Assembly: GCA_958295845.1 (NCBI GenBank)
Contig: OY282376.1
Location: 1,005,022 to 1,069,021 of the forward strand
Reading direction: 5' to 3'
DNA length: 64,000 nt
Origin: Caldilineaceae bacterium
GTDB taxonomy: Bacteria > Chloroflexota > Anaerolineae > Caldilineales > Caldilineaceae
The stretch's first letter is position 1, and each line of letters opens with the position of its first letter. Shown here piece by piece: positions 1 through 64,000 of this stretch. The position numbers and the translations under genes were made by a program. The notes under the pieces were generated by a model. It saw only the letters and a program-made list of their open reading frames with translations, made no database searches and had not been told where the DNA came from.

Positions 1-45
1 CGGCGTTTCAAACCCCCGCGATGACGCGGAAGAAGAGAGCGAGCT

Positions 46-1236
46 ATGGCCGAGTACAGCCAACCATCCTTTAGCATCAGCATCGAAGAGGAATATCAGT
101 TTGTCGACCCCGACACCCGCGAGCTGCGTGGTTTTGCTACAGCACATGGGCTCACGCTCCTGCACGACCAGACCCTGAGCAAGCCATCCACAGGTTCCCC
201 GGACCTGGCTTCCACGCCCGTAACGGGTACTCCGATCTGCCGCGATATCAAGCAGGCCCGCCGGGAGCTCCTGCGCATCCGCCGCGAAATGCGGCAACTG
301 GCCGCAAACCACGGCCTCAAAATGATGGTCGCCGGCGCACACCCCTTCAGTCACTGGGATAGGGAACTGGAGGAGTCGCCCCGCTATCGCGCCCTCATCG
401 AGGACACACAGTTCATCGCCCGCCGCCTGCTCGCCTTCGGCATGAACGTCCACGTCGGCATCGACGACAGAAATCTGGCCATCGATGTCATGAACGCAAT
501 GCGTTACCTGCTGCCCCACATCCTCTGCCTTGCCAACGCCTCACCTTTCTGGCAGGGCCTCGATACCGGGTTGGCCAGCTACCGCTCCGTCCTCTTGGAC
601 GCCCTGCCCCGCACCGGCATTCCCAACGCCTTCCGCAGCCTCAGCGACTATCAAAACTACGTCGATACCCTCCTGCGCACCAACAGCATACCCGATCCCG
701 AAGCCATCTGGTGGGACATCCGCCCCCACTCCCATCAGCAGGACCCGTCCCGCCCGCGCACTGACGCCGGCCGCAACGCCCAGTCCAATACGACCCCAAC
801 CGAACAGGCCGCGCTCGAAGTTCGGGTCTGCGACGCCCTGCCTGATATCGACGACGTGCTCGCCGTCGCCGCGCTGATCCAGGCAACCGTTGCCTGGATG
901 GTCGACCTGCGCCATCGCAACATGTCCTTCCGCCTCTACGACCGCACACTCATAGCCGAGAACAAATGGCGGGCCGTCCGCTACGGGCTCCAGGGAAACC
1001 TGCTCGATTTCGGCATCGAACAGGAAGTACCCATTCACGACCTGTTGCACGAACTGCTCGAACGGGTCGAACCGGTCCTCGACCGCCTCAACTGCCGCCA
1101 AGAGGTCTCCCACATCCACACCATCATGCAGCGGGGGGCCAGTGCCGACCAGCAGCGCCATCTCTGGCGGCAGAGCGGCGAAGACGGCAAGGCCGTCGTC
1201 GATTTCCTCGTTTCGCAGACGGAGCAAAACCTATGA
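46..1236 (+). CDS. GCS2-family carboxylate-amine ligase paralog, probably active-site degenerate
   Basis: The protein has 396 residues and belongs to the glutamate-cysteine ligase type 2 (YbdK/EgtA-like) family, which joins a carboxylate to an amine using ATP. It keeps the N-terminal IEEEY motif (about residue 13), the WWDIRP segment and the [10 protein letters not shown] signature (from residue 306). Two things are odd compared with the next gene. The segment where that copy has [17 protein letters not shown] is replaced by a Ser/Thr/Pro-rich stretch without the conserved glutamates. About 28 extra polar residues also follow WWDIRPH (near residues 235-262). Its stop overlaps the start of the downstream paralog (ATGA), so the two are translationally coupled. 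Family membership is clear; activity is doubtful, and a regulatory or partner role for the next protein is inference. Confidence 0.8.
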
Positions 1237-2345
1237 TTGAACGACCCCAACTGACACTCGGCATCGAAGAAGAATATCAGGTCATCGATCCCGAAAGCGG
1301 TGAGCTGCGTTCATTCATTACCCAGTTCATCGAAAATGGCCAGATGGTGATCGTGGAACGGGAGATCAAAGCGGAACTGCACCAGTCGATGGTGGAGCTC
1401 GGCACGCCCGTCTGCACTACACCCGCTGAAGCCAAAGAGGAGCTCCTGCGCCAGCGCGCCTTCATCAGCCGCCTCGCCCAGGAAAAAGGCCTCGCCATCG
1501 TAGCCGCATCCACCCACCCCTCGAGCCGCTGGTCCGAGCAGGAAGTGACCCCCTTCCCGCGCTATCAGGGCGTGCTTGAGGAGATGCAGCTACTGGCCCA
1601 GCGCCTCCTCATCTATGGCATGCACATTCATGTCGGCCTCGAGGACCCCAACTTCGCCATCGACACCATGAATGTCCTCCGCTACATGCTGCCCCACCTT
1701 CTGGCCCTCAGCGCCAGTAGCCCTTTCTGGCAGGGCCAGCCCACCGGGCTCAAGAGCTACCGCGCAGTCGTCTTCGAGGACTTCCCCCGCAGCGGCATTC
1801 CCGACGTATTCCCCAACCGCGCCGCCTACGAGGGCCTCATCAGCACCCTCACAAACACCGGCTGCATCCCCGACACCAGCAAGATCTGGTGGGACGTGCG
1901 CCCCCACGGCATCTACCCCACCCTGGAATTCCGTATCTGTGACATCTGCCCGCGCGTCGACGAAGCAATCGCCATCACCGCCCTCTGCCAGGCCCTCGTG
2001 CTCTGGCACTGGAAACTGCGCCAGCGCAACGTCACCTTCCGTGTCTTCACCAAAGAGCTGATCGACGAGAACAAATGGCGCGCCGCCCGCTACGGGCTGG
2101 ACGGCAAAATGATCGACTTCGGCAAACAGGAGGAGCTCCCCGCCCGTTCCCTGATGCGCGAACTGGTCGAACTGGTCGGCGAAGAGATCGCCGAGCTCGG
2201 CACCGAAAAAGAGATCGCCCCTATCGAACAGATCCTCGCCAACGGCACCAGCGCCGACCGCCAGCTGCGCGTCTACAACGAATCAGGCGGCGACGTCAAA
2301 GCCGTCGTCGACCATCTCGCCGCCGAAACGATTGAAGGGCTATAG
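1233..2345 (+). CDS. GCS2-family carboxylate-amine ligase (glutamate-cysteine ligase-like)
   Basis: This 370-residue protein has all the expected landmarks of the YbdK/EgtA-like GCS2 family: [12 protein letters not shown] at residues 9-20, [20 protein letters not shown] near 41-60, a HIHVG motif, WWDVRPHG and [10 protein letters not shown] near residue 280. Members make gamma-glutamyl or related amide bonds with ATP. The start was placed at the ATG overlapping the stop of the upstream paralog, because the homology begins exactly there; an open frame runs further upstream but only as a shadow of the first gene. The pair arose by tandem duplication and looks like one operon. The substrate cannot be read from the sequence. 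Confidence 0.85.
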
Positions 2346-2448
2346 ACCAGCACATCCGCAAGGCCGGCCGAGAATTCGCGCAGCCCGAAAACAGCCGCCG
2401 TCGCATCCTTATCTACAGAACGCGCCGCCCAAATTCACCGCCTGCCTC

Positions 2449-2707
2449 CACGCCCGCTGCTCCAGTGTCTTCGCCATCCCCCTAAACCGTTCCCGTTGGG
2501 GCAGGCCTTGTGCCTGCCCACGCCCGCTGCTCCAGTGTCTTCGCCATCCCCCCAACCGTTCCCGTAGGGGCAGGCCTTGTGCCTGCCCACGCGCGCCTGC
2601 CCCATCGACTTCGTCATCCCCCACCCGTTCCTGTAGGGGCAGGCTTTGTGCCTGCCCACGCCCGCTGCCCCATCGACTTCGCCATCCCCCAAACCGTTCC
2701 TGTGCCC
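2449..2707 (+). repeat. 69-70 bp tandem repeat carrying the dispersed GGGGCA...TGCCC hairpin
   Basis: Four units begin at 2451, 2521, about 2590 and 2659 (period 69-70 bp). Units one to three contain a hairpin with arms GGGCAGGC and GCCTGCCC around a CTTGT or TTTGT loop (2498-2519, 2567-2588, 2636-2657). The fourth is cut off before its hairpin. The 2346-2887 gap holds nothing else recognisable; the open frame across it encodes only a Pro/Arg/Cys-rich translation of the repeat. Confidence 0.9.
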
Positions 2708-2887
2708 CCCTGATCAACGGACCTCCCGCCAACGCCAGGCCCGGTGCATGCCCTGAGCCTCTCCAAGAGTCGGAAAGCATTTCCAGGCACCAGCGGCACC
2801 GAAAACCGCTGGCATCAACCGCCGCCAACGTGTTAGAATGTATGTATCAATCGCACAACGGGCAGCCCCTAGACCGAAAGAGAATGC

Positions 2888-3916
2888 ATGGAATCCATAG
2901 AACCGGCGTCGGACGCTCCTCACCAACAGACAGTTCAACCCCAGTCGAACAACTCCACCCAAACCGAAGTCCTCTCGCCGAACCGCACCTCGGATACCTC
3001 CTGGGCGCCGGATAACGGACGCTGTGTCACACTCGAAGAGTACTGGGAAAAGTGGTACGAAAACCCTTACCCGGACCTCGACGTCAGTTACGAGTGGAAC
3101 AACGGCATACTGGAGGCCAAGTCCCCGCCCAATGCCCCCCAAATCCGCCTGTACAACTGGTTCCTCGCCCTCCTGCTCCGCTATGTGGAGACTTATGATC
3201 ACGCGTCTCTGATCAACCTGGAAACCGGTTTTGTTCTGAAAATCGAAGACGAATCCGACCCCAAAGGTGAGCGCCTCCAGATACGCAAACCCGACATAGG
3301 CGTGATTCTTAACGCCAACCCCGTGTCGTGGGGAGCGTTGGATCAACGCCACTTTGACGGAGTCTGCGATATGGTTGTCGAAGCGGTCTCAGATTCCACA
3401 CTGGTGGAGGTACTGCGGGATACAGAGGAGAAGAAAAGCGACTATGCCCTGGGCGGAGTGAAGGAGTACTACATCCTCGACCCGGAGGGTGAGAGTATGC
3501 ACTTCTACGCGCTCACCTCGGATGGAGAATATGAAGAGATCCCGCCTGACGCGAACGGCGTAATTCGCTCAAACGTGTTGGCAGGTCTGCAATTCCGGCT
3601 GGACGATCTGCATCGCCGCCCTCGTCTGGCCGATCTGGCTCGAGACGACGTGTATTCCGCATATGTAATCCCGGAGCTGCAGGTCGCTGTCACAAGGGCT
3701 GAAACAGAGTCGGCGGCGCGTATGAGGGCAGAGGAACAGGCTGAAACAGAGTCGGCAGCGCGTATGAGGGCAGAGGAACAGGCTGCAACGGCAGCGGCGG
3801 CGCGCAAGAGAGCGGAGGAACAGGCTGCAACAGAAACCGCGGCGCGCCAACTGTTAGAAGAGCAATTGATGGCAAAAGAAGCTGAATTGGCCCGCTTGCG
3901 CAAAAATTCTTCCTGA
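2888..3916 (+). CDS. Uma2 family protein (PD-(D/E)XK nuclease fold) with C-terminal coiled coil
   Basis: This 342-residue protein carries the Uma2/DUF820 restriction-endonuclease-like domain at about residues 45-235. The PD-(D/E)XK elements are visible: RKPDIGVI (Asp near 135), VVEAVSDST (Glu near 165) and the following EKKSDYALGGVKEYYILDP segment (Lys near 182). Residues 1-40 are a polar, probably disordered leader. From about residue 270 an Ala/Glu/Arg-rich region made of 14-residue repeats predicts a long coiled coil, common in Uma2 proteins of cyanobacteria and Chloroflexota. The family is widespread and multicopy, and its natural role is unknown; a link to mobile DNA is often suggested. 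It stands alone between repeats. Confidence 0.85.
   Translation: MESIEPASDAPHQQTVQPQSNNSTQTEVLSPNRTSDTSWAPDNGRCVTLEEYWEKWYENPYPDLDVSYEWNNGILEAKSPPNAPQIRLYNWFLALLLRYVETYDHASLINLETGFVLKIEDESDPKGERLQIRKPDIGVILNANPVSWGALDQRHFDGVCDMVVEAVSDSTLVEVLRDTEEKKSDYALGGVKEYYILDPEGESMHFYALTSDGEYEEIPPDANGVIRSNVLAGLQFRLDDLHRRPRLADLARDDVYSAYVIPELQVAVTRAETESAARMRAEEQAETESAARMRAEEQAATAAAARKRAEEQAATETAARQLLEEQLMAKEAELARLRKNSS
3699..3866 (+). repeat. 42-bp in-frame tandem repeat in the Uma2 coiled coil
   Basis: Four successive 42-bp units (starting at 3699, 3741, 3783 and 3825) encode 14-residue repeats of the type AETESAARMRAEEQ. The first two are nearly identical, and the last two have diverged, mostly toward AAA and ATETAARQ. 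The exact 14-codon period keeps the frame, so copy number could change without breaking the gene. Confidence 0.9.
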
Positions 3917-4046
3917 CCCGCTCTGCAGAGCTCCAGGACCCGCGTTTGCCCTTATACTCCCACCGAAACCACTATCCGCACTCTGCAGATCTGCTTCTGG
4001 TATAACACCCCGGGTCTTGTCTACCTAGGCCAGTTCTCAGTACCGT

Positions 4047-5138
4047 TCACGCCCCCCACAACTTCACAATCTCATCCGCATCAAACCGCGGCAACCCCAC
4101 CCGCCGACCTTCCCGCAACCCGTAAACGCCCTCCTCCGCCGGCAGCACGCGCCCAATAACCCGCCCCGACCTCCCCATCTCCTGCCACAAGCCCAGCGCC
4201 GCGTCCACATCCTCCGCCGTGGCGGTCGCCAGCAGCCCCCCCGAAGCGATCGTCCCCAGCGGATCCAGCCCGAACGCCGCGCACGCCGCCGCCGTCAACG
4301 CCGTCACCGGCACCGCCGACAGCTCCACCTCCAACCCGCAGCCCGAAGCGTCAGCCAGCTCCCACAATCCCGTCGCCACGCCGCCCTCCGTCGGATCGTG
4401 CATCGCTGTCACCAGCTCCGCTTCCGCCGCCGCCAGCGCCGGCTCCAGCACGCTGATCCCCGGCTCGTACAGATAATGGGTCGCCTCCTCCAGCTCCGCC
4501 TCGGACCAGCCCTGCTCCAGCAGCGCCTCCCGCATCTCCCGCGCGATGATCGACGTCCCCTCAACGCCCGCACTCCCCACCAGCAGCACCGCGTCCCCGG
4601 GCCGGCAGCCGCCCGTCCGCACCACCTTCCCCCTCGCCACTTCCCCCAGCAGCGTACCCGCCACAACCGGCTGATTCACCGCCGCCGTCACCTCCGTATG
4701 CCCGCCCGCCACCACTACATCCAGCACGCGGCAGGCTGCGCCCAGCTGGTCGCAAATCTCTCGCACCTCCCCCTCCGTCGTCCCCTCAGGCAACAGCACC
4801 GTGGGCAGATAAAAACGCGGCCGCGCGCCGCACACCGCCAGGTCGTTCGCGCATACATTGACCGCGTAATACCCGATCTCATCAGTGGCAAAGGTGATTG
4901 GATCGCTCTTCGCGGCAAGCAGTGTGTCGGCGCTCCCTCGTTGGGATGTATTTCCGTGCCGCCGGCTGGAGGGACCCCCGTCCCCTGCAACCCCGCCAAC
5001 TTCAATAATCGCCGCGTCCTCGCCCACACCCGGCCCCAAAAAGAGGTCCGGGTCATCGATCGGCAAGGTCGAGATGAGCGCCGCCAGCAGCTCTGGCGGC
5101 AGCTTCCCCGTCGGAAGAATGGTGCGTTTCTCTGACAT
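4047..5138 (-). CDS. HypE/AIR-synthase-related ATP-binding protein
   Basis: This 363-residue protein resembles the AIR synthase superfamily (PurM, HypE, ThiL, SelD): GPGVGEDAAI near residue 36, SDPITFATDEIGYYAVNVCANDLAVCGA near 78-105, VVAGGHTEV, and a C-terminal domain with MHDPTEGGVATGLWE. The start is the ATG with an AGGAG six bases upstream; an in-frame ATG 17 codons earlier lacks one. No other hydrogenase maturation gene is nearby and the C-terminal Cys of true HypE is absent, so this is probably one of the uncharacterised HypE-like proteins. Residues 50-71 form a Gly/Ser/Arg-rich insertion where relatives run straight on to the SDPITFAT strand. Confidence 0.75.
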   Translation of the reverse strand: MSEKRTILPTGKLPPELLAALISTLPIDDPDLFLGPGVGEDAAIIEVGGVAGDGGPSSRRHGNTSQRGSADTLLAAKSDPITFATDEIGYYAVNVCANDLAVCGARPRFYLPTVLLPEGTTEGEVREICDQLGAACRVLDVVVAGGHTEVTAAVNQPVVAGTLLGEVARGKVVRTGGCRPGDAVLLVGSAGVEGTSIIAREMREALLEQGWSEAELEEATHYLYEPGISVLEPALAAAEAELVTAMHDPTEGGVATGLWELADASGCGLEVELSAVPVTALTAAACAAFGLDPLGTIASGGLLATATAEDVDAALGLWQEMGRSGRVIGRVLPAEEGVYGLREGRRVGLPRFDADEIVKLWGA

Positions 5139-5361
5139 TTCGATCTCCTGCGAGTCTGACTCAGCGCTGGTCGCTGCCCGCCGTCCCAAAGAAGCTCGCC
5201 GCTCACCGGACAGTCCCGTTTTTCAAGGCCAAGTAATACCTGTGCTATGATTTCCGGAACTGGACAAAGGGCTTCCCGCAGGCAGTTGCATTCCTGAACA
5301 TGGCCCATCCCTCAAATGGGGCCCGCTTTGGGCCTACTGCCCGGACACTCGTCGCAAACGG

Positions 5362-6066
5362 ATGTTACAACCACAGAACTATCCGCGGTTCATCGGGAAG
5401 GCCCTCCTTCTGGAACCCGACCCATTCGTAGAAATGGTAGACGACGACAATCCCTGGATTGAGGGACTGTTTCTGTGCGCCTGCATCGGTGTTCTGGTCG
5501 CCGTCGCCCAGCTCATCGGCAATCTCCTCCTTACCGCCGCGCTGCCGCCCTCCGAAGCTCTCCTGAACACCGTCCTGCAGACCCTGCGCCAGGGTACAGC
5601 CGGCGGTGAAACCTTGATCGAGATTGAAAACGCCCTGCGCAGCGGCTGGCCGCTCCTGCTCGCCTACAGCGGCTATAACACTGTCGGTTTCAGCCTCCTG
5701 ACTCTCGCAACGACCCCCCTCGGCCTGATCGGCCAGTGGCTTTTCTTTGGCCTCGCTAGCCACCTGCTCGCCCGTGCAGCCGGCGGCCAGGGCACGCTCC
5801 CCCAGACTTTGGGCGCCGTCGCCCTCAGCAACGCCCCCCGTCTTCTCTATCTGTTCACCATGATTCCGTTCGTCTCCGTCGCCTCCGTCCTCATCCACGT
5901 TTGGGGCATTCTGATCGCCTTTCGCGGGCTGGAAGTGGCCCACGAACTGCCTCCCGGCCCCGCCGCGCTGGTCGCCGTCGGCACATACCTTCTGCTTCTT
6001 CTTGTCAGTGCCGTTGCCGCCATGGCCTTTGGTGCGCTGCTCCTCATCGCCGGGGGCGGTCTGTGA
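5362..6066 (+). CDS. Yip1-family-like integral membrane protein
   Basis: This 234-residue protein has about five hydrophobic segments after a polar N-terminus, including LFLCACIGVLVAVAQLIGNL and a C-terminal LLLLLVSAVAAMAFGALLLI. The layout (a short cytoplasmic leader with a Pro-rich motif, then a bundle of helices with small residues) matches bacterial Yip1-domain proteins. Function is unknown. Its stop overlaps the GTG start of the next gene (GTGA), which encodes a similar membrane protein, so the two products are probably made together and may form a complex. It is transcribed divergently from the HypE-like gene. Confidence 0.65.
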   Translation: MLQPQNYPRFIGKALLLEPDPFVEMVDDDNPWIEGLFLCACIGVLVAVAQLIGNLLLTAALPPSEALLNTVLQTLRQGTAGGETLIEIENALRSGWPLLLAYSGYNTVGFSLLTLATTPLGLIGQWLFFGLASHLLARAAGGQGTLPQTLGAVALSNAPRLLYLFTMIPFVSVASVLIHVWGILIAFRGLEVAHELPPGPAALVAVGTYLLLLLVSAVAAMAFGALLLIAGGGL

Positions 6067-6782
6067 ACATCCGCCACTGGCTGCCCTCGCCTCAAAAGTT
6101 GAGCGACGCAGTCCAGTTGCGCGCCTCAGGTTTCACCGAAACCTCCATGCGCCAGTCCCTGGGCATGGTCTTCATTCTTGGACTGCTGGCCGGTTTCCTG
6201 CCCTTCCTGGTCAACTGGGAGCTGGCCGCTTCAGCCGGTACCGCCCTGCCTCTCGCCCGTCTGGGCGCACAGGCCTCTCTCCTGCAACAGACACCGCTAA
6301 ACTATATCGTCACCCTGTTCAACCCTGTCCACCTTGGCGAGCTATTCCAGCTGATCGCCGGCCTGCCCCAGCCCCTGCCCGGCTGGCTCGCCGCCTTCAT
6401 CAGCGCCCTCGGCGAATGGGTCAACTGGCCGCTGCGCTGGCTCACCCTCTGGATCGTCTACGGCGCTCTGGTGATGGTCTGCAACAGCGTTCTCGGCGCA
6501 AAATGCCGTTTGCAGCCGTTCTTCGCCGCCACCGGTTTCGCGTCCGCGCCCCTCCTGCTAATCGGCCTCTCGCCTATCCCCTGTTTCGGCCGCATCTGCA
6601 GCGTAGTAGGCGTCATCTGGGCCCTCGTCGTCTACACCAGGGCTAACGAGGAAGTGACGCGCCTGCCCCGTCTGCGTTCGCTGGCCGCCGTCCTGTTGCC
6701 GCTCCTGTTCGTTCTGATCGTCACGCTGTCCGCCATCGCCCTGTTCGCCCTGTTCGTCTTTCTTTTCGCCGCCAGCATCTGA
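6063..6782 (+). CDS. Yip1-like integral membrane protein, translationally coupled
   Basis: A 239-residue protein starting at a GTG that overlaps the upstream stop; this start is inferred from the tight GTGA overlap and because hydrophobic segments begin soon after. Hydrophobic stretches lie near residues 35-60, 85-105, 135-160, 170-200 and 210-239, with the last running to the C-terminus. It resembles the preceding protein in size and layout (a loop of helices following an amphipathic leader) but similarity in sequence is weak. Role unknown; the pairing suggests a heteromeric membrane complex. Confidence 0.65.
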   Translation: MNIRHWLPSPQKLSDAVQLRASGFTETSMRQSLGMVFILGLLAGFLPFLVNWELAASAGTALPLARLGAQASLLQQTPLNYIVTLFNPVHLGELFQLIAGLPQPLPGWLAAFISALGEWVNWPLRWLTLWIVYGALVMVCNSVLGAKCRLQPFFAATGFASAPLLLIGLSPIPCFGRICSVVGVIWALVVYTRANEEVTRLPRLRSLAAVLLPLLFVLIVTLSAIALFALFVFLFAASI

Positions 6783-6892
6783 ACTTTACGCCGCTGAATC
6801 TACCGCGAATTCAGTTCCCGATAGTCAGTCGCCATAGTCTGCCCCACACGCGGGCGGGCGCCAACAACCGAAAAATCACGAGAGGAGCCGTC

Positions 6893-7216
6893 ATGTACCC
6901 CCAAAGTGAAATTCTCTTTCCCTATCGGGCCATCAGACCGCTGGGCCGGGAACGCGGCGCCGATTGGCAGGAACTGGTAAGTCAGGTCGCAAGTCAGCGC
7001 GACGGCAACGAGGATACGCTCGCCTTCTCTCTCATGATGATCCGCCTCTGCGACTGCCTCAACTGCGATCAGAGCAGCTACAAGGCCTCACTGGGCTGTG
7101 TCACCTGCGCACAGCGCGTCGTCGGCGCACAGACTGGCTCCGACCTGAAACTCCGCCAGTCCTTCGAGCAAACGCGCCAGGAAATCAGACTGCGCCAGAT
7201 CCCCGGGCCCAGCTGA
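6893..7216 (+). CDS. Small conserved-looking Cys-motif protein
   Basis: A 107-residue soluble protein preceded by a good ribosome binding site (GAGAGGAGCC, ATG). It has four cysteines in the middle, in the pattern CDCLNCD followed by GCVTCAQR about 15 residues later, which could bind a zinc ion or an Fe-S cluster. The rest is polar and helical. I do not recognise the family. Codon use matches its neighbours, so it is probably a real gene. It lies alone, downstream of the membrane protein pair and on the same strand. Confidence 0.6.
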   Translation: MYPQSEILFPYRAIRPLGRERGADWQELVSQVASQRDGNEDTLAFSLMMIRLCDCLNCDQSSYKASLGCVTCAQRVVGAQTGSDLKLRQSFEQTRQEIRLRQIPGPS

Positions 7217-7333
7217 AAAACGGAGCACGAATAAGAAGGCGAGCTATCCCGCCTTCCCTGGTGCAGCCCGTCACGCATCTGCCCATAAAACTGCAAAGGC
7301 GCGAGCCGCTCAGCTCACGCCCTCCCCTGCCTT

Positions 7334-7384
7334 CCAATATAACCTGTCTACCAATATAACCTGCCTACTACTGAAACCCGTCTA
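7334..7384 (+). repeat. Three 17-bp tandem repeats
   Basis: The units are CCAATATAACCTGTCTA, CCAATATAACCTGCCTA and CTACTGAAACCCGTCTA, with an exact 17-bp step. The surrounding gap 7217-7663 has no supported gene. Confidence 0.85.
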
Positions 7385-7593
7385 CGAATATCAGGGCCCG
7401 TTGACGTTCCTCAGAACAGCGAATCGCGTTAGCAAACTGCTTTTCTGCAAACGACCGCTTGGTCTCTCCAGGAAAATCCGAAACGCCTTGGTGTTCTTCG
7501 CTGCCCTTCGCCTGACACCGTGTGACTTCGCGGATCGCATGGTCTTGGTTGTTACAACATTGCCGCGAGTAACGTCCCTGCCATGTCTGCCTT

Positions 7594-7614
7594 TACGCAA
7601 TACGCAATACGCAA
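7594..7614 (+). repeat. Heptamer tandem repeat (TACGCAA)x3
   Basis: Three perfect copies of TACGCAA, followed by a degenerate TAACGAA, lie downstream of the minus-strand phosphomutase gene. The same heptamer family occurs at 26304-26338. Confidence 0.85.
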
Positions 7615-7663
7615 TAACGAACCTCCCCTGGCTCGCCATACCAACGTCCCGTCCTGCTTCCGC

Positions 7664-9118
7664 TCAGATCATCTTCAATACCTGTTGGGCCAGAACCGTC
7701 CCTTCGGCCAGCAGCGTCGCCACCGCCTCCTTCGAAGAGGCTTCCGCATAGATACGCAGCAACGGTTCCGTGCCGCTGGGCCGGATCAGTAACCAGCTGT
7801 TGTTCGTCAGGATGAACTTCACGCCGTCCTGGTTGTTCACATGCGCTACGCTCGATCCCGTCAGCGCACTCGGCCGATTCGCTAACAATCCCTCCACCAG
7901 GTCCGCCTTGGGGAAAGGCTTCACCGCCCGGTCGTCGCGGCCGTAGCAGAACTGGCCCATATACGGCCTTCCCATCAACTCGTCTATCAGCACCCCCAGC
8001 GGCTTGCGGCGCTTCGCCACCAACTCTGTCAGCAGCAGTCCCATCAGCAACCCGTCCCCTTCGGGAATGTGGCCCAGGATGCTGATGCCCCCGCTCTCCT
8101 CTCCGCCCAGCAGCACCGGCTCCTGCAGCATCAGATCGCTGATGTAATGAAAGCCCACCGGTGTCTCGTGTACGTGCAGCCCGTAGTGCGCCCCCAGCCG
8201 GTTCAACATCTGCGTAGTACTCACCGTCTTGGCGATGCTCCCCCGCAGCGACCGGTCCTGGATCAGATAATCCACCAGCAGCGCCATAATCTTATGCGGG
8301 TCTATAAAACGTCCGTCCGGGTCGATCGCCCCGATACGGTCGGCGTCGCCGTCGGTAGCCAGCCCCAGATGATACTTGCCCGTAGCCATCTCCGCCACCA
8401 GCGGCTGCAGATGCTGGGCGATCGGCTCCGGGTGAATCCCGTTGAAGCCGGGATTCATCTCGTTCCGCAGTTCAGTTACCTGGCACTCGGCCCCCTCCAA
8501 CAGCCGCCGCAAATAAATCCGCCCCGCCCCGTACATCGCATCGACCGCAACCGACAGCCCCGCCCCTTCAATCGCATCAAAATCCACCAGGCTCCGCATC
8601 TGCGAGCGGAAGGCCGGCAGCGGGTTGAAGCGTTCGATGATGCCGGCCTTGATCGCCTGATCATAGTCCAGCCTTCTCGGCTGCTCTCCCCGCCCTTCAC
8701 GCAAATGAATGCGCCGCTCCACCTCTTTATGCGTCGCCGCGCTGGCCGAGCCGCCGTACGACGCCTTTAGTTTGATTCCATTATAGCGTGGTGGATTGTG
8801 GCTCGCCGTGATCATCACGCCGCCGTCAGCCCACTTGTCAACGATCGCATACGAGATCATCGGCGTCGGCGCATCCGCCTGGCTCAGCCAGACCCGGATA
8901 CCGTTTCCAGCCAGCACCTCCGCCACCGCCGCCGCGTAGCGATCACTCAAAAACCGCGTGTCAAACCCCACAACCAACGACGGCTGCAAACGCGGCAGCC
9001 CTCGGAACTGGTCGTTCGTGACATCCGCGATCGCCTGCGCGACCTTGCGCACATTCTCAAAAGTGAAATCTTCGCTGATGACGGCTCGCCAGCCATCCGT
9101 CCCAAATTTAATCGACAA
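7664..9118 (-). CDS. Phosphoglucomutase/phosphomannomutase
   Basis: This 484-residue enzyme of the alpha-D-phosphohexomutase family interconverts hexose 1- and 6-phosphates. All four signature sites are present: the phosphoserine loop TASHNP (Ser106), the Mg-binding DGDADR (residues 256-261), the sugar-recognition loop GGEESGG (338-344) and the phosphate-binding RPSGTEP near residue 450. The length is normal for the family. The N-terminus begins with the typical IKFGTDGWRA. It probably supplies sugar phosphates for polysaccharide or central metabolism; whether glucose or mannose is preferred cannot be told. It stands 64 bp downstream of the sugar isomerase gene on the same strand and may share its transcript. 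Confidence 0.93.
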   Translation of the reverse strand: MSIKFGTDGWRAVISEDFTFENVRKVAQAIADVTNDQFRGLPRLQPSLVVGFDTRFLSDRYAAAVAEVLAGNGIRVWLSQADAPTPMISYAIVDKWADGGVMITASHNPPRYNGIKLKASYGGSASAATHKEVERRIHLREGRGEQPRRLDYDQAIKAGIIERFNPLPAFRSQMRSLVDFDAIEGAGLSVAVDAMYGAGRIYLRRLLEGAECQVTELRNEMNPGFNGIHPEPIAQHLQPLVAEMATGKYHLGLATDGDADRIGAIDPDGRFIDPHKIMALLVDYLIQDRSLRGSIAKTVSTTQMLNRLGAHYGLHVHETPVGFHYISDLMLQEPVLLGGEESGGISILGHIPEGDGLLMGLLLTELVAKRRKPLGVLIDELMGRPYMGQFCYGRDDRAVKPFPKADLVEGLLANRPSALTGSSVAHVNNQDGVKFILTNNSWLLIRPSGTEPLLRIYAEASSKEAVATLLAEGTVLAQQVLKMI

Positions 9119-9182
9119 CGCTTAGCCTCCGCGGCACTTCGAATCGAGCCAGTACGCTTTCCCGATTCCTGCTCCAACGTTC

Positions 9183-10085
9183 CTAATTTTCGAAATACTG
9201 GGCGCGCTTCCGCTTCAAAAACTCGATGCTCTCTCGCATCTCTTCCATACCGTTGATGCCGTCCTCAATGCTGACCCAGCCTCCAAATCCCCTGTCCCGC
9301 AGGATCGAAAAGATGGTGTCGTAGTCGTTGCTGCCCTGTCCGGTTATGCCGTGTTGGAGTTTATCGGGATACCCGATCAGGCCGTCCGGCAACAGTACCT
9401 CTTCCAGCGTCGTCCCCGCCTCCAGAAATCGGTCGCTGGCGTGCATCGTCACCACCCGGTCCGCCACCTTGCGCAGCAGCTCAACCGGATCGTCCCCCGC
9501 AACCAGCGCATTCGAAGGGTCATACTGAACGCCGAAATGAGTCCGCTCCGGAATGGCCTCTAGCAACTCTACAAAAATCTCCATCCTCTGCGCAAATTCC
9601 GGATACTTCCAGTAACCGTCCTTGTAATGGTTCTCAAGTCCAAGCACAATGTCATTCTCTTTGGTAATGTCAATGCATTCCTCTATGCACGCCACCACCC
9701 ACTCCAGCCCCTGCTCGACCGACACCCCCGGCCTCTTCTGGCCCGAAAGTACCCGGCAGACCGCGCCGGGACCGCCCAGCCGCCGCGTGATTCCGATCAT
9801 CTCCGCTTCACGTTCCACCGCCCGCTGCCGCGCCCCCGGGTCGGGGTCGGTGAAATCGGGCGAACAGCACAGCATCGGCATCGCAAAACCGGCCCCCTCA
9901 AGCGCTTCCCCGATCGAATCGATGTATGCGTCGTCCAGACTCCAGAAAAAACCCTCATACATCTCCAACCCCTCGGCGCCGAGCTCTCTCGCCTGCTCAA
10001 TCCAGTCGAAAACCGACATCGTGCGGTGAAGAGATATATCGTCCAGATAACACTTGGGAAACGCTGCGATTTTCATCGGGTTCAA
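9183..10085 (-). CDS. Sugar phosphate isomerase/epimerase (AP endonuclease family 2, TIM barrel)
   Basis: This 300-residue protein has the xylose-isomerase-like TIM barrel. The expected metal-binding residues are visible: Glu151 in LGLENHY, Asp189 in QYDPSNA, His215 in TMHASD and Glu near 274 in WVSIEDG. Such proteins isomerise or epimerise ketoses or act on inositol derivatives in catabolic clusters. The start could also be the ATG three codons in. Three 17-bp repeats lie just upstream, between this gene and the alcohol dehydrogenase on the same strand. Substrate unknown. Confidence 0.85.
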   Translation of the reverse strand: MNPMKIAAFPKCYLDDISLHRTMSVFDWIEQARELGAEGLEMYEGFFWSLDDAYIDSIGEALEGAGFAMPMLCCSPDFTDPDPGARQRAVEREAEMIGITRRLGGPGAVCRVLSGQKRPGVSVEQGLEWVVACIEECIDITKENDIVLGLENHYKDGYWKYPEFAQRMEIFVELLEAIPERTHFGVQYDPSNALVAGDDPVELLRKVADRVVTMHASDRFLEAGTTLEEVLLPDGLIGYPDKLQHGITGQGSNDYDTIFSILRDRGFGGWVSIEDGINGMEEMRESIEFLKRKRAQYFEN

Positions 10086-10106
10086 CGCGTGGTTTTCATT
10101 AGGTTT

Positions 10107-10157
10107 CAGTCAATCACACTAATCAGTCCATCACAGTATTCAGTCAATCATACTGTT
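10107..10157 (+). repeat. Three 17-bp tandem repeats upstream of the isomerase gene
   Basis: The units are CAGTCAATCACACTAAT, CAGTCCATCACAGTATT and CAGTCAATCATACTGTT in perfect 17-bp register, 22 bases from the start codon of the minus-strand isomerase. Just beyond lies an ATCGGA...TCCGAT inverted repeat (about 10162-10184). The position would suit regulator binding, but no activity is shown. Confidence 0.8.
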
Positions 10158-10214
10158 CAAAGATCGGACAAGTGCGCTATCCGATTTTGCGCCTATCACA
10201 TCTATCCGATTTGT

Positions 10215-11225
10215 CTACGGTTTCAAAATGATCTTGACGAGGTCATTCTCGCCCGCGGCCAGGCTGCGAAAGAGTTCCGGCCCCTCGTCCAGCGGCGCTA
10301 CCTTCTCCACCAGCGGATCAACATTCAGCCGGCCCGAGGACAGCGCTTCGATGGCCGCCGCAAAATCGGTCTCATCAAAGCCGTACGAGCCCCGCACGCT
10401 CATCTCACGCGTGACAATGCTCTGCATGTCCAACTCGATCATCGGTGCATTGTTTCCGATCCAGGTTACGTTGCCCCCATTGCGCGTCGCCTCTACCGAA
10501 AGCTGCGCCGTCGGGCTTAGTCCTACCGCCTCGAACGCCACATCCACGCCCCCGTCCGTCATCTCCCGGATCGTCGCCGCCGCGTCCGTCTCGTCTACAT
10601 TGATGACCGCGTCCGCGCCCAGCTCCTCCGCCAGCTCCAGCCGGTGCGCCGAACGGTCTACCGCAATTATCGTACCCGCACCCTTCAAGCGCGCCGCCAG
10701 CATCGCCAGCAGCCCAATCGGCCCAACGCCAACCACCGCGACCTTCTGCATCGGGTTGATGGGTGTAATGCGCGCCGCGTGAAGCGTCACCGCCATCGGC
10801 TCGCACAGTGCCGCACGCTGCCAGCTCAGCCCGGCCGGCTTGGGAAACAGCTGCGTCGTCCGCACCGCAACGCGCTGCGCATACGCGCCGTGCTCGTTCA
10901 TGCCGGTCAGTCGCCGGTGGGGCGAAAGGTTGATCGGATACGGATCCCCCCCGGGCGCCTCCGTAAAAAGTGGCATCACGACCACACCATCGCCGACAGC
11001 GTAGCCCTCCACATCCGGCCCCAGCTCGCCGATCGTGCCCGCAAACTCATGCCCCATCACAATGCCCGGCGTGCGCCGGCCGCTCTTGCCGGTGAACCCG
11101 TGTACATCCGAGCCGCAGATGCCTACGGCCTCGACTTCCACGACCACCTTCCCCGCCGCCGGCGTTGGTTCCTCGATCTCCTCCACGGGCATCTCCCACG
11201 GGCCGCGGTACATCAAAGCTTTCAT
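10215..11225 (-). CDS. Zinc-dependent alcohol/polyol dehydrogenase (MDR superfamily)
   Basis: A 336-residue NAD(P)-dependent dehydrogenase with the catalytic zinc ligands Cys37 and His59-Glu60 (GICGSDVHG and GHEFAG) and a Rossmann motif VGVGPIGLLA. The cysteine lobe that binds the structural zinc in many relatives is not present; the region reads MPLFTEAPGGDPYP. The start is the ATG 22 codons into the open frame, with AAGGAA upstream and homology beginning at MKALMY. It likely oxidises a sugar alcohol or polyol in concert with the isomerase next to it. Confidence 0.88.
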   Translation of the reverse strand: MKALMYRGPWEMPVEEIEEPTPAAGKVVVEVEAVGICGSDVHGFTGKSGRRTPGIVMGHEFAGTIGELGPDVEGYAVGDGVVVMPLFTEAPGGDPYPINLSPHRRLTGMNEHGAYAQRVAVRTTQLFPKPAGLSWQRAALCEPMAVTLHAARITPINPMQKVAVVGVGPIGLLAMLAARLKGAGTIIAVDRSAHRLELAEELGADAVINVDETDAAATIREMTDGGVDVAFEAVGLSPTAQLSVEATRNGGNVTWIGNNAPMIELDMQSIVTREMSVRGSYGFDETDFAAAIEALSSGRLNVDPLVEKVAPLDEGPELFRSLAAGENDLVKIILKP

Positions 11226-11606
11226 TTGAACGATTCCTTTACAGGCTGGCCGGCGTGTCAACGCGCCCCTTGCCGGACTGCCGTCAGTCAACTACGTCTG
11301 TCCCCGCCAGACTGTCCCAAAGCAGGGCAAGCCAACGCGTGGGCCTGCGCACAACATTCCATCCGCGCACAACCCACCGCAGACCGACCAAAGAGCGGCC
11401 ACCAGGTTTTTCAGGGTGGTTGAACTGCCAAGAATGCCTCTCACCAAAAATGGTTTCGATGAGTTCCTTACTGATCCTTGCATCTTGTCACGCCATCCCC
11501 TTTTTGTCAATGCCGCCATCCGACCGGGCGCACCCCAAAACGGACCTGAACTCTCTTGTACCTCCCTTATCGAAGAGGCCACGTCCAGTCCAATTTCCTG
11601 CAGACC

Positions 11607-11786
11607 ATTCGGTTTCACTCTCTCCTCTCTCCTCTTCCCTCTCTCCTTGCATTTGTGCGTTCGGGCCTTCGGCCCTCTCTTGTGCGGGGGCTGCGCCCCC
11701 GCAACGCCCCGCCCTTACTAGACCACCGTGCTAATTCTTCCCCATCAACGTGTGTAGAGATAGGTGTTTAGCCAACAGTGTCTACC
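11607..11786 (+). repeat. Mosaic dispersed repeat, copy 1
   Basis: It consists of a CTCTC-rich leader, a GGGCC-TTC-GGCCC hairpin, a second perfect hairpin (arms GCGGGGGC and GCCCCCGC around TGC), an ACGCCCCGCCC tract, and a tail with 14-bp units of the type GTGTCTAGCCAACA. Related copies lie near 29791, 42534 and 63021. The rest of the 11226-12009 gap holds only a 12-bp repeat and no gene. Confidence 0.9.
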
Positions 11787-11827
11787 TCCTCACGCGCCAT
11801 CTCAGCCCCTAATCCCTAACCCCTGCA

Positions 11828-11874
11828 GTTCCCCTGCCGTTCCCCCTGCCGTTCCCCCCGCCGTTCCCCCCGCC
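11828..11874 (+). repeat. 12-bp tandem repeat GTTCCCCCCGCC
   Basis: Four units of 11, 12, 12 and 12 bp, differing only in the number of C and one C/T change, form a pyrimidine-rich tract upstream of the MFS gene. Confidence 0.85.
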
Positions 11875-12009
11875 GCGCACACGAGCATCGACACAACAAC
11901 GCATTTACCCAATGCGCCCTCAACAGGTATGATTATTAAATCCGTCTGAACCGCTAAAGAGTCGGGCCGCCTGGCCGGCGTCTCGCGCCCCGATCAAAAG
12001 GCATCTCGC

Positions 12010-13488
12010 GTGGAAAGTACCCCCATCCCAATCCTCCGTCGGATTGGCTTACGAAGAAAAAACGGTTCCGAAGCCGAACCGGTTCCTGCCAAAGCGCAGG
12101 CTCTGCCTTCGCAGCAAGCCTGGCTCATCCTCTACGCGTTGATGATCCCGTCAACGATCATGCCTCTCAGCTCCTCCATGAGCCGTGTGGCCCTCCCCGT
12201 CCTGCGCGACTCCTTCGCCATGAGCGCCGACGTCGTCGCCTGGACCTCCAGCGCGTTTACCCTGCCCTACATGATCCTCATGCCCGTCTACGGCCGCCTC
12301 AGCGATGGCGTGGGCCGCCGCCGTCTCATCCTGGGCGGCATCGCCATCTTCTCCGCCGGCTCGGCCATGGCCTTCTTCGCAACCAATCTGACATGGCTCA
12401 TGATTGGCCGCGCCGTCCAGGGCTTCGGCATCGCCGGCATTATGCCCCTCGGCATGGCCTTCATCGCCACCATCTTCCGCGAAGGCGAAAGAGGCAAAGC
12501 CCTGGGCACCTGGGGCTCAATCGGCCCGTTGACCGCTGCCATCGGCCCCTTCTTCGCCGGCTTTCTCGTCGACGCCTGGGGATGGCGCGCCGCCTTCGGT
12601 CCCGCCATTCTGCTCGGCCTCTTCGGGCTGTTGGCCGTAAAACTATGGGTTCCCGCCGGCCTCAGCAATGTGCGCCCCCGCTTCTGGCGCACCTTCGACT
12701 GGCCCGGCGTCCTTCTGCTCGCCGGCGCCCTTACCATGGGGCTCTTCTATCTCTCCAGCCGCCCCATCACCGGCGTGGACCCCCTGCGGGACTGGCGCCT
12801 CTTGGGCGCTCTACTGCTCTGTTTCGTCGCCTTCCTCGTCTGGGAAAGACGCCGCCCCGATCCCTTCGTCAACCTGAATCTCTTCAGACACCGCACCTTC
12901 AGCTTCGCCTCCCTCTGCGCCTCCATGCGCATGTTCGTTATGGGCGGGTCCAGCTTCCTGATACCACTCTATCTCGTCGATATCCACGACCTCAGTCCAG
13001 GTTACCTCGGCCTGATCCTGACGATCAACCCCGGCGCCATGACCGTCATGGTGCGTTTCGGCGGCCTCGCAGCCGACCGCTGGGGCAGCCGCTGGCCCGT
13101 TCTCGTTGGCCTGAGTGGACAGGCGCTAGCCGTCTTTCTCTTCTCCCAACTGACCGCCTCCGCCCATATCGGCCTGGTCCTCGCCCTGCTGGCTCTTCAA
13201 GGGCTGAGCGTTGGCACCATGCTCGCCGCACTGCATCAGGCCGCTATGTCAGAGACCGATGAGGAGGAGATGGGAACGGCCGCCGGCGTCTATAGTATGA
13301 TTCGCTTCGTCGGAGTCGCCATCGGCACCGCCCTGGCCGGAGTTCTGCTTCACAGCGCCCTCGAGCGCGGCCTGCCCGTCATCGAGGCATACCAGCAGGT
13401 CTATCTGATCATTGGCCTGGCCGGCCTCGTCGGTATCACCACCAGCCTCGGGCTGCGTACCCGAAAACAGGCCGAAGGTAACACATAG
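12010..13488 (+). CDS. MFS transporter, drug/H+ antiporter type
   Basis: A 492-residue membrane protein with about 12-14 transmembrane segments. The first conserved loop carries the MFS motif A, GRLSDGVGRRR, after WTSSAFTLPYMILMP, and motif C-like GSIGPLTAAIGPFFAG follows, which is typical of DHA-type exporters such as the EmrB/QacA group. The start is a GTG with a weak AAAGG upstream; an ATG later in the frame (before IPSTIMPLSS) is possible but would remove the short cytoplasmic leader. Likely role is proton-driven export of a small molecule. The stop codon lies inside a 17-bp repeat array. Confidence 0.85.
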   Translation: MESTPIPILRRIGLRRKNGSEAEPVPAKAQALPSQQAWLILYALMIPSTIMPLSSSMSRVALPVLRDSFAMSADVVAWTSSAFTLPYMILMPVYGRLSDGVGRRRLILGGIAIFSAGSAMAFFATNLTWLMIGRAVQGFGIAGIMPLGMAFIATIFREGERGKALGTWGSIGPLTAAIGPFFAGFLVDAWGWRAAFGPAILLGLFGLLAVKLWVPAGLSNVRPRFWRTFDWPGVLLLAGALTMGLFYLSSRPITGVDPLRDWRLLGALLLCFVAFLVWERRRPDPFVNLNLFRHRTFSFASLCASMRMFVMGGSSFLIPLYLVDIHDLSPGYLGLILTINPGAMTVMVRFGGLAADRWGSRWPVLVGLSGQALAVFLFSQLTASAHIGLVLALLALQGLSVGTMLAALHQAAMSETDEEEMGTAAGVYSMIRFVGVAIGTALAGVLLHSALERGLPVIEAYQQVYLIIGLAGLVGITTSLGLRTRKQAEGNT

Positions 13489-13567
13489 TTCGCCGCACAA
13501 CATAGTTCGCGGCACAATATAATTCGTGGCGCAACATAGCCCACCGCACAACATAGTCCGCCGCACC
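13483..13567 (+). repeat. Five 17-bp tandem repeats
   Basis: Five units in exact 17-bp register start at 13483, 13500, 13517, 13534 and 13551. The consensus is ACATAGTTCGCCGCACA. The first unit includes the TAG stop of the MFS gene, and the array ends about 75 bases before the next start codon. Confidence 0.92.
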
Positions 13568-13642
13568 ACCGGCGCAAGACCGCCCATCCCTTGCTGTTTC
13601 AATACGGGAGCAGACCCCATGGACTCCCGTCAGGAGAGAACT

Positions 13643-14503
13643 GTGTTTCCCAACTTCAGTCCCGGACCACTGGGCATCAACGTACCGTTCAGCGAAGCCA
13701 TCCAGCTCGCCCTCCGTTTCGGGTACGGCGGTCTCGACGTGTCCATCGTCGAACTCCAACAGATCGCAGACAGCCGCGGCGCCGCTTCGATTTCAGACCA
13801 GATGGCCGCCGCCGGGCTGCAGTTCGGTATCTGGAGTATGCCATTCTCCTACCGCGCCGAAGAAGAGAATTGGCGGCAGGGCCTGGCCGAGTTGCCCGCC
13901 AAGGCCGCCCTCGCCCAATCTCTCGGCGCAGACCGTACCTCCACCTTTATCGCGCCCGCAGATGACGACCTGCCCTGGGAGGAGAACTACGAGTTCCACC
14001 TCGCCCGCCTGCGGCCTATCGCCCAAATCCTCGCCGATCACGGCGTCCGTTTCGGGCTCGAATGGGTCGGCCCCAAGACCCTGCGCGACGAGAAGAAATA
14101 CGAATTCATCCACACGATGGCGGGCGCCCAACAGCTGGGTACCGATCTGGGCATCAGCAATGTCGGACTGCTCGTCGATATCTTCCACCTCTTCACCAGC
14201 CACACCGACGTCGGCGAAGTGCGCAACCTTTCCAACGCCCAGGTGGTCAATGTCCACGTCAACGATGCCGTCGCCGGTCGCAGCGCAGACGAGCAGATCG
14301 ACTTCGAACGCACACTGCCCGCCGAGACCGGACTAACTGACATCGCCGGTTTCCTGCAGGCCCTCGACGCCATCGGCTACGACGGCCCGGTCACGGTCGA
14401 GCCGTTCAACCAGCGCATCCGCGACCTCGCCCCCGCCGACGCCGCCAGGGAGACTGCCGAATCCCTGAAAAAGTCCTGGCAACTCGCCGGCCTCAACCGT
14501 TAG
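13643..14503 (+). CDS. Sugar phosphate isomerase/epimerase (TIM barrel)
   Basis: A 286-residue xylose-isomerase-like TIM barrel. Metal-binding candidates are FGLEWVG (Glu), LLVDIFHLF (Asp and His), VNVHVND (His) and PVTVEPFN (Glu). The start chosen is GTG, because AGGAG lies six bases upstream and the protein then begins at FPNFSPGPLGIN; an upstream in-frame ATG (13619) has no such site. It is not closely similar to the isomerase at 9183-10085, so they probably act on different sugars or inositols. It follows the MFS gene in the same direction across a repeat array. Confidence 0.82.
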   Translation: MFPNFSPGPLGINVPFSEAIQLALRFGYGGLDVSIVELQQIADSRGAASISDQMAAAGLQFGIWSMPFSYRAEEENWRQGLAELPAKAALAQSLGADRTSTFIAPADDDLPWEENYEFHLARLRPIAQILADHGVRFGLEWVGPKTLRDEKKYEFIHTMAGAQQLGTDLGISNVGLLVDIFHLFTSHTDVGEVRNLSNAQVVNVHVNDAVAGRSADEQIDFERTLPAETGLTDIAGFLQALDAIGYDGPVTVEPFNQRIRDLAPADAARETAESLKKSWQLAGLNR

Positions 14504-14513
14504 ATGACACGTA

Positions 14514-14535
14514 GGGGCAGCCCTTGTGGCTGCCC
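14514..14535 (+). repeat. Dispersed hairpin, variant stem CAGCC/GGCTG
   Basis: Arms GGGCAGCC and GGCTGCCC flank CTTGT, with the conserved GTAGG before the stem. It is a stem variant of the hairpins at 2498-2657, 38934 and 42812. It lies 10 bases after the isomerase stop, where it could also stop transcription, though no T-run follows. Confidence 0.85.
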
Positions 14536-14732
14536 TCTGTCTGCACTCTGGCTGCACTATGGCCACCATCTGAACACTGCACACACGCCTGCCCGCCAAT
14601 AGAGCAACCCCAGTGGTTGCCCCAGCCATTGCATCAGGCTAAACTATAAACACCGGGCCCTCGGAAATCTCAACGAGCCCCGGTCAAATCTGAATATACT
14701 GTCACCTCAGTTATCCCCCGACGGAGGAGTCA

Positions 14733-16259
14733 ATGCTCGCCAAAGTGCGCAGCTGTGCCATTGTAGGATTGGATGCCGAACAGATCGAAGTCGAAGTCGA
14801 TATCACCAACGGGCTCGAGCGGCTGACCGTCGTCGGCCTACCCAGTGCCGCCGTGCGCGAAAGCGGCGAACGCGTTCGCTCCGCTATCGCCAACAGCGGA
14901 TTCTTCTTTCCCCAACACCGCCTCACAGTAAACCTGGCCCCAGCCGACCTCCGCAAAGAAGGCCCGGCCTACGACCTGCCCATCGCCCTCGGCATCATGG
15001 CCGCCACCCGCCAGGTCCTCGCCGAGCTCGACGACGCGCTGATCGTCGGCGAACTGGGTCTGGATGGCTCGGTCCGCCCCATTAACGGCGCACTGTCCAT
15101 GGCGGTCATGGCCCAGAAGTCCGGCTACAAGCGCCTCTTCGTTCCCCAGCCCAACGCGCCCGAGGCCGCGCTCGTCGAAGGCATCGACGTCTTCCCCATC
15201 GGCCATCTCAGCGAAATCGTCGCCCACCTGTCCGACCAAAAGGAGATTCCGCCCCAGAGCGTGACCACCTACGATCCCGCGCAGGAGGTCATTCACGCCG
15301 TCGACTTCCAGGACATTCGCGGCCAGGAGCACGCCAAGCGCGCCCTGGAAATCGCCTGTGCCGGCAATCACAACGTGCGCATGGCGGGGCCGCCCGGCAG
15401 CGGCAAAACCCTCATGGCCCGCGCCCTGCCCTCGATCCTGCCCGTAGCCACCCTCTCCGAGTCCATGGAGATCACCCGCATCTATTCGGTCGCCGGCGAA
15501 CTCAACGGCGCCGGGCCCCTCATCCGTGCCCGCCCCTTTCGCGCCCCCCATCACACCATCAGCCATGCCGGCCTGGTTGGCGGCGGAACCATGCCCCGCC
15601 CCGGCGAAATCAGCCTGGCCCATCGCGGCGTCCTCTTCCTCGACGAGCTACCCGAGTTCGGCTCCAAAAACCTCGAAAGCCTCCGCCAGCCGCTGGAGGA
15701 CAAGATCATCACAATCAGCCGCGCCGCCGGCACCCTCTCCTTCCCCGCCAATTTCATGTTCGTGGCCGCAATGAACCCCTGCCCCTGCGGCTTCTACGGC
15801 GACGATCGCAAGCCCTGTTCCTGCTCCATATCAACCATTCAGCGCTATCAAGGCCGCATCAGCGGCCCGCTCCTCGACCGCATCGACCTGCACGTCGACG
15901 TAGCCCGCGTCCCCTTCCAGAAGCTCTCCGGCCTCGACACCGGCGAGCCCTCCGCCCACATCCGTCGCCGTGTCGAACAAGCACGCGCCCGCCAACAGGC
16001 CCGCTTCGCCCAGCAGGACAAAACCCAAATCGTCGTCAACGGTGACATGGGTCCGGCCGAGGTCCAGCGCTACTGCCAGCTCAAAGAGAATGGCAAAAAC
16101 CTGATGCAGGCCGCCGCCCGCCAGATGGACCTCAGCGCCCGCGCCTACCACCGCGTCCTCAAACTGGCCCGCACCATCGCCGACCTCGCCGCAGAAGAAG
16201 AAATCGACACCCCCCACCTCGCCGAAGCCCTCCAATATCGACCCCGAATGCAAATGTAA
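14733..16259 (+). CDS. YifB/ComM-family AAA+ ATPase (Mg chelatase-like)
   Basis: A 508-residue protein with the complete YifB layout: an N-terminal Lon-protease-like domain (MLAKVRSCAIVGLDAEQIEVEVDI), a central AAA+ domain with Walker A GPPGSGKT near residue 219 and Walker B GVLFLDELPEF, a short cysteine-rich segment CPCGFYGDDRKPCSCS near 350, and the C-terminal Mg chelatase-related domain. In Haemophilus the relative ComM is a helicase that extends branch migration during natural transformation. A good site (GGAGGAG) precedes the ATG. It is a single gene flanked by repeats. Confidence 0.92.
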   Translation: MLAKVRSCAIVGLDAEQIEVEVDITNGLERLTVVGLPSAAVRESGERVRSAIANSGFFFPQHRLTVNLAPADLRKEGPAYDLPIALGIMAATRQVLAELDDALIVGELGLDGSVRPINGALSMAVMAQKSGYKRLFVPQPNAPEAALVEGIDVFPIGHLSEIVAHLSDQKEIPPQSVTTYDPAQEVIHAVDFQDIRGQEHAKRALEIACAGNHNVRMAGPPGSGKTLMARALPSILPVATLSESMEITRIYSVAGELNGAGPLIRARPFRAPHHTISHAGLVGGGTMPRPGEISLAHRGVLFLDELPEFGSKNLESLRQPLEDKIITISRAAGTLSFPANFMFVAAMNPCPCGFYGDDRKPCSCSISTIQRYQGRISGPLLDRIDLHVDVARVPFQKLSGLDTGEPSAHIRRRVEQARARQQARFAQQDKTQIVVNGDMGPAEVQRYCQLKENGKNLMQAAARQMDLSARAYHRVLKLARTIADLAAEEEIDTPHLAEALQYRPRMQM

Positions 16260-16391
16260 ACACCGAATGACAATGTAAACGAAGCCCAAAAAACGACTCC
16301 ACATCCACAGATACCCGAACCGTTATGGAACGAGCGAGGGCACCCCTCTCCTCACGCACCTTCACACCCATCACTGATCACCTGCCAGTCA

Positions 16392-16479
16392 CTGACCACT
16401 AAAAACTAAAAACTGACTACTAAAAACTGCCGTTCTGCCGTTCACTAAAAACTAAAAACTGACTACTAAAAACTGCTAC
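16392..16479 (+). repeat. Heptamer tandem arrays (CTAAAAA/CTGACTA type)
   Basis: Two blocks (16392-16433 and 16445-16479) share the same order of heptamers: CTAAAAA, CTAAAAA, CTGACTA, CTAAAAA, then CTG. The identical block order returns at 36061. The 16260-16817 gap contains these arrays and, further on, a promoter-like site and a long leader. Confidence 0.9.
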
Positions 16480-16521
16480 CACTAACACTGCCGCTCCACC
16501 CCCCTGCCCAAAAAACTGCAC

Positions 16522-16551
16522 TTGACGCCGCTCGCGTGTCTGTGGTATAAA
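16522..16551 (+). promoter_or_regulatory. Candidate sigma70 promoter for the ABC importer operon
   Basis: TTGACG and TATAAA are separated by 18 bases. Transcription would begin near 16558 and leave an untranslated leader of about 260 bases before the lipoprotein gene, long enough for RNA-based control, although no known riboswitch was recognised. Confidence 0.45.
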
Positions 16552-16817
16552 ATGCGTAGTCAAATCGTTGAGGCTGCGTATCCCAAACGTTGAACAGTAC
16601 CGAACCGTTATTCCACCGACCAGCACGCTTCCGGGATTTTTGACCACGTAACCGCTGCCCCAATGAAGTGGTTGTAGGGCCCGTTCCACGCATCTTTGTC
16701 CTAGTTTCACAAGTCCTGTAGTCAATTCGCCATCCAATTTGCCCACTTGGCATTTCCTGCCAATGCGGCCGTTGACGATTTGTTTGGATTCATCCACCAC
16801 CAAGGAGAGTTGAAACC

Positions 16818-18545
16818 ATGACGATTACAAGGAAGTCCCTTGGACTCACCGTATTCCTCATCCTGTTGCTCGGGCTGCTCGCAGCCTGCGCCGCCCCGGC
16901 CGCGACCGAATCGGGCACGATGGCAGAGGATGAAGCGGAAGAAGAAATGGCGGCCGAACCCACCGAACCATGGTATGACGAAGCCGACGTTGACAGCAGC
17001 TATATTCATGTCTGCACAGACTCACCGCCCAAGTATGGCGGCGAGGTTGTTACTGCTGGCGCCGCCGGCGCAATGACGGGAGGCAACTGGTTCGTTTTCG
17101 CCCCCCGCGATGATTACCTCTTCAGCCATTTGGTTGACCGCGACACCGATGCTGTCACCATCAATCCCGACGTGGCCACAAGCTGGGATATCTCCGCAGA
17201 CGGCCTCACCTATACATTCCACCTGCGCGATGATGTCCGCTTCCACGATGGCGAGCCCCTGACCGCGGAGGATGTCAAATTCACGTTGGAAATGTTCTTC
17301 CATCCTGACACCGGCGCTTCCCATGGCCGCACATCAGGTCTGGATCAGCTGGTCGGCGCCGCCGAATTTGAAGCCGGCGATGCCGATGAAATCTCCGGCA
17401 TCAAGGTGCTTGACGACTTTACCGTGGAGTTGAACCTCGTCGCGCCCCGCAGCAGCGTCCTCGCCAACATGGCCTCTTTCAACATCTGGCCCAAGCATCT
17501 GCTCGAGGGCATCCCGTTCGCCGACCTCGGCGAGACCGAATATGCCGTCCGCAACCCGGTCGGCTCCGGTCCCTTCACCATGGGTGATTTCGAACCCGAT
17601 CAGTTCTACATCCTCGAAGCCAACGAGGACTACTACGCTGGTAGGCCCTATCTGGATCGCATCATCTTCCGCATCGGCCTGGGCGGCGCTACTGCTTTCG
17701 CCGCCCTCGAGAACGGTGAAATTCATATGGCCGGCCGCGTCACCGCAGTCGAATACGAGCGCTATAAGGACGACCCCAATATCGTCCTGCTTGGCGGTCA
17801 GCTCGGCGGCGGTATGACAGTCTGGGCCAACCACAACCGGCCCCTGTGGCAGGACGCACGCGTGCGCCAGGCCCTCCTGTACGCCCTCGATCGCGAAGCC
17901 ATGGCCGAAGCCTATTACGGTGACTTGGCTGAGGTTCTGCACCTGCGGCTGACCAATCCCGAATTCGTCAGCCCCAATATCACAAAGTACGAATACGACC
18001 CCGACAAAGCCCGTGCTTTGCTCGAAGAGGCTGGCTGGGATTCCGAACAAGAGGTGAGTTTCGTCACCTACTACCAGGATGACCAGAACAAACGCATCCA
18101 TGCCGCCATGCAGCAGTATTGGAACGATGTCGGCATCAAGGTTGACCTTGTATATCTGGATGGTCCCGCTTGGGTGGCACGCGTCTACGACAACGATGAA
18201 TTTGATATGTCTTACGGATGCTGCGGCTGGTTCAACCCGGATCAGTTGCGCCTTTCCCTCGGCTGCGACCGCAGTTGGCCTGCCGGCCGCAACGTAGGCC
18301 ACTACTGTAACGAAGAGTTCGACCAGTTGACCGAAGACGCCATGTCCGAACCCGATGCGGAAAAGCGCAAGGAAATGCTGTACAGGGCCACCGAGATCCT
18401 TTCAGCCGAGGCGGGTGAGATCCCCGTGTTCTGGCCAACAAGATTCTCTGCCTACAGCGCCGATGTGTGTAACAACGTCTCTCGCCAGCTTGACGAACCC
18501 CATGCCGACCGCTATCCGGCGACCTGGTATCTGGCCGGAGAATAA
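16818..18545 (+). CDS. ABC transporter substrate-binding lipoprotein, peptide/oligosaccharide family 5
   Basis: A 575-residue exported binding protein. A signal peptide ends in a lipobox (GLLAAC, with Cys24 as lipidation site), followed by a low-complexity Ala/Glu linker up to about residue 50. The mature part is SBP_bac_5-like: DVATSWDISADGLTYTFHLR, FHDGEPLTAEDVKFTLE, VGSGPFTMGDF, and the DPDKARALLEEAGW motif near the C-terminal third. A strong AAGGAGAG site precedes the ATG. The family binds peptides, nickel, or oligosaccharides; the catabolic neighbourhood makes a carbohydrate or peptide plausible. A strong intergenic hairpin separates it from the permease genes. Confidence 0.92.
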   Translation: MTITRKSLGLTVFLILLLGLLAACAAPAATESGTMAEDEAEEEMAAEPTEPWYDEADVDSSYIHVCTDSPPKYGGEVVTAGAAGAMTGGNWFVFAPRDDYLFSHLVDRDTDAVTINPDVATSWDISADGLTYTFHLRDDVRFHDGEPLTAEDVKFTLEMFFHPDTGASHGRTSGLDQLVGAAEFEAGDADEISGIKVLDDFTVELNLVAPRSSVLANMASFNIWPKHLLEGIPFADLGETEYAVRNPVGSGPFTMGDFEPDQFYILEANEDYYAGRPYLDRIIFRIGLGGATAFAALENGEIHMAGRVTAVEYERYKDDPNIVLLGGQLGGGMTVWANHNRPLWQDARVRQALLYALDREAMAEAYYGDLAEVLHLRLTNPEFVSPNITKYEYDPDKARALLEEAGWDSEQEVSFVTYYQDDQNKRIHAAMQQYWNDVGIKVDLVYLDGPAWVARVYDNDEFDMSYGCCGWFNPDQLRLSLGCDRSWPAGRNVGHYCNEEFDQLTEDAMSEPDAEKRKEMLYRATEILSAEAGEIPVFWPTRFSAYSADVCNNVSRQLDEPHADRYPATWYLAGE

Positions 18546-18566
18546 ATACCGCGAAGACTGAGAAAT

Positions 18567-18607
18567 GAAGAGTGAGGAGTGAAAGTTTTTCTCACTCCTC
18601 ACTCTTC
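18567..18607 (+). terminator. Intercistronic perfect hairpin after the binding-protein gene
   Basis: The arms GAAGAGTGAGGAGTGA (18567-18582) and TCACTCCTCACTCTTC (18592-18607) pair over 16 bp around a nine-base loop containing TTTTT. It lies 21 bases after the stop codon and 23 before the permease start. It has no T-tract after the stem, so it more likely stabilises the upstream message or attenuates than ends transcription fully. Confidence 0.75.
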
Positions 18608-18630
18608 ACTATTCACTCCTGGGACTGCCC

Positions 18631-19614
18631 ATGAACCGCTATATTCTTCGCCGCATTGTCCAGATGCTGCCCGTGCTTTTCGGCATTACAATCATAACCT
18701 TCTCTTTTACCGAACTTGCCCCGGGCGACGCAGTGGCAGCTATGATCCTCATGAACCCGGAATCCGGCATGGGCGGAGATGAAGGCTCTAATGCAGACGC
18801 GTTGCGAAAAAAGTACGGGTTGGACCGACCGGCGCACATTCGCTATTTAAGTTGGATGGGCGGCCTCGTCCAAGGCAATCTGGGCGTGCGCATCCGCAGC
18901 AAAATCCCGGTCGCTGATGAGGTTGCGCGCCGTCTTCCCGCTACCTTGCGCCTCATGGCCGCGGCCATGGCGATTTCCATTTTTCTCGGTATCCCGCTCG
19001 GCATATTCTCGGCCTTGAATCAATACACCACGCCCGATTATGTGCTCACTTTTCTCACCTTCATCGCTATCTCCATTCCAGGATTTTTTGCCGCCATAGG
19101 CGCGATCTATCTGTTTTCACTGAAATTGGGGTGGCTGCCGACCAGTGGCTATTCCACGATTGGTAGGGATTTCGGCCTGTGGGGCACGTCGCTGGATCGC
19201 CTGAAATATCTGGCCCTGCCCGCGACAGTGTTGGGCTTGGAGACGACAGCCGGCATCATGCGCTACACCCGTTCCAGCGTGCTCGAGGTCGTTCGGCTCG
19301 ACTATATCACCGTAGCCCGCAGCAAAGGATTGAGCGAAAAGGTAGTGATTCTCCGCCATACCCTGCGCAACGCCCTCCTGCCGGTGATCACCATCATCGG
19401 TCTGCGCCTGCCCGGCCTTTTCGGCGGCGCAATCATCATCGAGACCATCTTCAACTGGCCTGGAATGGGTATTCTCTATCTGGACGGCGTTGCCACCCGC
19501 GACTATCCTCTTATCATGGGTATGACCCTGGTCTCGGCTTTTGTCATCGTCTTTAGCAACCTCATTACAGACTTAACCTACGGGAGTATTGACCCCCGCA
19601 TCCGCTATGAATAA
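18631..19614 (+). CDS. ABC transporter permease, DppB/OppB type
   Basis: A 327-residue inner-membrane protein with about six transmembrane helices. The N-terminus MNRYILRRIVQMLPVLFGI and the early ELAPGD motif are hallmarks of DppB-type permeases. The cytoplasmic EAA-like loop for ATPase docking is YITVARSKGLSEKVVILRH near residue 225. It pairs with the DppC-type permease downstream to form the channel. No ATPase genes follow, so it must borrow ATPases encoded elsewhere. Confidence 0.92.
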   Translation: MNRYILRRIVQMLPVLFGITIITFSFTELAPGDAVAAMILMNPESGMGGDEGSNADALRKKYGLDRPAHIRYLSWMGGLVQGNLGVRIRSKIPVADEVARRLPATLRLMAAAMAISIFLGIPLGIFSALNQYTTPDYVLTFLTFIAISIPGFFAAIGAIYLFSLKLGWLPTSGYSTIGRDFGLWGTSLDRLKYLALPATVLGLETTAGIMRYTRSSVLEVVRLDYITVARSKGLSEKVVILRHTLRNALLPVITIIGLRLPGLFGGAIIIETIFNWPGMGILYLDGVATRDYPLIMGMTLVSAFVIVFSNLITDLTYGSIDPRIRYE

Positions 19615-19700
19615 TAGACTCTTCATTTCGGCCACTGTCGTTCCCGCCTGCCGGGCATCTGGCGGCGGTCAAAAATCGGCAGCAAGACCCAGATTTTGCC

Positions 19701-20627
19701 ATGAGCGCTAAAGGCAAGGCTGCAGGACTTCAAGAGCTAACCGACTCACTCGATTCGGCTGAGGGCGGAGCAGGAGCGCAGCGGCAGCGGGCTTGGCGTC
19801 GATTTCGTCGTCACAAGCTGGCCGTGGTCAGCGCTGTCCTGATGATTCTGTTGATCCTTATGGCCTTCCCCCTGGCGCCGGTCGTGGCCCCCATCCATCC
19901 TCACCGTATCGAAATCAGAGAAATCGGCCTCGCACCTGGCGAGGAAGGCCATCTGTTGGGCACCGATCTCACCGGGCGCGACATCTGGAGCCGCGTGGTC
20001 TATGGCGGTCGCGTCTCAATGTCGGTGGGAATCGTCGCCGTCGCCCTCTTTGTCACCATCGGCACAATTCTGGGCAGCGTAGCCGGGTACTATGGCAGCC
20101 GCGTTGATGCCCTGATCATGCGGATAACCGACACGTTCATGGCCTTTCCCACCCTCATTATCCTGATCACCATCGTATCCTTCATCGGTCCAGGCATCTT
20201 TAACTCTATGCTCGCGATCGGCCTGATCGGCTGGACAGGTGTCGCCCGCCTTGTGCGTAGCCTGATTCTTTCGATTCGTGAAACTGATTATGTCATGGCC
20301 GCTCAAGCGGTAGGCGTCGAGGAGAGATGGATCATTGTTCGTCACATCCTGCCCAATGTGGTGGCCCCTATCACCGTTGCCGCCAGCTTTGGAATCGCCG
20401 GCGCCATCCTCACCGAGGCCGGCCTCAGTTTCCTTGGCCTCGGCGTTCAGGTGCCGACACCCAGCTGGGGCAATATGCTCAACGAGGCCCAGAATATCCA
20501 GATTATCGAAAACATGCCCTGGTTCTGGGTCCCGCCCGGCCTCATGATCACTGTTTGCGTGCTGGCCATCAACTTCATCGGCGACGGCCTGCGGGACGCA
20601 CTTGACCCCCGCATGAGTTTGGACTGA
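19701..20627 (+). CDS. ABC transporter permease, DppC/OppC type
   Basis: A 308-residue permease. Residues 1-30 are a polar leader; RRFRRHKLAVVSAVLMILLIL starts the first helix, followed by the family motif HLLGTDLTGRDIWSRVVYGGR (split here as HLLGTDLTGRD and IWSRVVYG). The ATPase-docking loop DYVMAAQAVGVEERWIIVRH lies near residue 200. Five to six transmembrane helices. The start has no obvious ribosome binding site, so translation may depend on coupling or on a different nearby codon. The next gene is a PhyH oxygenase, not an ATPase. Confidence 0.9.
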   Translation: MSAKGKAAGLQELTDSLDSAEGGAGAQRQRAWRRFRRHKLAVVSAVLMILLILMAFPLAPVVAPIHPHRIEIREIGLAPGEEGHLLGTDLTGRDIWSRVVYGGRVSMSVGIVAVALFVTIGTILGSVAGYYGSRVDALIMRITDTFMAFPTLIILITIVSFIGPGIFNSMLAIGLIGWTGVARLVRSLILSIRETDYVMAAQAVGVEERWIIVRHILPNVVAPITVAASFGIAGAILTEAGLSFLGLGVQVPTPSWGNMLNEAQNIQIIENMPWFWVPPGLMITVCVLAINFIGDGLRDALDPRMSLD

Positions 20628-20677
20628 GGCACGTTGGTGCCCTTCAGCATCGCTGCACAGGCGCGATGGAGGAAATG

Positions 20678-21454
20678 ATGATTCTGACGCCGGAGCAAAA
20701 AGAGACATTCTGGCGGGATGGCTTCTTGCCCTTCCCCACGCTGCTCGACCCTGATGAACTGGCCCAGCTTCAACAGCTAACCGAAGATATCGCCTACGGC
20801 CGCGTCCAGGTGGCGCAGGACATCAAAGGGATTCCCGTCCTGGAAAAAGAGATGGTGGTGGCTCGCGGCGAAGTGCAGCCCGCCAGCGCGCTCGATGAGT
20901 TGCGCAAAATCAACTTTCCCGCCTCCATCCACGAAACATTTCTCACCATCGCCAAGAGACCAAAAACCGTCGACCTGATTGCCGAGCTATTTGACGAGCC
21001 CGATATCAAACTCCTGGGGGATCAGATCTTCATGAAACCGCCCGGACACGGCTCGGTCAAGGAATACCACCAGGATTCTGCCTCGTGGCCCTTCCTCATC
21101 CCCCAAAACCAGATCACCTGCTGGATCGCGCTCGATGACGCCATGCTCGAAAACGGCTGCGTCCGCTGCCTCCCAGGCAGCCACAACTACGGCCTGCTCC
21201 ACCTCAGGCATCTGCCGCAACTGCTCACCGAGGAAATGAAAGCCCAAGAAGTGCCCGTCCCCGTGCCCGCCGGCGGATGCCTCCTCTTCCACAGTCTCAA
21301 CCTGCACTACTCAAGCCCCAATACCTCGGCCAAACGGCGTCGCGCCTGGGCACTCCACTACATGATGGCCAAAACAAGAGACCTGAGCACTAACGAAGAG
21401 GTCCATGTCGACTATATCTCGGTGCGCGGCAAATCCTACGCAGGGTTTGTCTGA
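20678..21454 (+). CDS. Phytanoyl-CoA dioxygenase (PhyH) family protein
   Basis: A 258-residue Fe(II)/2-oxoglutarate-dependent oxygenase. The iron-binding facial triad is visible: His131 and Asp133 in YHQDSASWPF, and His210 in NLHYSSPN; a following RRR segment supplies the arginine that holds 2-oxoglutarate. The start was chosen at the ATG five bases after GGAGG; an ATG twelve bases earlier overlaps that ribosome binding site and is less likely. Family members hydroxylate diverse small molecules, not only phytanoyl-CoA. A paralog lies 1 kb downstream (22469). Substrate unknown. Confidence 0.88.
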   Translation: MILTPEQKETFWRDGFLPFPTLLDPDELAQLQQLTEDIAYGRVQVAQDIKGIPVLEKEMVVARGEVQPASALDELRKINFPASIHETFLTIAKRPKTVDLIAELFDEPDIKLLGDQIFMKPPGHGSVKEYHQDSASWPFLIPQNQITCWIALDDAMLENGCVRCLPGSHNYGLLHLRHLPQLLTEEMKAQEVPVPVPAGGCLLFHSLNLHYSSPNTSAKRRRAWALHYMMAKTRDLSTNEEVHVDYISVRGKSYAGFV

Positions 21455-21468
21455 TTAAATCTACAACC

Positions 21469-21999
21469 GTGCCGCGTGTTGCCCGTACCCTCCTCTTTCT
21501 CCTGGGCCTCACAGCGCTGACGGCCACCTGGCAGGCCGTGTCCAACTATGTTGGGTCGGTTGAAACTGTGCGCAGCCTCGAGCTGGAGTTGGCAGAGGTG
21601 AGCCGAGCCGGGACCGATCGCGCCCAACTCGATGTGCGATTCAGGCTCCACAACCGGTCGGAGCTCCCTGTCCGACTGAATAGCTATTTCTTTGACCTGT
21701 ACCTGAATGGAAACCGCATCGGCGGAAGTAGCAGCACCTGGCGCGACAACGACCCCGACGCCGACCAGTCCCTGTACAGCCGTGCCTCCACCATCGACCA
21801 GACCCTCGCCCCCCACGAAAGCCTGGATATGGGATTTCCCCTCTACATCTTCGAGTTGGAGCAGATCTTGGCTGCGTCCAGAAACCGTGCCGAGCACCTG
21901 GACTGGTCCGTTGAGGTCGGTCTTCGCCTGGTCCATCCCCATGCACACGATGAGCGTCTGCTGCGTATGCAGGCTACCCTGCAAGAGCCGGAACAATGA
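21469..21999 (+). CDS. Secreted or membrane-anchored protein with a possible LEA14/WHy-like domain
   Basis: A 176-residue protein with GTG start, an N-terminal hydrophobic anchor (ARTLLFLLGLTALTATWQAV, residues 5-24) and a beta-rich body. The segment LDVRFRLHNRSELPVRLNSY followed by FFDLYLNGNRIG resembles LEA14/WHy domains, in which a polar beta-sandwich faces the medium. No lipobox is seen. Its stop overlaps the next start (ATGA). It and its partner sit between two PhyH genes. The domain guess is moderate; function is unknown. Confidence 0.6.
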   Translation: MPRVARTLLFLLGLTALTATWQAVSNYVGSVETVRSLELELAEVSRAGTDRAQLDVRFRLHNRSELPVRLNSYFFDLYLNGNRIGGSSSTWRDNDPDADQSLYSRASTIDQTLAPHESLDMGFPLYIFELEQILAASRNRAEHLDWSVEVGLRLVHPHAHDERLLRMQATLQEPEQ

Positions 22000-22412
22000 G
22001 TGCATACCTTCGACAGAGCGCGATGGTCGTGGCAGTCGCGGCCATTCTCGCGTATGTGGGACTGATATCCCTTTCCTCCGTGCGCGACTACGTCGCCTGG
22101 CCGTCCGACATGCTGGGGCTCAGCCTTGTCGCCGCCCTCTGCGGCATACTCCTGGCGCTGGCAGAAAAAAAAGCGCTCCCGCTGTTTATTGTCGCCGCGA
22201 TTCTAAGCGTGCTTCTTTTTGGCGGCTTCTGGACATACGCGTCCTGGGCGCTGCTGCGCGGCCAGCTCCCAATACTCACTCTCCTGATCTCCGACCTCGT
22301 TCTTCTCTATACAGTTCAACGCGGCTTCCTGCTGGTAGCGCCCACTTTCGTGTTTGGACTGTTGGGCGTACTAGGCGTACAGTTACTCCTACCCAAACTC
22401 CTGCGCCGCTGA
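21996..22412 (+). CDS. Small four-helix membrane protein
   Basis: A 138-residue protein made almost wholly of four hydrophobic segments (about residues 8-28, 40-56, 62-86 and 92-132) with short polar turns. It overlaps the upstream anchored protein by ATGA and so is probably made with it as a membrane pair. No family was recognised. It is followed by a second PhyH oxygenase 56 bases downstream with its own ribosome binding site. Confidence 0.6.
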   Translation: MSAYLRQSAMVVAVAAILAYVGLISLSSVRDYVAWPSDMLGLSLVAALCGILLALAEKKALPLFIVAAILSVLLFGGFWTYASWALLRGQLPILTLLISDLVLLYTVQRGFLLVAPTFVFGLLGVLGVQLLLPKLLRR

Positions 22413-22468
22413 CTTGCAGTGATGCAAACAAGGTGGCGCGGCGCCCCTTGCATTAGAGGAGACCAACC

Positions 22469-23266
22469 ATGAGCCTGACAGCCGAACAGAAACAGTTCTT
22501 CGACGATAATGGCTACCTGCCCTACGGCCGCGTGCTCACCGACGCAGAAGTCGACGCCCTCCGCCAGCGTAGCGAAGACATCGCCGCCGGGCGTCTTACC
22601 CACATACCGCAACGCTATATTCAGTATGAAGCGCAGTTCCGTGACGGCAAGGAAACAACCGACCCCCGCATCGACATGATCCGCAAGATGGTCTACCTCT
22701 GCTACCACGACGACCTCTTCGAAGCCGCCGCCAAAAACCCGGCCATCGTCGACGTGATCGAGGTCCTGCTCGGCCCCAATATCAAGTTCTATGCTGATCA
22801 GCTTATGATGAAACCCCGCTTCTACGGCACCGTAACCGACTGGCACCAGGACTCCGTCGCCTGGCCCATGTTCGCCCCCCAAAACCACGTCAGCTGCTGG
22901 GTCGCCCTCGACGACGCCACCGTCGACAACGGCTGCATGACCGTCATCCCCGGCAGCCACAAATGGGGCCCCATCGCCTCTGACTACAAACCTCGTTTCC
23001 TGTCCCTGCCGCACCTGGCCGAACCCGTACCAGTCGAGCTGAGAGCCGGCCACTGCATGTTCCACCACGGTCTCAATTTCCATCGCACCGAAGCCAACAC
23101 CACCCCCAATCGCCGCCGTGGCCTCGCCCTCCACTACCTCGACGCCGAAACAAGCTACCTGGGCATCGAAGACGAAGCCCATCGCGAACAGGTCGAAGGT
23201 ACGCCGCGTAAAGGCAACACACCCTTCATGCTCATCCGCGGCAAGGAGATCCCGGGGCGGGTATAG
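22469..23266 (+). CDS. Phytanoyl-CoA dioxygenase (PhyH) family protein
   Basis: A 265-residue non-haem iron, 2-oxoglutarate-dependent oxygenase. The iron ligands are His126 and Asp128 (DWHQDSVAWPM) and His205 (LNFHRTEANTTPNRRR), with the arginines after it binding the co-substrate. It shares the same order of motifs with the oxygenase at 20678 (QxxCWxALDDA, NGCxxxxPGSH), so the two are paralogs, although the N-terminal thirds differ. A GAGGAG site lies upstream. It precedes an aldo/keto reductase on the same strand, suggesting a short oxidation-reduction pathway. Confidence 0.9.
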   Translation: MSLTAEQKQFFDDNGYLPYGRVLTDAEVDALRQRSEDIAAGRLTHIPQRYIQYEAQFRDGKETTDPRIDMIRKMVYLCYHDDLFEAAAKNPAIVDVIEVLLGPNIKFYADQLMMKPRFYGTVTDWHQDSVAWPMFAPQNHVSCWVALDDATVDNGCMTVIPGSHKWGPIASDYKPRFLSLPHLAEPVPVELRAGHCMFHHGLNFHRTEANTTPNRRRGLALHYLDAETSYLGIEDEAHREQVEGTPRKGNTPFMLIRGKEIPGRV

Positions 23267-23341
23267 CAATTGCGGCCTTAGGTCATTGGCCTATTGATGC
23301 GTAGCTCTCCAAACTGATTTCATTTCCAGGAAAGGCTCACG

Positions 23342-24208
23342 ATGTCCAACACCCTCCCCACTGCAACCCTCGGTCGTACCGGCCTGGAGGTCACCCGCCT
23401 TGGATTCGGCGCTGCCCACCGTCGCTCCATGACCGACGAAGAGATGAACACCCAGCTCAACGCCGTCCTCGACGCCGGCATCAACTTCATCGACACCGCC
23501 AACGATTACGGCAACAGCGAAGAGATGATCGGCCGCCACCTTCGCCACCGCCGCGATGAGTATGTACTGGCCACCAAGTGCGGCTGCCACCCCGATGGCC
23601 ATATCTGGACCAGGGAGAACCTCTTCCGCGGTCTCCACGAAAGCCTCGAACGCATGCGCGTCGACTCCGTCGACATAATGCAACTGCACAACCCGTCCGT
23701 GGCCGAATGTGAGCAGGGAGAACTGGTGCAGGCGCTGCAGGACATGCGCTCCCAGGGCAAAGTGCGCTGGATCGGCATGTCCACCACCCTGCCCCACCTG
23801 CCTACCTACCTCAGCTGGGACGTCTTCGACGCCTACCAGATTCCCTACTCCGCGCTGGAGCGCGATCACGAAGTCTGGCTCACCACCACCGCACAAGCCG
23901 GCGCCGGCACCATCATCCGCGGCGGCGTCGCCCTCGGCAAGCCTGGCGTCGGCCTCGGCAAATCCGAAAGCTGGCAGGCCTATACCGAAGCGGGGCTGGC
24001 CGACTTGCGGCAGGCAGACGAGAGCGACACATCATTCGTACTGCGCTATACACTGACCCACCCGGACGTCCACACCATCATCGTCGGCACAACCAATCCC
24101 GCCCATCTCGCCGAAAACGTGCAGGCCATCCAGGCTGGCCCCCTTTCCGCAGACGTCTACGCCGAAGCCAAACAACGTCTCGACCGCATCGGCGTGACAC
24201 CGGCCTGA
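23342..24208 (+). CDS. Aldo/keto reductase
   Basis: A 288-residue NADPH-dependent reductase with the (beta/alpha)8 barrel of the family. The catalytic tetrad is complete: Asp51 and Tyr56 (FIDTANDYGNSE), Lys79 (LATKCG) and His116 (LQLHNP-type MQLHNP). It reduces aldehydes or ketones or acts as a sugar dehydrogenase in the reverse direction. AGGAAAGG precedes the ATG. Located between a PhyH gene and a glycosidase-like gene in the same direction. Confidence 0.92.
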   Translation: MSNTLPTATLGRTGLEVTRLGFGAAHRRSMTDEEMNTQLNAVLDAGINFIDTANDYGNSEEMIGRHLRHRRDEYVLATKCGCHPDGHIWTRENLFRGLHESLERMRVDSVDIMQLHNPSVAECEQGELVQALQDMRSQGKVRWIGMSTTLPHLPTYLSWDVFDAYQIPYSALERDHEVWLTTTAQAGAGTIIRGGVALGKPGVGLGKSESWQAYTEAGLADLRQADESDTSFVLRYTLTHPDVHTIIVGTTNPAHLAENVQAIQAGPLSADVYAEAKQRLDRIGVTPA

Positions 24209-24289
24209 GTGCAATATCCGGGGGCACTGCCTCAACAGCAAGCAGCCGCCAAACCGGCCCGCGGGCATCGGCCGCAAAGGGAGTTCACC

Positions 24290-25756
24290 ATGTCCAGTTC
24301 ACGCAGAAACATCGAGCCCGGCGCTGGCATCCACATCGGCTCACGCCGCGAGCTGCTCGTCGACGACCATCTCATCGCCGCCCTTTCCCCCGACGCCGAG
24401 CTGCGCCTCCACCGCCCCGTACCGCAAGAAATCGCCCTCGAAACCGACGCCCCCTGGGAGGGCAATGCCTCCGGCTACGTCACCGTCTTCCAGGATGCCG
24501 ACGCCTATCGCATGTACTACCGCGGCTGGCACTTCACCCACGACGCAGGCTCACTGGAATTCGCCCACCCCGAGTTCGTCTGCCTGGCCGAAAGCAGCGA
24601 CGGCATCCACTGGACCAAGCCGGACCTGGGCCTCGTCGAATTCGACGGTTCGCGCTGTAACAACATCATCCTCGATGCCCGCGACGACAGCAGCCCGGCC
24701 ATCAATTTCGTTCCGTTCAAGGACCCCAATCCCGACGCCCCGGATGCTGAAAGATACAAGGCTCTCGCCAATAACAGGGGCTACAAAGGCCTCATCGCCC
24801 TCAGTTCGCCCGACGGCATCCACTGGAAGCAGATGCGCGACGAGCCCGTCATCACCAAGGGCTATTTCGACTCCCAGAACCTGGCCTTCTGGGACGCAGA
24901 ACGCGGCGAATACCGCGACTACCACCGCGACTTCCGTCACGGCCGCGACATCATGACCTGCGTCTCGTCCGACTTCCTGAACTGGACCGAACCCGTTTTC
25001 ATCGACTACAACCCCACCCGCATCGCCGAGCTGTACACAAACCAGATCACCCCCTACTTCCGCGCCCCGCACCTTTTCGTCGGCTTCCCCGCCCGCTACG
25101 TGGAACACCCCTGGTCAGCCGCCATCGAAGACCTGCCCGAACAGGAACACCGCCGCATGCGCGCCGATGCCCAGGAGCGCTACGGCGCCGCCCTGACCGA
25201 CGGCCTCTTCATGAGCAGCCGCAACGGCATTGAATTCAATATCTGGCCCGAAGCTTTCATCCGCCCCGGCCTGCGCCCACAGGACAACTGGACCTACGGC
25301 GACAACTACCAGAACTGGGGCCTCGTCACCACCCGCTCGCAGTTCGCCGGCGCGCCCGACGAGCTCTCAATGTATGTCAGCGAAGGCTACTGGCGCGGGC
25401 AGGGCCTGGGCCAGCGCCGCTACACGCTCCGCATGGACGGCTTCGTCTCCCTCCACGCGCCTCCCAGCGGCGGCGAGATGATAACCAAGCCCATCACGTT
25501 CACAGGCCGCAACCTGGAACTCAACTTCTCCGCATCCGCCGCCGGCAGCGTACGCGTCGAGATTCTGCATGGACAGGTCGATCTCGCCGTCGAGGGCTAC
25601 AGCATGTCCGACTGCATCGAGCTCCTCGGCGACGACCTCGATCGCACCGTGCGCTGGGCACAGGGCCCAGACGTCAGCCCGCTCAGTGGCGAGCTGGTCC
25701 GTCTGCGCTTCGCCCTGCATGACGCCGACGTCTACGCCTTCCAATTTGTCGAGTAA
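24290..25756 (+). CDS. Glycosidase-like protein, probable five-bladed beta-propeller (GH32/GH43-like)
   Basis: A 488-residue protein without a signal peptide. Repeated short motifs of beta-propeller glycosidases occur: RRELLVDDHLI, TDAPWEGN, YRMYYRGWHF, SSDGIHWTKPDLGL, SSPDGIHWKQM and SSRNGIEFN, the last three being the Asp-box-like S/x-DG-W pattern. The C-terminal third (from about 385) forms a beta-sandwich-like segment. The start is the ATG with GGGAG seven bases before it. A paralog is at 33148-34638. Hydrolysis of a beta-fructoside or arabinoside-type bond is family inference; the catalytic acids are not certain. Confidence 0.65.
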   Translation: MSSSRRNIEPGAGIHIGSRRELLVDDHLIAALSPDAELRLHRPVPQEIALETDAPWEGNASGYVTVFQDADAYRMYYRGWHFTHDAGSLEFAHPEFVCLAESSDGIHWTKPDLGLVEFDGSRCNNIILDARDDSSPAINFVPFKDPNPDAPDAERYKALANNRGYKGLIALSSPDGIHWKQMRDEPVITKGYFDSQNLAFWDAERGEYRDYHRDFRHGRDIMTCVSSDFLNWTEPVFIDYNPTRIAELYTNQITPYFRAPHLFVGFPARYVEHPWSAAIEDLPEQEHRRMRADAQERYGAALTDGLFMSSRNGIEFNIWPEAFIRPGLRPQDNWTYGDNYQNWGLVTTRSQFAGAPDELSMYVSEGYWRGQGLGQRRYTLRMDGFVSLHAPPSGGEMITKPITFTGRNLELNFSASAAGSVRVEILHGQVDLAVEGYSMSDCIELLGDDLDRTVRWAQGPDVSPLSGELVRLRFALHDADVYAFQFVE

Positions 25757-25811
25757 GGCAATCCCGTCACAAACACGCCGAGCCGACCGCCGCCTCCTGC
25801 AGGAGTTTTCG

Positions 25812-26294
25812 ATGGAAATACGACGCTATCGACCCTCCGATCTCGAAACGCTGAAAACCATTACCGCCATCTGCTTCGACGGCGTCTGCATCGACCAGAA
25901 CATCGAGCGCCTCTACGGGCTTGTCCACGGCAAAGACTGGCGCTGGCGCAAGGTACGCCACATCGATGACGACGCCGAAATCAATGCTTCCGGCATCTTC
26001 GTCGCCGAAGTAGACGGGCAAATCGTCGGCTACGTCTCCACACGCGTCGATAAAGCCGCCGGTATCGGCGGCATCCCCAACTTTTCTGTCCTGCCCGAAT
26101 TCCAGCAGCGCGGCATCGGCCGCCGCCTGCTCGAAGAAACCCTTGCCTATTTCGCCGCCGAAGGCCTGTCCTACGCCCGCATCGAAACGCTTGACCAGAA
26201 CGACGTCGGCGCGCACTTCTACCCAGACTTCGGCTTCCAGGAAGTAGCCCGCCAGATCCACTACATCATGCCCATCACCACAGGCGACACGTAA
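25812..26294 (+). CDS. GNAT family N-acetyltransferase
   Basis: A 160-residue acetyl-CoA-dependent transferase. The acetyl-CoA binding motif is visible as FQQRGIGRRLLEETL near residues 96-110, after the beta-strand NFSVLPEF, and the last strand has NDVGAHFYPDFGFQEV. The start is an ATG with AGGAG six bases upstream; the open frame to the left is the shadow of the glycosidase-like gene. Substrate unknown. It follows that gene at a short distance and probably shares its transcript. Confidence 0.9.
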   Translation: MEIRRYRPSDLETLKTITAICFDGVCIDQNIERLYGLVHGKDWRWRKVRHIDDDAEINASGIFVAEVDGQIVGYVSTRVDKAAGIGGIPNFSVLPEFQQRGIGRRLLEETLAYFAAEGLSYARIETLDQNDVGAHFYPDFGFQEVARQIHYIMPITTGDT

Positions 26295-26303
26295 TCGCCC
26301 TCT

Positions 26304-26338
26304 GACGCAATACGCAATTCGCAATTCGCAATTCGCAA
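26304..26338 (+). repeat. Heptamer tandem repeat (TTCGCAA family) x5
   Basis: Five heptamers in register: GACGCAA, TACGCAA, then TTCGCAA three times. The array ends 28 bases before the ATG of the next gene. Confidence 0.9.
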
Positions 26339-26366
26339 TTCCCACCGCAGTCCCAGGAGCATACAC

Positions 26367-27404
26367 ATGTCTAAAGCCAAAGTCAGAGTCGGAATCGTCG
26401 GCGCCGGTCCGATCGGCGGCCTGGGAGGCAGACCCTTCTCCCACGCTGCCGGCTACCGCCGCTGCGAAGACGCCGAATTGGTCGCAATTGCCGACATCGA
26501 CCCGCAGCGGCTCCAACAGTTCGGCGATGAATGGGAGATCGAGCCCGAGCACCGCTATCCCACCGCCGCCGACATGTACGCAAAAGCCCGACTCGACATC
26601 GTAGATGTCACCACCAACACCCTCTACCACCACCATCCCGTCATCGAAGCCGCCGAAGCCGGCATCAAAGTGGTCATGGTAGAAAAGCCACTTGCCACCA
26701 GCGTCGCCTGGGGCCGCAAAATGGTCGAAGCCTGCGACCGCAGCGGCACCCGCCTCATCACCGAGCACACGCGCCGCTTCCTCCCCCACTACCAGCGCCT
26801 CAAACGCATGATCGACGAGGGCGCAATCGGCCGCGTCAAGACCATCACCTACGAAGGCTGCCGGCCGCTCCTCACAAACGGCACCCACATCGTCGACTAC
26901 GCCTTCTACTTCACCTCGGCCCAGCCGCAGCTTGTCTCCGGCTTTCTCAACCAGGAGACCGTCGCCGACCCCGGCGGCGCCGGCATGATCGCCTGCTCAG
27001 ATGGCGTGGTCGTCTTCATCGACAGCATCGCCGAGCGCAGAGAACATCTCGGGTACGCCTCCATCGCCGGCACCGGAGGCCGCATCCACCTGTGCGAACG
27101 CCGCGGCCTCTGGGAGCACGGCCCCCTCGTCGAAGCCGACGAAGGCTACGGCACCCGCTTCGACTTCCAGCCCATCCCCGACATGCCCACCGAGTTCAAG
27201 CTCGACGACTACTTCTACTCCGCCACCCGCGAGAGCATCGACTGCCTGCTTGAAGATCGAGAGAGCGTCTCCACCGGCCGCGACGGCCTCAAAGCGCTCG
27301 AAGTAATATCCGCCATCCACATCTCACACAAGACCGGCACCCAAGTGCGCCTTCCCCTCGCCGAAGGCCTCGACGAACTCGAAATCCGTTCCACCGGCGA
27401 ATAA
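26367..27404 (+). CDS. Gfo/Idh/MocA family oxidoreductase (1)
   Basis: A 345-residue NAD(P)-dependent sugar or inositol dehydrogenase-like protein. The Rossmann motif is VGIVGAGPIGGLGG near residue 6, the catalytic EKP motif is MVEKPLATS near 107, and the typical second domain follows. CAGGAG precedes the ATG. It is the first of three consecutive Gfo/Idh genes (26367-29755), each preceded by its own ribosome binding site and separated by short repeats. The substrate may be a sugar or cyclitol. Confidence 0.9.
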   Translation: MSKAKVRVGIVGAGPIGGLGGRPFSHAAGYRRCEDAELVAIADIDPQRLQQFGDEWEIEPEHRYPTAADMYAKARLDIVDVTTNTLYHHHPVIEAAEAGIKVVMVEKPLATSVAWGRKMVEACDRSGTRLITEHTRRFLPHYQRLKRMIDEGAIGRVKTITYEGCRPLLTNGTHIVDYAFYFTSAQPQLVSGFLNQETVADPGGAGMIACSDGVVVFIDSIAERREHLGYASIAGTGGRIHLCERRGLWEHGPLVEADEGYGTRFDFQPIPDMPTEFKLDDYFYSATRESIDCLLEDRESVSTGRDGLKALEVISAIHISHKTGTQVRLPLAEGLDELEIRSTGE

Positions 27405-27432
27405 CTGACCACTGACCACTGACCACCGACCA
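27405..27432 (+). repeat. Heptamer tandem repeat (CTGACCA)x4
   Basis: CTGACCA three times, then CCGACCA. The array starts directly after the stop codon of the previous gene and ends 20 bases before the next ATG. The same heptamers occur at 33096 and 59774. Confidence 0.92.
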
Positions 27433-27451
27433 CTGCCTTTTGGAGTTCCCG

Positions 27452-28603
27452 ATGCCAGCAACCTATCGAGCCGGAATCATCGGCCACACCGGACGCGGCA
27501 ACTACGGCCACCATCTCGACTCCGCCTTCCAGGGGCTGCCCAATGTCGAAGTCGTCGCTCTAGCCGACCCGGACGAAGAAGGACGCGCCGCCGCCGCCCA
27601 GCGTACCGGTGCATCCCATACCTTCGCCGACTATAACGAAATGCTATCGCAAATGGACCTTGACCTCGTCAACGTCTGCCCCCGCTGGGTCGACCAGCAC
27701 GCCGACATGGTAATCGCCTGCGCCCAAGCCGGCGTCAAAGGCATCTTCTGCGAAAAGCCCTTCTCCCGCACACTGGCCGAAGCCGACGCCATGCTTGCCG
27801 TCTGCGAAAAGCACAACACCAGGGTCGCCGTCGCCCACCGCCGCGCCAACCCCTACGAGCTGCGCGCCAAAAAACTCATCGAAGACGGCCTCATCGGCGA
27901 CGTACAGATGATCCGCCGCCACGGCAAAGCCGACCACCGCGCCGGCGCCATGGACCTCATCGTCCTTGGCACCCATCTCCTCGACGACATCCGTTTCCTC
28001 GCCGGGTCCGACGTTGCCTGGGCCCACGCCCACGTCACCCAGGACGGCCGCGAGCTCACCACCGCCGACGTCTATGAAGGCGACGAAGGCGTCGGCCCCA
28101 TCGCCGGCAACGGCCTGGCCGCCTACTTCGTCTTCCGCAACGGCGTCACCGCCCATTTCGACTCCTACCGCAGCGACGACACCGACACCCGCGAAAAAGT
28201 CAACTGGCTCGGCCTCGAAATCCAGGGCTCCGCCGGCATCCTCTCGCTCCGCATCGCCCCCCTGGGCGAACTCTACCACTACCCCTACCGCCTCTGGATT
28301 CCAGGCGACAGAGACGGCGCCTGGGAACGCATCACGATTCCCGAATGGGACCTGAATCCCGACGGCAGCCCCCGTTCCGTCTCCGAAAAGTTCCAGCTGA
28401 ACAACCGCGTCTTTGTCGAAGAGCTGATCAGCGCCATCGAGGAAGACCGCCAGGTAACCGCCGTGACCAACGGCCATGACGCCCGCGCCGTCCTCGAAAT
28501 GATCATGGCCATCCATGAATCCCAGCGCCTGCGCGCCCGCGTCGAATTCCCGCTGCAAAACCGCGAGAATCCCTACGTTGTCTGGAGAAAAGAAGCGGAG
28601 TAA
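27452..28603 (+). CDS. Gfo/Idh/MocA family oxidoreductase (2)
   Basis: A 383-residue protein. Nucleotide-binding motif GIIGHTGRGNYGHH near residue 8 (the usual GxGxxG is GHTGRG), the catalytic motif is FCEKPFSR near 97, and the C-terminal domain contains an aromatic segment LGELYHYPYRLW. The ATG follows a heptamer array and a GGAG six bases before it; an upstream TTG is possible but less good. It probably acts in series with the two flanking Gfo/Idh enzymes. Confidence 0.88.
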   Translation: MPATYRAGIIGHTGRGNYGHHLDSAFQGLPNVEVVALADPDEEGRAAAAQRTGASHTFADYNEMLSQMDLDLVNVCPRWVDQHADMVIACAQAGVKGIFCEKPFSRTLAEADAMLAVCEKHNTRVAVAHRRANPYELRAKKLIEDGLIGDVQMIRRHGKADHRAGAMDLIVLGTHLLDDIRFLAGSDVAWAHAHVTQDGRELTTADVYEGDEGVGPIAGNGLAAYFVFRNGVTAHFDSYRSDDTDTREKVNWLGLEIQGSAGILSLRIAPLGELYHYPYRLWIPGDRDGAWERITIPEWDLNPDGSPRSVSEKFQLNNRVFVEELISAIEEDRQVTAVTNGHDARAVLEMIMAIHESQRLRARVEFPLQNRENPYVVWRKEAE

Positions 28604-28681
28604 AAAGAAGAGTAACCGCCAGCAGCTGAACACTTGCCGCCGCCACCAACTGCCACCAACACGAGCAAACAAGGGGATATC

Positions 28682-29755
28682 ATGACCGTCACCAATCAAA
28701 CAAGTGACAAGATCTACCGGGCCGGCATCATCGGGCTCACAGGCATCGGCCAGTCGCCCCCGCGCTACGACCTTTGGTCAACGCGCCACCCCCAGCCCCA
28801 CTCCCACGCCGCCGCCTACGCCGCCCATCCCCGCGCACAGGTAGTCGCCGTCTGCGAGCTCGTCCCGGAGCTCCTGACCCAATACGAGAATAACTGGGGC
28901 CCTGCCGCCCACTACAACGACTACCGCGCCATGCTCGAACGCGAGAATCTCGACATCCTCAGCGTAGTCACCTCAGACCACCTCCACGCCCAGATGGTTG
29001 TCGACGCCGCCGAGGCCGGCGTCCCCGGCGTCTACTGCGAAAAACCCCTCTCCACCACCCTCGCCGACGCCGACCGCATGCTCGCCGCAGTGGAGAAAAA
29101 CGGCACCCAAATCTGCGTCAACCATGGCCGCCGCTGGGACCCCTTCTGGCGCCAGGCCCTCGCCATCATCGAAGACGGACGCATCGGCTCCCTCACCCGC
29201 ATCAGCGCCCACCTCGGCGGCGAACGCGCCATGCTCTTCCGCAATGGCACCCACCTCGTCGACACCGTCTGCATGTACGCCGACGCCGCCCCCGCTTGGC
29301 TCATCGGCGGCATGGAAGAGGGCTACGAGGACCGCACCGAATACCTCGGCGACGGCGGCCACGACCCTACAACCGACCCCGGCGCCTCCGCCTACCTCCA
29401 CTTCGCCAACGGCATCCGCGCCCACATCGAAGTCTCGCAGCAAACACTCGTCAACTTCGAGCTCGACCTCCTCTGCACCAAGGGCCGCATCCGCATCAGC
29501 AACACCGAAGCCGTCGTCTACCTCACCTCACCCGACCACCCGCAGGAAGTAACCAGCCGCCAGCTCGGCGGATGCGTCGACTACGGCAGCGGCATGGTCC
29601 ACGCCGTCGACGAACTCATCCACCTGATCGAAAATGGCGGCGAAAGCATCTCCAGCGGCCGCCGCGCCCTCCACAGCCTCGAAATCATGATCGCCATCAT
29701 GCGCTCCCAGGCCGCGGGCGTCGAGAAAATCCACTGGCCCCTCACCCGGGACTGA
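28682..29755 (+). CDS. Gfo/Idh/MocA family oxidoreductase (3)
   Basis: A 357-residue dehydrogenase-like protein. AGIIGLTGIGQSPPR holds the nucleotide-binding loop, YCEKPLSTT near residue 118 the catalytic lysine, and a HGRRWDPFW segment supplies substrate-binding residues. AGGGG lies six bases before the ATG; 16 upstream codons in the same frame look non-coding. Three Gfo/Idh enzymes in a row is typical of catabolic loci for keto- or amino-sugars, where 3-keto intermediates are made; this is inference. Confidence 0.88.
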   Translation: MTVTNQTSDKIYRAGIIGLTGIGQSPPRYDLWSTRHPQPHSHAAAYAAHPRAQVVAVCELVPELLTQYENNWGPAAHYNDYRAMLERENLDILSVVTSDHLHAQMVVDAAEAGVPGVYCEKPLSTTLADADRMLAAVEKNGTQICVNHGRRWDPFWRQALAIIEDGRIGSLTRISAHLGGERAMLFRNGTHLVDTVCMYADAAPAWLIGGMEEGYEDRTEYLGDGGHDPTTDPGASAYLHFANGIRAHIEVSQQTLVNFELDLLCTKGRIRISNTEAVVYLTSPDHPQEVTSRQLGGCVDYGSGMVHAVDELIHLIENGGESISSGRRALHSLEIMIAIMRSQAAGVEKIHWPLTRD

Positions 29756-29790
29756 CTCCCTTCGCTACCTCTGAATGAGGAGGGCGACGA

Positions 29791-29953
29791 TATTCCTCTC
29801 TCTCCTCACTTCTCTTCACTCTCTCCTCGCTTTTTGGGCGGTCGTGCCTTCGGCCCTCTCTTGTGCAGGGGCTGCGCCCCCGCAACGCCCCGCCCTTGCT
29901 AGCCACCGTGCCTATTCTTCCCAGGCTACGTGTCTAGCCAACTGTGTCCTACC
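29791..29953 (+). repeat. Mosaic dispersed repeat, copy 2
   Basis: It has the CTCTC leader, the TTTTTGGGCGG form of the first block, the GCAGGGGC-TGC-GCCCCCGC hairpin (one mismatch), the ACGCCCCGCCC tract and the GTGTCTAGCCAACT tail. It lies between convergent genes, and heptamers (29973-30000: CTGACCC, CTGACCA, CTATCCA, CTGCCCT) run from its end into the 3' end of the next gene. Confidence 0.9.
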
Positions 29954-29986
29954 CTCAAGCCGTTTCTCGCCCCTGACCCCTGACCA

Positions 29987-30937
29987 CTATCCACTGCCCT
30001 CCCCCTCCCCCACCTCCTCCGCAAAAGCCCGCGCCTGCGCCACCATATCCACCTCAACCATCTGGTTCCACGCCGACATCAACCGCCGTGTAACCGGCCC
30101 CGGTTCCCCCGTTCCCACCGCATGCCCGTTAAAGCGCGTCGCCGGCATGATCGTAAACGGCGTCGAAGTGAAAAACGCCTCATCCGCCGTCATCACATCA
30201 TAAGGCTCCAGATTGCACTCCCGGCAAGGCAATTCCAGGCTCTGCGCCAGCTCCAGCACCGCCTGCCGCGTGACGCCCCGCAGAATGTTGCGCGGCTCCG
30301 CCGTCAGCAGGCCGCCGTCCTTGACCACAAAGAAATTCGACCCCGTCCCCTCCGTCAAAAAACCATCCTCATCCGTCAGCAGGGCCCACGCCTCTGCATC
30401 CACCTTCTGCGCCTGCAAATTGGCCATCTGGTAATAGATACGGCTCCGGTTCTTGATCTTGGGATCAATCAACCGCGAGGGCACCGACCGCTGCGTCGGA
30501 ACAACCGCATGCACGCCCGTTACATACGCCTCCGCAAACGCCGCCAGATGCCACGTCAGCGGCCAGACGTTGATCGTAACCGTCGGCTTCACACCCCCCT
30601 CGAAGACCGATTCGTATAGTCCCATCGGCCCCCGCGACACATTGTGCACGATCTGAAAGTCCCTGCCGTCCGCGAAACTGGGCCGGTTCCTCTCAATCGT
30701 CTCCAGCGTCGCCGCTTCCATCTCGTCCGCCGTCAACCCGCAATCGATCTCCAGCGTCTGCAGCCCCACATACAGCCGCTCAATATGCTCCCGCAACCGA
30801 AACGGCTGCCCGTTGAACGTCCGCGTCGTCTCAAATATCACATCCCCGTACATCAGCGCAGAATCGAAAATCGAGAATCCCGCCTCACTCTCGGGAACGA
30901 ACGATCCGCTTACATATACTGTGCGTTGACCGGTCAC
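29987..30937 (-). CDS. Aminotransferase class IV (branched-chain or D-amino-acid type)
   Basis: A 316-residue PLP enzyme of fold type IV. The first domain has SIFDSALMYGDVIFETTRTF and the sugar-like RLREHIERL segment; the catalytic lysine lies in IDPKIKNRSRIYYQM, and LLTDEDGFLTEGTGSNFF is the conserved E-x-x-x-SN motif. The start is a GTG with GAGGAGG six bases upstream; an earlier ATG lacks it. It transfers amino groups to or from a 2-oxo acid; the choice among branched-chain, D-alanine or aminodeoxychorismate-lyase type is not certain. The last 14 bases overlap a heptamer array. Confidence 0.88.
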   Translation of the reverse strand: MTGQRTVYVSGSFVPESEAGFSIFDSALMYGDVIFETTRTFNGQPFRLREHIERLYVGLQTLEIDCGLTADEMEAATLETIERNRPSFADGRDFQIVHNVSRGPMGLYESVFEGGVKPTVTINVWPLTWHLAAFAEAYVTGVHAVVPTQRSVPSRLIDPKIKNRSRIYYQMANLQAQKVDAEAWALLTDEDGFLTEGTGSNFFVVKDGGLLTAEPRNILRGVTRQAVLELAQSLELPCRECNLEPYDVMTADEAFFTSTPFTIMPATRFNGHAVGTGEPGPVTRRLMSAWNQMVEVDMVAQARAFAEEVGEGEGSG

Positions 30938-31010
30938 TGCACGCCTCCTCTGGCACTGATTCTTGGCCTCTCGCCGTTGCAAAATTCCTATTGGATTCAG
31001 ACTGCAAATG

Positions 31011-31040
31011 ATTGTACACTTGACCCTGTACTCCTGTCGA
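31011..31040 (-). promoter_or_regulatory. Candidate sigma70 promoter for the aminotransferase gene
   Basis: On the minus strand TCGACA and TACAAT are spaced by 18 bases, about 75 bases before the GTG start. It lies between divergently transcribed genes. Only the match to the consensus supports it. Confidence 0.4.
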
Positions 31041-31073
31041 TAGGCATCGCGCCAACATCCAAAGGAATCTCAC

Positions 31074-32150
31074 GTGACAAAGGGAAAACGGTTGGTCCTC
31101 ACCCCGACGGGCCAGATCGAAATCGAAGAGTTCGAGGTGCCGGCCCCCGCATCCAATCAGCTCCTGGTTCGCACCAGCCTCACCCAGGTCAGCGCCGGCT
31201 CAGAAATGAACGGTATCCGCCGTCGCCGCACCGCCACCCCCGCCGAACAGGCCGAGTTCGCGCCTGCCGGGCTCGGTTACACTGCCATCGGCGTTGTCGA
31301 GGCCGCCGGCAGCCAGATCGACCAGGTCGCAGTCGGCGATCGCGTCCTCTGCAGCGGCAACCATGCCACCCACTGGCTTGTAACTCCGGAACTCGAAGCC
31401 AATGACGTCGCCATACCCCAACAGTACAATGTCCATAAATTGCCCGACGATCTGACCGATGTCGAGATCGCCTTCTGCGTTCTCGGCGACGTCGCCTTGC
31501 ACGGCGTGCGCCGCGCCCAGATCCAGATTGGCGAATCGGCCGCCGTCCACGGGCTCGGCGTTGTCGGCCTGATGGCGCTGCAACTCTGCCGCCTCGTCGG
31601 CGCCCATCCCCTCATCGGTGTCGATATGGTCGAGGAACGCCTGGCCCTCGCCCGCCAGCTCGGCGCTTCCCATACCGTCGACGCCGGCAGCCAGGATGTG
31701 GTCGAGGAAATCCGCGCTCACACCAGTTTGCCCTGGCGCTGGCGCGGCGCCCTGCCCAGCATGTTGCCCGGCAGCGGGGCCGAGGTCCAGCTCCACTGCA
31801 CATCCTTTATCGGCAACTACCCGACCATGATCAAAGCCGCAGCCGATCGCGGCCGCATCATCCTCGTCGGCGCCACCAGCGGCTCTGTCGCCATCGAATC
31901 CGACGAGCTCTTCCGCCGCGAAATCGTCATGACCGGCTCCTACCAGACCGGCATGAGCGACACACACCCCTACTGGCCCTGGACGCGCCCCCGCAACCAG
32001 CACGTGATCCTCGACCTCATTCGCCGCGACCAGCTCCAGATCGAACCGCTCGTCAGCCACGTCGCGCCCTACACCGAAGCCCCCCAGCTCTTCGATCGCA
32101 TGATGAGCGGCCACGAGGGCTGGCTGAGCGTTTTCTTTACCTGGGACTGA
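31074..32150 (+). CDS. Zinc-type MDR dehydrogenase lacking the catalytic cysteine (1)
   Basis: A 358-residue medium-chain dehydrogenase. The Rossmann motif VHGLGVVGLMALQLC lies near residue 155, and the N-terminal catalytic domain has SLTQVSAGSEMNG where Zn alcohol dehydrogenases carry C-G-T/S-D. Such S-x-G-S/T-E proteins form a subfamily with BchC-like enzymes, and their mechanism need not involve zinc. The start is GTG with AAAGGAA upstream. The next gene (32215) follows in the same direction and may act with it. A related copy is at 37817-38788. Confidence 0.82.
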   Translation: MTKGKRLVLTPTGQIEIEEFEVPAPASNQLLVRTSLTQVSAGSEMNGIRRRRTATPAEQAEFAPAGLGYTAIGVVEAAGSQIDQVAVGDRVLCSGNHATHWLVTPELEANDVAIPQQYNVHKLPDDLTDVEIAFCVLGDVALHGVRRAQIQIGESAAVHGLGVVGLMALQLCRLVGAHPLIGVDMVEERLALARQLGASHTVDAGSQDVVEEIRAHTSLPWRWRGALPSMLPGSGAEVQLHCTSFIGNYPTMIKAAADRGRIILVGATSGSVAIESDELFRREIVMTGSYQTGMSDTHPYWPWTRPRNQHVILDLIRRDQLQIEPLVSHVAPYTEAPQLFDRMMSGHEGWLSVFFTWD

Positions 32151-32214
32151 ATTCCCAGGCGACCAGCAACTGCATCGACCATCCCGTACGCGTCACCAGC
32201 ACCCGGAGGCCGGC

Positions 32215-33069
32215 ATGATCGACTTTCCCCGCTCCTTCTTCACCTGGAAGACCTTCCCCATACAGAATGATCCCTACTACAAGTACGCCGGCGGTTTCAT
32301 CGGCAAAGAGGGCGACGTGCGCCATGTGCGCTTCAATATTGAATCCAGCTGTGCCATTTCCGATGACAATGGCGGCGTCCTGGCCGAGCTCTTCGTCGGC
32401 GCTCCCTGCCGCACCGAATACACCATCCCCCGTCAGGGCTTCTTCCAGATCCCCAGCAGCGAGTTTCGCATGGCCTTCAGCCGCTCGCACCGGATCCCCA
32501 TCGCCCGCCGCCCCAGCAGCGAAACAGAGCCCGCGTCCGCGCAGGAACTGAGCGAGTCCTTCCACGATCACGACATCAGCCTCAAGGAGATTCCCCACCC
32601 AATCGAGCTGACTGCTGCCGAGCCCCTGATCGAAGCCACACTCGCCAATGCCCTGCTCAACGCCCGCTGCGCCTACCGCGACGCACAGACCGGCCTGCGC
32701 GTCACCGTCCAGTTTCCCGTCAATCTCATCAACGTCAACCGCGCGGATGCCACCTTTCAGGTCTGCACCGGCCCCCTGGTCCTGCCCGACCTCGCTACCT
32801 GGAACGGCCGCGGCGTCGACCGCGTCTTCCTCGCCCACGTAGCCTTCACCGCCTTCGACTACATAGAGTTCATCCTCCGCCGCGAAGTCGCCGCAGCCCC
32901 CGAAGAACTTGAATGGCTCCACCATGTAGAAGGACGCGATCGAAACGAACTCCACGACCCAAATAACAAGCCGCCAGGCTATCCCCCGAAGCGCCCATCC
33001 CCAACCGTCTATCACGAAGTGTGGGCGCTCCCCTCAACCAACACAATCCTCCGCGCCCCCAATCTCTGA
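32215..33069 (+). CDS. Uncharacterised soluble protein paired with a glycosidase-like gene
   Basis: A 284-residue protein not recognised. It has no signal peptide or membrane segment. It is rich in aromatic residues at the start (FPRSFFTWKTFPIQNDPYYKY) and has a predicted beta-rich middle (GLRVTVQFPVNLINVN). GGAGG lies a few bases before its ATG. It lies 64 bases after an MDR dehydrogenase and 78 before the glycosidase-like gene, so these three are likely one transcript. Codon use matches its neighbours. It could be an accessory domain of the propeller enzyme; this is a guess. Confidence 0.6.
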   Translation: MIDFPRSFFTWKTFPIQNDPYYKYAGGFIGKEGDVRHVRFNIESSCAISDDNGGVLAELFVGAPCRTEYTIPRQGFFQIPSSEFRMAFSRSHRIPIARRPSSETEPASAQELSESFHDHDISLKEIPHPIELTAAEPLIEATLANALLNARCAYRDAQTGLRVTVQFPVNLINVNRADATFQVCTGPLVLPDLATWNGRGVDRVFLAHVAFTAFDYIEFILRREVAAAPEELEWLHHVEGRDRNELHDPNNKPPGYPPKRPSPTVYHEVWALPSTNTILRAPNL

Positions 33070-33095
33070 CCCACCAATTGTCGCCAGCTGTCGTT

Positions 33096-33130
33096 ACTGA
33101 CCACTCACCACTAACCACTGACCACTGCAG
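33096..33130 (+). repeat. Heptamer tandem repeat (ACTGACC family) x5
   Basis: ACTGACC, ACTCACC, ACTAACC, ACTGACC, ACTGCAG. The array ends 17 bases before the ATG of the glycosidase-like gene. It is the CTGACCA family read in another register. Confidence 0.88.
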
Positions 33131-33147
33131 TTCACCAGGTGAAGCCC

Positions 33148-34638
33148 ATGAGCACACACAAAGAGCCAATCGACATCGGCGCCCGTCTCGAACCCATGAT
33201 CGACGACTTCCTCTTCGCCGAATTAGGCGACGGGCTCGACCTCCGCCTCCACCCGCCCGTCAAAAAGGAAGTGGTCCTGAAAACCGACGACCCCTGGGAG
33301 GGCAACGCCTGTCTCTACCGCACCGTCTTCCAGGACCACGACGGACGCATTCGCATGTACTACGGCGCCTGGCAATACGATGTAGCCGACGGCCAGATGA
33401 ACTATCCCCACCTCTACTATCTCTGCTACGCCGAAAGCAGCCGCGGCAAGCGCTGGAGCAAGCCCTCCCTCGGGCTCGTGCAATACAAGGGCAGCGCCCG
33501 CAACAACATCGTTCTCTCCCCCGAGAGCTACCCCGACATCGAGATCAGCGCCGGCGACACCGCCATATTCCCCGATACCAACCCGGCCTCCCAGGAGGGC
33601 GCTGAGTACAAAGCCCTCGTCCCCGGCAAAACGCCGCGCGCGCTTTATGCCCTCCAGTCCTCCGACGCCTTCAATTTCTCATTCATGCTGCGAGAGAAGG
33701 AAGACACGCCCGAACCTGTCATTACCGAGGGCTACTTCGATTCCCTGAATCTGGCCTTCTGGGACCAATACCGCGGCGAATACCGCGCCTACTTCCGCGA
33801 CTTTGACGGCGACGTGCCCCATGGCGTGCGCGGCATCAAGACCGCAACCTCCCCCGACTTTCTGAACTGGTCCCAGCCCAAATGGCTCGACTACGGCGAC
33901 AGCCCCGACCAGCCCCTCTATACCAACCAGATCAAGCCCTACGCCCGCGCGCCCCACATCCTCTTCGGCTTCCCCATGCGCTACATCGACAGAGGCTGGG
34001 TCGCCCAGACCGACCACCTGCCCGGCCTCGACCTGCGCCGCGCCCGCAGCGAAGTCCATCCCCGCTACGGCTCCGTAGTCACCGACGGCCTCTTCATGTC
34101 CAGCCGCGACGGCGTAAACTTCAAGCGCTGGGGCGAAGCATACATCCGCCCCGGCCCCAATGTCGTCGACAGCTGGGTCTACGGCGACAACAACATCGCC
34201 TGGGGCCTCATCGAAACCGAGGCCGACTCGCCCGGCGCACCGCCCGAACTCTCCCTCTACGTCACCGAAGGCTACTGGGCCGGCCGCAGCACGAACATCC
34301 GCCGCTACACCACCCGTCTCGACGGCTTCGTATCCCTCCAGGCGCCATTGTCCGGCGGAGCCTGCCTGACCAAGCCGCTCATCTTCTCAGGCCGCCATCT
34401 CTACCTCAACTTCGCAACCTCCGCCGCCGGCAGCCTGCGCGTAGAAATCCAGGATCAAGAGGGCAACCCCATCCCCGGCTACGCCCTCGAAGAAAGCGAC
34501 GAAATCTTCGGCGACTCCATCCGCCGACCCGCCCAGTGGGCCGCCGGCAGCGATCTCAGCACACTGTCAGGCCGTCCCATCCGCATCCGCTTCGTCCTCA
34601 AAGACGCCGACCTCTACTCGATTCAGTTCGGCGAGTGA
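33148..34638 (+). CDS. Glycosidase-like protein, probable five-bladed beta-propeller, second copy
   Basis: A 496-residue paralog of the protein at 24290-25756, with the same motif order: EPMIDDFLFAEL, TDDPWEGNACLYRTVFQD, RIRMYYGAWQY, SSRGKRWSKPSLGL, TDGLFMSSRDGVNFKRW and a C-terminal beta-sandwich-like region. AGGTGA lies six bases before the chosen ATG; an in-frame GTG three codons earlier is possible. No signal peptide, so it acts in the cytoplasm or is exported by another route. Function as a glycoside hydrolase or lyase is inference. Confidence 0.65.
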   Translation: MSTHKEPIDIGARLEPMIDDFLFAELGDGLDLRLHPPVKKEVVLKTDDPWEGNACLYRTVFQDHDGRIRMYYGAWQYDVADGQMNYPHLYYLCYAESSRGKRWSKPSLGLVQYKGSARNNIVLSPESYPDIEISAGDTAIFPDTNPASQEGAEYKALVPGKTPRALYALQSSDAFNFSFMLREKEDTPEPVITEGYFDSLNLAFWDQYRGEYRAYFRDFDGDVPHGVRGIKTATSPDFLNWSQPKWLDYGDSPDQPLYTNQIKPYARAPHILFGFPMRYIDRGWVAQTDHLPGLDLRRARSEVHPRYGSVVTDGLFMSSRDGVNFKRWGEAYIRPGPNVVDSWVYGDNNIAWGLIETEADSPGAPPELSLYVTEGYWAGRSTNIRRYTTRLDGFVSLQAPLSGGACLTKPLIFSGRHLYLNFATSAAGSLRVEIQDQEGNPIPGYALEESDEIFGDSIRRPAQWAAGSDLSTLSGRPIRIRFVLKDADLYSIQFGE

Positions 34639-34679
34639 CAGTCCAGCCTCTCCATCCGGGAGAAAGTTGCTCCTCGCGG

Positions 34680-34960
34680 CCCTTCGTGGAATAGGAAAAG
34701 GTGTTCTCCGTGACCCTCCGTGGCTAAGAAAGGTGTTCTTCGCGGCCCTTGGTGGCCCTTCGTGGAATAAGGAAAGGTGTTCTCCGTGCCCCTCAGTGGC
34801 CCTCGGTGGTTAAGAAAGGTGTTCTTCGCGGCCCTTAGTGGCCCTTCGTGGACAAATAGGTGTTCTCCGTGACCCTCAGTGGCCCTCCGTGGCTAAAAAA
34901 AGGTGTTCTTCGCGGCCCTTAGTGGCCCTCCGTGGCAAAAAAGGTGTTCTCCGTCACCTA
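34680..34960 (+). repeat. CTCCGTGG-type tandem repeat array A
   Basis: About six degenerate units alternate between GTGTTCTCCGTG...CCTCAGTGG...CTCCGTGGTTAAGAAAG and GTGTTCTTCGCGGCCC...TTCGTGGA, with a rough 80-86 bp double unit. It fills most of the 34639-34996 gap. Homologous arrays lie at 53412 and 63252. An open frame runs through it, but the peptide (FFAALSGPPW-type) is a translation of the repeat, not a protein. Confidence 0.9.
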
Positions 34961-34996
34961 CCGACAAGATATCGACCATCTCTCAGGAGAATCTAT

Positions 34997-35980
34997 ATGC
35001 ACATTTCCGAACTGGACGTCACCAACCTGGAGCGGGGAACAAAAAGCGCCAGCTGGCTGAACCTCTCACCGCGCGTCGAAGGCGGCTGGTGGCAGCTCCC
35101 GCTACTCACCGTGACCGGATCCGAACCCGGACCCACCCTCGTCGTCTTCGCCGGAATCCATGGCGACGAGTACGAGGGCGTCGAAGCCATCCCCCGCATT
35201 GCCGAACAGGTCGACCCCGCCCACCTGCACGGCACCCTGCTCATGGTCCCCGTCTGCAACATGGCCGCCTACGCCACCGCCACTCGCAACAGCCCTATCG
35301 ACGGCCTCAACCTGGCACGCGTCTTTCCCGGCTCCGAAACCGGAACGCTGACCCAGTGCATCGCCCACTGGCTCACCGTCAAGTTCATCAGCGCAGCCGA
35401 CTTCTTCATCGACCTCCACAGCGCCGGCGTCGTCGGCGACATCCCCACCCTGGCCGGCTATCTCCACAGCGATGAAGACGTAGGCCAGCGCTCCCTAGCG
35501 GCAGCCCGCGTCTTCGGCGCGCCCGTCCTATGGGGCCATCCACCGCCCGTTCCGCCCGGCCGCACTATCTCCGCCGCCATCGACCACGGCGTGCCCTGCC
35601 TCTACACCGAAGCCGCCGGCGCCGGCCGCGCCCGCCCGCAGGACGTAGCCTGTTTCACGAACGGCGTCCTCAACGTCATGCACCACCTCGACATGCTCAC
35701 AGGTGATCCCGCCGCCGTCCCGCCTCCCCAGCACCTCGTGGGCGACGGCAACATGGACGAAGTCATGTCCGCCCCCTTCGCCGGCTACTTCCGCCCCCAC
35801 GTCGAACTGCTGCAGGAAGTCAAAACGGGCCAGCTCGTCGGCACAGTCCACGACCCCCTCGGCAGCGTCCTCGCCGAACTGCACGCAGAAAAAGACGGCA
35901 TCGTCATCATGCGCCGCGGCGTCCACCGCGTCCACAGCGGCGACGGCCTGATCCACCTGACCAACCGCGCCGATGAATAA
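34997..35980 (+). CDS. Succinylglutamate desuccinylase/aspartoacylase-family zinc deacylase
   Basis: A 327-residue protein of the M14 carboxypeptidase-like fold. The zinc ligands are His55 and Glu58 (IHGDEYEG) and His141 (IDLHSAG), and NLARVFPG near 105-112 is the usual substrate-carboxylate region. AGGAGA lies six bases before the ATG. Members remove acyl groups from amino acids, ectoine precursors or other N-acyl substrates. The gene follows a repeat array and precedes a heptamer array. The enzyme is well supported; the substrate is not known. Confidence 0.85.
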   Translation: MHISELDVTNLERGTKSASWLNLSPRVEGGWWQLPLLTVTGSEPGPTLVVFAGIHGDEYEGVEAIPRIAEQVDPAHLHGTLLMVPVCNMAAYATATRNSPIDGLNLARVFPGSETGTLTQCIAHWLTVKFISAADFFIDLHSAGVVGDIPTLAGYLHSDEDVGQRSLAAARVFGAPVLWGHPPPVPPGRTISAAIDHGVPCLYTEAAGAGRARPQDVACFTNGVLNVMHHLDMLTGDPAAVPPPQHLVGDGNMDEVMSAPFAGYFRPHVELLQEVKTGQLVGTVHDPLGSVLAELHAEKDGIVIMRRGVHRVHSGDGLIHLTNRADE

Positions 35981-36060
35981 CAAAAAAAAAGTGGTTAGCA
36001 GCCAGTCCGGCCACTAACCACTAAATCACTTTCCACTACCGTTCTGCCGTTCGCAGTTCA

Positions 36061-36095
36061 CTAAAAACTAAAAACTGACTACTAAAAACTGAACG
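36061..36095 (+). repeat. Heptamer tandem repeat (CTAAAAA/CTGACTA block)
   Basis: CTAAAAA, CTAAAAA, CTGACTA, CTAAAAA, CTGAACG. The first four heptamers are in the same order as the blocks at 16399 and 16445. It sits between the convergent deacylase and gamma-glutamyltransferase genes. Confidence 0.9.
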
Positions 36096-36098
36096 CCC

Positions 36099-37736
36099 CT
36101 ACCACCCAAGCGCATACCCATCCCGCCGCGGGTCCGCGCCGCCCATGAACCCGCCGTTCTCAGGGTCGACCATGATCCCCTGGCCGCCCCCTACCTCCGC
36201 GTTCCACGGACCCAACCGGTTGAGCCGGTGGCCCATCTGCGACAGCTCCAGCAGCACGTCCTCCCCGACCCGCGTCTCGACATCAATCACCGTCCCCGGC
36301 GACGTCGTCTTCACCCGCGCCGCCTCAATCGCTGCCTGTATGTTCATCCCGTGATCGATGACGTTCATGATCATCTGCGGCGTCGTCTGCATGATGCCGT
36401 AACTGCCCGGCGTCCCTATCAGAAAACGCAGCCCCTGCTCATCCCACACCTGCGCCGGTGACATGCACATCTCTATCTTCCGGCCCGGAGCCACCGCGTT
36501 CGGGCTCTGCGGATCACTGTCCATCCAGTTAAGAAAATTGTTCAGCGCAATCCCTGTGCCCGGTACCACTACAGCCGACCCAAACCCGGCCCCCAGACTC
36601 TGTGTCACCCCCACCGCGTTGCCTTCCGCGTCGATCGCGCTGAAATGCGTCGTGCACTCACTCACCATCCACCGCCGCGGGTCCCCCGCCAGAACCTCGT
36701 CCGCCATCTTCTCCGACGTATACCGCTCACCGCCGGAAGGCCGGGCCTTCGAGCCTATCTCAGCGCGGCGCTTGGCCGCGTACTCCTTCGACAGAAGTCC
36801 GGCCGTGGGCGGGTCGTCAACACCGGCATACTCCGCCCTGTCCGCCTGCGCCAACTTGACCGCCTCGATAAAGCGGTGAACTGTCGCCGCGCTGTTGTGG
36901 CCCATCTCCCCCACGTCGAAACCCTCCATGATATTCAGCGTCTCCAGGTACTGGACCGCCTGGCACGGCAGCGGCGGCGCATACACACGCAGACCCCGGT
37001 ATGACACCGAAATCGGTTCCTGCCACTCTACCTCAAAATCCTCCAGGTCCCGGTGGGTGATCAGCCCCCCGTTCTCTTCCATGTAACGAACCAGCCTGTC
37101 GGCAAACTCGCCTCGATAGAAATAGTCGGCGCCCCCCTCCGCGATGGCCCGCATACTCCTCGCCAAATCCGGTTGTGTCATGATTTCACCCGCAACCGGC
37201 GCCCGGCCATGCGGGAGATAGGTCTCCGTTGTCGACGGATGCTTCAGCATCTCCGGCACATTGAAATCCGTGAACTCGGCGTTCTTCACCGTCAGCGGAA
37301 AACCCACCTCCGCGTATTCGATCGCCGGCCCGAAAACCGTCGCCGCATCCATCGTCCCATACCGCTCCAGCGCAGCCAGCCAGCCCCCGCACGACCCCGG
37401 CACCAGCGGTGATTTCGGCCCGCGTGCCCGGCTCTCCGCATCACCCACCTCTTCAAACGTTGCCCCGTACGGCGAGCGGCCCATATAGTCCAGAACAGTA
37501 TGCTCCCGCTCGCGCGCGGAGTAGATATGCATATACCCGTCGCCGCCCAGGCCGGACATATAAGGCTCGACCACATTCAGCGCCGCCGCCACAGCCACAA
37601 TCGCATCAATCGCGTTGCCGCCCTCCATCATTATGCGCACGCCCGCCAGCGAAGCCAGCGGATGCGCCGACGCGATCATGCCCCGTCGCCCCGTGACCGT
37701 CGAGCGATGAACGATTCCCTTGGCAGAAAAGGACAT
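36099..37736 (-). CDS. ggt: Gamma-glutamyltransferase/acylase-family Ntn hydrolase
   Basis: A 545-residue protein of the GGT family, which hydrolyses or transfers gamma-glutamyl groups and is autocleaved. The small-subunit nucleophile Thr follows the conserved break in SECTTHFSAIDAEGNAV (about residue 362). Other family motifs are GGNAIDAIVAVAAALNVVEP, GLGGDGYMHIY and NNFLNWMD. AAGGAGA precedes the ATG. There is no signal peptide, unlike the periplasmic E. coli enzyme, so it may act in the cytoplasm. The N-terminus IASAHPLASLAGVRIM matches. It may work on amides or peptides taken up by the neighbouring transport system. Confidence 0.9.
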   Translation of the reverse strand: MSFSAKGIVHRSTVTGRRGMIASAHPLASLAGVRIMMEGGNAIDAIVAVAAALNVVEPYMSGLGGDGYMHIYSAREREHTVLDYMGRSPYGATFEEVGDAESRARGPKSPLVPGSCGGWLAALERYGTMDAATVFGPAIEYAEVGFPLTVKNAEFTDFNVPEMLKHPSTTETYLPHGRAPVAGEIMTQPDLARSMRAIAEGGADYFYRGEFADRLVRYMEENGGLITHRDLEDFEVEWQEPISVSYRGLRVYAPPLPCQAVQYLETLNIMEGFDVGEMGHNSAATVHRFIEAVKLAQADRAEYAGVDDPPTAGLLSKEYAAKRRAEIGSKARPSGGERYTSEKMADEVLAGDPRRWMVSECTTHFSAIDAEGNAVGVTQSLGAGFGSAVVVPGTGIALNNFLNWMDSDPQSPNAVAPGRKIEMCMSPAQVWDEQGLRFLIGTPGSYGIMQTTPQMIMNVIDHGMNIQAAIEAARVKTTSPGTVIDVETRVGEDVLLELSQMGHRLNRLGPWNAEVGGGQGIMVDPENGGFMGGADPRRDGYALGW

Positions 37737-37816
37737 CAGTTGTCTCCTTGAATCTCCAGTGTTTTGTTACAACGAAAAGCGCAAGGCAACAGATCTTGTC
37801 GTCAGTCAGTAACGTT

Positions 37817-38788
37817 CTATTCCTCCCAGATCAGCAGCACGCCCATCGCCTCCGACAGCCGTGCATAAAGCAGGTCGAACGCCTCTTTGGCCTCCTGATA
37901 GGGGAACCGGTGGCTGATCAGCGGCTCGACCCGTATCCGCCCGGCCTGCACCAGCTCGATAGTCCGTCTCAGCAGGACTTCAGGCGGATCTTCACCGTAA
38001 TAGCCGCCAATCAGACGCCTCCGCTGGATCTTGCCGGCGTCCAGCGGCAATGGCTGCCCGTGATACAGACCGATCAAATGCAACGTACCCCCGTCGCACA
38101 CCATCTCCTGGGCCTGCGCAAACGACTTCAACCCCGGCTCGCCGCCGACGCATTCAAAAACGATATCCGCGCCGCGCCCGTCCGTCAACGCCATCACCCG
38201 CGCCACCGGGTCCGTCTCCGTAACGTTGATCACGTGGTCCGCACCGTATTCGCGGGCCAGCTGACAGCGCTTCGCAATCGCATCCACCACGATGATCTGC
38301 TCACAAAGATGCTGCCGTGCCCCCTGCAGCACAAGATTGCCCACCAGCCCCTGCCCCATGATCACAAGCGTATGACCGGTCCGGATCCCCGGCGACTGCG
38401 CCCACGTGACGCCGCTCTTGGCCAGCGGCAAAAAAGTAGCCTCCTCAAACGAAATGTCATCCGGTAGAGGCCACACGCGCGGCCCGATATTCGAGCCGAC
38501 CGGCTGCACCACATACTGAGCATGCGGCGCCACCGCCATCACCCGGTCCCCCGGCTTGAACTGCTCCGCCGCCTCGCTCCCCGCAGCGTCAACCACGCCC
38601 GCCAGTGAGTAGCCCATGATCGCCGGATTGATCGCCTCTTCGTGCATATACCGTCGCAGGATTTCCGAACCCCGGCTGATCAAACTGACCTTGCTCCGCA
38701 CCCGCACCTCATTCGGCCCCACAGGCGGTATCGGGACCTCTTCCAGAACGATGTTTCCAAATCCCTCAGGCTTGGTTACGCGTAACAT
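37817..38788 (-). CDS. Zinc-type MDR dehydrogenase lacking the catalytic cysteine (2)
   Basis: A 323-residue dehydrogenase related to the one at 31074-32150. It has VSLISRGSEILRR in place of the zinc-binding Cys motif, GYSLAGVV, and a Rossmann loop VIMGQGLVGNLVLQGA near residue 146. The ATG is preceded by AGGAG six bases away; 22 codons upstream in frame are not counted. The SRGSE/SAGSE subfamily includes BchC-like enzymes. It lies 80 bases beyond the start of the GGT gene and on the same strand, so they may be one transcript. Confidence 0.82.
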   Translation of the reverse strand: MLRVTKPEGFGNIVLEEVPIPPVGPNEVRVRSKVSLISRGSEILRRYMHEEAINPAIMGYSLAGVVDAAGSEAAEQFKPGDRVMAVAPHAQYVVQPVGSNIGPRVWPLPDDISFEEATFLPLAKSGVTWAQSPGIRTGHTLVIMGQGLVGNLVLQGARQHLCEQIIVVDAIAKRCQLAREYGADHVINVTETDPVARVMALTDGRGADIVFECVGGEPGLKSFAQAQEMVCDGGTLHLIGLYHGQPLPLDAGKIQRRRLIGGYYGEDPPEVLLRRTIELVQAGRIRVEPLISHRFPYQEAKEAFDLLYARLSEAMGVLLIWEE

Positions 38789-38933
38789 GCTCTGCTCCTC
38801 GCTTTCCTGGAAATCGACACTGTTTGAAGGGCGCCCGCACAGGAGTGCATCCACTTATCAAAAGCAAAAGTCATACTAGCACCAAAGAGACTTTCGCGTA
38901 AACGCCTCGATTCCATCCCCCCCAGCGCCTGTA

Positions 38934-38955
38934 GGGGCACCCCTTGTGGGTGCCC
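38934..38955 (+). repeat. Dispersed hairpin, variant stem CACCC/GGGTG
   Basis: Arms GGGCACCC and GGGTGCCC flank CTTGT, preceded by GTAGG. It shares loop and flanks with the hairpins at 2498, 14514 and 42812 but has a different, still fully paired stem. Confidence 0.88.
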
Positions 38956-39076
38956 TTGCACACCCCATTCTGGACCGCACACCCTATCCAAACCGACTGG
39001 GATTGCGAACTGAAGAACAGATAGTGTAGAGTAGTCAAAACGCGAATGCGATTCAAACCGGCAGGAGACCAACCCC

Positions 39077-40477
39077 ATGCGCCGCCCCAATTTCCTCATC
39101 ATCTACACAGACCAACAACGCTGGGATGGCCTCGGCGCAAACGGCAATCAGGATATCCACACGCCCCACCTCGACAGACTGACGAGCCAGAGCGTCAACT
39201 TCGACCACTGCTTCGTCCAGAATCCCGTCTGCATGCCCAGCCGCCTCAGCTTCCTCACCGGGCAATATCCCTCCACCCTCGGCGTCACCCACATGGGCGT
39301 GCCCGTGCCCGAAGATACCGTCACCCTGCCCCGCCTCCTCGCCCCCTACGGCTACCGTTCCGCCAATATCGGCAAGCTTCACTTCCAGCCCCACGCCAAC
39401 CGCGATCACCGTACCCATCACCCGCCCTACGGCTTCGACCATCTCGAGATCTCCGACGAACCCGGCTCCTACGAAGATGCCTACCGCGCCTGGGTTCGCC
39501 GTCTTGCCCCCGACCAGCTCCCCCACGTCAGCCTCGGCCAGGCCCCCATGGCGGAAGTCTGGCAGGAGACCATGAAAATCGAAGACGGCATCGAACACCC
39601 GCCCGAACGCTTTCCCATCGAACCTCTCGCCTCCCGCTGCCGCGACGACATGACCCACACCGCCTTCGTCGCCGAACAGTCAATCGAATTCATGCGCCAC
39701 CAGGCCCGGACCGGCCAGCCCTTCCTCTGCATCGCCGGTATCTACTCCCCCCACTCCCCCTGGGTCGCCCCGCAACAGTACTTCGACCTCTACGATCGCG
39801 CCGCCCTCACCCTTCCCACCTTCCCGCCGGAAGTTGAGGCGAAACGCGGAGCGCAAAACTTTCCCGACGACGAGCTGCGTCTCGCACACCAGGGCTACTA
39901 CGGCCAGATCAGCGAAGTCGACCACCATGTCGGCCGCCTCCTCGCCGCCATCGACGACCTCGGCATCGCCGACGATACCGTCGTCATCTTCACCTCCGAC
40001 CACGGCGAATGGCTCGGCGAGCATCTCCGCTACGGCAAGGGCTATCCCGCCCACGACCAGTGCAGCCGCGTCCCTCTGCTCATTCGACCGACCGGCGATA
40101 CCGCCGCCGCCCGCAGAGATTCAGGCCTCACCGAAGCGCTCGACGTCCTGCCCACCATCCTCGACCTGGCCGGAATCCAGAATCCGCCCCACCTGCAAGG
40201 CGCCTCCCTGCTGCCCCGCCTGCACGACGACGCGCCCGGAGGCGCCTCCGCTCTCACCGAGCACACCGGCTGGAAATCACTCCGCACCGAGCGTTTTCGC
40301 TACCTTCTCCACGCCGACGGCACCGAAAACCTTTTCGATCTTTCCGCCGAGTGGGGTGACTACCGCGACCTATCGCAAGACCCCGCCTACGCCCCGGACC
40401 TGGCCGCGTCTCGTCACGAACTGGCCCGCAAGCTCCTGGCCGCCGAGAGGCCGCAGCCGCGCGCATGGCCCTACTGA
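39077..40477 (+). CDS. Sulfatase (formylglycine-type, arylsulfatase/choline-sulfatase family) (1)
   Basis: A 466-residue sulfatase. The active-site sequence CMPSRLSFLTG (Cys52) is the C-x-P-S-R signature in which Cys is converted to formylglycine; Asp12 and Gln13 (IIYTDQQRW) and the later TSDHGEWLGEH provide metal ligands. AGGAGA is upstream of the ATG. No signal peptide is visible, so it is probably cytoplasmic. No formylglycine-generating enzyme is encoded in the window. It is followed 22 bases later by a Rieske protein. Confidence 0.92.
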   Translation: MRRPNFLIIYTDQQRWDGLGANGNQDIHTPHLDRLTSQSVNFDHCFVQNPVCMPSRLSFLTGQYPSTLGVTHMGVPVPEDTVTLPRLLAPYGYRSANIGKLHFQPHANRDHRTHHPPYGFDHLEISDEPGSYEDAYRAWVRRLAPDQLPHVSLGQAPMAEVWQETMKIEDGIEHPPERFPIEPLASRCRDDMTHTAFVAEQSIEFMRHQARTGQPFLCIAGIYSPHSPWVAPQQYFDLYDRAALTLPTFPPEVEAKRGAQNFPDDELRLAHQGYYGQISEVDHHVGRLLAAIDDLGIADDTVVIFTSDHGEWLGEHLRYGKGYPAHDQCSRVPLLIRPTGDTAAARRDSGLTEALDVLPTILDLAGIQNPPHLQGASLLPRLHDDAPGGASALTEHTGWKSLRTERFRYLLHADGTENLFDLSAEWGDYRDLSQDPAYAPDLAASRHELARKLLAAERPQPRAWPY

Positions 40478-40499
40478 GAAAATCCCCGTGGGAGAAAGC

Positions 40500-40976
40500 A
40501 TGTCCAGCAACAGTACGCAGTCAGCCCCCCAGCCAGCCGCCGAGAACTCTCCTCGCCGCGCCGGCACCCGCCCCCATCCCATCTGCCGCGCCAGCGACCT
40601 GCCCCCCGGCGAACGCAAAATCGTCGAAGTGCGCCGCCGCTCAATCGGCGTCTTCAACGTCCACGGCGAGTACTACGCCCTGCGCAGCCTCTGCCCCCAC
40701 CAGGGCGCGCCCCTCTGCCGCGGCACCATCACCGGCACCGCCCGCTCCACCAACCCCGGCGAAATCATCTGGGAACGCGCCGGCCAGATCCTGCGCTGCC
40801 CCTGGCACGGCTGGGAGTTCGACATCGCCACCGGCCAATCCGTATTCAACCCCCACCGCCTGCGCGTCCGCACCTACGACGTAACCGTCGAGCAGCCCGA
40901 CCAAGACGAGGAAGATCCCTCGGTCGAAAGCTTCGAAGTAACCGTCGAAGACGGTTGGGTGGTGCTGCACGCGTAG
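40500..40976 (+). CDS. Stand-alone Rieske [2Fe-2S] protein
   Basis: A 158-residue protein with one Rieske domain. Iron-sulfur ligands are Cys65 and His67 (CPHQGAPLC) and Cys100 and His103 (CPWHGWEFD). The first 25 residues are polar and Pro/Ala-rich. The two motifs are separated by a longer loop (residues 74-99) than in many Rieske ferredoxins. The start was placed at the ATG with GGGAGA upstream. It has no oxygenase large subunit beside it and could be a ferredoxin for an oxygenase encoded elsewhere, or a nitrite-reductase-small-subunit-like protein. Confidence 0.9.
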   Translation: MSSNSTQSAPQPAAENSPRRAGTRPHPICRASDLPPGERKIVEVRRRSIGVFNVHGEYYALRSLCPHQGAPLCRGTITGTARSTNPGEIIWERAGQILRCPWHGWEFDIATGQSVFNPHRLRVRTYDVTVEQPDQDEEDPSVESFEVTVEDGWVVLHA

Positions 40977-41004
40977 AACCGTCGACTGGATGGCAATCTG
41001 AGTG

Positions 41005-41430
41005 ATGCAAGAATTTCCCGAGCAACGAAAAGGACTCGCGGCCAACCTGACTACGACCTTCTGTAGGGCCGCAGAATTCCTGAACGAAGGCGACATTGGT
41101 GGACTCAAAGCTGGGTCGGTAACCTTTTTTGTCGCCCTGATTGTCGCTTTTGTCGGCCTGATCTTCTTTCATACAGCTTTCTTCCTGTACCCCCTCGTAA
41201 TAGGGTCAATTGCAGGACAGGTCGCGTATTTCCTTATCTGCAAGCGAACTGGTCTTGGCGGCTACCTCTTGGAGACAGGTATAAGAATCGCGGCAGTGGG
41301 TGTAGGGTGGTTGATTTCCTATGCCTTTCTTGACCCTAATTCGTTCTTGTACCTTCTACCCATCGTTATTGCGTTGTTCGTCGGCGATGGCGTGCTCGCC
41401 CTGTACCGCAAACGGTATCGCAAGCCATAG
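41005..41430 (+). CDS. Small membrane protein, tandem family member 1
   Basis: A 141-residue protein with four hydrophobic segments after a polar leader of about 40 residues. It resembles the next two genes in its last 80 residues: an aromatic-containing segment then ICKR, GVGWLISYAFLDPNSF, LLPIVIALFVGDGVLALYRKR. The ATG follows an in-frame GTG one codon earlier; either is possible. It is visibly AT-richer than the surrounding genes. Family not recognised. Confidence 0.65.
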   Translation: MQEFPEQRKGLAANLTTTFCRAAEFLNEGDIGGLKAGSVTFFVALIVAFVGLIFFHTAFFLYPLVIGSIAGQVAYFLICKRTGLGGYLLETGIRIAAVGVGWLISYAFLDPNSFLYLLPIVIALFVGDGVLALYRKRYRKP

Positions 41431-41570
41431 CGCAGCCCGATTGCCCCATCGCCACCAACGATCGTTGTTCGGGGTACGGGGAGACGCCCTGAAATTCGCT
41501 TTATGTCCCTCCAAATCCTCCGTGGTTCGACAGAGTTACTTTTCAGACAATAAATAGGTACAAACTACAG

Positions 41571-41948
41571 ATGATTCGCAACTGGAAGGAAACTCCCGGC
41601 AAGCTCGCTCTAATTTTAGGGATGTCTGCAAGTGTTGCAATCGCGATTTGGTTGCACGATGCCTTTCTTGCCGAGTCCGACGTTCGGCTGAAAACAATCT
41701 TCATATTCATCGCGGCATTGACAACCGCATATGTGCATTCCCTTATCTACAAAAGAGAAACGTTGCGAAGTCTTCGTGACGAACTCTTCTCATTGGGAAT
41801 CGTCGCCGCAGGTTTAGGCGTTGGGATTTGGATCTCCTTTGCCTATTTGGACGGCGACTCCTTCCTGGGCAGTCTACCCATTATAGTTGGAATTTTCGTC
41901 GCCTGGGGAGTTGAATCCCTGATCCTTAAAAGGTTTGGCAAAGCATAA
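41571..41948 (+). CDS. Small membrane protein, tandem family member 2
   Basis: A 125-residue membrane protein of the same layout as its neighbours: a short polar N-terminus, a first hydrophobic pair, IYKRETLRSLRDE, then GVGIWISFAYLDGDSF, LPIIVGIFVAWGVESLI and a final positive KRFGKA. It is AT-richer than the flanking catabolic genes. The upstream region has no strong ribosome binding site. Family not recognised; four transmembrane helices expected. Confidence 0.65.
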   Translation: MIRNWKETPGKLALILGMSASVAIAIWLHDAFLAESDVRLKTIFIFIAALTTAYVHSLIYKRETLRSLRDELFSLGIVAAGLGVGIWISFAYLDGDSFLGSLPIIVGIFVAWGVESLILKRFGKA

Positions 41949-42081
41949 CAGTCTCCCCACACGTCTGGACTTTCCTAACAGGGGACAGGCATCGCCCGAA
42001 AGGTAGAGGACCGATTTTCCTCAAGTATTACTTCCAATCCATCGCCCGTTACAACAGCAAGAAAGCGAGCCCTATCCTATC

Positions 42082-42456
42082 ATGGACAAAATTCTGACGA
42101 GATGGCGGAAAATACCCTACCTCCACTCAAGCCTCATCTTGACACTCGGAGTCCTTCTCCTCGGCGACTGGCTCGGCGGCGGCTTCTTCCTAAACGACTT
42201 TCGCCTCCGCTACGCCTTCATGTGTATCGCCGTCTCCGCCGTCTACTTCCTCCAGGTACTGGTCTACAAACGAAAAAGCCCGTCCGACGTCCTCACCTCG
42301 CTCGCCATCTTCATCCCGGTCATCGGGGTCTCAGTATGGCTGTCCTTCTCTCTATTCTCCGCCGACGCCTCCTCCAACTTCGTACCCATCCTTGTAGGTA
42401 TGTTCTTCGCATTCGGCCTCGATCTCTGGGTCGCCAGAAGAATCCGCCGACCATAG
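42082..42456 (+). CDS. Small membrane protein, tandem family member 3
   Basis: A 124-residue membrane protein, the third of the set: VYKRKSPSDVLTSLAIF, GVSVWLSFSLFSADASSNF, VPILVGMFFAFGLDLWVARRI. In GC content and codon use it is closer to the main genome than members 1 and 2, and RPx endings (RRIRRP versus YRKRYRKP) show further parallel features. The three likely arose by tandem duplication and divergence. Function unknown. Confidence 0.65.
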   Translation: MDKILTRWRKIPYLHSSLILTLGVLLLGDWLGGGFFLNDFRLRYAFMCIAVSAVYFLQVLVYKRKSPSDVLTSLAIFIPVIGVSVWLSFSLFSADASSNFVPILVGMFFAFGLDLWVARRIRRP

Positions 42457-42533
42457 CGCCCCCGCCGCAACTTTCGCATATCTCTTGCTGCAACCAAGCC
42501 ACGATCATCTCCAGTCCCGATCTCTGTGAGCCC

Positions 42534-42721
42534 AATCGGTGTCACTCTCTCCTCTCTCCTCTCTCCTCTTCACTCTCTCCTTGCCTTTGGGCGTCCGGGC
42601 CTTCGGCCCTCCCTTGTGCGGGGGCTGCGCCCCCGCAACGCCCCGCCCTTACTAGACCACCGTGCTTATTCTTCCCCAGCAACGTGTCTAGAGAACGGTG
42701 TCTAGCCAACAGTGTCTACCC
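42534..42721 (+). repeat. Mosaic dispersed repeat, copy 3
   Basis: It matches copy 1 from the CACTCTCTCC leader through the GGGCC-TTC-GGCCC and GCGGGGGC-TGC-GCCCCCGC hairpins, the ACGCCCCGCCC tract and three 14-bp tail units (GTGTCTAGAGAACG, GTGTCTAGCCAACA, GTGTCTACC). The 42457-42991 gap also holds the heptamers CTAACCA, CTAACCA, CTGCAGT (42752-42772) and a dispersed hairpin. Confidence 0.92.
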
Positions 42722-42811
42722 CCCCCACTCGCTGTCTCGTGCCACTACCCGCTAACCACTAACCACTGCAGTTCGCTGCGCCCGCCCGCCTTCCCCCTCA
42801 AATGACCTGTA

Positions 42812-42833
42812 GGGGCAGGCCTTGTGCCTGCCC
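42812..42833 (+). repeat. Dispersed hairpin, stem CAGGC/GCCTG
   Basis: Arms GGGCAGGC and GCCTGCCC flank CTTGT after TGTAG. It is the same variant as the units in the 2449-2707 array. Confidence 0.9.
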
Positions 42834-42991
42834 TGTGCCCCTTTTGTCAACGGGCCCACGTTACGGCCAGGCCCCTGCCCTAAGTCTCTCCAAGAGCCGG
42901 AAGTCAACTCCAGCCACCTATTGCATAATCCCCCCGATAATCCCCCCGCCAGCCTGTTCCCACTGCGTGGGACTGGAAATTCGGCGGATTA

Positions 42992-43234
42992 ATGAAGGAA
43001 CGGTGGGTCCTGGTTGCCTTGAAGAACGGAGTTTCTTTCGCTGGCCTATATGGTAGGGAATCCTTTGCAGCCTCCAATCCGGAAGAAAAAGACTTGGATA
43101 TCCGGTGGATTAATGATATTAACGAAGATGGTACTTGGTCTTCTGCAGGTGAAAAAGGTGTCCTGATAACAGCCGACGAAGTCAGCACGATAGAGTTCTG
43201 GGACTATTCCCCTGAGGAGAAACTACATGCATAA
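42992..43234 (+). pseudogene. 5'-truncated DUF6338-family remnant (cytoplasmic C-terminal part)
   Basis: The 80-residue frame (ERWVLVALKNGVSFAGLYGRESFA...EKGVLITADEVSTIEFWDYSP) matches the soluble C-terminal domain that I associate with DUF6338 proteins, whose N-terminal part is normally membrane-spanning. The frame stays open for 51 bases upstream of the ATG and reads PTAWDWKFGGL, the linker preceding this domain in full-length relatives, and then stops at a TAA (42938-42940). The membrane part is therefore missing, apparently replaced by repeat-rich DNA. The ATG could still be used; no good ribosome binding site was seen. Family call is from memory of its motifs. Confidence 0.6.
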
Positions 43235-43415
43235 GCGTGACGGTAGAAAGTCATTTGGAAAGGGATATCAGCCAAAAGGAAGCAAGGATTCCCCCAAGAG
43301 CCCGCCCACCAACACGCCAAACCAGTTGAGCAGTGGATTCAAACGATCGCAGTCCCATTCACAGACCCAACCTTCTGATGGACCTCCTGCCTCCTCTTCT
43401 TCGCAGAAGAAGTAG
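43227..43415 (+). CDS. Small polar GYQP-type partner of DUF6338
   Basis: A 62-residue hydrophilic, probably disordered protein, starting MHKRDGRKSFGKGYQPKG and rich in Ser, Pro, Gln and Lys. It overlaps the preceding frame by eight bases with GAGGAGA a few bases before its ATG. Small proteins with a KGYQP-like motif follow DUF6338 genes in other bacteria as I recall them, which supports the gene. Its role is unknown. The low GC agrees with the upstream remnant. Confidence 0.55.
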   Translation: MHKRDGRKSFGKGYQPKGSKDSPKSPPTNTPNQLSSGFKRSQSHSQTQPSDGPPASSSSQKK

Positions 43416-43635
43416 AATTCGCCTGCGAATTACGTTTTTCCTATTACCCTGAACTGAAGGACGACCTGAAGTCACGCCCCGCCCGCTACCGACCCATTAC
43501 CCCAACTCTCCGAGAGCCTGCCCCATTTCGAACTACACCTAACCCCATCGGTCCCCCATCCCCTACCGCAATCCCTCTACGCCCTGCCCATCCCTCCCTC
43601 AGCCCCACAAGCGTCACCCCATCGCCTCCCATCCC

Positions 43636-43672
43636 GAAAATCCCCAAAAATCCTGCAAATCCTGATTCAGAC
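43636..43672 (+). repeat. AATCCTG-type short repeat
   Basis: Units near 9-10 bp (AAAATCCCC, AAAAATCCTG, CAAATCCTG) precede ATTCAGACAA. The 43416-43864 gap has no supported gene apart from this element. Confidence 0.6.
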
Positions 43673-43864
43673 AACGACCACCCCACAAAATGCCAAGCCG
43701 CCAAAGTCGGTGTAAAATAAGGCAAACACCTTCCCCCCAACCCCTGCACGCCGCGAAAAGGGCACGCGCCCCGAATTCACCCGTCCACAGCCCAGAGCAG
43801 TCACACCGACGCACCCAACAGCACCGCCTTCACATCCCAACTCCACCCCACACGAGGATCAACC

Positions 43865-45031
43865 ATGGCCGACCCAATCATCACCAAAATCGAAATCCAC
43901 ACCTACGAAAGCGAGAGAGTAAACCTCGGCAAAGACTATAACGGCTTCAATCTCGTCTACGAGCCGGGCAGCCGCATCAAGGCCCAGGGCAGCATCCTCC
44001 GCATCGAAACCGACCAGGGCATCGCCGGCGAATACGCTGGCGGCGGTGGCGCCGATGCCGCAACCATTCCCACCTTTGCACACTTTCTCATCGGACGCAG
44101 CGCCCTCCAGCGCGAACTCATTTATACCGAAGTCAAACGCGCCCTGCGCCAGGTCGCCCGCATCGGCATGGCGCCCATCGACATCGCCCTCTGGGACATC
44201 GCCGGCAAACTATACGACCAGCCCGTCTACAAACTGCTCGGCGGCTACAAAGACAGCATCCCCTGCTACGCCAGCACCTACCACGGCGACCACCAGCCCG
44301 ACGGCCTCTCAACACCTGAAGCCTTCGCCGACTTCGCCGAACAGTGCCTCGAGCTCGGCTATCCCGCCTTCAAAATCCACGGCTGGGGCCAGGCGCCCGT
44401 CAGCCAGGAAGTCGCCAACGTCCACGCCGTTGGCAAACGCGTCGGCGACAAGATGGACCTCATGCTCGACCCCGCCTGCGAGCTCATGACCTTCGGCGAC
44501 GCCGTCAAAGTCGGCTGGGCTTGCGACGAAAACCGCTTCTTCTGGTACGAAGATCCCTACCGCGACGGCGGCATCTCCCAGTTCGCCCACCGCAAGCTGC
44601 GCCAGCTGATAAACACGCCCATCCTCCAGACCGAGCATGTCCGCTCCCTCGAGCCCCACATCGACTTCGCCCTCGCCGACGCCACCGACTACGTGCGCGG
44701 CGATGTCGGCTACGACGGCATCACCGGCGTAATGAAGCTCGCCCACGCTTGCGAAGCCCTCGGTATCGATATCGAATTCCACGGCCCCGGCCCCGCCCAG
44801 CGCCAGTGCATGGCCGCCATCCGAAACACAAACTACTACGAGATGGGCCTGCTCCACCCCAAGGCGCCAGCCAGCCACGTGCCCGAACTGTACATCGACT
44901 ACGTAGACGACCTCGAAGCCATCGACGCCAACGGCCACGTCTCCATCCCCCAAGGGCCCGGACTTGGCGTTGACATAAACTGGGATTGGGTAGAGCGAAA
45001 TCGCGTGTCAGTGGTAGAATACGGCAACTGA
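43865..45031 (+). CDS. Mandelate racemase/muconate lactonizing enzyme family protein (enolase superfamily) (1)
   Basis: A 388-residue enzyme with the enolase-superfamily barrel. The metal ligands are Asp202 (LMLDPACE), Glu229 (WYEDP) and Glu257 (LQTEHVRS); Lys170 and His172 (FKIHGWG) and His306 (EFHGPG) are the acid/base residues. Such proteins dehydrate acid sugars or racemise alpha-substituted acids by removing a proton next to a carboxylate. The ATG has GAGGATC upstream. Followed by a DHDPS-like aldolase, a sulfatase, a Gfo/Idh enzyme and an SDR in the same direction, a plausible sugar-acid pathway. The exact substrate is unknown. Confidence 0.9.
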   Translation: MADPIITKIEIHTYESERVNLGKDYNGFNLVYEPGSRIKAQGSILRIETDQGIAGEYAGGGGADAATIPTFAHFLIGRSALQRELIYTEVKRALRQVARIGMAPIDIALWDIAGKLYDQPVYKLLGGYKDSIPCYASTYHGDHQPDGLSTPEAFADFAEQCLELGYPAFKIHGWGQAPVSQEVANVHAVGKRVGDKMDLMLDPACELMTFGDAVKVGWACDENRFFWYEDPYRDGGISQFAHRKLRQLINTPILQTEHVRSLEPHIDFALADATDYVRGDVGYDGITGVMKLAHACEALGIDIEFHGPGPAQRQCMAAIRNTNYYEMGLLHPKAPASHVPELYIDYVDDLEAIDANGHVSIPQGPGLGVDINWDWVERNRVSVVEYGN

Positions 45032-45115
45032 CAACGCACCACGCAACTTCATACAGCAGATTCAAGAATCGGTAAATACGCAGCCGAACCGCCTGCGTTC
45101 CCAGGAGGAGCCACG

Positions 45116-46072
45116 ATGACTGTCGCCACTGCCCCCCAACTCTCAACCAATCAGCTGCTGTCCGCGCTCGAAGGCGTGACCGCCATCCCCTGCGCACCCT
45201 ATCGCGCCGGCAGCATCGACTACGACGCCCATCTCAAAAATGTGCGCTACCTGATGCAGACCAACAACCTGAGTGAAGGCCGGCCCCGCGTGCTCTCCAT
45301 CGCCGGCACCAGCCCCATTCACCAGATGACCCGCGCCGAGCAGGTCCGCATGGTCGACGTCACCACCCGCGCCATGGGCAACGAGGGCGTCTATGTGGCC
45401 GGCGTGATGCCCAGTCCCCTGGCAGACGCCAAGGACCTCATCGGCGAGCTCAACGGCCTCCAGCGTCCGCCCGACGCCTATCTCATCATGCCTCTCGCCG
45501 GCGTCTACGACCCCGACGGCATGTACAGCGAGTTCATGGCCTTTGGCGAAGAGGTGGACGACCGCTTCGGCGCCCGTCTCATCTACTACTTCAAAGACAG
45601 CCGCGACCTGTCGCAAATGGGTCAGCTCTTCCGCGATTCCGAAGCCTTCGTCGGCGTGAAGGTGGGCACAAGCGAAGACGACGTCCAGCCGCTCGTGCAG
45701 GCCATCGGCGATAACGGCCTCGTCATCTGGGGCATCGGCGACCGTTGCACCCGCGCCTCCCAGCTCGGCACCAAGGGCCACACATCCGGTATCGCCGTCG
45801 CCTACTCCAAGGCCTCCGACGCCATCAACAACGCCCAGCGCGCCGGCGACCACGCCGAATCCCAGCGCGTCGAGGACGCCATCTTTGCCCTTGAAGAGCT
45901 CCGCTTCCGCGACGGCCGCCGCTACAACTACTCCGCCGTCATCTCCGCCATGGCCCAGTGCGGCTTCGACGATATCGACGGCGGCGAAGGCGCGCCCTTC
46001 AACCCCCCCGTCCCCGCCGCGATCAGCCGCGAAGTGAAGGCCGCCATCGCCGACCTGGCGCAATACCACTAG
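45116..46072 (+). CDS. Dihydrodipicolinate synthase/N-acetylneuraminate lyase-family aldolase
   Basis: A 318-residue Schiff-base aldolase. The active-site lysine is in VGVKVGTSE (about residue 182), and Tyr157 or 158 in RLIYYFKDS is the usual proton-transfer residue 24-25 positions earlier. An unusual point is the motif GTSPIHQMT where DHDPS has G-T-T-G-E. This argues against lysine biosynthesis and for cleavage of a 2-keto-3-deoxy sugar acid, which agrees with the enolase-type dehydratase next to it. AGGAGG lies before the ATG. Confidence 0.88.
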   Translation: MTVATAPQLSTNQLLSALEGVTAIPCAPYRAGSIDYDAHLKNVRYLMQTNNLSEGRPRVLSIAGTSPIHQMTRAEQVRMVDVTTRAMGNEGVYVAGVMPSPLADAKDLIGELNGLQRPPDAYLIMPLAGVYDPDGMYSEFMAFGEEVDDRFGARLIYYFKDSRDLSQMGQLFRDSEAFVGVKVGTSEDDVQPLVQAIGDNGLVIWGIGDRCTRASQLGTKGHTSGIAVAYSKASDAINNAQRAGDHAESQRVEDAIFALEELRFRDGRRYNYSAVISAMAQCGFDDIDGGEGAPFNPPVPAAISREVKAAIADLAQYH

Positions 46073-46088
46073 AGTCTGGAGTCCTGCT

Positions 46089-47594
46089 ATGGCATCCCAA
46101 TCCCGCCGCGGCCCGGACGCGCCGTCTGTTCTGCTGATTTCAACCGACCACTGGCCCGCCCACCTGATGGGCGGGGCCGGCCATCCCGCAATCCGCACTC
46201 CCACCCTCGACAGCCTCGCCGGCGCCGGCGTCCGCTACACCAACGCATACGCCGAGTGCCCCGTCTGCATCCCGGCCCGTCGCACCCTCATGACCGGCGC
46301 CACCACCCGCACCCACGGCGACCGTGTCTTCAAGGTTCAGGAGCCAATGCCGCAGTTGCCGACTGTCGCCCAGACCTTCCGCGACAGCGGCTACCAGGCC
46401 TACGCCGTCGGCAAGCTGCACGTCTTCCCCCAGCGCGACCGCATCGGCTTCGACGACGTCATCCTCGCCGAAGAGGGACGCCCCATCCTCGGCGCAATCG
46501 ACGACTACGAGCTCTGGCTCGGCGAAGAGGGCCATCCCGGCCGCTCCTTCGCCCACGGCATGAGCAACAACGAATACAGCTACCGCCCCTGGCACCTGTC
46601 CGAAGAGACCCATGTCACCAATTGGGCCACCGACCAGATGTGCCGCATGATCCGCCGCCGTGACCCCACCCGGCCCGGCTTCTGGTTCCTTTCCTACTGC
46701 CATCCCCACCCGCCGCTCGTCCCCCTCGAGTGGTACTATAATCTCTACCGCGACGTGGAAATTCCACTCCCCAACCGGGCCGCCTGGTCTCAGGAATTCG
46801 ACAATCTGCCTTACGCCCTGCAGATGATCCAGACGCGCTACGGCAACTCCTTCAGTGACGAGGAGCTCCAAGGCATCCACCGCGCCTTCTACGCGCTCTG
46901 TACCCATATCGACCACCAGCTGCGCCGCGTCATCGGTACCCTGCGCGAAGAGAGGCTGCTCGACAACACCATCATCTGCTTCACCAGCGACCACGGCGAC
47001 ATGCTCGGCCAGCACGGCCTCTGGGCCAAGCGACTCTACTACGAGCAATCCGCCAACATCCCCATGCTCCTCCTCGGTCCCGCCGGCGACGAACGCACGC
47101 CCGCCGGCACCCAGGACGACCGTCTCGTCGGCTGGCAGGACGTTATGCCTACCCTGCTCGACCTCGCCGGCATCCCGATCCCGGAGACCGTCGAAGGCAC
47201 GTCAATGGTCGGAGACGCGCAGCGCCCCTATCTCTTCGGTGAAGTCGGTGAAGGACCCATGGCCTCGCGCATGATCCGGCAGGACCAGTACAAACTGATC
47301 TACTACCCAACCGGCAACCGCTTCCAACTCTTCGATCTCGAAGCCGACCCGCAGGAAATGAACGACCTCAGCCTAGCGGAGAGCCACGCCACCCTGCGCC
47401 AAAGCATGACAGCGCTGCTGGTAGACGAGCTCTACGGCAACGACGAGGAGTGGCTGCAGGACGGCGAACTCGTCGGTCTGCCCAGAAAAGAGTGGCAGCC
47501 CGTCAAAAACCGGGAGCTCTCAGGCCAGCGCGGCCTGCACTGGCCCCCGCCGCCTTTGGATCTTTCGGGCAAACAAGTAGGCATGCCAGGATGA
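46089..47594 (+). CDS. Sulfatase (formylglycine-type) (2)
   Basis: A 501-residue sulfatase. The signature CIPARRTLMTG (Cys60) is C-x-P-A-R, also modified to formylglycine. Asp20 (LISTDHWP) and the late TSDHGDMLGQHGLW provide metal ligands. It starts 16 bases after the aldolase stop, so it is in the same transcript. No signal peptide is seen. In this order the enzyme would remove a sulfate ester from an intermediate. It is not closely similar to sulfatase 1 outside the core motifs. Confidence 0.92.
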   Translation: MASQSRRGPDAPSVLLISTDHWPAHLMGGAGHPAIRTPTLDSLAGAGVRYTNAYAECPVCIPARRTLMTGATTRTHGDRVFKVQEPMPQLPTVAQTFRDSGYQAYAVGKLHVFPQRDRIGFDDVILAEEGRPILGAIDDYELWLGEEGHPGRSFAHGMSNNEYSYRPWHLSEETHVTNWATDQMCRMIRRRDPTRPGFWFLSYCHPHPPLVPLEWYYNLYRDVEIPLPNRAAWSQEFDNLPYALQMIQTRYGNSFSDEELQGIHRAFYALCTHIDHQLRRVIGTLREERLLDNTIICFTSDHGDMLGQHGLWAKRLYYEQSANIPMLLLGPAGDERTPAGTQDDRLVGWQDVMPTLLDLAGIPIPETVEGTSMVGDAQRPYLFGEVGEGPMASRMIRQDQYKLIYYPTGNRFQLFDLEADPQEMNDLSLAESHATLRQSMTALLVDELYGNDEEWLQDGELVGLPRKEWQPVKNRELSGQRGLHWPPPPLDLSGKQVGMPG

Positions 47595-47732
47595 CGGCAG
47601 GGCCCGCGGGAATCCGGATGGTGCAGAAGGCTAGATACACGTTTGATGGCCTCCCTCAACGCGAAGCCAGATCTTCGACCCGCAGCGCCCCAACAATAGA
47701 CTCATCGTTAAGGAAAGAAAGGGTACTCTCCC

Positions 47733-49067
<1,335 letters not shown>

Positions 49068-49120
49068 GCGTTCCCCAATTTCAGGGCATGTCGCACAGGA
49101 TCAAACAAGGAGACCGTACA

Positions 49121-49858
49121 TTGACTGATTTTTCCGGTCAGAACGTAATCGTAACCGGCGCCAGCAGCGGCTTCGGCGAAGCGATCGCATTGAAATTCGC
49201 AGCCGCCGGCGCGCATGTGGCCATGATCGCCCGCCGCGAGGAAGTGCTCCGCGCCCTCGCCCAACGTATCGAGAACGACGGCGGCCGCGCCCTCGTATTC
49301 CCCTGCGACGTCGGCGACGAGGCCCAGATCCGCGCCACTGTCAGAAAGATCGACGCCGAGCTCGGCCCCATCCACGTGCTCGTCAACAACGCCGGCACCA
49401 ACGTCGTCAACCGCAGCATTGACGCCACCACCATGGATGACTGGCGCGTCGTCGCCGACGTCAATCTCGTCAGCGCCTATCTCTTCACCAACCTGCTCAT
49501 GCCGCAGATGAAAGAGCGCGGCGCCGGCACCATCATCAACATCGGCTCCCGCGCCGCCAACTATCCCAGCCTCCTCTCCGGCGTCGCCTACAGCAGCGCC
49601 AAACTGGGAATGCATGCCCTCAACCGCGTCACCAACGAAGAGGGCAACCCGCACGGCGTGCGCGCCTGCATCATCAACCCCGGCGTCACCGCCACCCCGC
49701 TCCTCGACCGTCGGCCTGTCCCGCCCCCCCAGGAAGCCCGCAAGCTCATGATGCAGTCCGAAGACATCGCCGACACCGTCCTTTACGCCGCCAGCCTCCC
49801 CCTGCGCGCCAACGCCGAACGCATCGACCTCTACCCCACCAACACGGAGGTAGGCTGA
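49121..49858 (+). CDS. Short-chain dehydrogenase/reductase
   Basis: A 245-residue SDR. The cofactor motif is VTGASSGFGEA near residue 11, NNAG follows near 83, and the active site is Tyr157 and Lys161 (YSSAK) after a serine in IGSRAANYP. A 3-oxoacyl-reductase-like or gluconate-5-dehydrogenase-like activity fits the context. The start is TTG, seven bases after AAGGAGA; an ATG 11 codons upstream has no ribosome binding site. It is the fifth gene of the 43865-49858 run. Confidence 0.9.
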   Translation: MTDFSGQNVIVTGASSGFGEAIALKFAAAGAHVAMIARREEVLRALAQRIENDGGRALVFPCDVGDEAQIRATVRKIDAELGPIHVLVNNAGTNVVNRSIDATTMDDWRVVADVNLVSAYLFTNLLMPQMKERGAGTIINIGSRAANYPSLLSGVAYSSAKLGMHALNRVTNEEGNPHGVRACIINPGVTATPLLDRRPVPPPQEARKLMMQSEDIADTVLYAASLPLRANAERIDLYPTNTEVG

Positions 49859-49859
49859 C

Positions 49860-50534
49860 ATCGCCAAAAGGCTCGCGCAACTGCCGCCGGCCATTGCCGC
49901 TATCTCGCCTGACGGGCAACTCACCCCGGCCCAGCGACGCCGCCTTCTGATCTCGATCGCCCTGCGCCGCCAGCAGCCTGGGACCGGCAGCGCGCCCCAA
50001 TTCCTGCGCGAACGCTCGGCACATTATTCGTGGCCAGATTTGCGTACTATACTTGAAGGTATCCGATGGGCTGTCGTTGGCGCAGTCGCCACCCGCGCCT
50101 ATATGCCAGAGCGTATGACCAGGGATTTCAATATTCTTGACCACCATCAGGACGGAGAAATCGCGCTCGCCTGCCTGAAGGAAGCGGGCTACCAACGTGT
50201 TTCAGAACTGTCTATCCCAGGCTATATGTTCAACGCCCCCGACGGCACCGAGGTCGAGCTGCTCCTCATTCCCTTCCCCTGGATCGAAGAAGCCTTGCAA
50301 CCCGGCCGAACCGACGCCGCTGGCTACCCGGTGCTAGACCTGCCTTATCTTGTGCTTATAAAGATGGAGACCTCGCGCACCCAGGATCTCGCCGACCTCT
50401 CGAAAATGCTGGGACTCGCCAATGAGGAAGATCTGCGCCTGGTAAGGGAGACGGTTGCCCGTCTTATGCCCGATGCCGCCGAAGACCTTGAGTCTTTAAT
50501 CCATCTGGGCGGCCTGGAGATGAATGGTACCTGA
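49860..50534 (+). CDS. Nucleotidyltransferase-like protein, apparently without a standard start codon
   Basis: The body (from about residue 60) reads EGIRWAVVGAVATRAYMPERMTRDFNIL, resembling minimal nucleotidyltransferases of the AbiEii/DUF6036-like type, though the strand that normally carries the paired acidic residues is only R-D-F-N here. The usable TTG at 50040 would start in the middle of a strand. Upstream the frame stays open to a TAG at 49851 and has coding-like third-position GC, but no ATG, GTG or TTG. A GGAGG site (49846-49850) inside the SDR gene points to ATC at 49860. I chose this provisionally; the gene could be decayed or the base wrong. The role may be nucleotide transfer or a toxin-like activity. 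Confidence 0.5.
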   Translation: MAKRLAQLPPAIAAISPDGQLTPAQRRRLLISIALRRQQPGTGSAPQFLRERSAHYSWPDLRTILEGIRWAVVGAVATRAYMPERMTRDFNILDHHQDGEIALACLKEAGYQRVSELSIPGYMFNAPDGTEVELLLIPFPWIEEALQPGRTDAAGYPVLDLPYLVLIKMETSRTQDLADLSKMLGLANEEDLRLVRETVARLMPDAAEDLESLIHLGGLEMNGT

Positions 50535-50585
50535 CCTGCTTTGTCTGGCGGGTCATAAACTGAACCAAGGATCTACCGCTTTCCT

Positions 50586-51641
50586 ATGCTGCGCGTAGGC
50601 ATCATCGGCGCCGGCCGCATCAGCGACCTCCACGCCCTCGAATATCTCCGGAACGACCGCGCCCAAATCACAGCCGTCTGCGACATAGACGCAGAAACCG
50701 CCCAGCGCCGCGCAGCCGCCTGGAACGTACCGGCCGCCCGCGTCTTCCCCAACCACCACGACCTGCTCGCCCTGCCCGACCTCGACCTCGTCGAAATCCT
50801 CCTGCCCCATCACCTCCACCACCCTGTAACCCTCGACGCGCTCGCTGCCGGCAAGCACGTCTCCGTCCAGAAACCCATGGCGATCTCCCTCGCCCACGCC
50901 GACGAGATGATCGCCGCCGCCGCGGCCGCCGGTCTCACCCTACGCGTCTACGAAAACTTCATCTTCTACCCGCCCGTCGTCCATGCCAGGGAACTGATCG
51001 ACGCCGGCGAAATCGGCGACCCCCTCACCATCCGCGTCAAGAGCAACGCCGGCTTTAGCCCCACCGCCTGGCACGTGCCCCTCTCCGCCTGGGCCTGGCG
51101 CTTCGACCCAGCAATCTGCGGCGGCGGCCCCCTGCTCTTCGACGACGGCCACCACAAATTCGCCCTCGCCTGGCTCTTCATGGGACTGGCCGAAGAGGTA
51201 CACGCCTGGATCGGCCAGATGGAGCTGATGCCCGGCCGCGTCCTCGACACGCCCGCCATCGTCTCCTGGAAATTCCCCGGCAACCGCCTCGGCTCGCTCG
51301 AAGTCGTCTACTCGCCCCAACTCCAGATCGAAACCAGCTACTACGCCCAGGACGACCGCGTCGAAATCACCGGCACAAAGGGCGTCATCTGGGTCAACGG
51401 CGGCCACGGCCGCCTCACCGACGCGCCGCCCGTAACCCTCAGCCGCGACGGCCAGACCCGCGCCTTCGACGACATACCCGCCGGCTGGGAACTGAGCTTC
51501 ATCCACGCCACCCGCCACCTCATCGACGCACTCCACGACGGCAGCCCGCCAAGCCTGTCCGGCGCCGAAGGCCGCACCATCCTGCGCTCCCTCCTCGCCG
51601 CCCAAGAGTCCGCAAGCACCGGCCAGTCCGCACGCGTCTGA
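50586..51641 (+). CDS. Gfo/Idh/MocA family oxidoreductase (5)
   Basis: A 351-residue dehydrogenase-like protein. VGIIGAGRISDLHALEY carries the Rossmann loop near residue 4, and the catalytic motif is VSVQKPMAIS near residue 98, with Gln in place of the usual Glu before Lys-Pro. The downstream segment IRVKSNAGFSPTAWHVP is unlike the other four copies. Start ATG at 50586 lacks a strong ribosome binding site. It follows the nucleotidyltransferase gene by 51 bases. The next 390 bases to 52031 contain no recognisable feature. Confidence 0.87.
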   Translation: MLRVGIIGAGRISDLHALEYLRNDRAQITAVCDIDAETAQRRAAAWNVPAARVFPNHHDLLALPDLDLVEILLPHHLHHPVTLDALAAGKHVSVQKPMAISLAHADEMIAAAAAAGLTLRVYENFIFYPPVVHARELIDAGEIGDPLTIRVKSNAGFSPTAWHVPLSAWAWRFDPAICGGGPLLFDDGHHKFALAWLFMGLAEEVHAWIGQMELMPGRVLDTPAIVSWKFPGNRLGSLEVVYSPQLQIETSYYAQDDRVEITGTKGVIWVNGGHGRLTDAPPVTLSRDGQTRAFDDIPAGWELSFIHATRHLIDALHDGSPPSLSGAEGRTILRSLLAAQESASTGQSARV

Positions 51642-52031
51642 CCCCTCGCAAACAATTCCTTAAGCGAACGGAATCCAGCTCCACTCGACTGTGGCCGAAT
51701 ATCAAGACACAGGTCTCTATAGGTGCATTCCCAATACTATGCAACAAGGAAAGGGGTTGGAGTTGGCAAAGTAGAAGAGCACAGGGGGTGCAAAACCAAT
51801 CATAGAGAGGTGAAGGCGTAATCTATGCGGCCTGCAGTAGAGGAGTTTGAGGAGAGGGGAAACAAGAGTGAAGAGCGTCGATAGGCAACAGCGGGGCTCT
51901 CCACTTGGAAGCAACTGCTGACAGAGACCAGTCCCGCTAATGTCCAGACCGGCGACCGCCTGCCCAACCCCAGAGAACATCGCCTGCCTGATGAACCAAT
52001 TACCTGGTATGCGTCCGACAGCGGTTCAGGA

Positions 52032-53108
52032 TTAACGCACGCCGAACTTCTCCAGCGCCTCCCCGTCCAGTTCAACACCCAGGCCCGGCTCCTGCGGGAC
52101 CTTGAAGTACCCATCCTCGAATTCAAGAGGGCGAGCAATCAGATCGTCCACGCGCAGCATCTCTCCCACAATATCGCTCGACAGCGTTGTCGCCTTCGTC
52201 GCCGCGCATGCATGGACGAGAGAGGCCTCCGAAATGCCCAGGCCGACGCCCGATCCGTGCCATACAGGCATTCCCGCTGCCTCCGCTATCGCCGTGCCCT
52301 GCTTGAAATCGTTCATGCTGCGGCCCAGGTTCAGGTAGTCACACGCCTCGCGCTTGACCGCGTTGATAACATCTTGATGATCGCCCAGGTGCAATGCCAG
52401 CGGAAAATCCAGCTTTTCTCTCAGCAAAACGTACCAGTCCAAATTACTGCGCGAGACCGGATCCTCAAAGCATTCGATGTTATCAAGATAGGGTTCCAGG
52501 CCGCGTGTGATTTCCAGGACATGCCTCGGATGTCGCAGGTGCTGCCCCGCGTCGACAGTCACCTTCACGGCCGTGCCAACCGCTCTGTTAATGGCTGAAA
52601 TGCGCTCCACCACCGGGTCGCCCAGGTTGGCTTTCATCTTGAGCACGTCTATCCCCAGTTCTGCGGCCAGCCGCGCCCGCCTCGCCGCATCATCAGGCCA
52701 CATCTGCCCGCTGCAAAGAGAACCCCGCACGCGGTCACGATACGCGCCCCCGAGTAACTGGTAGGCCGGTAGCTCGAGCGCCTTGCCCACCAGGTCGTAC
52801 AGTGCCATCTCATAGGCCTGATAAGCCCCGGCCGCCGGACTCCAAATGTCGCCGATCGGCAAATGTTGCCAGTTCAGGTCAAGCGGGTCCTGCCCCGCAA
52901 ACAACGGCGCATACTGGCGAACAGTGCCCTCTGCCACACCCTTGGGCGCCTCGCCCAGCCCGCTCAGACCACTGTCTGTGGTCATCCGCAGCAACACAAT
53001 AGGGAGGTCCCACCAGGAACCGCTCCACCCCTCAATATTGGCGCTGTGCCAGCTGACCGGGTGCAGCGGTACCCGCACGCGGAAGGTTTCGACCTCTGCA
53101 ATTTTCAT
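52032..53108 (-). CDS. Mandelate racemase/muconate lactonizing enzyme family protein (2)
   Basis: A 358-residue enolase-superfamily protein. Lys157 and Lys159 (LKMKANL) form the K-x-K catalytic pair; Asp186 (VTVDAGQ) and Glu212 or Glu215 (IECFEDPV) are metal ligands. Where the third ligand is normally Glu in a G-E-S/H motif, this protein has LGDHQD (Asp243), and the next barrel strand reads DYLNLGRSMND. The N-terminal capping loop (HPVSWHSANIEGWSGSWWD) is long and Trp-rich. It is transcribed toward the Gfo/Idh gene and away from the array. It may be a dehydratase or cycloisomerase. Confidence 0.87.
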   Translation of the reverse strand: MKIAEVETFRVRVPLHPVSWHSANIEGWSGSWWDLPIVLLRMTTDSGLSGLGEAPKGVAEGTVRQYAPLFAGQDPLDLNWQHLPIGDIWSPAAGAYQAYEMALYDLVGKALELPAYQLLGGAYRDRVRGSLCSGQMWPDDAARRARLAAELGIDVLKMKANLGDPVVERISAINRAVGTAVKVTVDAGQHLRHPRHVLEITRGLEPYLDNIECFEDPVSRSNLDWYVLLREKLDFPLALHLGDHQDVINAVKREACDYLNLGRSMNDFKQGTAIAEAAGMPVWHGSGVGLGISEASLVHACAATKATTLSSDIVGEMLRVDDLIARPLEFEDGYFKVPQEPGLGVELDGEALEKFGVR

Positions 53109-53411
53109 CTGACAACCCCCAAGACGACCCTCTACCGCTCGAAAAAGAATTCAACCCGGCGCAAATCCACTGTCAACGGCAAAAGCCGCGTCGTGTCAGG
53201 GCGGTTGCAACGCCAGCAGGGCGCCAAAGTGCAACGACCCTGCCGCCTCCCGACGCAAAGAACGCTAACCGCGCCGCCCAACTGGCGCGGGCAATCTGAA
53301 ACCTGGACTCTCTCGGGCTGGTAGACGACTGTCAGAACAGAGAATTGTAGGAGAAAAGTGCCACTGACCCGCGAAGCGCCCAGCAGTCACCCAAAAAAAT
53401 CCCGACAAGTC

Positions 53412-53760
53412 TCTGGTGTTCTCCGCGTCCTCCGCGAATCAAAGAAAGGTGTTCTCCGTGGCCCTCCGCGGACAAAAGAAGTTGCCGTTGCCGTTCTCCG
53501 TGGCCCTTAGTGGCCCTCCGTGGACAAAGGAAGTTGCCGTTGCCCTTCTCCGTGCCCCTCAGTGGCCCTCCGTGGTTCAAAAAGAGGTGTCCTTCGCGGC
53601 CCTCCGTGGACAAAGGAAGTTGCCGTTGCCCTTCTCCGTGCCCCTCAGTGGCCCTCCGTGGTTCAAAAAGAGGTGTCCTTCGCGGCCCTCCGTGGACAAA
53701 AGAAGTTGCCGTTGCCGTTCTCCGTGCCCCTCCGTGTCCTCCGTGGTTAAAGAGGTGTCC
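53412..53760 (+). repeat. CTCCGTGG-type tandem repeat array B
   Basis: After an irregular start, three units have an exact 86-bp period, marked by ACAAAGGAAG or ACAAAAGAAG at 53524, 53610 and 53696. Each contains GTTGCCGTTGC, CCCTCAGTGGCCCTCCGTGG and GAGGTGTCCTTCGCGG segments. Two open frames over 100 codons cross it, with repeat-derived peptides only. The 53109-53411 gap before it contains nothing recognisable. Confidence 0.92.
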
Positions 53761-53804
53761 TTTTTGTTATATTCTGACCGGCCTTCCCACAACGTCAGCG
53801 AAAC

Positions 53805-54194
53805 CTAAAAGGGAATATCCTCCTCACCGCCCGCCACAGCGCCCCCATCAGCCCCGCCGCCCGCAGGCGTCCCCTGCCCACCGGCCTGACCCCAGCCACC
53901 GGCAAGCGCTTCACTTTCTGCCCGCGTGTTCAGGAACCGCACAGTCCGCGCCGTAACTTCCAGCGAAGCCCGCGTATTCCCCTCCTGGTCCGTCCACGTG
54001 TTGGGCTCCTCAACTTCGCCGACAACCAGAACCCGCTGACCCTTCGTCAGGTACTGATTGCAGGTCTCTGCCAGTCCCCGCCACGCTGCCACTCGGAACC
54101 AGACCGTCTTCTCCTGGCGCTGGCCGTCCTGGCCAGTCCAGGACCGACTGGTGGCGACACTGAAGTTGGTTACGGCCACACCGCTGGGCGTGTA
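53805..54194 (-). CDS. ssb: Single-stranded DNA-binding protein SSB-1, 3' exon (gene split by group II intron)
   Basis: This is the 129-residue remainder of an SSB protein, beginning YTPSGVAVTNFSVATSRSW and ending with the acidic tip EEDIPF that recruits repair proteins. Motifs WTGQDGQRQEKTVWF, NQYLTKGQRVLVVGEVEEP and ARTVRFL show the OB fold. Fused to the 18-codon exon at 56637-56690 it gives a normal 147-residue SSB in frame. An isolated ATG inside would give a truncated protein missing two strands, so intron splicing is needed. The Gly/Ala-rich linker (residues 100-140) is standard. It is the most downstream of three ssb genes. Confidence 0.9.
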   Translation of the reverse strand, partial: YTPSGVAVTNFSVATSRSWTGQDGQRQEKTVWFRVAAWRGLAETCNQYLTKGQRVLVVGEVEEPNTWTDQEGNTRASLEVTARTVRFLNTRAESEALAGGWGQAGGQGTPAGGGADGGAVAGGEEDIPF

Positions 54195-54254
54195 GTAGGG
54201 TAGGAAGCAGGTGAGTTACTGTTTTTCTCAGTACTTTTCCTACTCCCCCCCTCC

Positions 54255-54288
54255 GAACCGTGCTTGCGACTTTCATCGCACACGGCTC
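54255..54288 (-). ncRNA. Group II intron domain V (catalytic hairpin)
   Basis: Read on the minus strand, the 34-base motif starts GAGCCGTG, carries TGCGATGAAAGTCGCA in the middle and ends CACGGTTC. The AGC catalytic triad and the GAAA-type tetraloop are present, and the pairing is complete apart from a two-base bulge. Domain VI follows and begins GTAGGAAA, closing with TTCCTAC close to the 3' splice site. Confidence 0.95.
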
Positions 54289-56096
54289 TCCAGTTTGATA
54301 TTCCAGTTATCCCATTCACTTCTGTGCTTGCCTGCGTGTATGTCTTTGTGACAGGTTTTGCAGACTATCAGAGTTTTTCTTCTGAGTGCTGACATCCTTC
54401 GTACCCAAGCCGGTTTCTTCTTTCTTCCCGGTTTGTTTAGGTCTTTCAGTTTTTGCACATGGTGAACTTCGACTTCGCCTTCTTTTTCACACATATCGCA
54501 CTTGTTACTTGACATTCTTGTGAGTAGTTCACTGCGGTTTGTTCCTATCATGCCGCCATATCCTACTCTAGTAACTTTGTCCTCTATCTGTGTTTCTGGC
54601 TTCCGTATCAGAGGTATAGCTCCGTAGTGTGCCGTGAGTGTCTTCTTTCCTTCCCTTTCTATTTTTGCTTCAAAGACTCTGTAGGTTTTTCCGTTTACAA
54701 TTTTGGTCTTTTTGTATTTTTTGACCATTTTGTTTACGGATGTTTTATGTTTTCCTGCCAGTGTCTTTAGAAGGGAGGTTGAAGTTACCCATTCCACTTC
54801 GCTGAGGCGGTGAACGTTATGCGCCATTTGGTAGTACTGAACGAGTCCCCTGTATTCTGACTGGAACATTGCGATAATATCGAAATCGCTGTTTAGTAGT
54901 AGTTCCGGTCTGTGTACAACTTTCCCGTTTTTTGTGTACTTCCTTTTGGTGTTTTGTATGACTTCCCTGGGAACTCCCAGCCAGATTGTCCCGTTGGCGC
55001 TTCTTCTCTCGTTTCTCTGCATTACGCAGAGGTCGTATCCGAGGAATTTTGCTTTTTCGTCTCTGGCGTGTGTTATCAGTGTCTTTTCTATTGATAGCTC
55101 TAGGTCGAGTTCTCTTTCGAGGAATTCACTGATTCTGTTCCGTATTTCTTCGGCCTCTTTTTTTGGGCCGGCGAAACTGAGCAGGAAGTCATCGGCGTAT
55201 CTGATGTATTCCAGTTTTCTGTAACTATCGTCGTCAATTACTGACGGGATAGTTTTCATCAGCTTGCCGTAACGTTCGTAGGCTTCTACGTTTCCCTTTT
55301 CTCTCGCTTGTCTACGTTTGAATTCGTAGTGTCGATATTCAGGGTTTCGTTTTCTGCCTTTTTCCTTCAGACTGCCATAGTTGTAGTGCGGTAGCAGTTC
55401 TTCTTCGACCCAGCTATCGAAAACATCCAGATAGATGTTTGCTAGTAGTGGGCTGATGATTCCGCCTTGCGGCGTCCCGCTGTATGTTCCGTACCACTTC
55501 CAGTCTTCCATGTATCCTGCTTTCATCAGGTACTTTACCAGATTTAAGAACCTCTGGTCTTTGATTTTTTCTTCCATGATTCCCAGTAGGGTTTCTTGGT
55601 CGATGTTGTCAAAGCACCCTTTTATGTCTCCTTCTATGAACCAACTCGTGTCTCGGTGTGATTCACGAATCTGTTTCAGTGCAGTGTGGCATCCCCGTCC
55701 GGGCCGGAACCCGTGGCTGCGTTTACTGAACTGTTGTTCGTAGAATGCTTCCAGTAGGATTTTCATGGCGGCTTGTAGGAGCTTGTCGTCCCCAGAAGGG
55801 ATTCCTAGCGGTCTTTCCCTACCATCTCCTTTTGGTATGTACGTTCTGCGTACTGGGTTCCATCTGTAGGTTGCTGTTTTGACTCTCTGGATTATTCCGG
55901 TGATTCTCTTATGAGACATTCCGTCCAGTGTGTCTTCACTAGTTCCTTGTGTGATGGCTCCCTTATTTGCGTATATTTCCGCATACGCTTTTTCGTACAG
56001 TTCCTTTTTGAAGAGTTGCCTATACAGTCTTTCCAGAGTTTTGCCTTGCTTCCCTCTGCTCTGGATGACATTCAGTACAGTTTCGATTTTCTGCAT
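54273..56096 (-). CDS. Group II intron reverse transcriptase/maturase with HNH endonuclease
   Basis: A 607-residue intron-encoded protein. The reverse transcriptase core holds FIEGDIKGCFDNID and the YADD box near residue 300 (IRYADDFLLSF); TPQGGIISPLLANIYL is the family motif between them. A maturase (X) region follows, then a C-terminal HNH nuclease with CDMCEKEGEVEVHHV and CKTCHKDIH. It promotes splicing and retrohoming. The stop codon TGA is inside domain V of the intron RNA, so the last residues (ESRVR) are read from the catalytic hairpin. The protein start has GGGAGA about ten bases before it. All catalytic motifs appear intact. Confidence 0.94.
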   Translation of the reverse strand: MQKIETVLNVIQSRGKQGKTLERLYRQLFKKELYEKAYAEIYANKGAITQGTSEDTLDGMSHKRITGIIQRVKTATYRWNPVRRTYIPKGDGRERPLGIPSGDDKLLQAAMKILLEAFYEQQFSKRSHGFRPGRGCHTALKQIRESHRDTSWFIEGDIKGCFDNIDQETLLGIMEEKIKDQRFLNLVKYLMKAGYMEDWKWYGTYSGTPQGGIISPLLANIYLDVFDSWVEEELLPHYNYGSLKEKGRKRNPEYRHYEFKRRQAREKGNVEAYERYGKLMKTIPSVIDDDSYRKLEYIRYADDFLLSFAGPKKEAEEIRNRISEFLERELDLELSIEKTLITHARDEKAKFLGYDLCVMQRNERRSANGTIWLGVPREVIQNTKRKYTKNGKVVHRPELLLNSDFDIIAMFQSEYRGLVQYYQMAHNVHRLSEVEWVTSTSLLKTLAGKHKTSVNKMVKKYKKTKIVNGKTYRVFEAKIEREGKKTLTAHYGAIPLIRKPETQIEDKVTRVGYGGMIGTNRSELLTRMSSNKCDMCEKEGEVEVHHVQKLKDLNKPGRKKKPAWVRRMSALRRKTLIVCKTCHKDIHAGKHRSEWDNWNIKLESRVR

Positions 56097-56636
56097 TTCG
56101 CAATTCTCCCTGTCTGTATGTCCATCTTACCTGTCCCCCTTCGCCTTGTAAGCGGCTTTCCCGCTCTCTGACTACTACGGGGACTCCGTTCTCATATGCC
56201 TCTCGGCACTTAGAGAATCCCGAATTCTCGTGCTAGTTTACGATAGTGTCCCTTAGACTTCCCGTTCGTTTCCTTGGTCTTGCTCTCTGCAAGTTTTCTC
56301 CCCGTTGGCAGGTAGCTCACCGTCTGAGATAACCGGTTCGCCTTCTGGAGTGAGTCTACGCTAACCTCTCTCCCTGGGGACTTGGGTTACAGCCACGTTT
56401 CCCAAGAGTGCCCGATTTACACTGACTGGAAACTAGGATTTTGGCAGTCTAGCCTTAGTCATAGGATACAGGTCTTGGCGGTCTAGTGTTCATTGTGGCT
56501 ATTCCACTCTCCGCCTTTCCCACCATGCTGTTTTCCCCTCTCCTTTTCAGGTTCAGGTAGGGTGGGTGACCTATGGGGTATCCTGCTCCCCATGTCCACT
56601 AAGTGGACGATAAAACTAGCCGATTAGACGGCGCAC

Positions 56637-56690
56637 CCGCATCTCCGGATCGCGGCCCAGATTTCCTACCAGTGTGATCTGCTGATACAT
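56637..56690 (-). CDS. ssb: SSB-1, 5' exon (18 codons)
   Basis: The exon encodes MYQQITLVGNLGRDPEMR and is preceded by AAGGGGAGA near the ATG. It is identical in 17 of 18 positions to SSB-2 (Leu for Ile at position 7). Without splicing, translation would run into the intron and add unrelated residues before a stop, losing SSB-1. Confidence 0.92.
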
Positions 56691-56816
56691 GGCTCTCCCC
56701 TTTGTCTCTCTCCCAAAAAATATGCCGTTCGGGTCAAGGTCTGCTGCCTGCAGTCACACAATGGCCGGCTCTGCCACGCTGCAATTGAGCCGCCCAAATC
56801 GAGCAAGACCAACCCC

Positions 56817-57260
56817 CTAGAACGGTATATCCTCTTCACCAGCGGATTCCTGCACCGGGCCAGATCCGCCCCCTGCCTGTCCATCTTGCCCACCGTACTG
56901 CCTCCCGCCAGCGTCTATCGCCTCACTCTCTTCCCTTGAATTGAGGAACCGTACCGTCCGCGCCCGCACCTGGAGTGAAGCCCGCGCATTGCCCTCCTGG
57001 TCAGTGTAGACGTATGGCTCTTCCAATTCGCCGACAACCAAAACTTTTCGTCCCTTCGTCAGATATTGATTGCACGACTCGGCCTGCCTCTCCCATGCAG
57101 ACACGCGGAACCAGACGGTCTTCTCATTTCTTTGTCCATCTGCGCCTGTCCATCCCCGACTAGTTGCGACGGGGAATGAAGTGACAGCTGTACCGCTCGC
57201 CGTGTACCGCATCTCCGGATCGCGCCCCAGGTTCCCTACAATAGTAATCTGCTGATACAT
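56817..57260 (-). CDS. ssb: Single-stranded DNA-binding protein SSB-2
   Basis: A 147-residue intact SSB. MYQQITIVGNLGRDPEMRYTASGTAVTSF begins the OB fold (split here for length after GNLGRD), WTGADGQRNEKTVWF and LTKGRKVLVVGELEEP follow, and the Gly/Gln/Ser linker leads to EEDIPF, the tip that binds partner proteins. The ATG was chosen by homology and AAGGAAA upstream; an open frame of 86 codons before it is not SSB. It lies 148 bases downstream of SSB-3 and 126 before SSB-1, on the same strand. Confidence 0.94.
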   Translation of the reverse strand: MYQQITIVGNLGRDPEMRYTASGTAVTSFPVATSRGWTGADGQRNEKTVWFRVSAWERQAESCNQYLTKGRKVLVVGELEEPYVYTDQEGNARASLQVRARTVRFLNSREESEAIDAGGRQYGGQDGQAGGGSGPVQESAGEEDIPF

Positions 57261-57408
57261 TAAGAGATTTTCCTTGCTTCGAATGGTGTTGGATTTGTCG
57301 AAGATGTAATGAGATGGAGCGATCCCCGTCGACCGGCCCTGAACGCCAATTCCCAGCGCCGCTCCAAAACTTACGACTTCCTGGAAAACACTGATACAGA
57401 AGAGGATT

Positions 57409-57834
57409 CTAAAACGGAATCCCCTCGCCGCCATTGGATGACGGACTCGGTGCATGCTGACCGTTTGCGTACGTAGCTTGTCCCTCAGACACGACGTTAC
57501 CTTGCCCCCGCGAACCAAGGAACCGCACCGTCCGCGCCTGAACTTTCAAGTCGGCCCGTGCGTTACCATTGGCATCAGTCCACACGGCGGGCTCGTCCAA
57601 CTCCCCAATGACCAGCACGCGCTCGCCCTTCGAAAGATACTGATTGCAGGTCTCGGCCAGTCGTCGCCACACAGATACGTCAAACCAAACCGTCTTCTCC
57701 TGGCGCTGCCCGTCTGCGCCTGTCCAGGATCGACTGGTAGCAACTCTGAGATTCGTTACCGGATCCCCGTTAGGCGCGTGCCGCAGCTCAGGGTCATTGC
57801 CAAGATTCCCTACCAAAGTGATCTGCTGATACAT
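57409..57834 (-). CDS. ssb: Single-stranded DNA-binding protein SSB-3
   Basis: A 141-residue SSB, the first of the set to be transcribed. The OB fold is complete (GNLGNDPELRHAPNGDPVTNL, WTGADGQRQEKTVWF, YLSKGERVLVIGELDEP), but the C-terminal tip is GEGIPF in place of the more acidic EEDIPF of SSB-1 and SSB-2, which may weaken partner binding. A strong promoter with an SOS-box-like palindrome lies upstream. It is probably the least canonical paralog, and may have a specialised role, for example in competence or repair. Confidence 0.92.
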   Translation of the reverse strand: MYQQITLVGNLGNDPELRHAPNGDPVTNLRVATSRSWTGADGQRQEKTVWFDVSVWRRLAETCNQYLSKGERVLVIGELDEPAVWTDANGNARADLKVQARTVRFLGSRGQGNVVSEGQATYANGQHAPSPSSNGGEGIPF

Positions 57835-57919
57835 TGTACAGTTCCCTCATTTGATGTGCAATTGGATTGATTAATCGCATCCGCGCCAGGCCAGGGCTCT
57901 CCAGATCCGATATACCCAT

Positions 57920-57948
57920 ATTGTACATATGTTCTAATACTATGTCAA
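57920..57948 (-). promoter_or_regulatory. Sigma70 promoter of the ssb cluster
   Basis: On the minus strand a perfect TTGACA (57943-57948) and TACAAT (57920-57925) are spaced by 17 bases, about 80 bases before the SSB-3 start. This is the best promoter match in the window. Confidence 0.75.
57923..57934 (-). promoter_or_regulatory. SOS-box-like palindrome overlapping the ssb -10 region
   Basis: GAACATATGTAC matches the Bacillus-type LexA/DinR core GAACATATGTTC at 11 of 12 positions and overlaps the -10 box, so a bound LexA would block transcription. No lexA gene is in the window. The 57835-58397 gap otherwise has no feature. Confidence 0.5.
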
Positions 57949-58397
57949 TACCCAATCTCGCCGTCCCGCACACCGGATTTCTACAAGACTAGCGCTAACG
58001 ATCCCCAACGCGCCGTCGCTCCGACCACACCTGTCGGCGGGCAATCTCCAATCCCTTTGCCCATCAATCCTTGTTGTTCCCGCCAACAAAATCCACCCGT
58101 CCCACATCGCGCAAAACTGTCCCCTACCTCTGGTAAGACCCAGCAAAGGGTCCATTGCTGAAGCGCTCCTCTGAGACCCAGTCCTGGCGGACTAGCTGCC
58201 GCGCTAGCCCGTCTCACACTATCACAAAAGCCGCAGCCCATACGCGCTCCCGACATTGAATCAGACCATATCCTCATCAATGGACAAGACCTTGCCGCGG
58301 TATCCAGTTCCGGTCAGTTTTCCACACCAGCAGCCAATCCCCAGCGCCAATTCCGACCCCTGCCAGGAATTAGACCTTATCGCCACTTCATGGAATA

Positions 58398-59720
58398 ATG
58401 TCGGCATATCCCGATGCTTCGTCTCCAATCCACCAGTTAGCGCGCCGCGACACCGCACGCGCCAACCGGCACAATGCACGGACGGTATTCTTGACGCTGC
58501 AAACGATCCGCAACCACCTGCGCCAGCACAACATCGCCGGCTGGCTCCTATACGACTTTCGCGGCCAGAACCCAATCGCCGCCTCCGTCGCCGGCCTCGA
58601 ATCCACCGGGACCCGCCGCTGGTTTCTCTGGATCCCCGCCGAAGGCGAGCCGCAATGGCTGGTCCATGCCATCGAACAGGCCACCTTCAGCGCTGTCAAC
58701 CCCGAACTGGCCGGCCCGCTTCACCTCTACGTCGGCTGGCAGGAAATCGAGCGTAAACTGCAGACCCTCCTGCCGCAGGACGCCGCCAGTAAGGTCGCCA
58801 TGGAATACAGCCCCCGCGGGGCCATCCCTTACGTCAGCAATGTCGACGCCGGCACGCTCGAAATGGTGCGCGCCGCAACCGACGCAACCGTCGTCAGCAG
58901 CGCCGACCTCGTACAGCTCGTGCAAGCCGTACTCACGACCCAACAGATGGAAAGCCACCGCCGCGCCGCTGCCCACGTTCTCTCAGCCAAAGACGCCGCC
59001 TTCGCCCTCGTAGCCCAGGCCCATGCCCAACACCAAGAAATTACCGAATACGCAGTCCAACAGTTCATCGTCGACCAGTTCCGCGCCGCCGACCTCACCT
59101 GGGACCACGACCCCATCGTCGCCGTCAACGGCAACGCCGCCCTCCCCCACTACGCCCCCACAGAACAGCAGTACAGCCCAATCCGACCCGGCGACCTCCT
59201 CCTCATCGATCTCTGGGCCAAAGAGAAAAACAACGCCGGCGACTGCTACGCCGACATCACCTGGACAGCCTACTGCGGCGCACAACCGCCCCCGGCCGCC
59301 AGCACGGTCTTTAATGTAGTCGCCCAGGCACGCGACACCGCCGTAACCGTCATAAACACCGCCTTCGAGTCCGGCAAAACAATCCACGGCTACCAAGTCG
59401 ACGACGCCGTCAGCACAGTCATCAAAGAGGCCGGTTACGCCGAGGGTATCCTCCACCGCACCGGCCACAGCCTCGGACCGAACACACACTGGAACGGCGT
59501 CAACATCGACAACGTCGAAACCCAGGACCGCCGCTCACTCATCCCCGGCGTAATGTTCACAATCGAACCGGGCATCTACCTGCCCCATCTCGACTTCGAC
59601 AACAGCGGCCGGCCCAAAGGGCTCGGCATCCGCACCGAAGTCAACTGTATCGTCCACGAAAGCCGTCTGGAAGTAACCACCCTGCCCTACCAAACCGAGC
59701 TAATCCCATTGGGCAGCTAA
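58398..59720 (+). CDS. M24 family metallopeptidase (Xaa-Pro aminopeptidase-like)
   Basis: A 440-residue pita-bread-fold enzyme. Metal ligands are visible in order: Asp in LLLIDLWAK, Asp in CYADITWTAYCG, His in HRTGHSLG, Glu in FTIEPGIYLP and Glu in IRTEVNCIV. The N-terminal creatinase-like domain covers about residues 35-180. The start is uncertain: homology begins near LQTIRNHLRQHNIAGWLLYDF, so a TTG near residue 32 may be the true start and the first residues may be untranslated. It cleaves peptides with proline at position two or a related bond. It precedes a heptamer array and lutA. Confidence 0.87.
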   Translation: MSAYPDASSPIHQLARRDTARANRHNARTVFLTLQTIRNHLRQHNIAGWLLYDFRGQNPIAASVAGLESTGTRRWFLWIPAEGEPQWLVHAIEQATFSAVNPELAGPLHLYVGWQEIERKLQTLLPQDAASKVAMEYSPRGAIPYVSNVDAGTLEMVRAATDATVVSSADLVQLVQAVLTTQQMESHRRAAAHVLSAKDAAFALVAQAHAQHQEITEYAVQQFIVDQFRAADLTWDHDPIVAVNGNAALPHYAPTEQQYSPIRPGDLLLIDLWAKEKNNAGDCYADITWTAYCGAQPPPAASTVFNVVAQARDTAVTVINTAFESGKTIHGYQVDDAVSTVIKEAGYAEGILHRTGHSLGPNTHWNGVNIDNVETQDRRSLIPGVMFTIEPGIYLPHLDFDNSGRPKGLGIRTEVNCIVHESRLEVTTLPYQTELIPLGS

Positions 59721-59773
59721 CCGGCGCCACTCATTTCCAAGTAGCGCCGTCCGACTACCGAATACTGCAGTTA

Positions 59774-59815
59774 CTGACCACCGACCACTGACCACCGACC
59801 ACTGACCACCGACCA
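59774..59815 (+). repeat. Heptamer tandem repeat (CTGACCA CCGACCA)x3
   Basis: Six heptamers alternate strictly between CTGACCA and CCGACCA. The array ends ten bases before the ATG of lutA. Confidence 0.95.
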
Positions 59816-59825
59816 CTATTCCGTC

Positions 59826-60671
59826 ATGCACAAAGCCACCTTCGAACAAAGACCCAAACGCGTCGCCCTCTTCGTCACCTGTATGGTCGACATGCTCTAC
59901 CCCGGCGTTGGCATAGCCTCCTGCGAACTGCTCGAAAAGAACGACATCGAAGTAATCTTCCCCGAGGAGCAGACCTGCTGCGGCCAACCGGCATTCAACG
60001 CCGGCTATCGCGACGAGGCCCGCAAACTGGCCCGCCGCTTCCTCGCCATCTTCGGGCCGCTCGTGGAAAACGGCGAAGTCGATGCCGTCGTCGCGCCCTC
60101 CGGCAGCTGCGCAACCATGACAAGCCACTTCTTTGAGCAGATCTTCCTGGAATCACAGGAAACCGAACTGGCCCACCAGGCCGAACGCCTCGCCTCGGTT
60201 ACCTTCGAGCTCACCGAATTCCTCGTCGACGTCCTCGGCCTCTCCAGCACCGGCGCCCAACTGCAGGGTAAAGCCACCTACCATCCCTGTTGCCATCTCT
60301 ATCGCGAGCTCGGCGTCGACGAACAACCTCGCCAACTGCTCGACGGCGTCGAAGGCCTCGAAGTCGTCGACCTCCCCCACGCCGACGACTGCTGTGGATT
60401 TGGCGGGCTTTTCGCCATCAAGAACAGCGGCATCAGCGCCGCTATGGGACGCGCCAAGGCGCGCAACGCCGAGCAGTCCGGCGCCGACGCCATCGTCCTC
60501 TGCGACGTCAGTTGCATGACCCACATCAACGGCATTCTCAGCCGCGAAGGGGTGGCCTGCCGCGCCCACCACATCGCCGAAGTACTCAACGAACATCTCG
60601 GCAGCACGCTGCGTCAGCAATCGCAGCCAGAGCCGGCCCAAGCCGATCACCCCCGGCGTTGGGGCGACTGA
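59826..60671 (+). CDS. lutA: LutA-type (Fe-S)-binding oxidoreductase subunit
   Basis: A 281-residue protein with two CCG-domain cysteine sets: FVTCMVDM (Cys19) with TCCGQPAFN (Cys51-52), and YHPCCHLYRELG (about 157-158) with ADDCCGFGG (about 193-194). This is the LutA/YkgE pattern. With LutB and LutC it oxidises L-lactate to pyruvate on the cytoplasmic side and passes electrons to the respiratory chain. The ATG has no strong ribosome binding site, because a heptamer array is immediately before it; MHKATFEQRPKRVALFVTC is the expected start. It is followed by lutB after 49 bases. Confidence 0.9.
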   Translation: MHKATFEQRPKRVALFVTCMVDMLYPGVGIASCELLEKNDIEVIFPEEQTCCGQPAFNAGYRDEARKLARRFLAIFGPLVENGEVDAVVAPSGSCATMTSHFFEQIFLESQETELAHQAERLASVTFELTEFLVDVLGLSSTGAQLQGKATYHPCCHLYRELGVDEQPRQLLDGVEGLEVVDLPHADDCCGFGGLFAIKNSGISAAMGRAKARNAEQSGADAIVLCDVSCMTHINGILSREGVACRAHHIAEVLNEHLGSTLRQQSQPEPAQADHPRRWGD

Positions 60672-60720
60672 CCGTGCCCGCTCCTATCAGTTCCCGACCG
60701 GCCACCAGGAAGCCAATACG

Positions 60721-62148
60721 ATGCAAGTAAACATCCATGCCCCCTACAAAGACCGCGTCAAGCAGGCCCTGAACGACCCCAATCTACGCGTCGCCGTCAG
60801 CAACGCCACCGACCGCATGACCAATGCCCGCCTCGACGCCATGGGCGCCGTCGAAGGAGAACAGCTGCGCTCGCAAGTGCGCAAAATGAAGGAACACGTT
60901 CTCAGCAACTGGCCCGACTACCTCGAGCAGCTGGAGACGAACCTGACCCGCAACGGTTGCACCGTCCACTGGGCCGAGGGCATCGACGACGCCCAAGCCA
61001 TCGTCAGAGATATCGCTCTCCAGAACAGCGCCGATCTGGTCGTCAAAGCCAAATCCATGGCAACCGAGGAGATTCACCTCAACCACGCCCTCGAAGACGC
61101 CGGCCTGCGCGTCGTCGAAACGGACCTCGGCGAATACATCATCCAGCTCGCCGACGAACCCCCCAGCCACATCGTCGCCCCCGTCATCCACAAGCGGCTC
61201 GAAGAAATCGCCGAGGTATTCCAGAACAAACTGGACATGCCGCCCACGCGCGAACCCACCAAAATGACCTCCCTGGCCCGCGCACGACTGCGCCAGGAGT
61301 TCTTCGCCGCCGGCATGGGCGTCAGCGGCTGCAACTTCGCCATCGCCGAAACCGGCACCATCTGCATCGTCACCAACGAAGGCAACGGGCGCATGGTCTC
61401 CAGCATGCCCCCCGTCTACGTCGCTGTCATGGGCATCGAAAAGCTCGTCCCCACCGTCGAAGACGCCTACCTCCAGCTCCAGGCCCTCTGCCGCAGCGCC
61501 ACCGGCCAGAAGCTCACCGTCTACTGCTCCATGACCAGCGGCCCGCGCCAGGAAGGCGATGTCGACGGCCCCGAGCAGGTGCACGTCGTCCTCCTCGACA
61601 ACGGCCGCTCACGCATGCTGGCGCGCGGCTACGGCGAGGCCCTGCTCTGCATCCGCTGCGGCGCCTGCCTCAACGCCTGCCCCGTCTACCAGGAGATCGG
61701 CGGCCACGCCTACGGCGGTACCTACAACGGCCCCATCGGCGCCGTCATCACACCCGCCCTGGCCCCCGAAATCGGCCAGTTCAAAGATCTGCCCCACGCC
61801 ACATCCCTCTGCGGCGCCTGCCGCGAGGCCTGCCCCGTCAAGATCGACCTGCCCCGCCTTCTCCTCGATCTGCGCTCCGATCTCGTGCAGGAGGGAGCCG
61901 CGCCCAAGTCCGAAGCCTGGGGCATCAAGAGCTATGCCAGCCTCATGAGCAGCCGCCGCACCTACGAAAATCTCGGCAAAATGGCCAGCATCGGCTCCAA
62001 TCTCTACGCCGGCATGAGCGGCGGCAACATCAAGCTCATGCCTCCCCCATTGAACGGCTGGACCGCATACCGCGACTTCGCGCCCTTCGCCAAAAAGAGC
62101 TTCCGGCAATGGTGGCGCCAACGCAAAAAACTGCAGGGGCAAACGTGA
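60721..62148 (+). CDS. lutB: LutB-type iron-sulfur protein with LUD and 4Fe-4S domains
   Basis: A 475-residue protein. The first 300 residues form the LUD domain (VVKAKSMATEEIHLNHAL near 104, AETGTICIVTNEGNGRM near 218), followed by two [4Fe-4S] motifs, CIRCGACLNACPVY near 310 and CGACREACPVKIDLP near 364, and a conserved C-terminal DUF3390-like tail. This is the full LutB layout. It lies between lutA and lutC with spacings of 49 and 48 bases, so the three form one operon. Confidence 0.93.
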   Translation: MQVNIHAPYKDRVKQALNDPNLRVAVSNATDRMTNARLDAMGAVEGEQLRSQVRKMKEHVLSNWPDYLEQLETNLTRNGCTVHWAEGIDDAQAIVRDIALQNSADLVVKAKSMATEEIHLNHALEDAGLRVVETDLGEYIIQLADEPPSHIVAPVIHKRLEEIAEVFQNKLDMPPTREPTKMTSLARARLRQEFFAAGMGVSGCNFAIAETGTICIVTNEGNGRMVSSMPPVYVAVMGIEKLVPTVEDAYLQLQALCRSATGQKLTVYCSMTSGPRQEGDVDGPEQVHVVLLDNGRSRMLARGYGEALLCIRCGACLNACPVYQEIGGHAYGGTYNGPIGAVITPALAPEIGQFKDLPHATSLCGACREACPVKIDLPRLLLDLRSDLVQEGAAPKSEAWGIKSYASLMSSRRTYENLGKMASIGSNLYAGMSGGNIKLMPPPLNGWTAYRDFAPFAKKSFRQWWRQRKKLQGQT

Positions 62149-62196
62149 AAACGCTTCCCAAACGCCCCGGCACGCTATACTCTGGACTGAAGACAA

Positions 62197-62961
62197 ATGA
62201 CCGTACGTGATACAATCCTGACCCGCCTCCGCGAGACCCTGAGCCAGCCCCACCTGCCCTTCCCGCCCGCGCACAGCGAACCGCTCACCCACACCGAGCG
62301 CATGACCGTCACCCACGCCCCCGCCGATATCTGGGCGCAGGCCCAACGCTTCCAGCAGGAGCTGCACGCCGTAAAAGGCAGCTGCGAACTGCTCGAAACC
62401 GTCACCGAAGCCCGCCTGTCCGTCGTCTCACGCTTGCAGCTCTGGCTCGAAGAAGAACAGGCCGCCCGCAAGACCGTAGACGCCGAACGCCCGGAGGATT
62501 GGCAGGTCCTCTGCTGGCCGCTCGATCAGCTACAAATCGAAGGGTTGTCCGTCATCCTCAAAGAAGTCGGCTTCAAACTGATCGAACCGACCGACCTGCA
62601 CGACCCCCAGCAGCGCGACAGCATTCGCACCGTCCGCGCCGGCATCACCACCGTCGAAGCCGCCTTTGCCAGCACCGGCTCCTTCGTCGTCGGTGGCCGC
62701 GGCGCCAACGCCCGCGCCGCCAGCCTGACACCCTTCCGCCACCTGGTCGTCATCCCCTTCAGCAAACTCTTCGCCACCGGCGAAGACTGGCTCGCCCAGA
62801 TGCGTCACGCCGGCAAACTCGACAACTACCTGCGCCAGAGCCGCAACCTTTCCATCATCACCGGCCCCAGCAAATCCGCCGACCTCGAAGGCTACCTGAC
62901 CATGGGCGTCCACGGCCCCAAAGTCGTCCACGCCATCCTCTTCGACGACCTGCAACAATAG
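62197..62961 (+). CDS. lutC: LutC-type LUD domain protein
   Basis: A 254-residue protein with an LUD domain whose last part reads VRAGITTVEAAFASTGSFVVG, RHLVVIPFSKLF and IITGPSKSADLEGYLTMGVHGP, a strong LutC/YkgG signature in which the C-terminal GPS-S-D-E motif is complete. The N-terminal 60 residues are helical and linker-like. It is the third gene of the lut operon. There is no LutP permease or LutR regulator next to it. Confidence 0.92.
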   Translation: MTVRDTILTRLRETLSQPHLPFPPAHSEPLTHTERMTVTHAPADIWAQAQRFQQELHAVKGSCELLETVTEARLSVVSRLQLWLEEEQAARKTVDAERPEDWQVLCWPLDQLQIEGLSVILKEVGFKLIEPTDLHDPQQRDSIRTVRAGITTVEAAFASTGSFVVGGRGANARAASLTPFRHLVVIPFSKLFATGEDWLAQMRHAGKLDNYLRQSRNLSIITGPSKSADLEGYLTMGVHGPKVVHAILFDDLQQ

Positions 62962-63020
62962 AAAAATGGCGACCACACAGCCCAGTCAACTTCCGCCCCC
63001 GAGCGAAGCGCTCAGAGCGA

Positions 63021-63103
63021 TTTCTCTCCCCTCGCATTTTTGGGCGGTCGTGCCTTCGGCCCTCCCTTGTGCAGGGGCTGCGCCCCCGCAACGCCCCGCC
63101 CTT
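63021..63103 (+). repeat. Mosaic dispersed repeat, copy 4 (short)
   Basis: It has the TTTTTGGGCGGTCGTGCC form of the first block (as in copy 2), the GCAGGGGC-TGC-GCCCCCGC hairpin and the ACGCCCCGCCC tract, then stops, without the GTGTCTAG tail. It lies 60 bases after the lutC stop. Confidence 0.9.
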
Positions 63104-63251
63104 AAGACACGCCGATACGACCATATGCCTCCCATCCAGCAGGTCCGCCAGAGATACAATGACCACCGCCAAGCGCCCAATATCAACGCCGCACATGTAC
63201 ACCGCACGCAGCAATATAAAAAGGTGTTCTTACCCGCCATCTCCGAACGAG

Positions 63252-63540
63252 AAAGGTGTGCTCCGTGGTCCTCAGTGGGCCTCCGTGGTTAAGAAAGGTG
63301 TTCTTAGTGGCCCTTCGTGGTCCTTCGTGGAAAAAAGAGGTGTTCTTAGCCTCACTCCGTGGAAAGAGAAAGGTGTTCTCCGTGGTCCTCAGTGGCCCTC
63401 CGTGGTTAAGAGAGGTGTTCTTAGTGGCCCTTAGTGGTCCTTCGTGGAAAAAAAGAGGTGTTCTAAGCCTCCCTCCGCGGAAAGAGAAAGATGTTCTCCG
63501 TGGTCCTCAGTGGCCCTCCGTGGTTAAAAAGGTGTTCCAA
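63252..63540 (+). repeat. CTCCGTGG-type tandem repeat array C (117-118 bp higher-order units)
   Basis: The marker CTCCGTGGTCCTCAGTGG begins at 63261, 63378 and 63496, giving 117 and 118 bp. Each unit consists of three related segments of about 39 bp that start near GTGTTCT. A continuous frame of 103 codons crosses it, producing three 13-residue repeats per unit (VVLSGPPW-, VALSGPSW- and LPPRK-type). The array ends 47 bases before the next ATG. It is not considered a protein-coding gene. Confidence 0.92.
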
Positions 63541-63587
63541 ACAGTCCCTCGCGTCCGATCGCAGTAACATAGACAGGAGTCCTCCAG

Positions 63588-64000
63588 ATGCCAAACCAAC
63601 AAGACCAACAGTTCCACACCCTCATCACCTGCTCCCAACTAGCCGACGCCGACACAACCAACCTGCGCATCGTCGACTGCCGCTTCGACCTCAGCGACAC
63701 CGAAGCCGGCCGCCGCGCCTACACCCAAAGCCATATCCCCGGCGCATCCTACGCCCACCTCGACGAGGACATGTCCGGACCCATCCTGCCTGACGGCACA
63801 GGCGGCCGTCATCCCCTCCCCGACCCGGACGAATTTGCCCGCACCCTCGCCCGCCTCGGCATCAGCAACAACACACGCGTCGTCCTCTACGACGCCAGCG
63901 GCGGCAGCATGGCCTCCCGCATGTGGTGGATGCTGCGCTGGGTCGGCCACGACTCCGTCGCCGTCCTCGACGGCGGCTGGGACGCCTGGACCGCCGCAGG
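63588..64000 (+). CDS. Rhodanese-type sulfurtransferase (thiosulfate/3-mercaptopyruvate), truncated by window end
   Basis: The first 137 residues cover most of the N-terminal, normally inactive, rhodanese domain: LRIVDCRFDLSDTEAGRRAY, SHIPGASYAHLDEDMSGP, GRHPLPDPDEFARTLARLGI, RVVLYDASGGSMASRMWWML and VLDGGWDAW. A two-domain enzyme of about 280 residues is expected, with the catalytic Cys in the part beyond the window. AGGAG lies nine bases before the ATG. It transfers sulfane sulfur to cyanide or another thiol acceptor. Confidence 0.9.
   Translation, partial: MPNQQDQQFHTLITCSQLADADTTNLRIVDCRFDLSDTEAGRRAYTQSHIPGASYAHLDEDMSGPILPDGTGGRHPLPDPDEFARTLARLGISNNTRVVLYDASGGSMASRMWWMLRWVGHDSVAVLDGGWDAWTAA

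Follow-up and report, generated by a model that had tools for sequence, protein, structure and literature searches.

Three neighbouring genes of a Caldilineaceae bacterium (Chloroflexota), which we call p1, p2 and p3 (Table 1), are by sequence comparison true tandem paralogs of one family of small membrane proteins. They lie in a stretch of 64,000 nucleotides, hereafter the window. The family has no curated model and is of a familiar kind, namely lineage-restricted tandem membrane genes. We hold its anatomy, relatedness and copy turnover, as described below, with high confidence. The best explanation of the whole, to which we would give about an even chance, is an accessory membrane family of a single genus, shaped by tandem duplication, loss and probably allele exchange. 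A previous reading of the sequence alone had already reported the duplication and the deviating base composition; new here are the restriction to one genus, a fixed slot with a gene-free site, the loss of copies, an allele step and unequal selection on the copies.

Table 1. Features at and around the p1-p3 locus (window coordinates)
Feature	Position	Strand	Evidence and remarks
Sulfatase	39077-40477	+	PF00884, E=4.7e-51; upstream of the Rieske gene
Rieske [2Fe-2S] ferredoxin-like gene	40500-40976	+	PF00355, E=1.3e-17; conserved neighbour
p1	41005-41430	+	ORF; 141 aa; four TM helices and an N-terminal extension of ~35 residues
p2	41571-41948	+	ORF; 125 aa, with four TM helices; the least common and least constrained copy
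p3	42082-42456	+	ORF; 124 aa, with four TM helices; the copy found in most genomes
p2-p3 spacer	41949-42081	+	Related to p3 leaders elsewhere; 11 leaders aligned, mean column identity 68%
Diverged block with p3, window versus G015	41949-43864	+	Sliding identity and dS; left edge known to one 150-base bin
80-aa ORF, last third of DUF6338	42992-43234	+	PF19865, E=2.2e-12, profile positions 132-202 of 205
Mandelate racemase/muconate lactonizing (enolase superfamily) gene	43865-45031	+	PF13378, E=8.8e-37; conserved neighbour, downstream

The coordinates and the lengths of 124 to 141 residues given in the sequence-only reading agreed with the ORF listing. Its observation that p1 and p2 are AT-richer than p3 and the surroundings was likewise confirmed: the GC content is 51.5% in p1 and 48.3% in p2 compared to 56.5% in p3, and GC3 is 0.57 and 0.54 compared to 0.76 in p3 and 0.76 to 0.87 in eight flanking genes. 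GC3 is even lower (0.475) in the DUF6338 fragment located downstream. The landmarks said to be shared by the three proteins (among them GVG-W-I/L-S and LPI-V-G-x-F) are broadly right without being exact, as p3 reads GVSVWLS and VPILVGMF and p1 reads LPIVIALF.

The Smith-Waterman scores were 123 for p1-p2, 75 for p1-p3 and 156 for p2-p3, compared to a maximum of 51 in a background of 233 membrane-like ORFs from 16 loci (stop-to-stop frames with at least two predicted TM segments, the family excluded and spurious frames still included). A drop of the similarity to that of any four-helix protein had been named as one outcome that would refute the duplication; the similarity observed stands well above this membrane-like background. 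We performed 18 shuffle tests (full, hydropathy-class and 8-residue-block shuffling, with local and global alignment and 1000 shuffles each); the score was reached by none of the 1000 shuffles in 17 of them and by two in the remaining one (p1-p3, local, block). A profile-profile comparison with HHalign between the p1-length group and the p2/p3-length group returned a probability of 98.7%. At the DNA level, units 1 and 2 match at 63% over 145 bases and units 2 and 3 at 60% over 146 bases, while the match of units 1 and 3 is limited to 32 bases. Finally, looking up strings of paralogs in other genomes, as the sequence-only reading had suggested, revealed the same paralogs in the same slot, with one to three open copies at the main locus across 13 genomes. 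The proposed tandem duplication is thus borne out by the pairwise scores, by HHalign and by these strings. Small hydrophobic proteins in a high-GC genome full of spurious frames could in principle resemble each other by chance or be no genes at all; this is refuted by the shuffles, the ORF background, HHalign and the selection data (dN/dS) given below, and its probability is practically nil.

No known family had been recognized for the three proteins, and this still holds. None of them approached a curated cut-off of Pfam or NCBIfam, PADLOC returned no family at E≤10, PHROGs gave weak hits only, and no title or abstract opening among the literature matches listed names such a family. Two Pfam families called for a closer comparison. 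DUF6249 (PF19762) also consists of small membrane proteins, in which a helical hairpin bears G-x-G and LIP/LPI-like motifs, and its model matched 6 of the 28 members of our family (defined below) at E≤1, the best being a p2 protein (E=0.002). However, members score 11 to 18.5 bits against a gathering cut-off of 33. With a DUF6249 profile built from 14 Chloroflexota proteins (17 matches, 15 taken, L078, which has no trimming motif, left out; two of those used fall below the cut-off), the best real member reached 2.5 bits and the best reversed sequence 4.0 bits, and HHalign gave less than 1%. The reversed controls and HHalign rule out DUF6249 as the parent family. LtrA (PF06772) resembles the family in that one p2 protein matches it over about 100 residues (E=1.5e-4), with 4/28 members matching at E≤1. 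Nevertheless, the best score was 21.6 bits against a cut-off of 31.9, and the match covers only part of this 356-residue family. A profile of four LtrA proteins scored the p2 proteins at 15.4, 9.9, 9.2 and 6.7 bits, all above the reversed sequences (at most 4.6), but the best shuffle (9.0 bits) exceeded one of these four scores; HHalign gave 3 to 7% for the p3-length and whole-family alignments and 0.1% for p1. A bestrophin match in a PDB profile search (best E=0.1) was taken as membrane-protein composition, and so were weak matches of one to four of the 28 members to DUF2569, DUF2964, TgpA_N, CcmF_C, YhhN, DUF5993, PrgI and others. Structure searches were run with the p3 model. Foldseek found no PDB match and the viral fold search no match at E≤0.001, and the VIA-align matches were helical bundles and receptors, the best (Z 7.1, rmsd 5.5, 110 residues aligned) being at a level common for helical bundles.

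We then turn to the distribution of the family. The window's own genome (5.4 Mb, one contig) contains these three copies only. A search with p2 matched 13 of 100 genomes at E≤0.01, namely the window's own and 12 others, all from one genus. We grouped the sequences recovered into 28 members (10 p1-type, 4 p2-type and 14 p3-type, types and starts being our assignment), leaving uncounted a further, weak hit in G014 (C18:56073-56237, E=0.002). The profile of these 28 sequences matched 13 of the 46 Caldilineaceae genomes, including the window's own, all within one of 17 genera, and found no member in the 16 other genera searched. Within the genus, 4/17 genomes are without the family (G003, G004, G008 and G013). 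In G003, G008 and G013 the surrounding gene cluster is probably absent as well, since the best Rieske match there is merely 51 to 53% identical. Among 400 genomes of the phylum, nothing was found besides the window's own genome and a single hit in G121, which lies within a 509-residue permease-like frame, looks like a chance match and was rejected. Searching named genome contigs with p3, an approach limited to close relatives, gave nine loci, all titled Caldilineaceae bacterium; we assume that such metagenome-assembled genomes derive from marine sponges. Neither viral contigs (exact short peptides of p1, p2 and p3; close relatives only), phages (p3 as query) nor plasmids (p3 and p1 as queries) contained the family. 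So far as searched, the family is therefore confined to a single genus of uncultured Caldilineaceae.

The main locus of the family has a constant setting. Its gene order is sulfatase, Rieske, family, enolase superfamily, aldolase-like, sulfatase and oxidoreductase-like (aldolase, second sulfatase and oxidoreductase being named by eye); the opposite strand encodes a dehydrogenase and a gamma-glutamyltranspeptidase. By tblastn, the 12 other genomes have these neighbours at 81 to 100% identity to those of the window (distant paralogs not counted), compared to 30 to 91% for complete copies of p1 and 68 to 76% for copies of p3, G012 apart. The family follows the Rieske gene in 13/13 main loci, p1 of the window starting 28 bp past the Rieske stop. 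In G004, which we set as the outgroup of the sulfatase tree, the cluster is intact but only about 55 bp separate the Rieske stop from the enolase start, and no family gene is present; this family-free site may represent either the ancestral state or a loss. No terminator-like site was found on the plus strand in 38800-44000, where the scan returned fewer sites than expected by chance, and Rfam gave no match in 40400-44000.

Several other features were noticed in and around the locus. The region of the DUF6338 fragment (42992-43412) is AT-rich, and tblastn found pieces of it at the corresponding position in L024, L026, L032, L034 and L035, as if a larger DUF6338 gene had once stood there. Short repeats of the type GTAGGGGC...GCCC are present at about 42809-42835 of the window, at L063 8889-8946 and in the locus spacers of several genomes, including the family-free site of G004. 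The second sulfatase of G010 (L027:5328-6883) was matched by two tblastn segments with overlapping query ranges, which would reflect either a frameshift or an assembly error. Elsewhere in the window, a group II intron occupies about 54190-56637 of the minus strand (Rfam RF00029 match at 54195-54290) and harbors a 607-residue reverse-transcriptase-like ORF (54273-56096, minus strand). It appears to interrupt a gene resembling those of single-strand DNA-binding proteins, the first codons of which lie at about 56690-56637 and the rest within 53805-54179. This gene is one of three such genes in tandem on the minus strand (53805-57834, named by eye), the others being 57409-57834 and 56817-57518.

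The three types differ in how they are retained. At the main locus of the 13 genomes, p1 is open in nine, broken in two and missing in two (G009 and G010). The broken copy of G002 retains about 40 N-terminal residues, and in that of G007 an internal deletion has left the last ~39 residues. With the starts that we chose, all nine open p1 copies are 141 residues long. p2 is present in 4/13 genomes, the G015 copy, which is counted among the 28, having ACG where the ATG start is usual. The p3-type gene is found in 12/13 genomes (it is missing in G011), and with the starts chosen, 11 of these 12 copies encode 124 residues, as do both copies at a second place (see below). The assignment of the G012 copy to p3 is ambiguous: it is 34% identical to p3 of the window and does not have the insertion that p2 carries after the KR motif, yet tblastn matches it best to p2 (36%). 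In most p3 leaders of other genomes, GGGAGGC or a similar element precedes the ATG and is a possible ribosome-binding site; it is weaker in the window. Frames of 208 to 315 residues in L027, L032, L034 and L035 that suggested a fusion of the Rieske and family genes were rejected, the added part being the Rieske region read out of frame.

Outside the main locus, G015 and G010, which are sisters in the sulfatase tree, carry a second p3-type gene about 430 bp behind ABC permease genes of the dipeptide type (DppC; the Dpp names at this place are our assignment by eye). G007 has the same two neighbours with no p3-type gene between them. A diverged p1-type gene also stands elsewhere in G014, on a contig whose start contains ORFs resembling, by eye, the same ABC transporter.

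Hydropathy analysis identified four helices in each of the three window proteins. As simple hydropathy gave three or five segments in 5/28 members and misplaced the helices in one more (p1 of G014), the four-helix count leans also on the alignment. Basic residues are scarce in loops 1-2 (0 to 2) and 3-4 (0 to 1) and frequent in loop 2-3 (2 to 5) and at the C terminus (3 to 5) in 22 of the 23 four-segment calls, and the N terminus of p2 and p3 is rich in them as well. Because basic residues mark the inner side of the membrane (positive-inside rule), this suggests that both ends of the family proteins face the inside. The N-in assignment is weaker for p1, whose N-terminal extension is not net basic (4 basic and 5 acidic residues in the window, 3 and 6 in G011). 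The predicted models of p1 and p3 (mean pLDDT of 60, low, and 75, middling, respectively) were compared by helix order: each contains four core helices, ordered alike and located at residues 2-38, 40-61, 67-91 and 101-122 in p3; p1 has one more in its extension. Conserved in at least 24 of the 28 members are, in p3 numbering, L5, H58, L60, R64, W86, S88, S96, P102, F108, K119 and R122. There is no sign of catalysis.

Four short helices and co-encoded paralogs would also fit a small transporter or channel made of different subunits, like the paired small multidrug resistance proteins. These have a conserved membrane-embedded glutamate, which has no counterpart here, as no acidic residue is conserved in at least 80% of the 28 members. 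In addition, p3-type genes occur without an open p1 or p2 in 4/13 genomes and p1 occurs alone in 1/13, and no family of this sort was among the weak matches. Such a transporter is thus very unlikely.

We compared the window's genome (G000) with its near relative G015, using Nei-Gojobori estimates, which carry no error bars. The dS values were 0.26 for the sulfatase, 0.13 for the Rieske gene, 0.07 for p1, 0.09 for p2, 0.74 for p3 and 0.22 for the enolase-superfamily gene. The same step is visible along the DNA. The flanks are overall 88 to 97% identical and, in 150-base bins, p1-p2 reach 93 to 99%, the spacer between them, although non-coding, still being at 93 to 95%. From the bin starting at 41924, approximately at the p2 stop, the identity drops to 64 to 83%, and beyond this point the alignment is poor and patchy, DUF6338 fragment included, until the enolase gene (93 to 97%). 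In turn, p3 of G015 is close to p3 of G010 (dS 0.13). It is therefore likely that copy 3 was swapped between lineages as a diverged allele, the change having occurred on either the G000 or the G015 side. Since a p3 tree with G000, G015 and G010 as one clade, compatible with ordinary descent, was not rejected (AU p=0.1), this allele exchange rests on the divergence step and not on the topology. For p1, dS between G000 and either G014 or G006 was 0.93 to 0.95 compared to 0.26 to 0.40 in the flanks, while p2 (0.32 to 0.35) showed no excess over the flanks.

The copies are also under unequal selection. Among the 22 closest of 91 pairs, dN/dS of p3 was 0.06 to 0.34; it was 0.21 to 0.67 for p1 (22 closest of 45 pairs) and 0.40 to 0.82 for p2 (all six pairs). 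By these ratios, p3 is under purifying selection and p2 is weakly constrained, and together with the copy losses they designate p3 as the kept gene, p1 as often lost and p2 as the weakest. The losses of p1, the weak constraint on p2 and its missing ATG in G015, and the family-free site of G004 could also be read as the signs of inserted foreign DNA, rich in AT, whose genes duplicate and decay while being of no use to the cell. The low dN/dS of p3 and its constant length both at the locus and at the second place speak against such passenger genes, which we consider quite unlikely.

As to what an accessory family would do, we propose the following. Because p1 lies so close behind the Rieske stop and the plus strand has no terminator-like site, p1-p3 would be read through with the cluster. 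The proteins would adopt the N-in/C-in topology with short outer loops and may form homo- or hetero-oligomers. They would be dispensable accessory proteins at the membrane rather than enzymes, and their small size, four helices, basic inner loops and lack of a conserved membrane acid are most readily explained by an accessory or structural partner. Most likely, they would modulate or stabilize a membrane partner, for example, a nutrient uptake system. Copy number differs between species owing to duplication and loss (with deletions in two genomes), and diverged alleles have probably taken the place of single copies; in the proposed role, copies would be added or dropped as the local need for transport or envelope adjustment changes. 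Nutrient uptake or envelope adjustment is our leading guess because a further copy stands close to ABC permease genes and the main locus belongs to a cluster with sulfatases; it is a tentative one, the ABC neighbourhood being limited to two genomes that are sisters. A metabolic link to the cluster would not be obligatory, given that G004 has the cluster without the family.

The constant place behind the Rieske gene raises the alternative that the family anchors the Rieske protein or takes part in quinol-linked electron transfer, and the helix-2 histidine (the H58 column), kept in 24/28 members, would suit this. However, two of the three copies in the window have another residue there (Y in p1, Q in p3), and the orthologous Rieske gene of G004 as well as the closest Rieske homologues, in G022 and G029, stand in genomes where the profile finds no family member. 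Moreover, tblastn detected no Rieske gene on the stretches fetched around the second place (L023 and L028). A Rieske anchor is therefore most improbable.

The allele step and copy turnover within a stable cluster, together with the low GC of p1 and p2, would also be expected from a polymorphic cassette that provides membrane immunity or exclusion against phages or rival bacteria, its copies being swapped and lost as the enemy changes. In line with this, the surroundings of the diverged p1-type gene in G014 (L025:9857-18000) include a transposase-like ORF at a distance of about 1 kb and, 3 to 5 kb away, ORFs that by eye resemble a cysteine desulfurase, a DndB-like protein, DUF4007 and a large ATPase and may form a DNA phosphorothioation or defence island. 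On the other hand, PADLOC has no match for the three proteins, no toxin partner was noticed at the main locus, dN/dS is below 1 in every pair considered, and the viral contigs, phages and plasmids gave nothing within the reach of those searches. Such a protective role is unlikely. Its more specific form, a multi-allelic cassette of this genus in a fixed slot, exchanged between species and guarding the cell while being expressed with the sulfatase genes, is decidedly improbable. If protection were nevertheless the function, the locus would represent a new kind of variable defence slot.

Whatever their function, p1-p3 offer a tidy case for studying the origin, spread and disappearance of lineage-restricted membrane genes in bacteria that are uncultured. 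A stable cluster as background, a gene-free site and intact, broken and diverged copies are available for comparison within 17 genomes of one genus. In its confinement to one genus, quick copy turnover and weak or absent similarity to anything outside, the family, which we regard above all as an accessory one, resembles other lineage-restricted (orphan) tandem families. It does not differ from them in principle; here, the genes sit inside a stable cluster and display an allele-divergence step.
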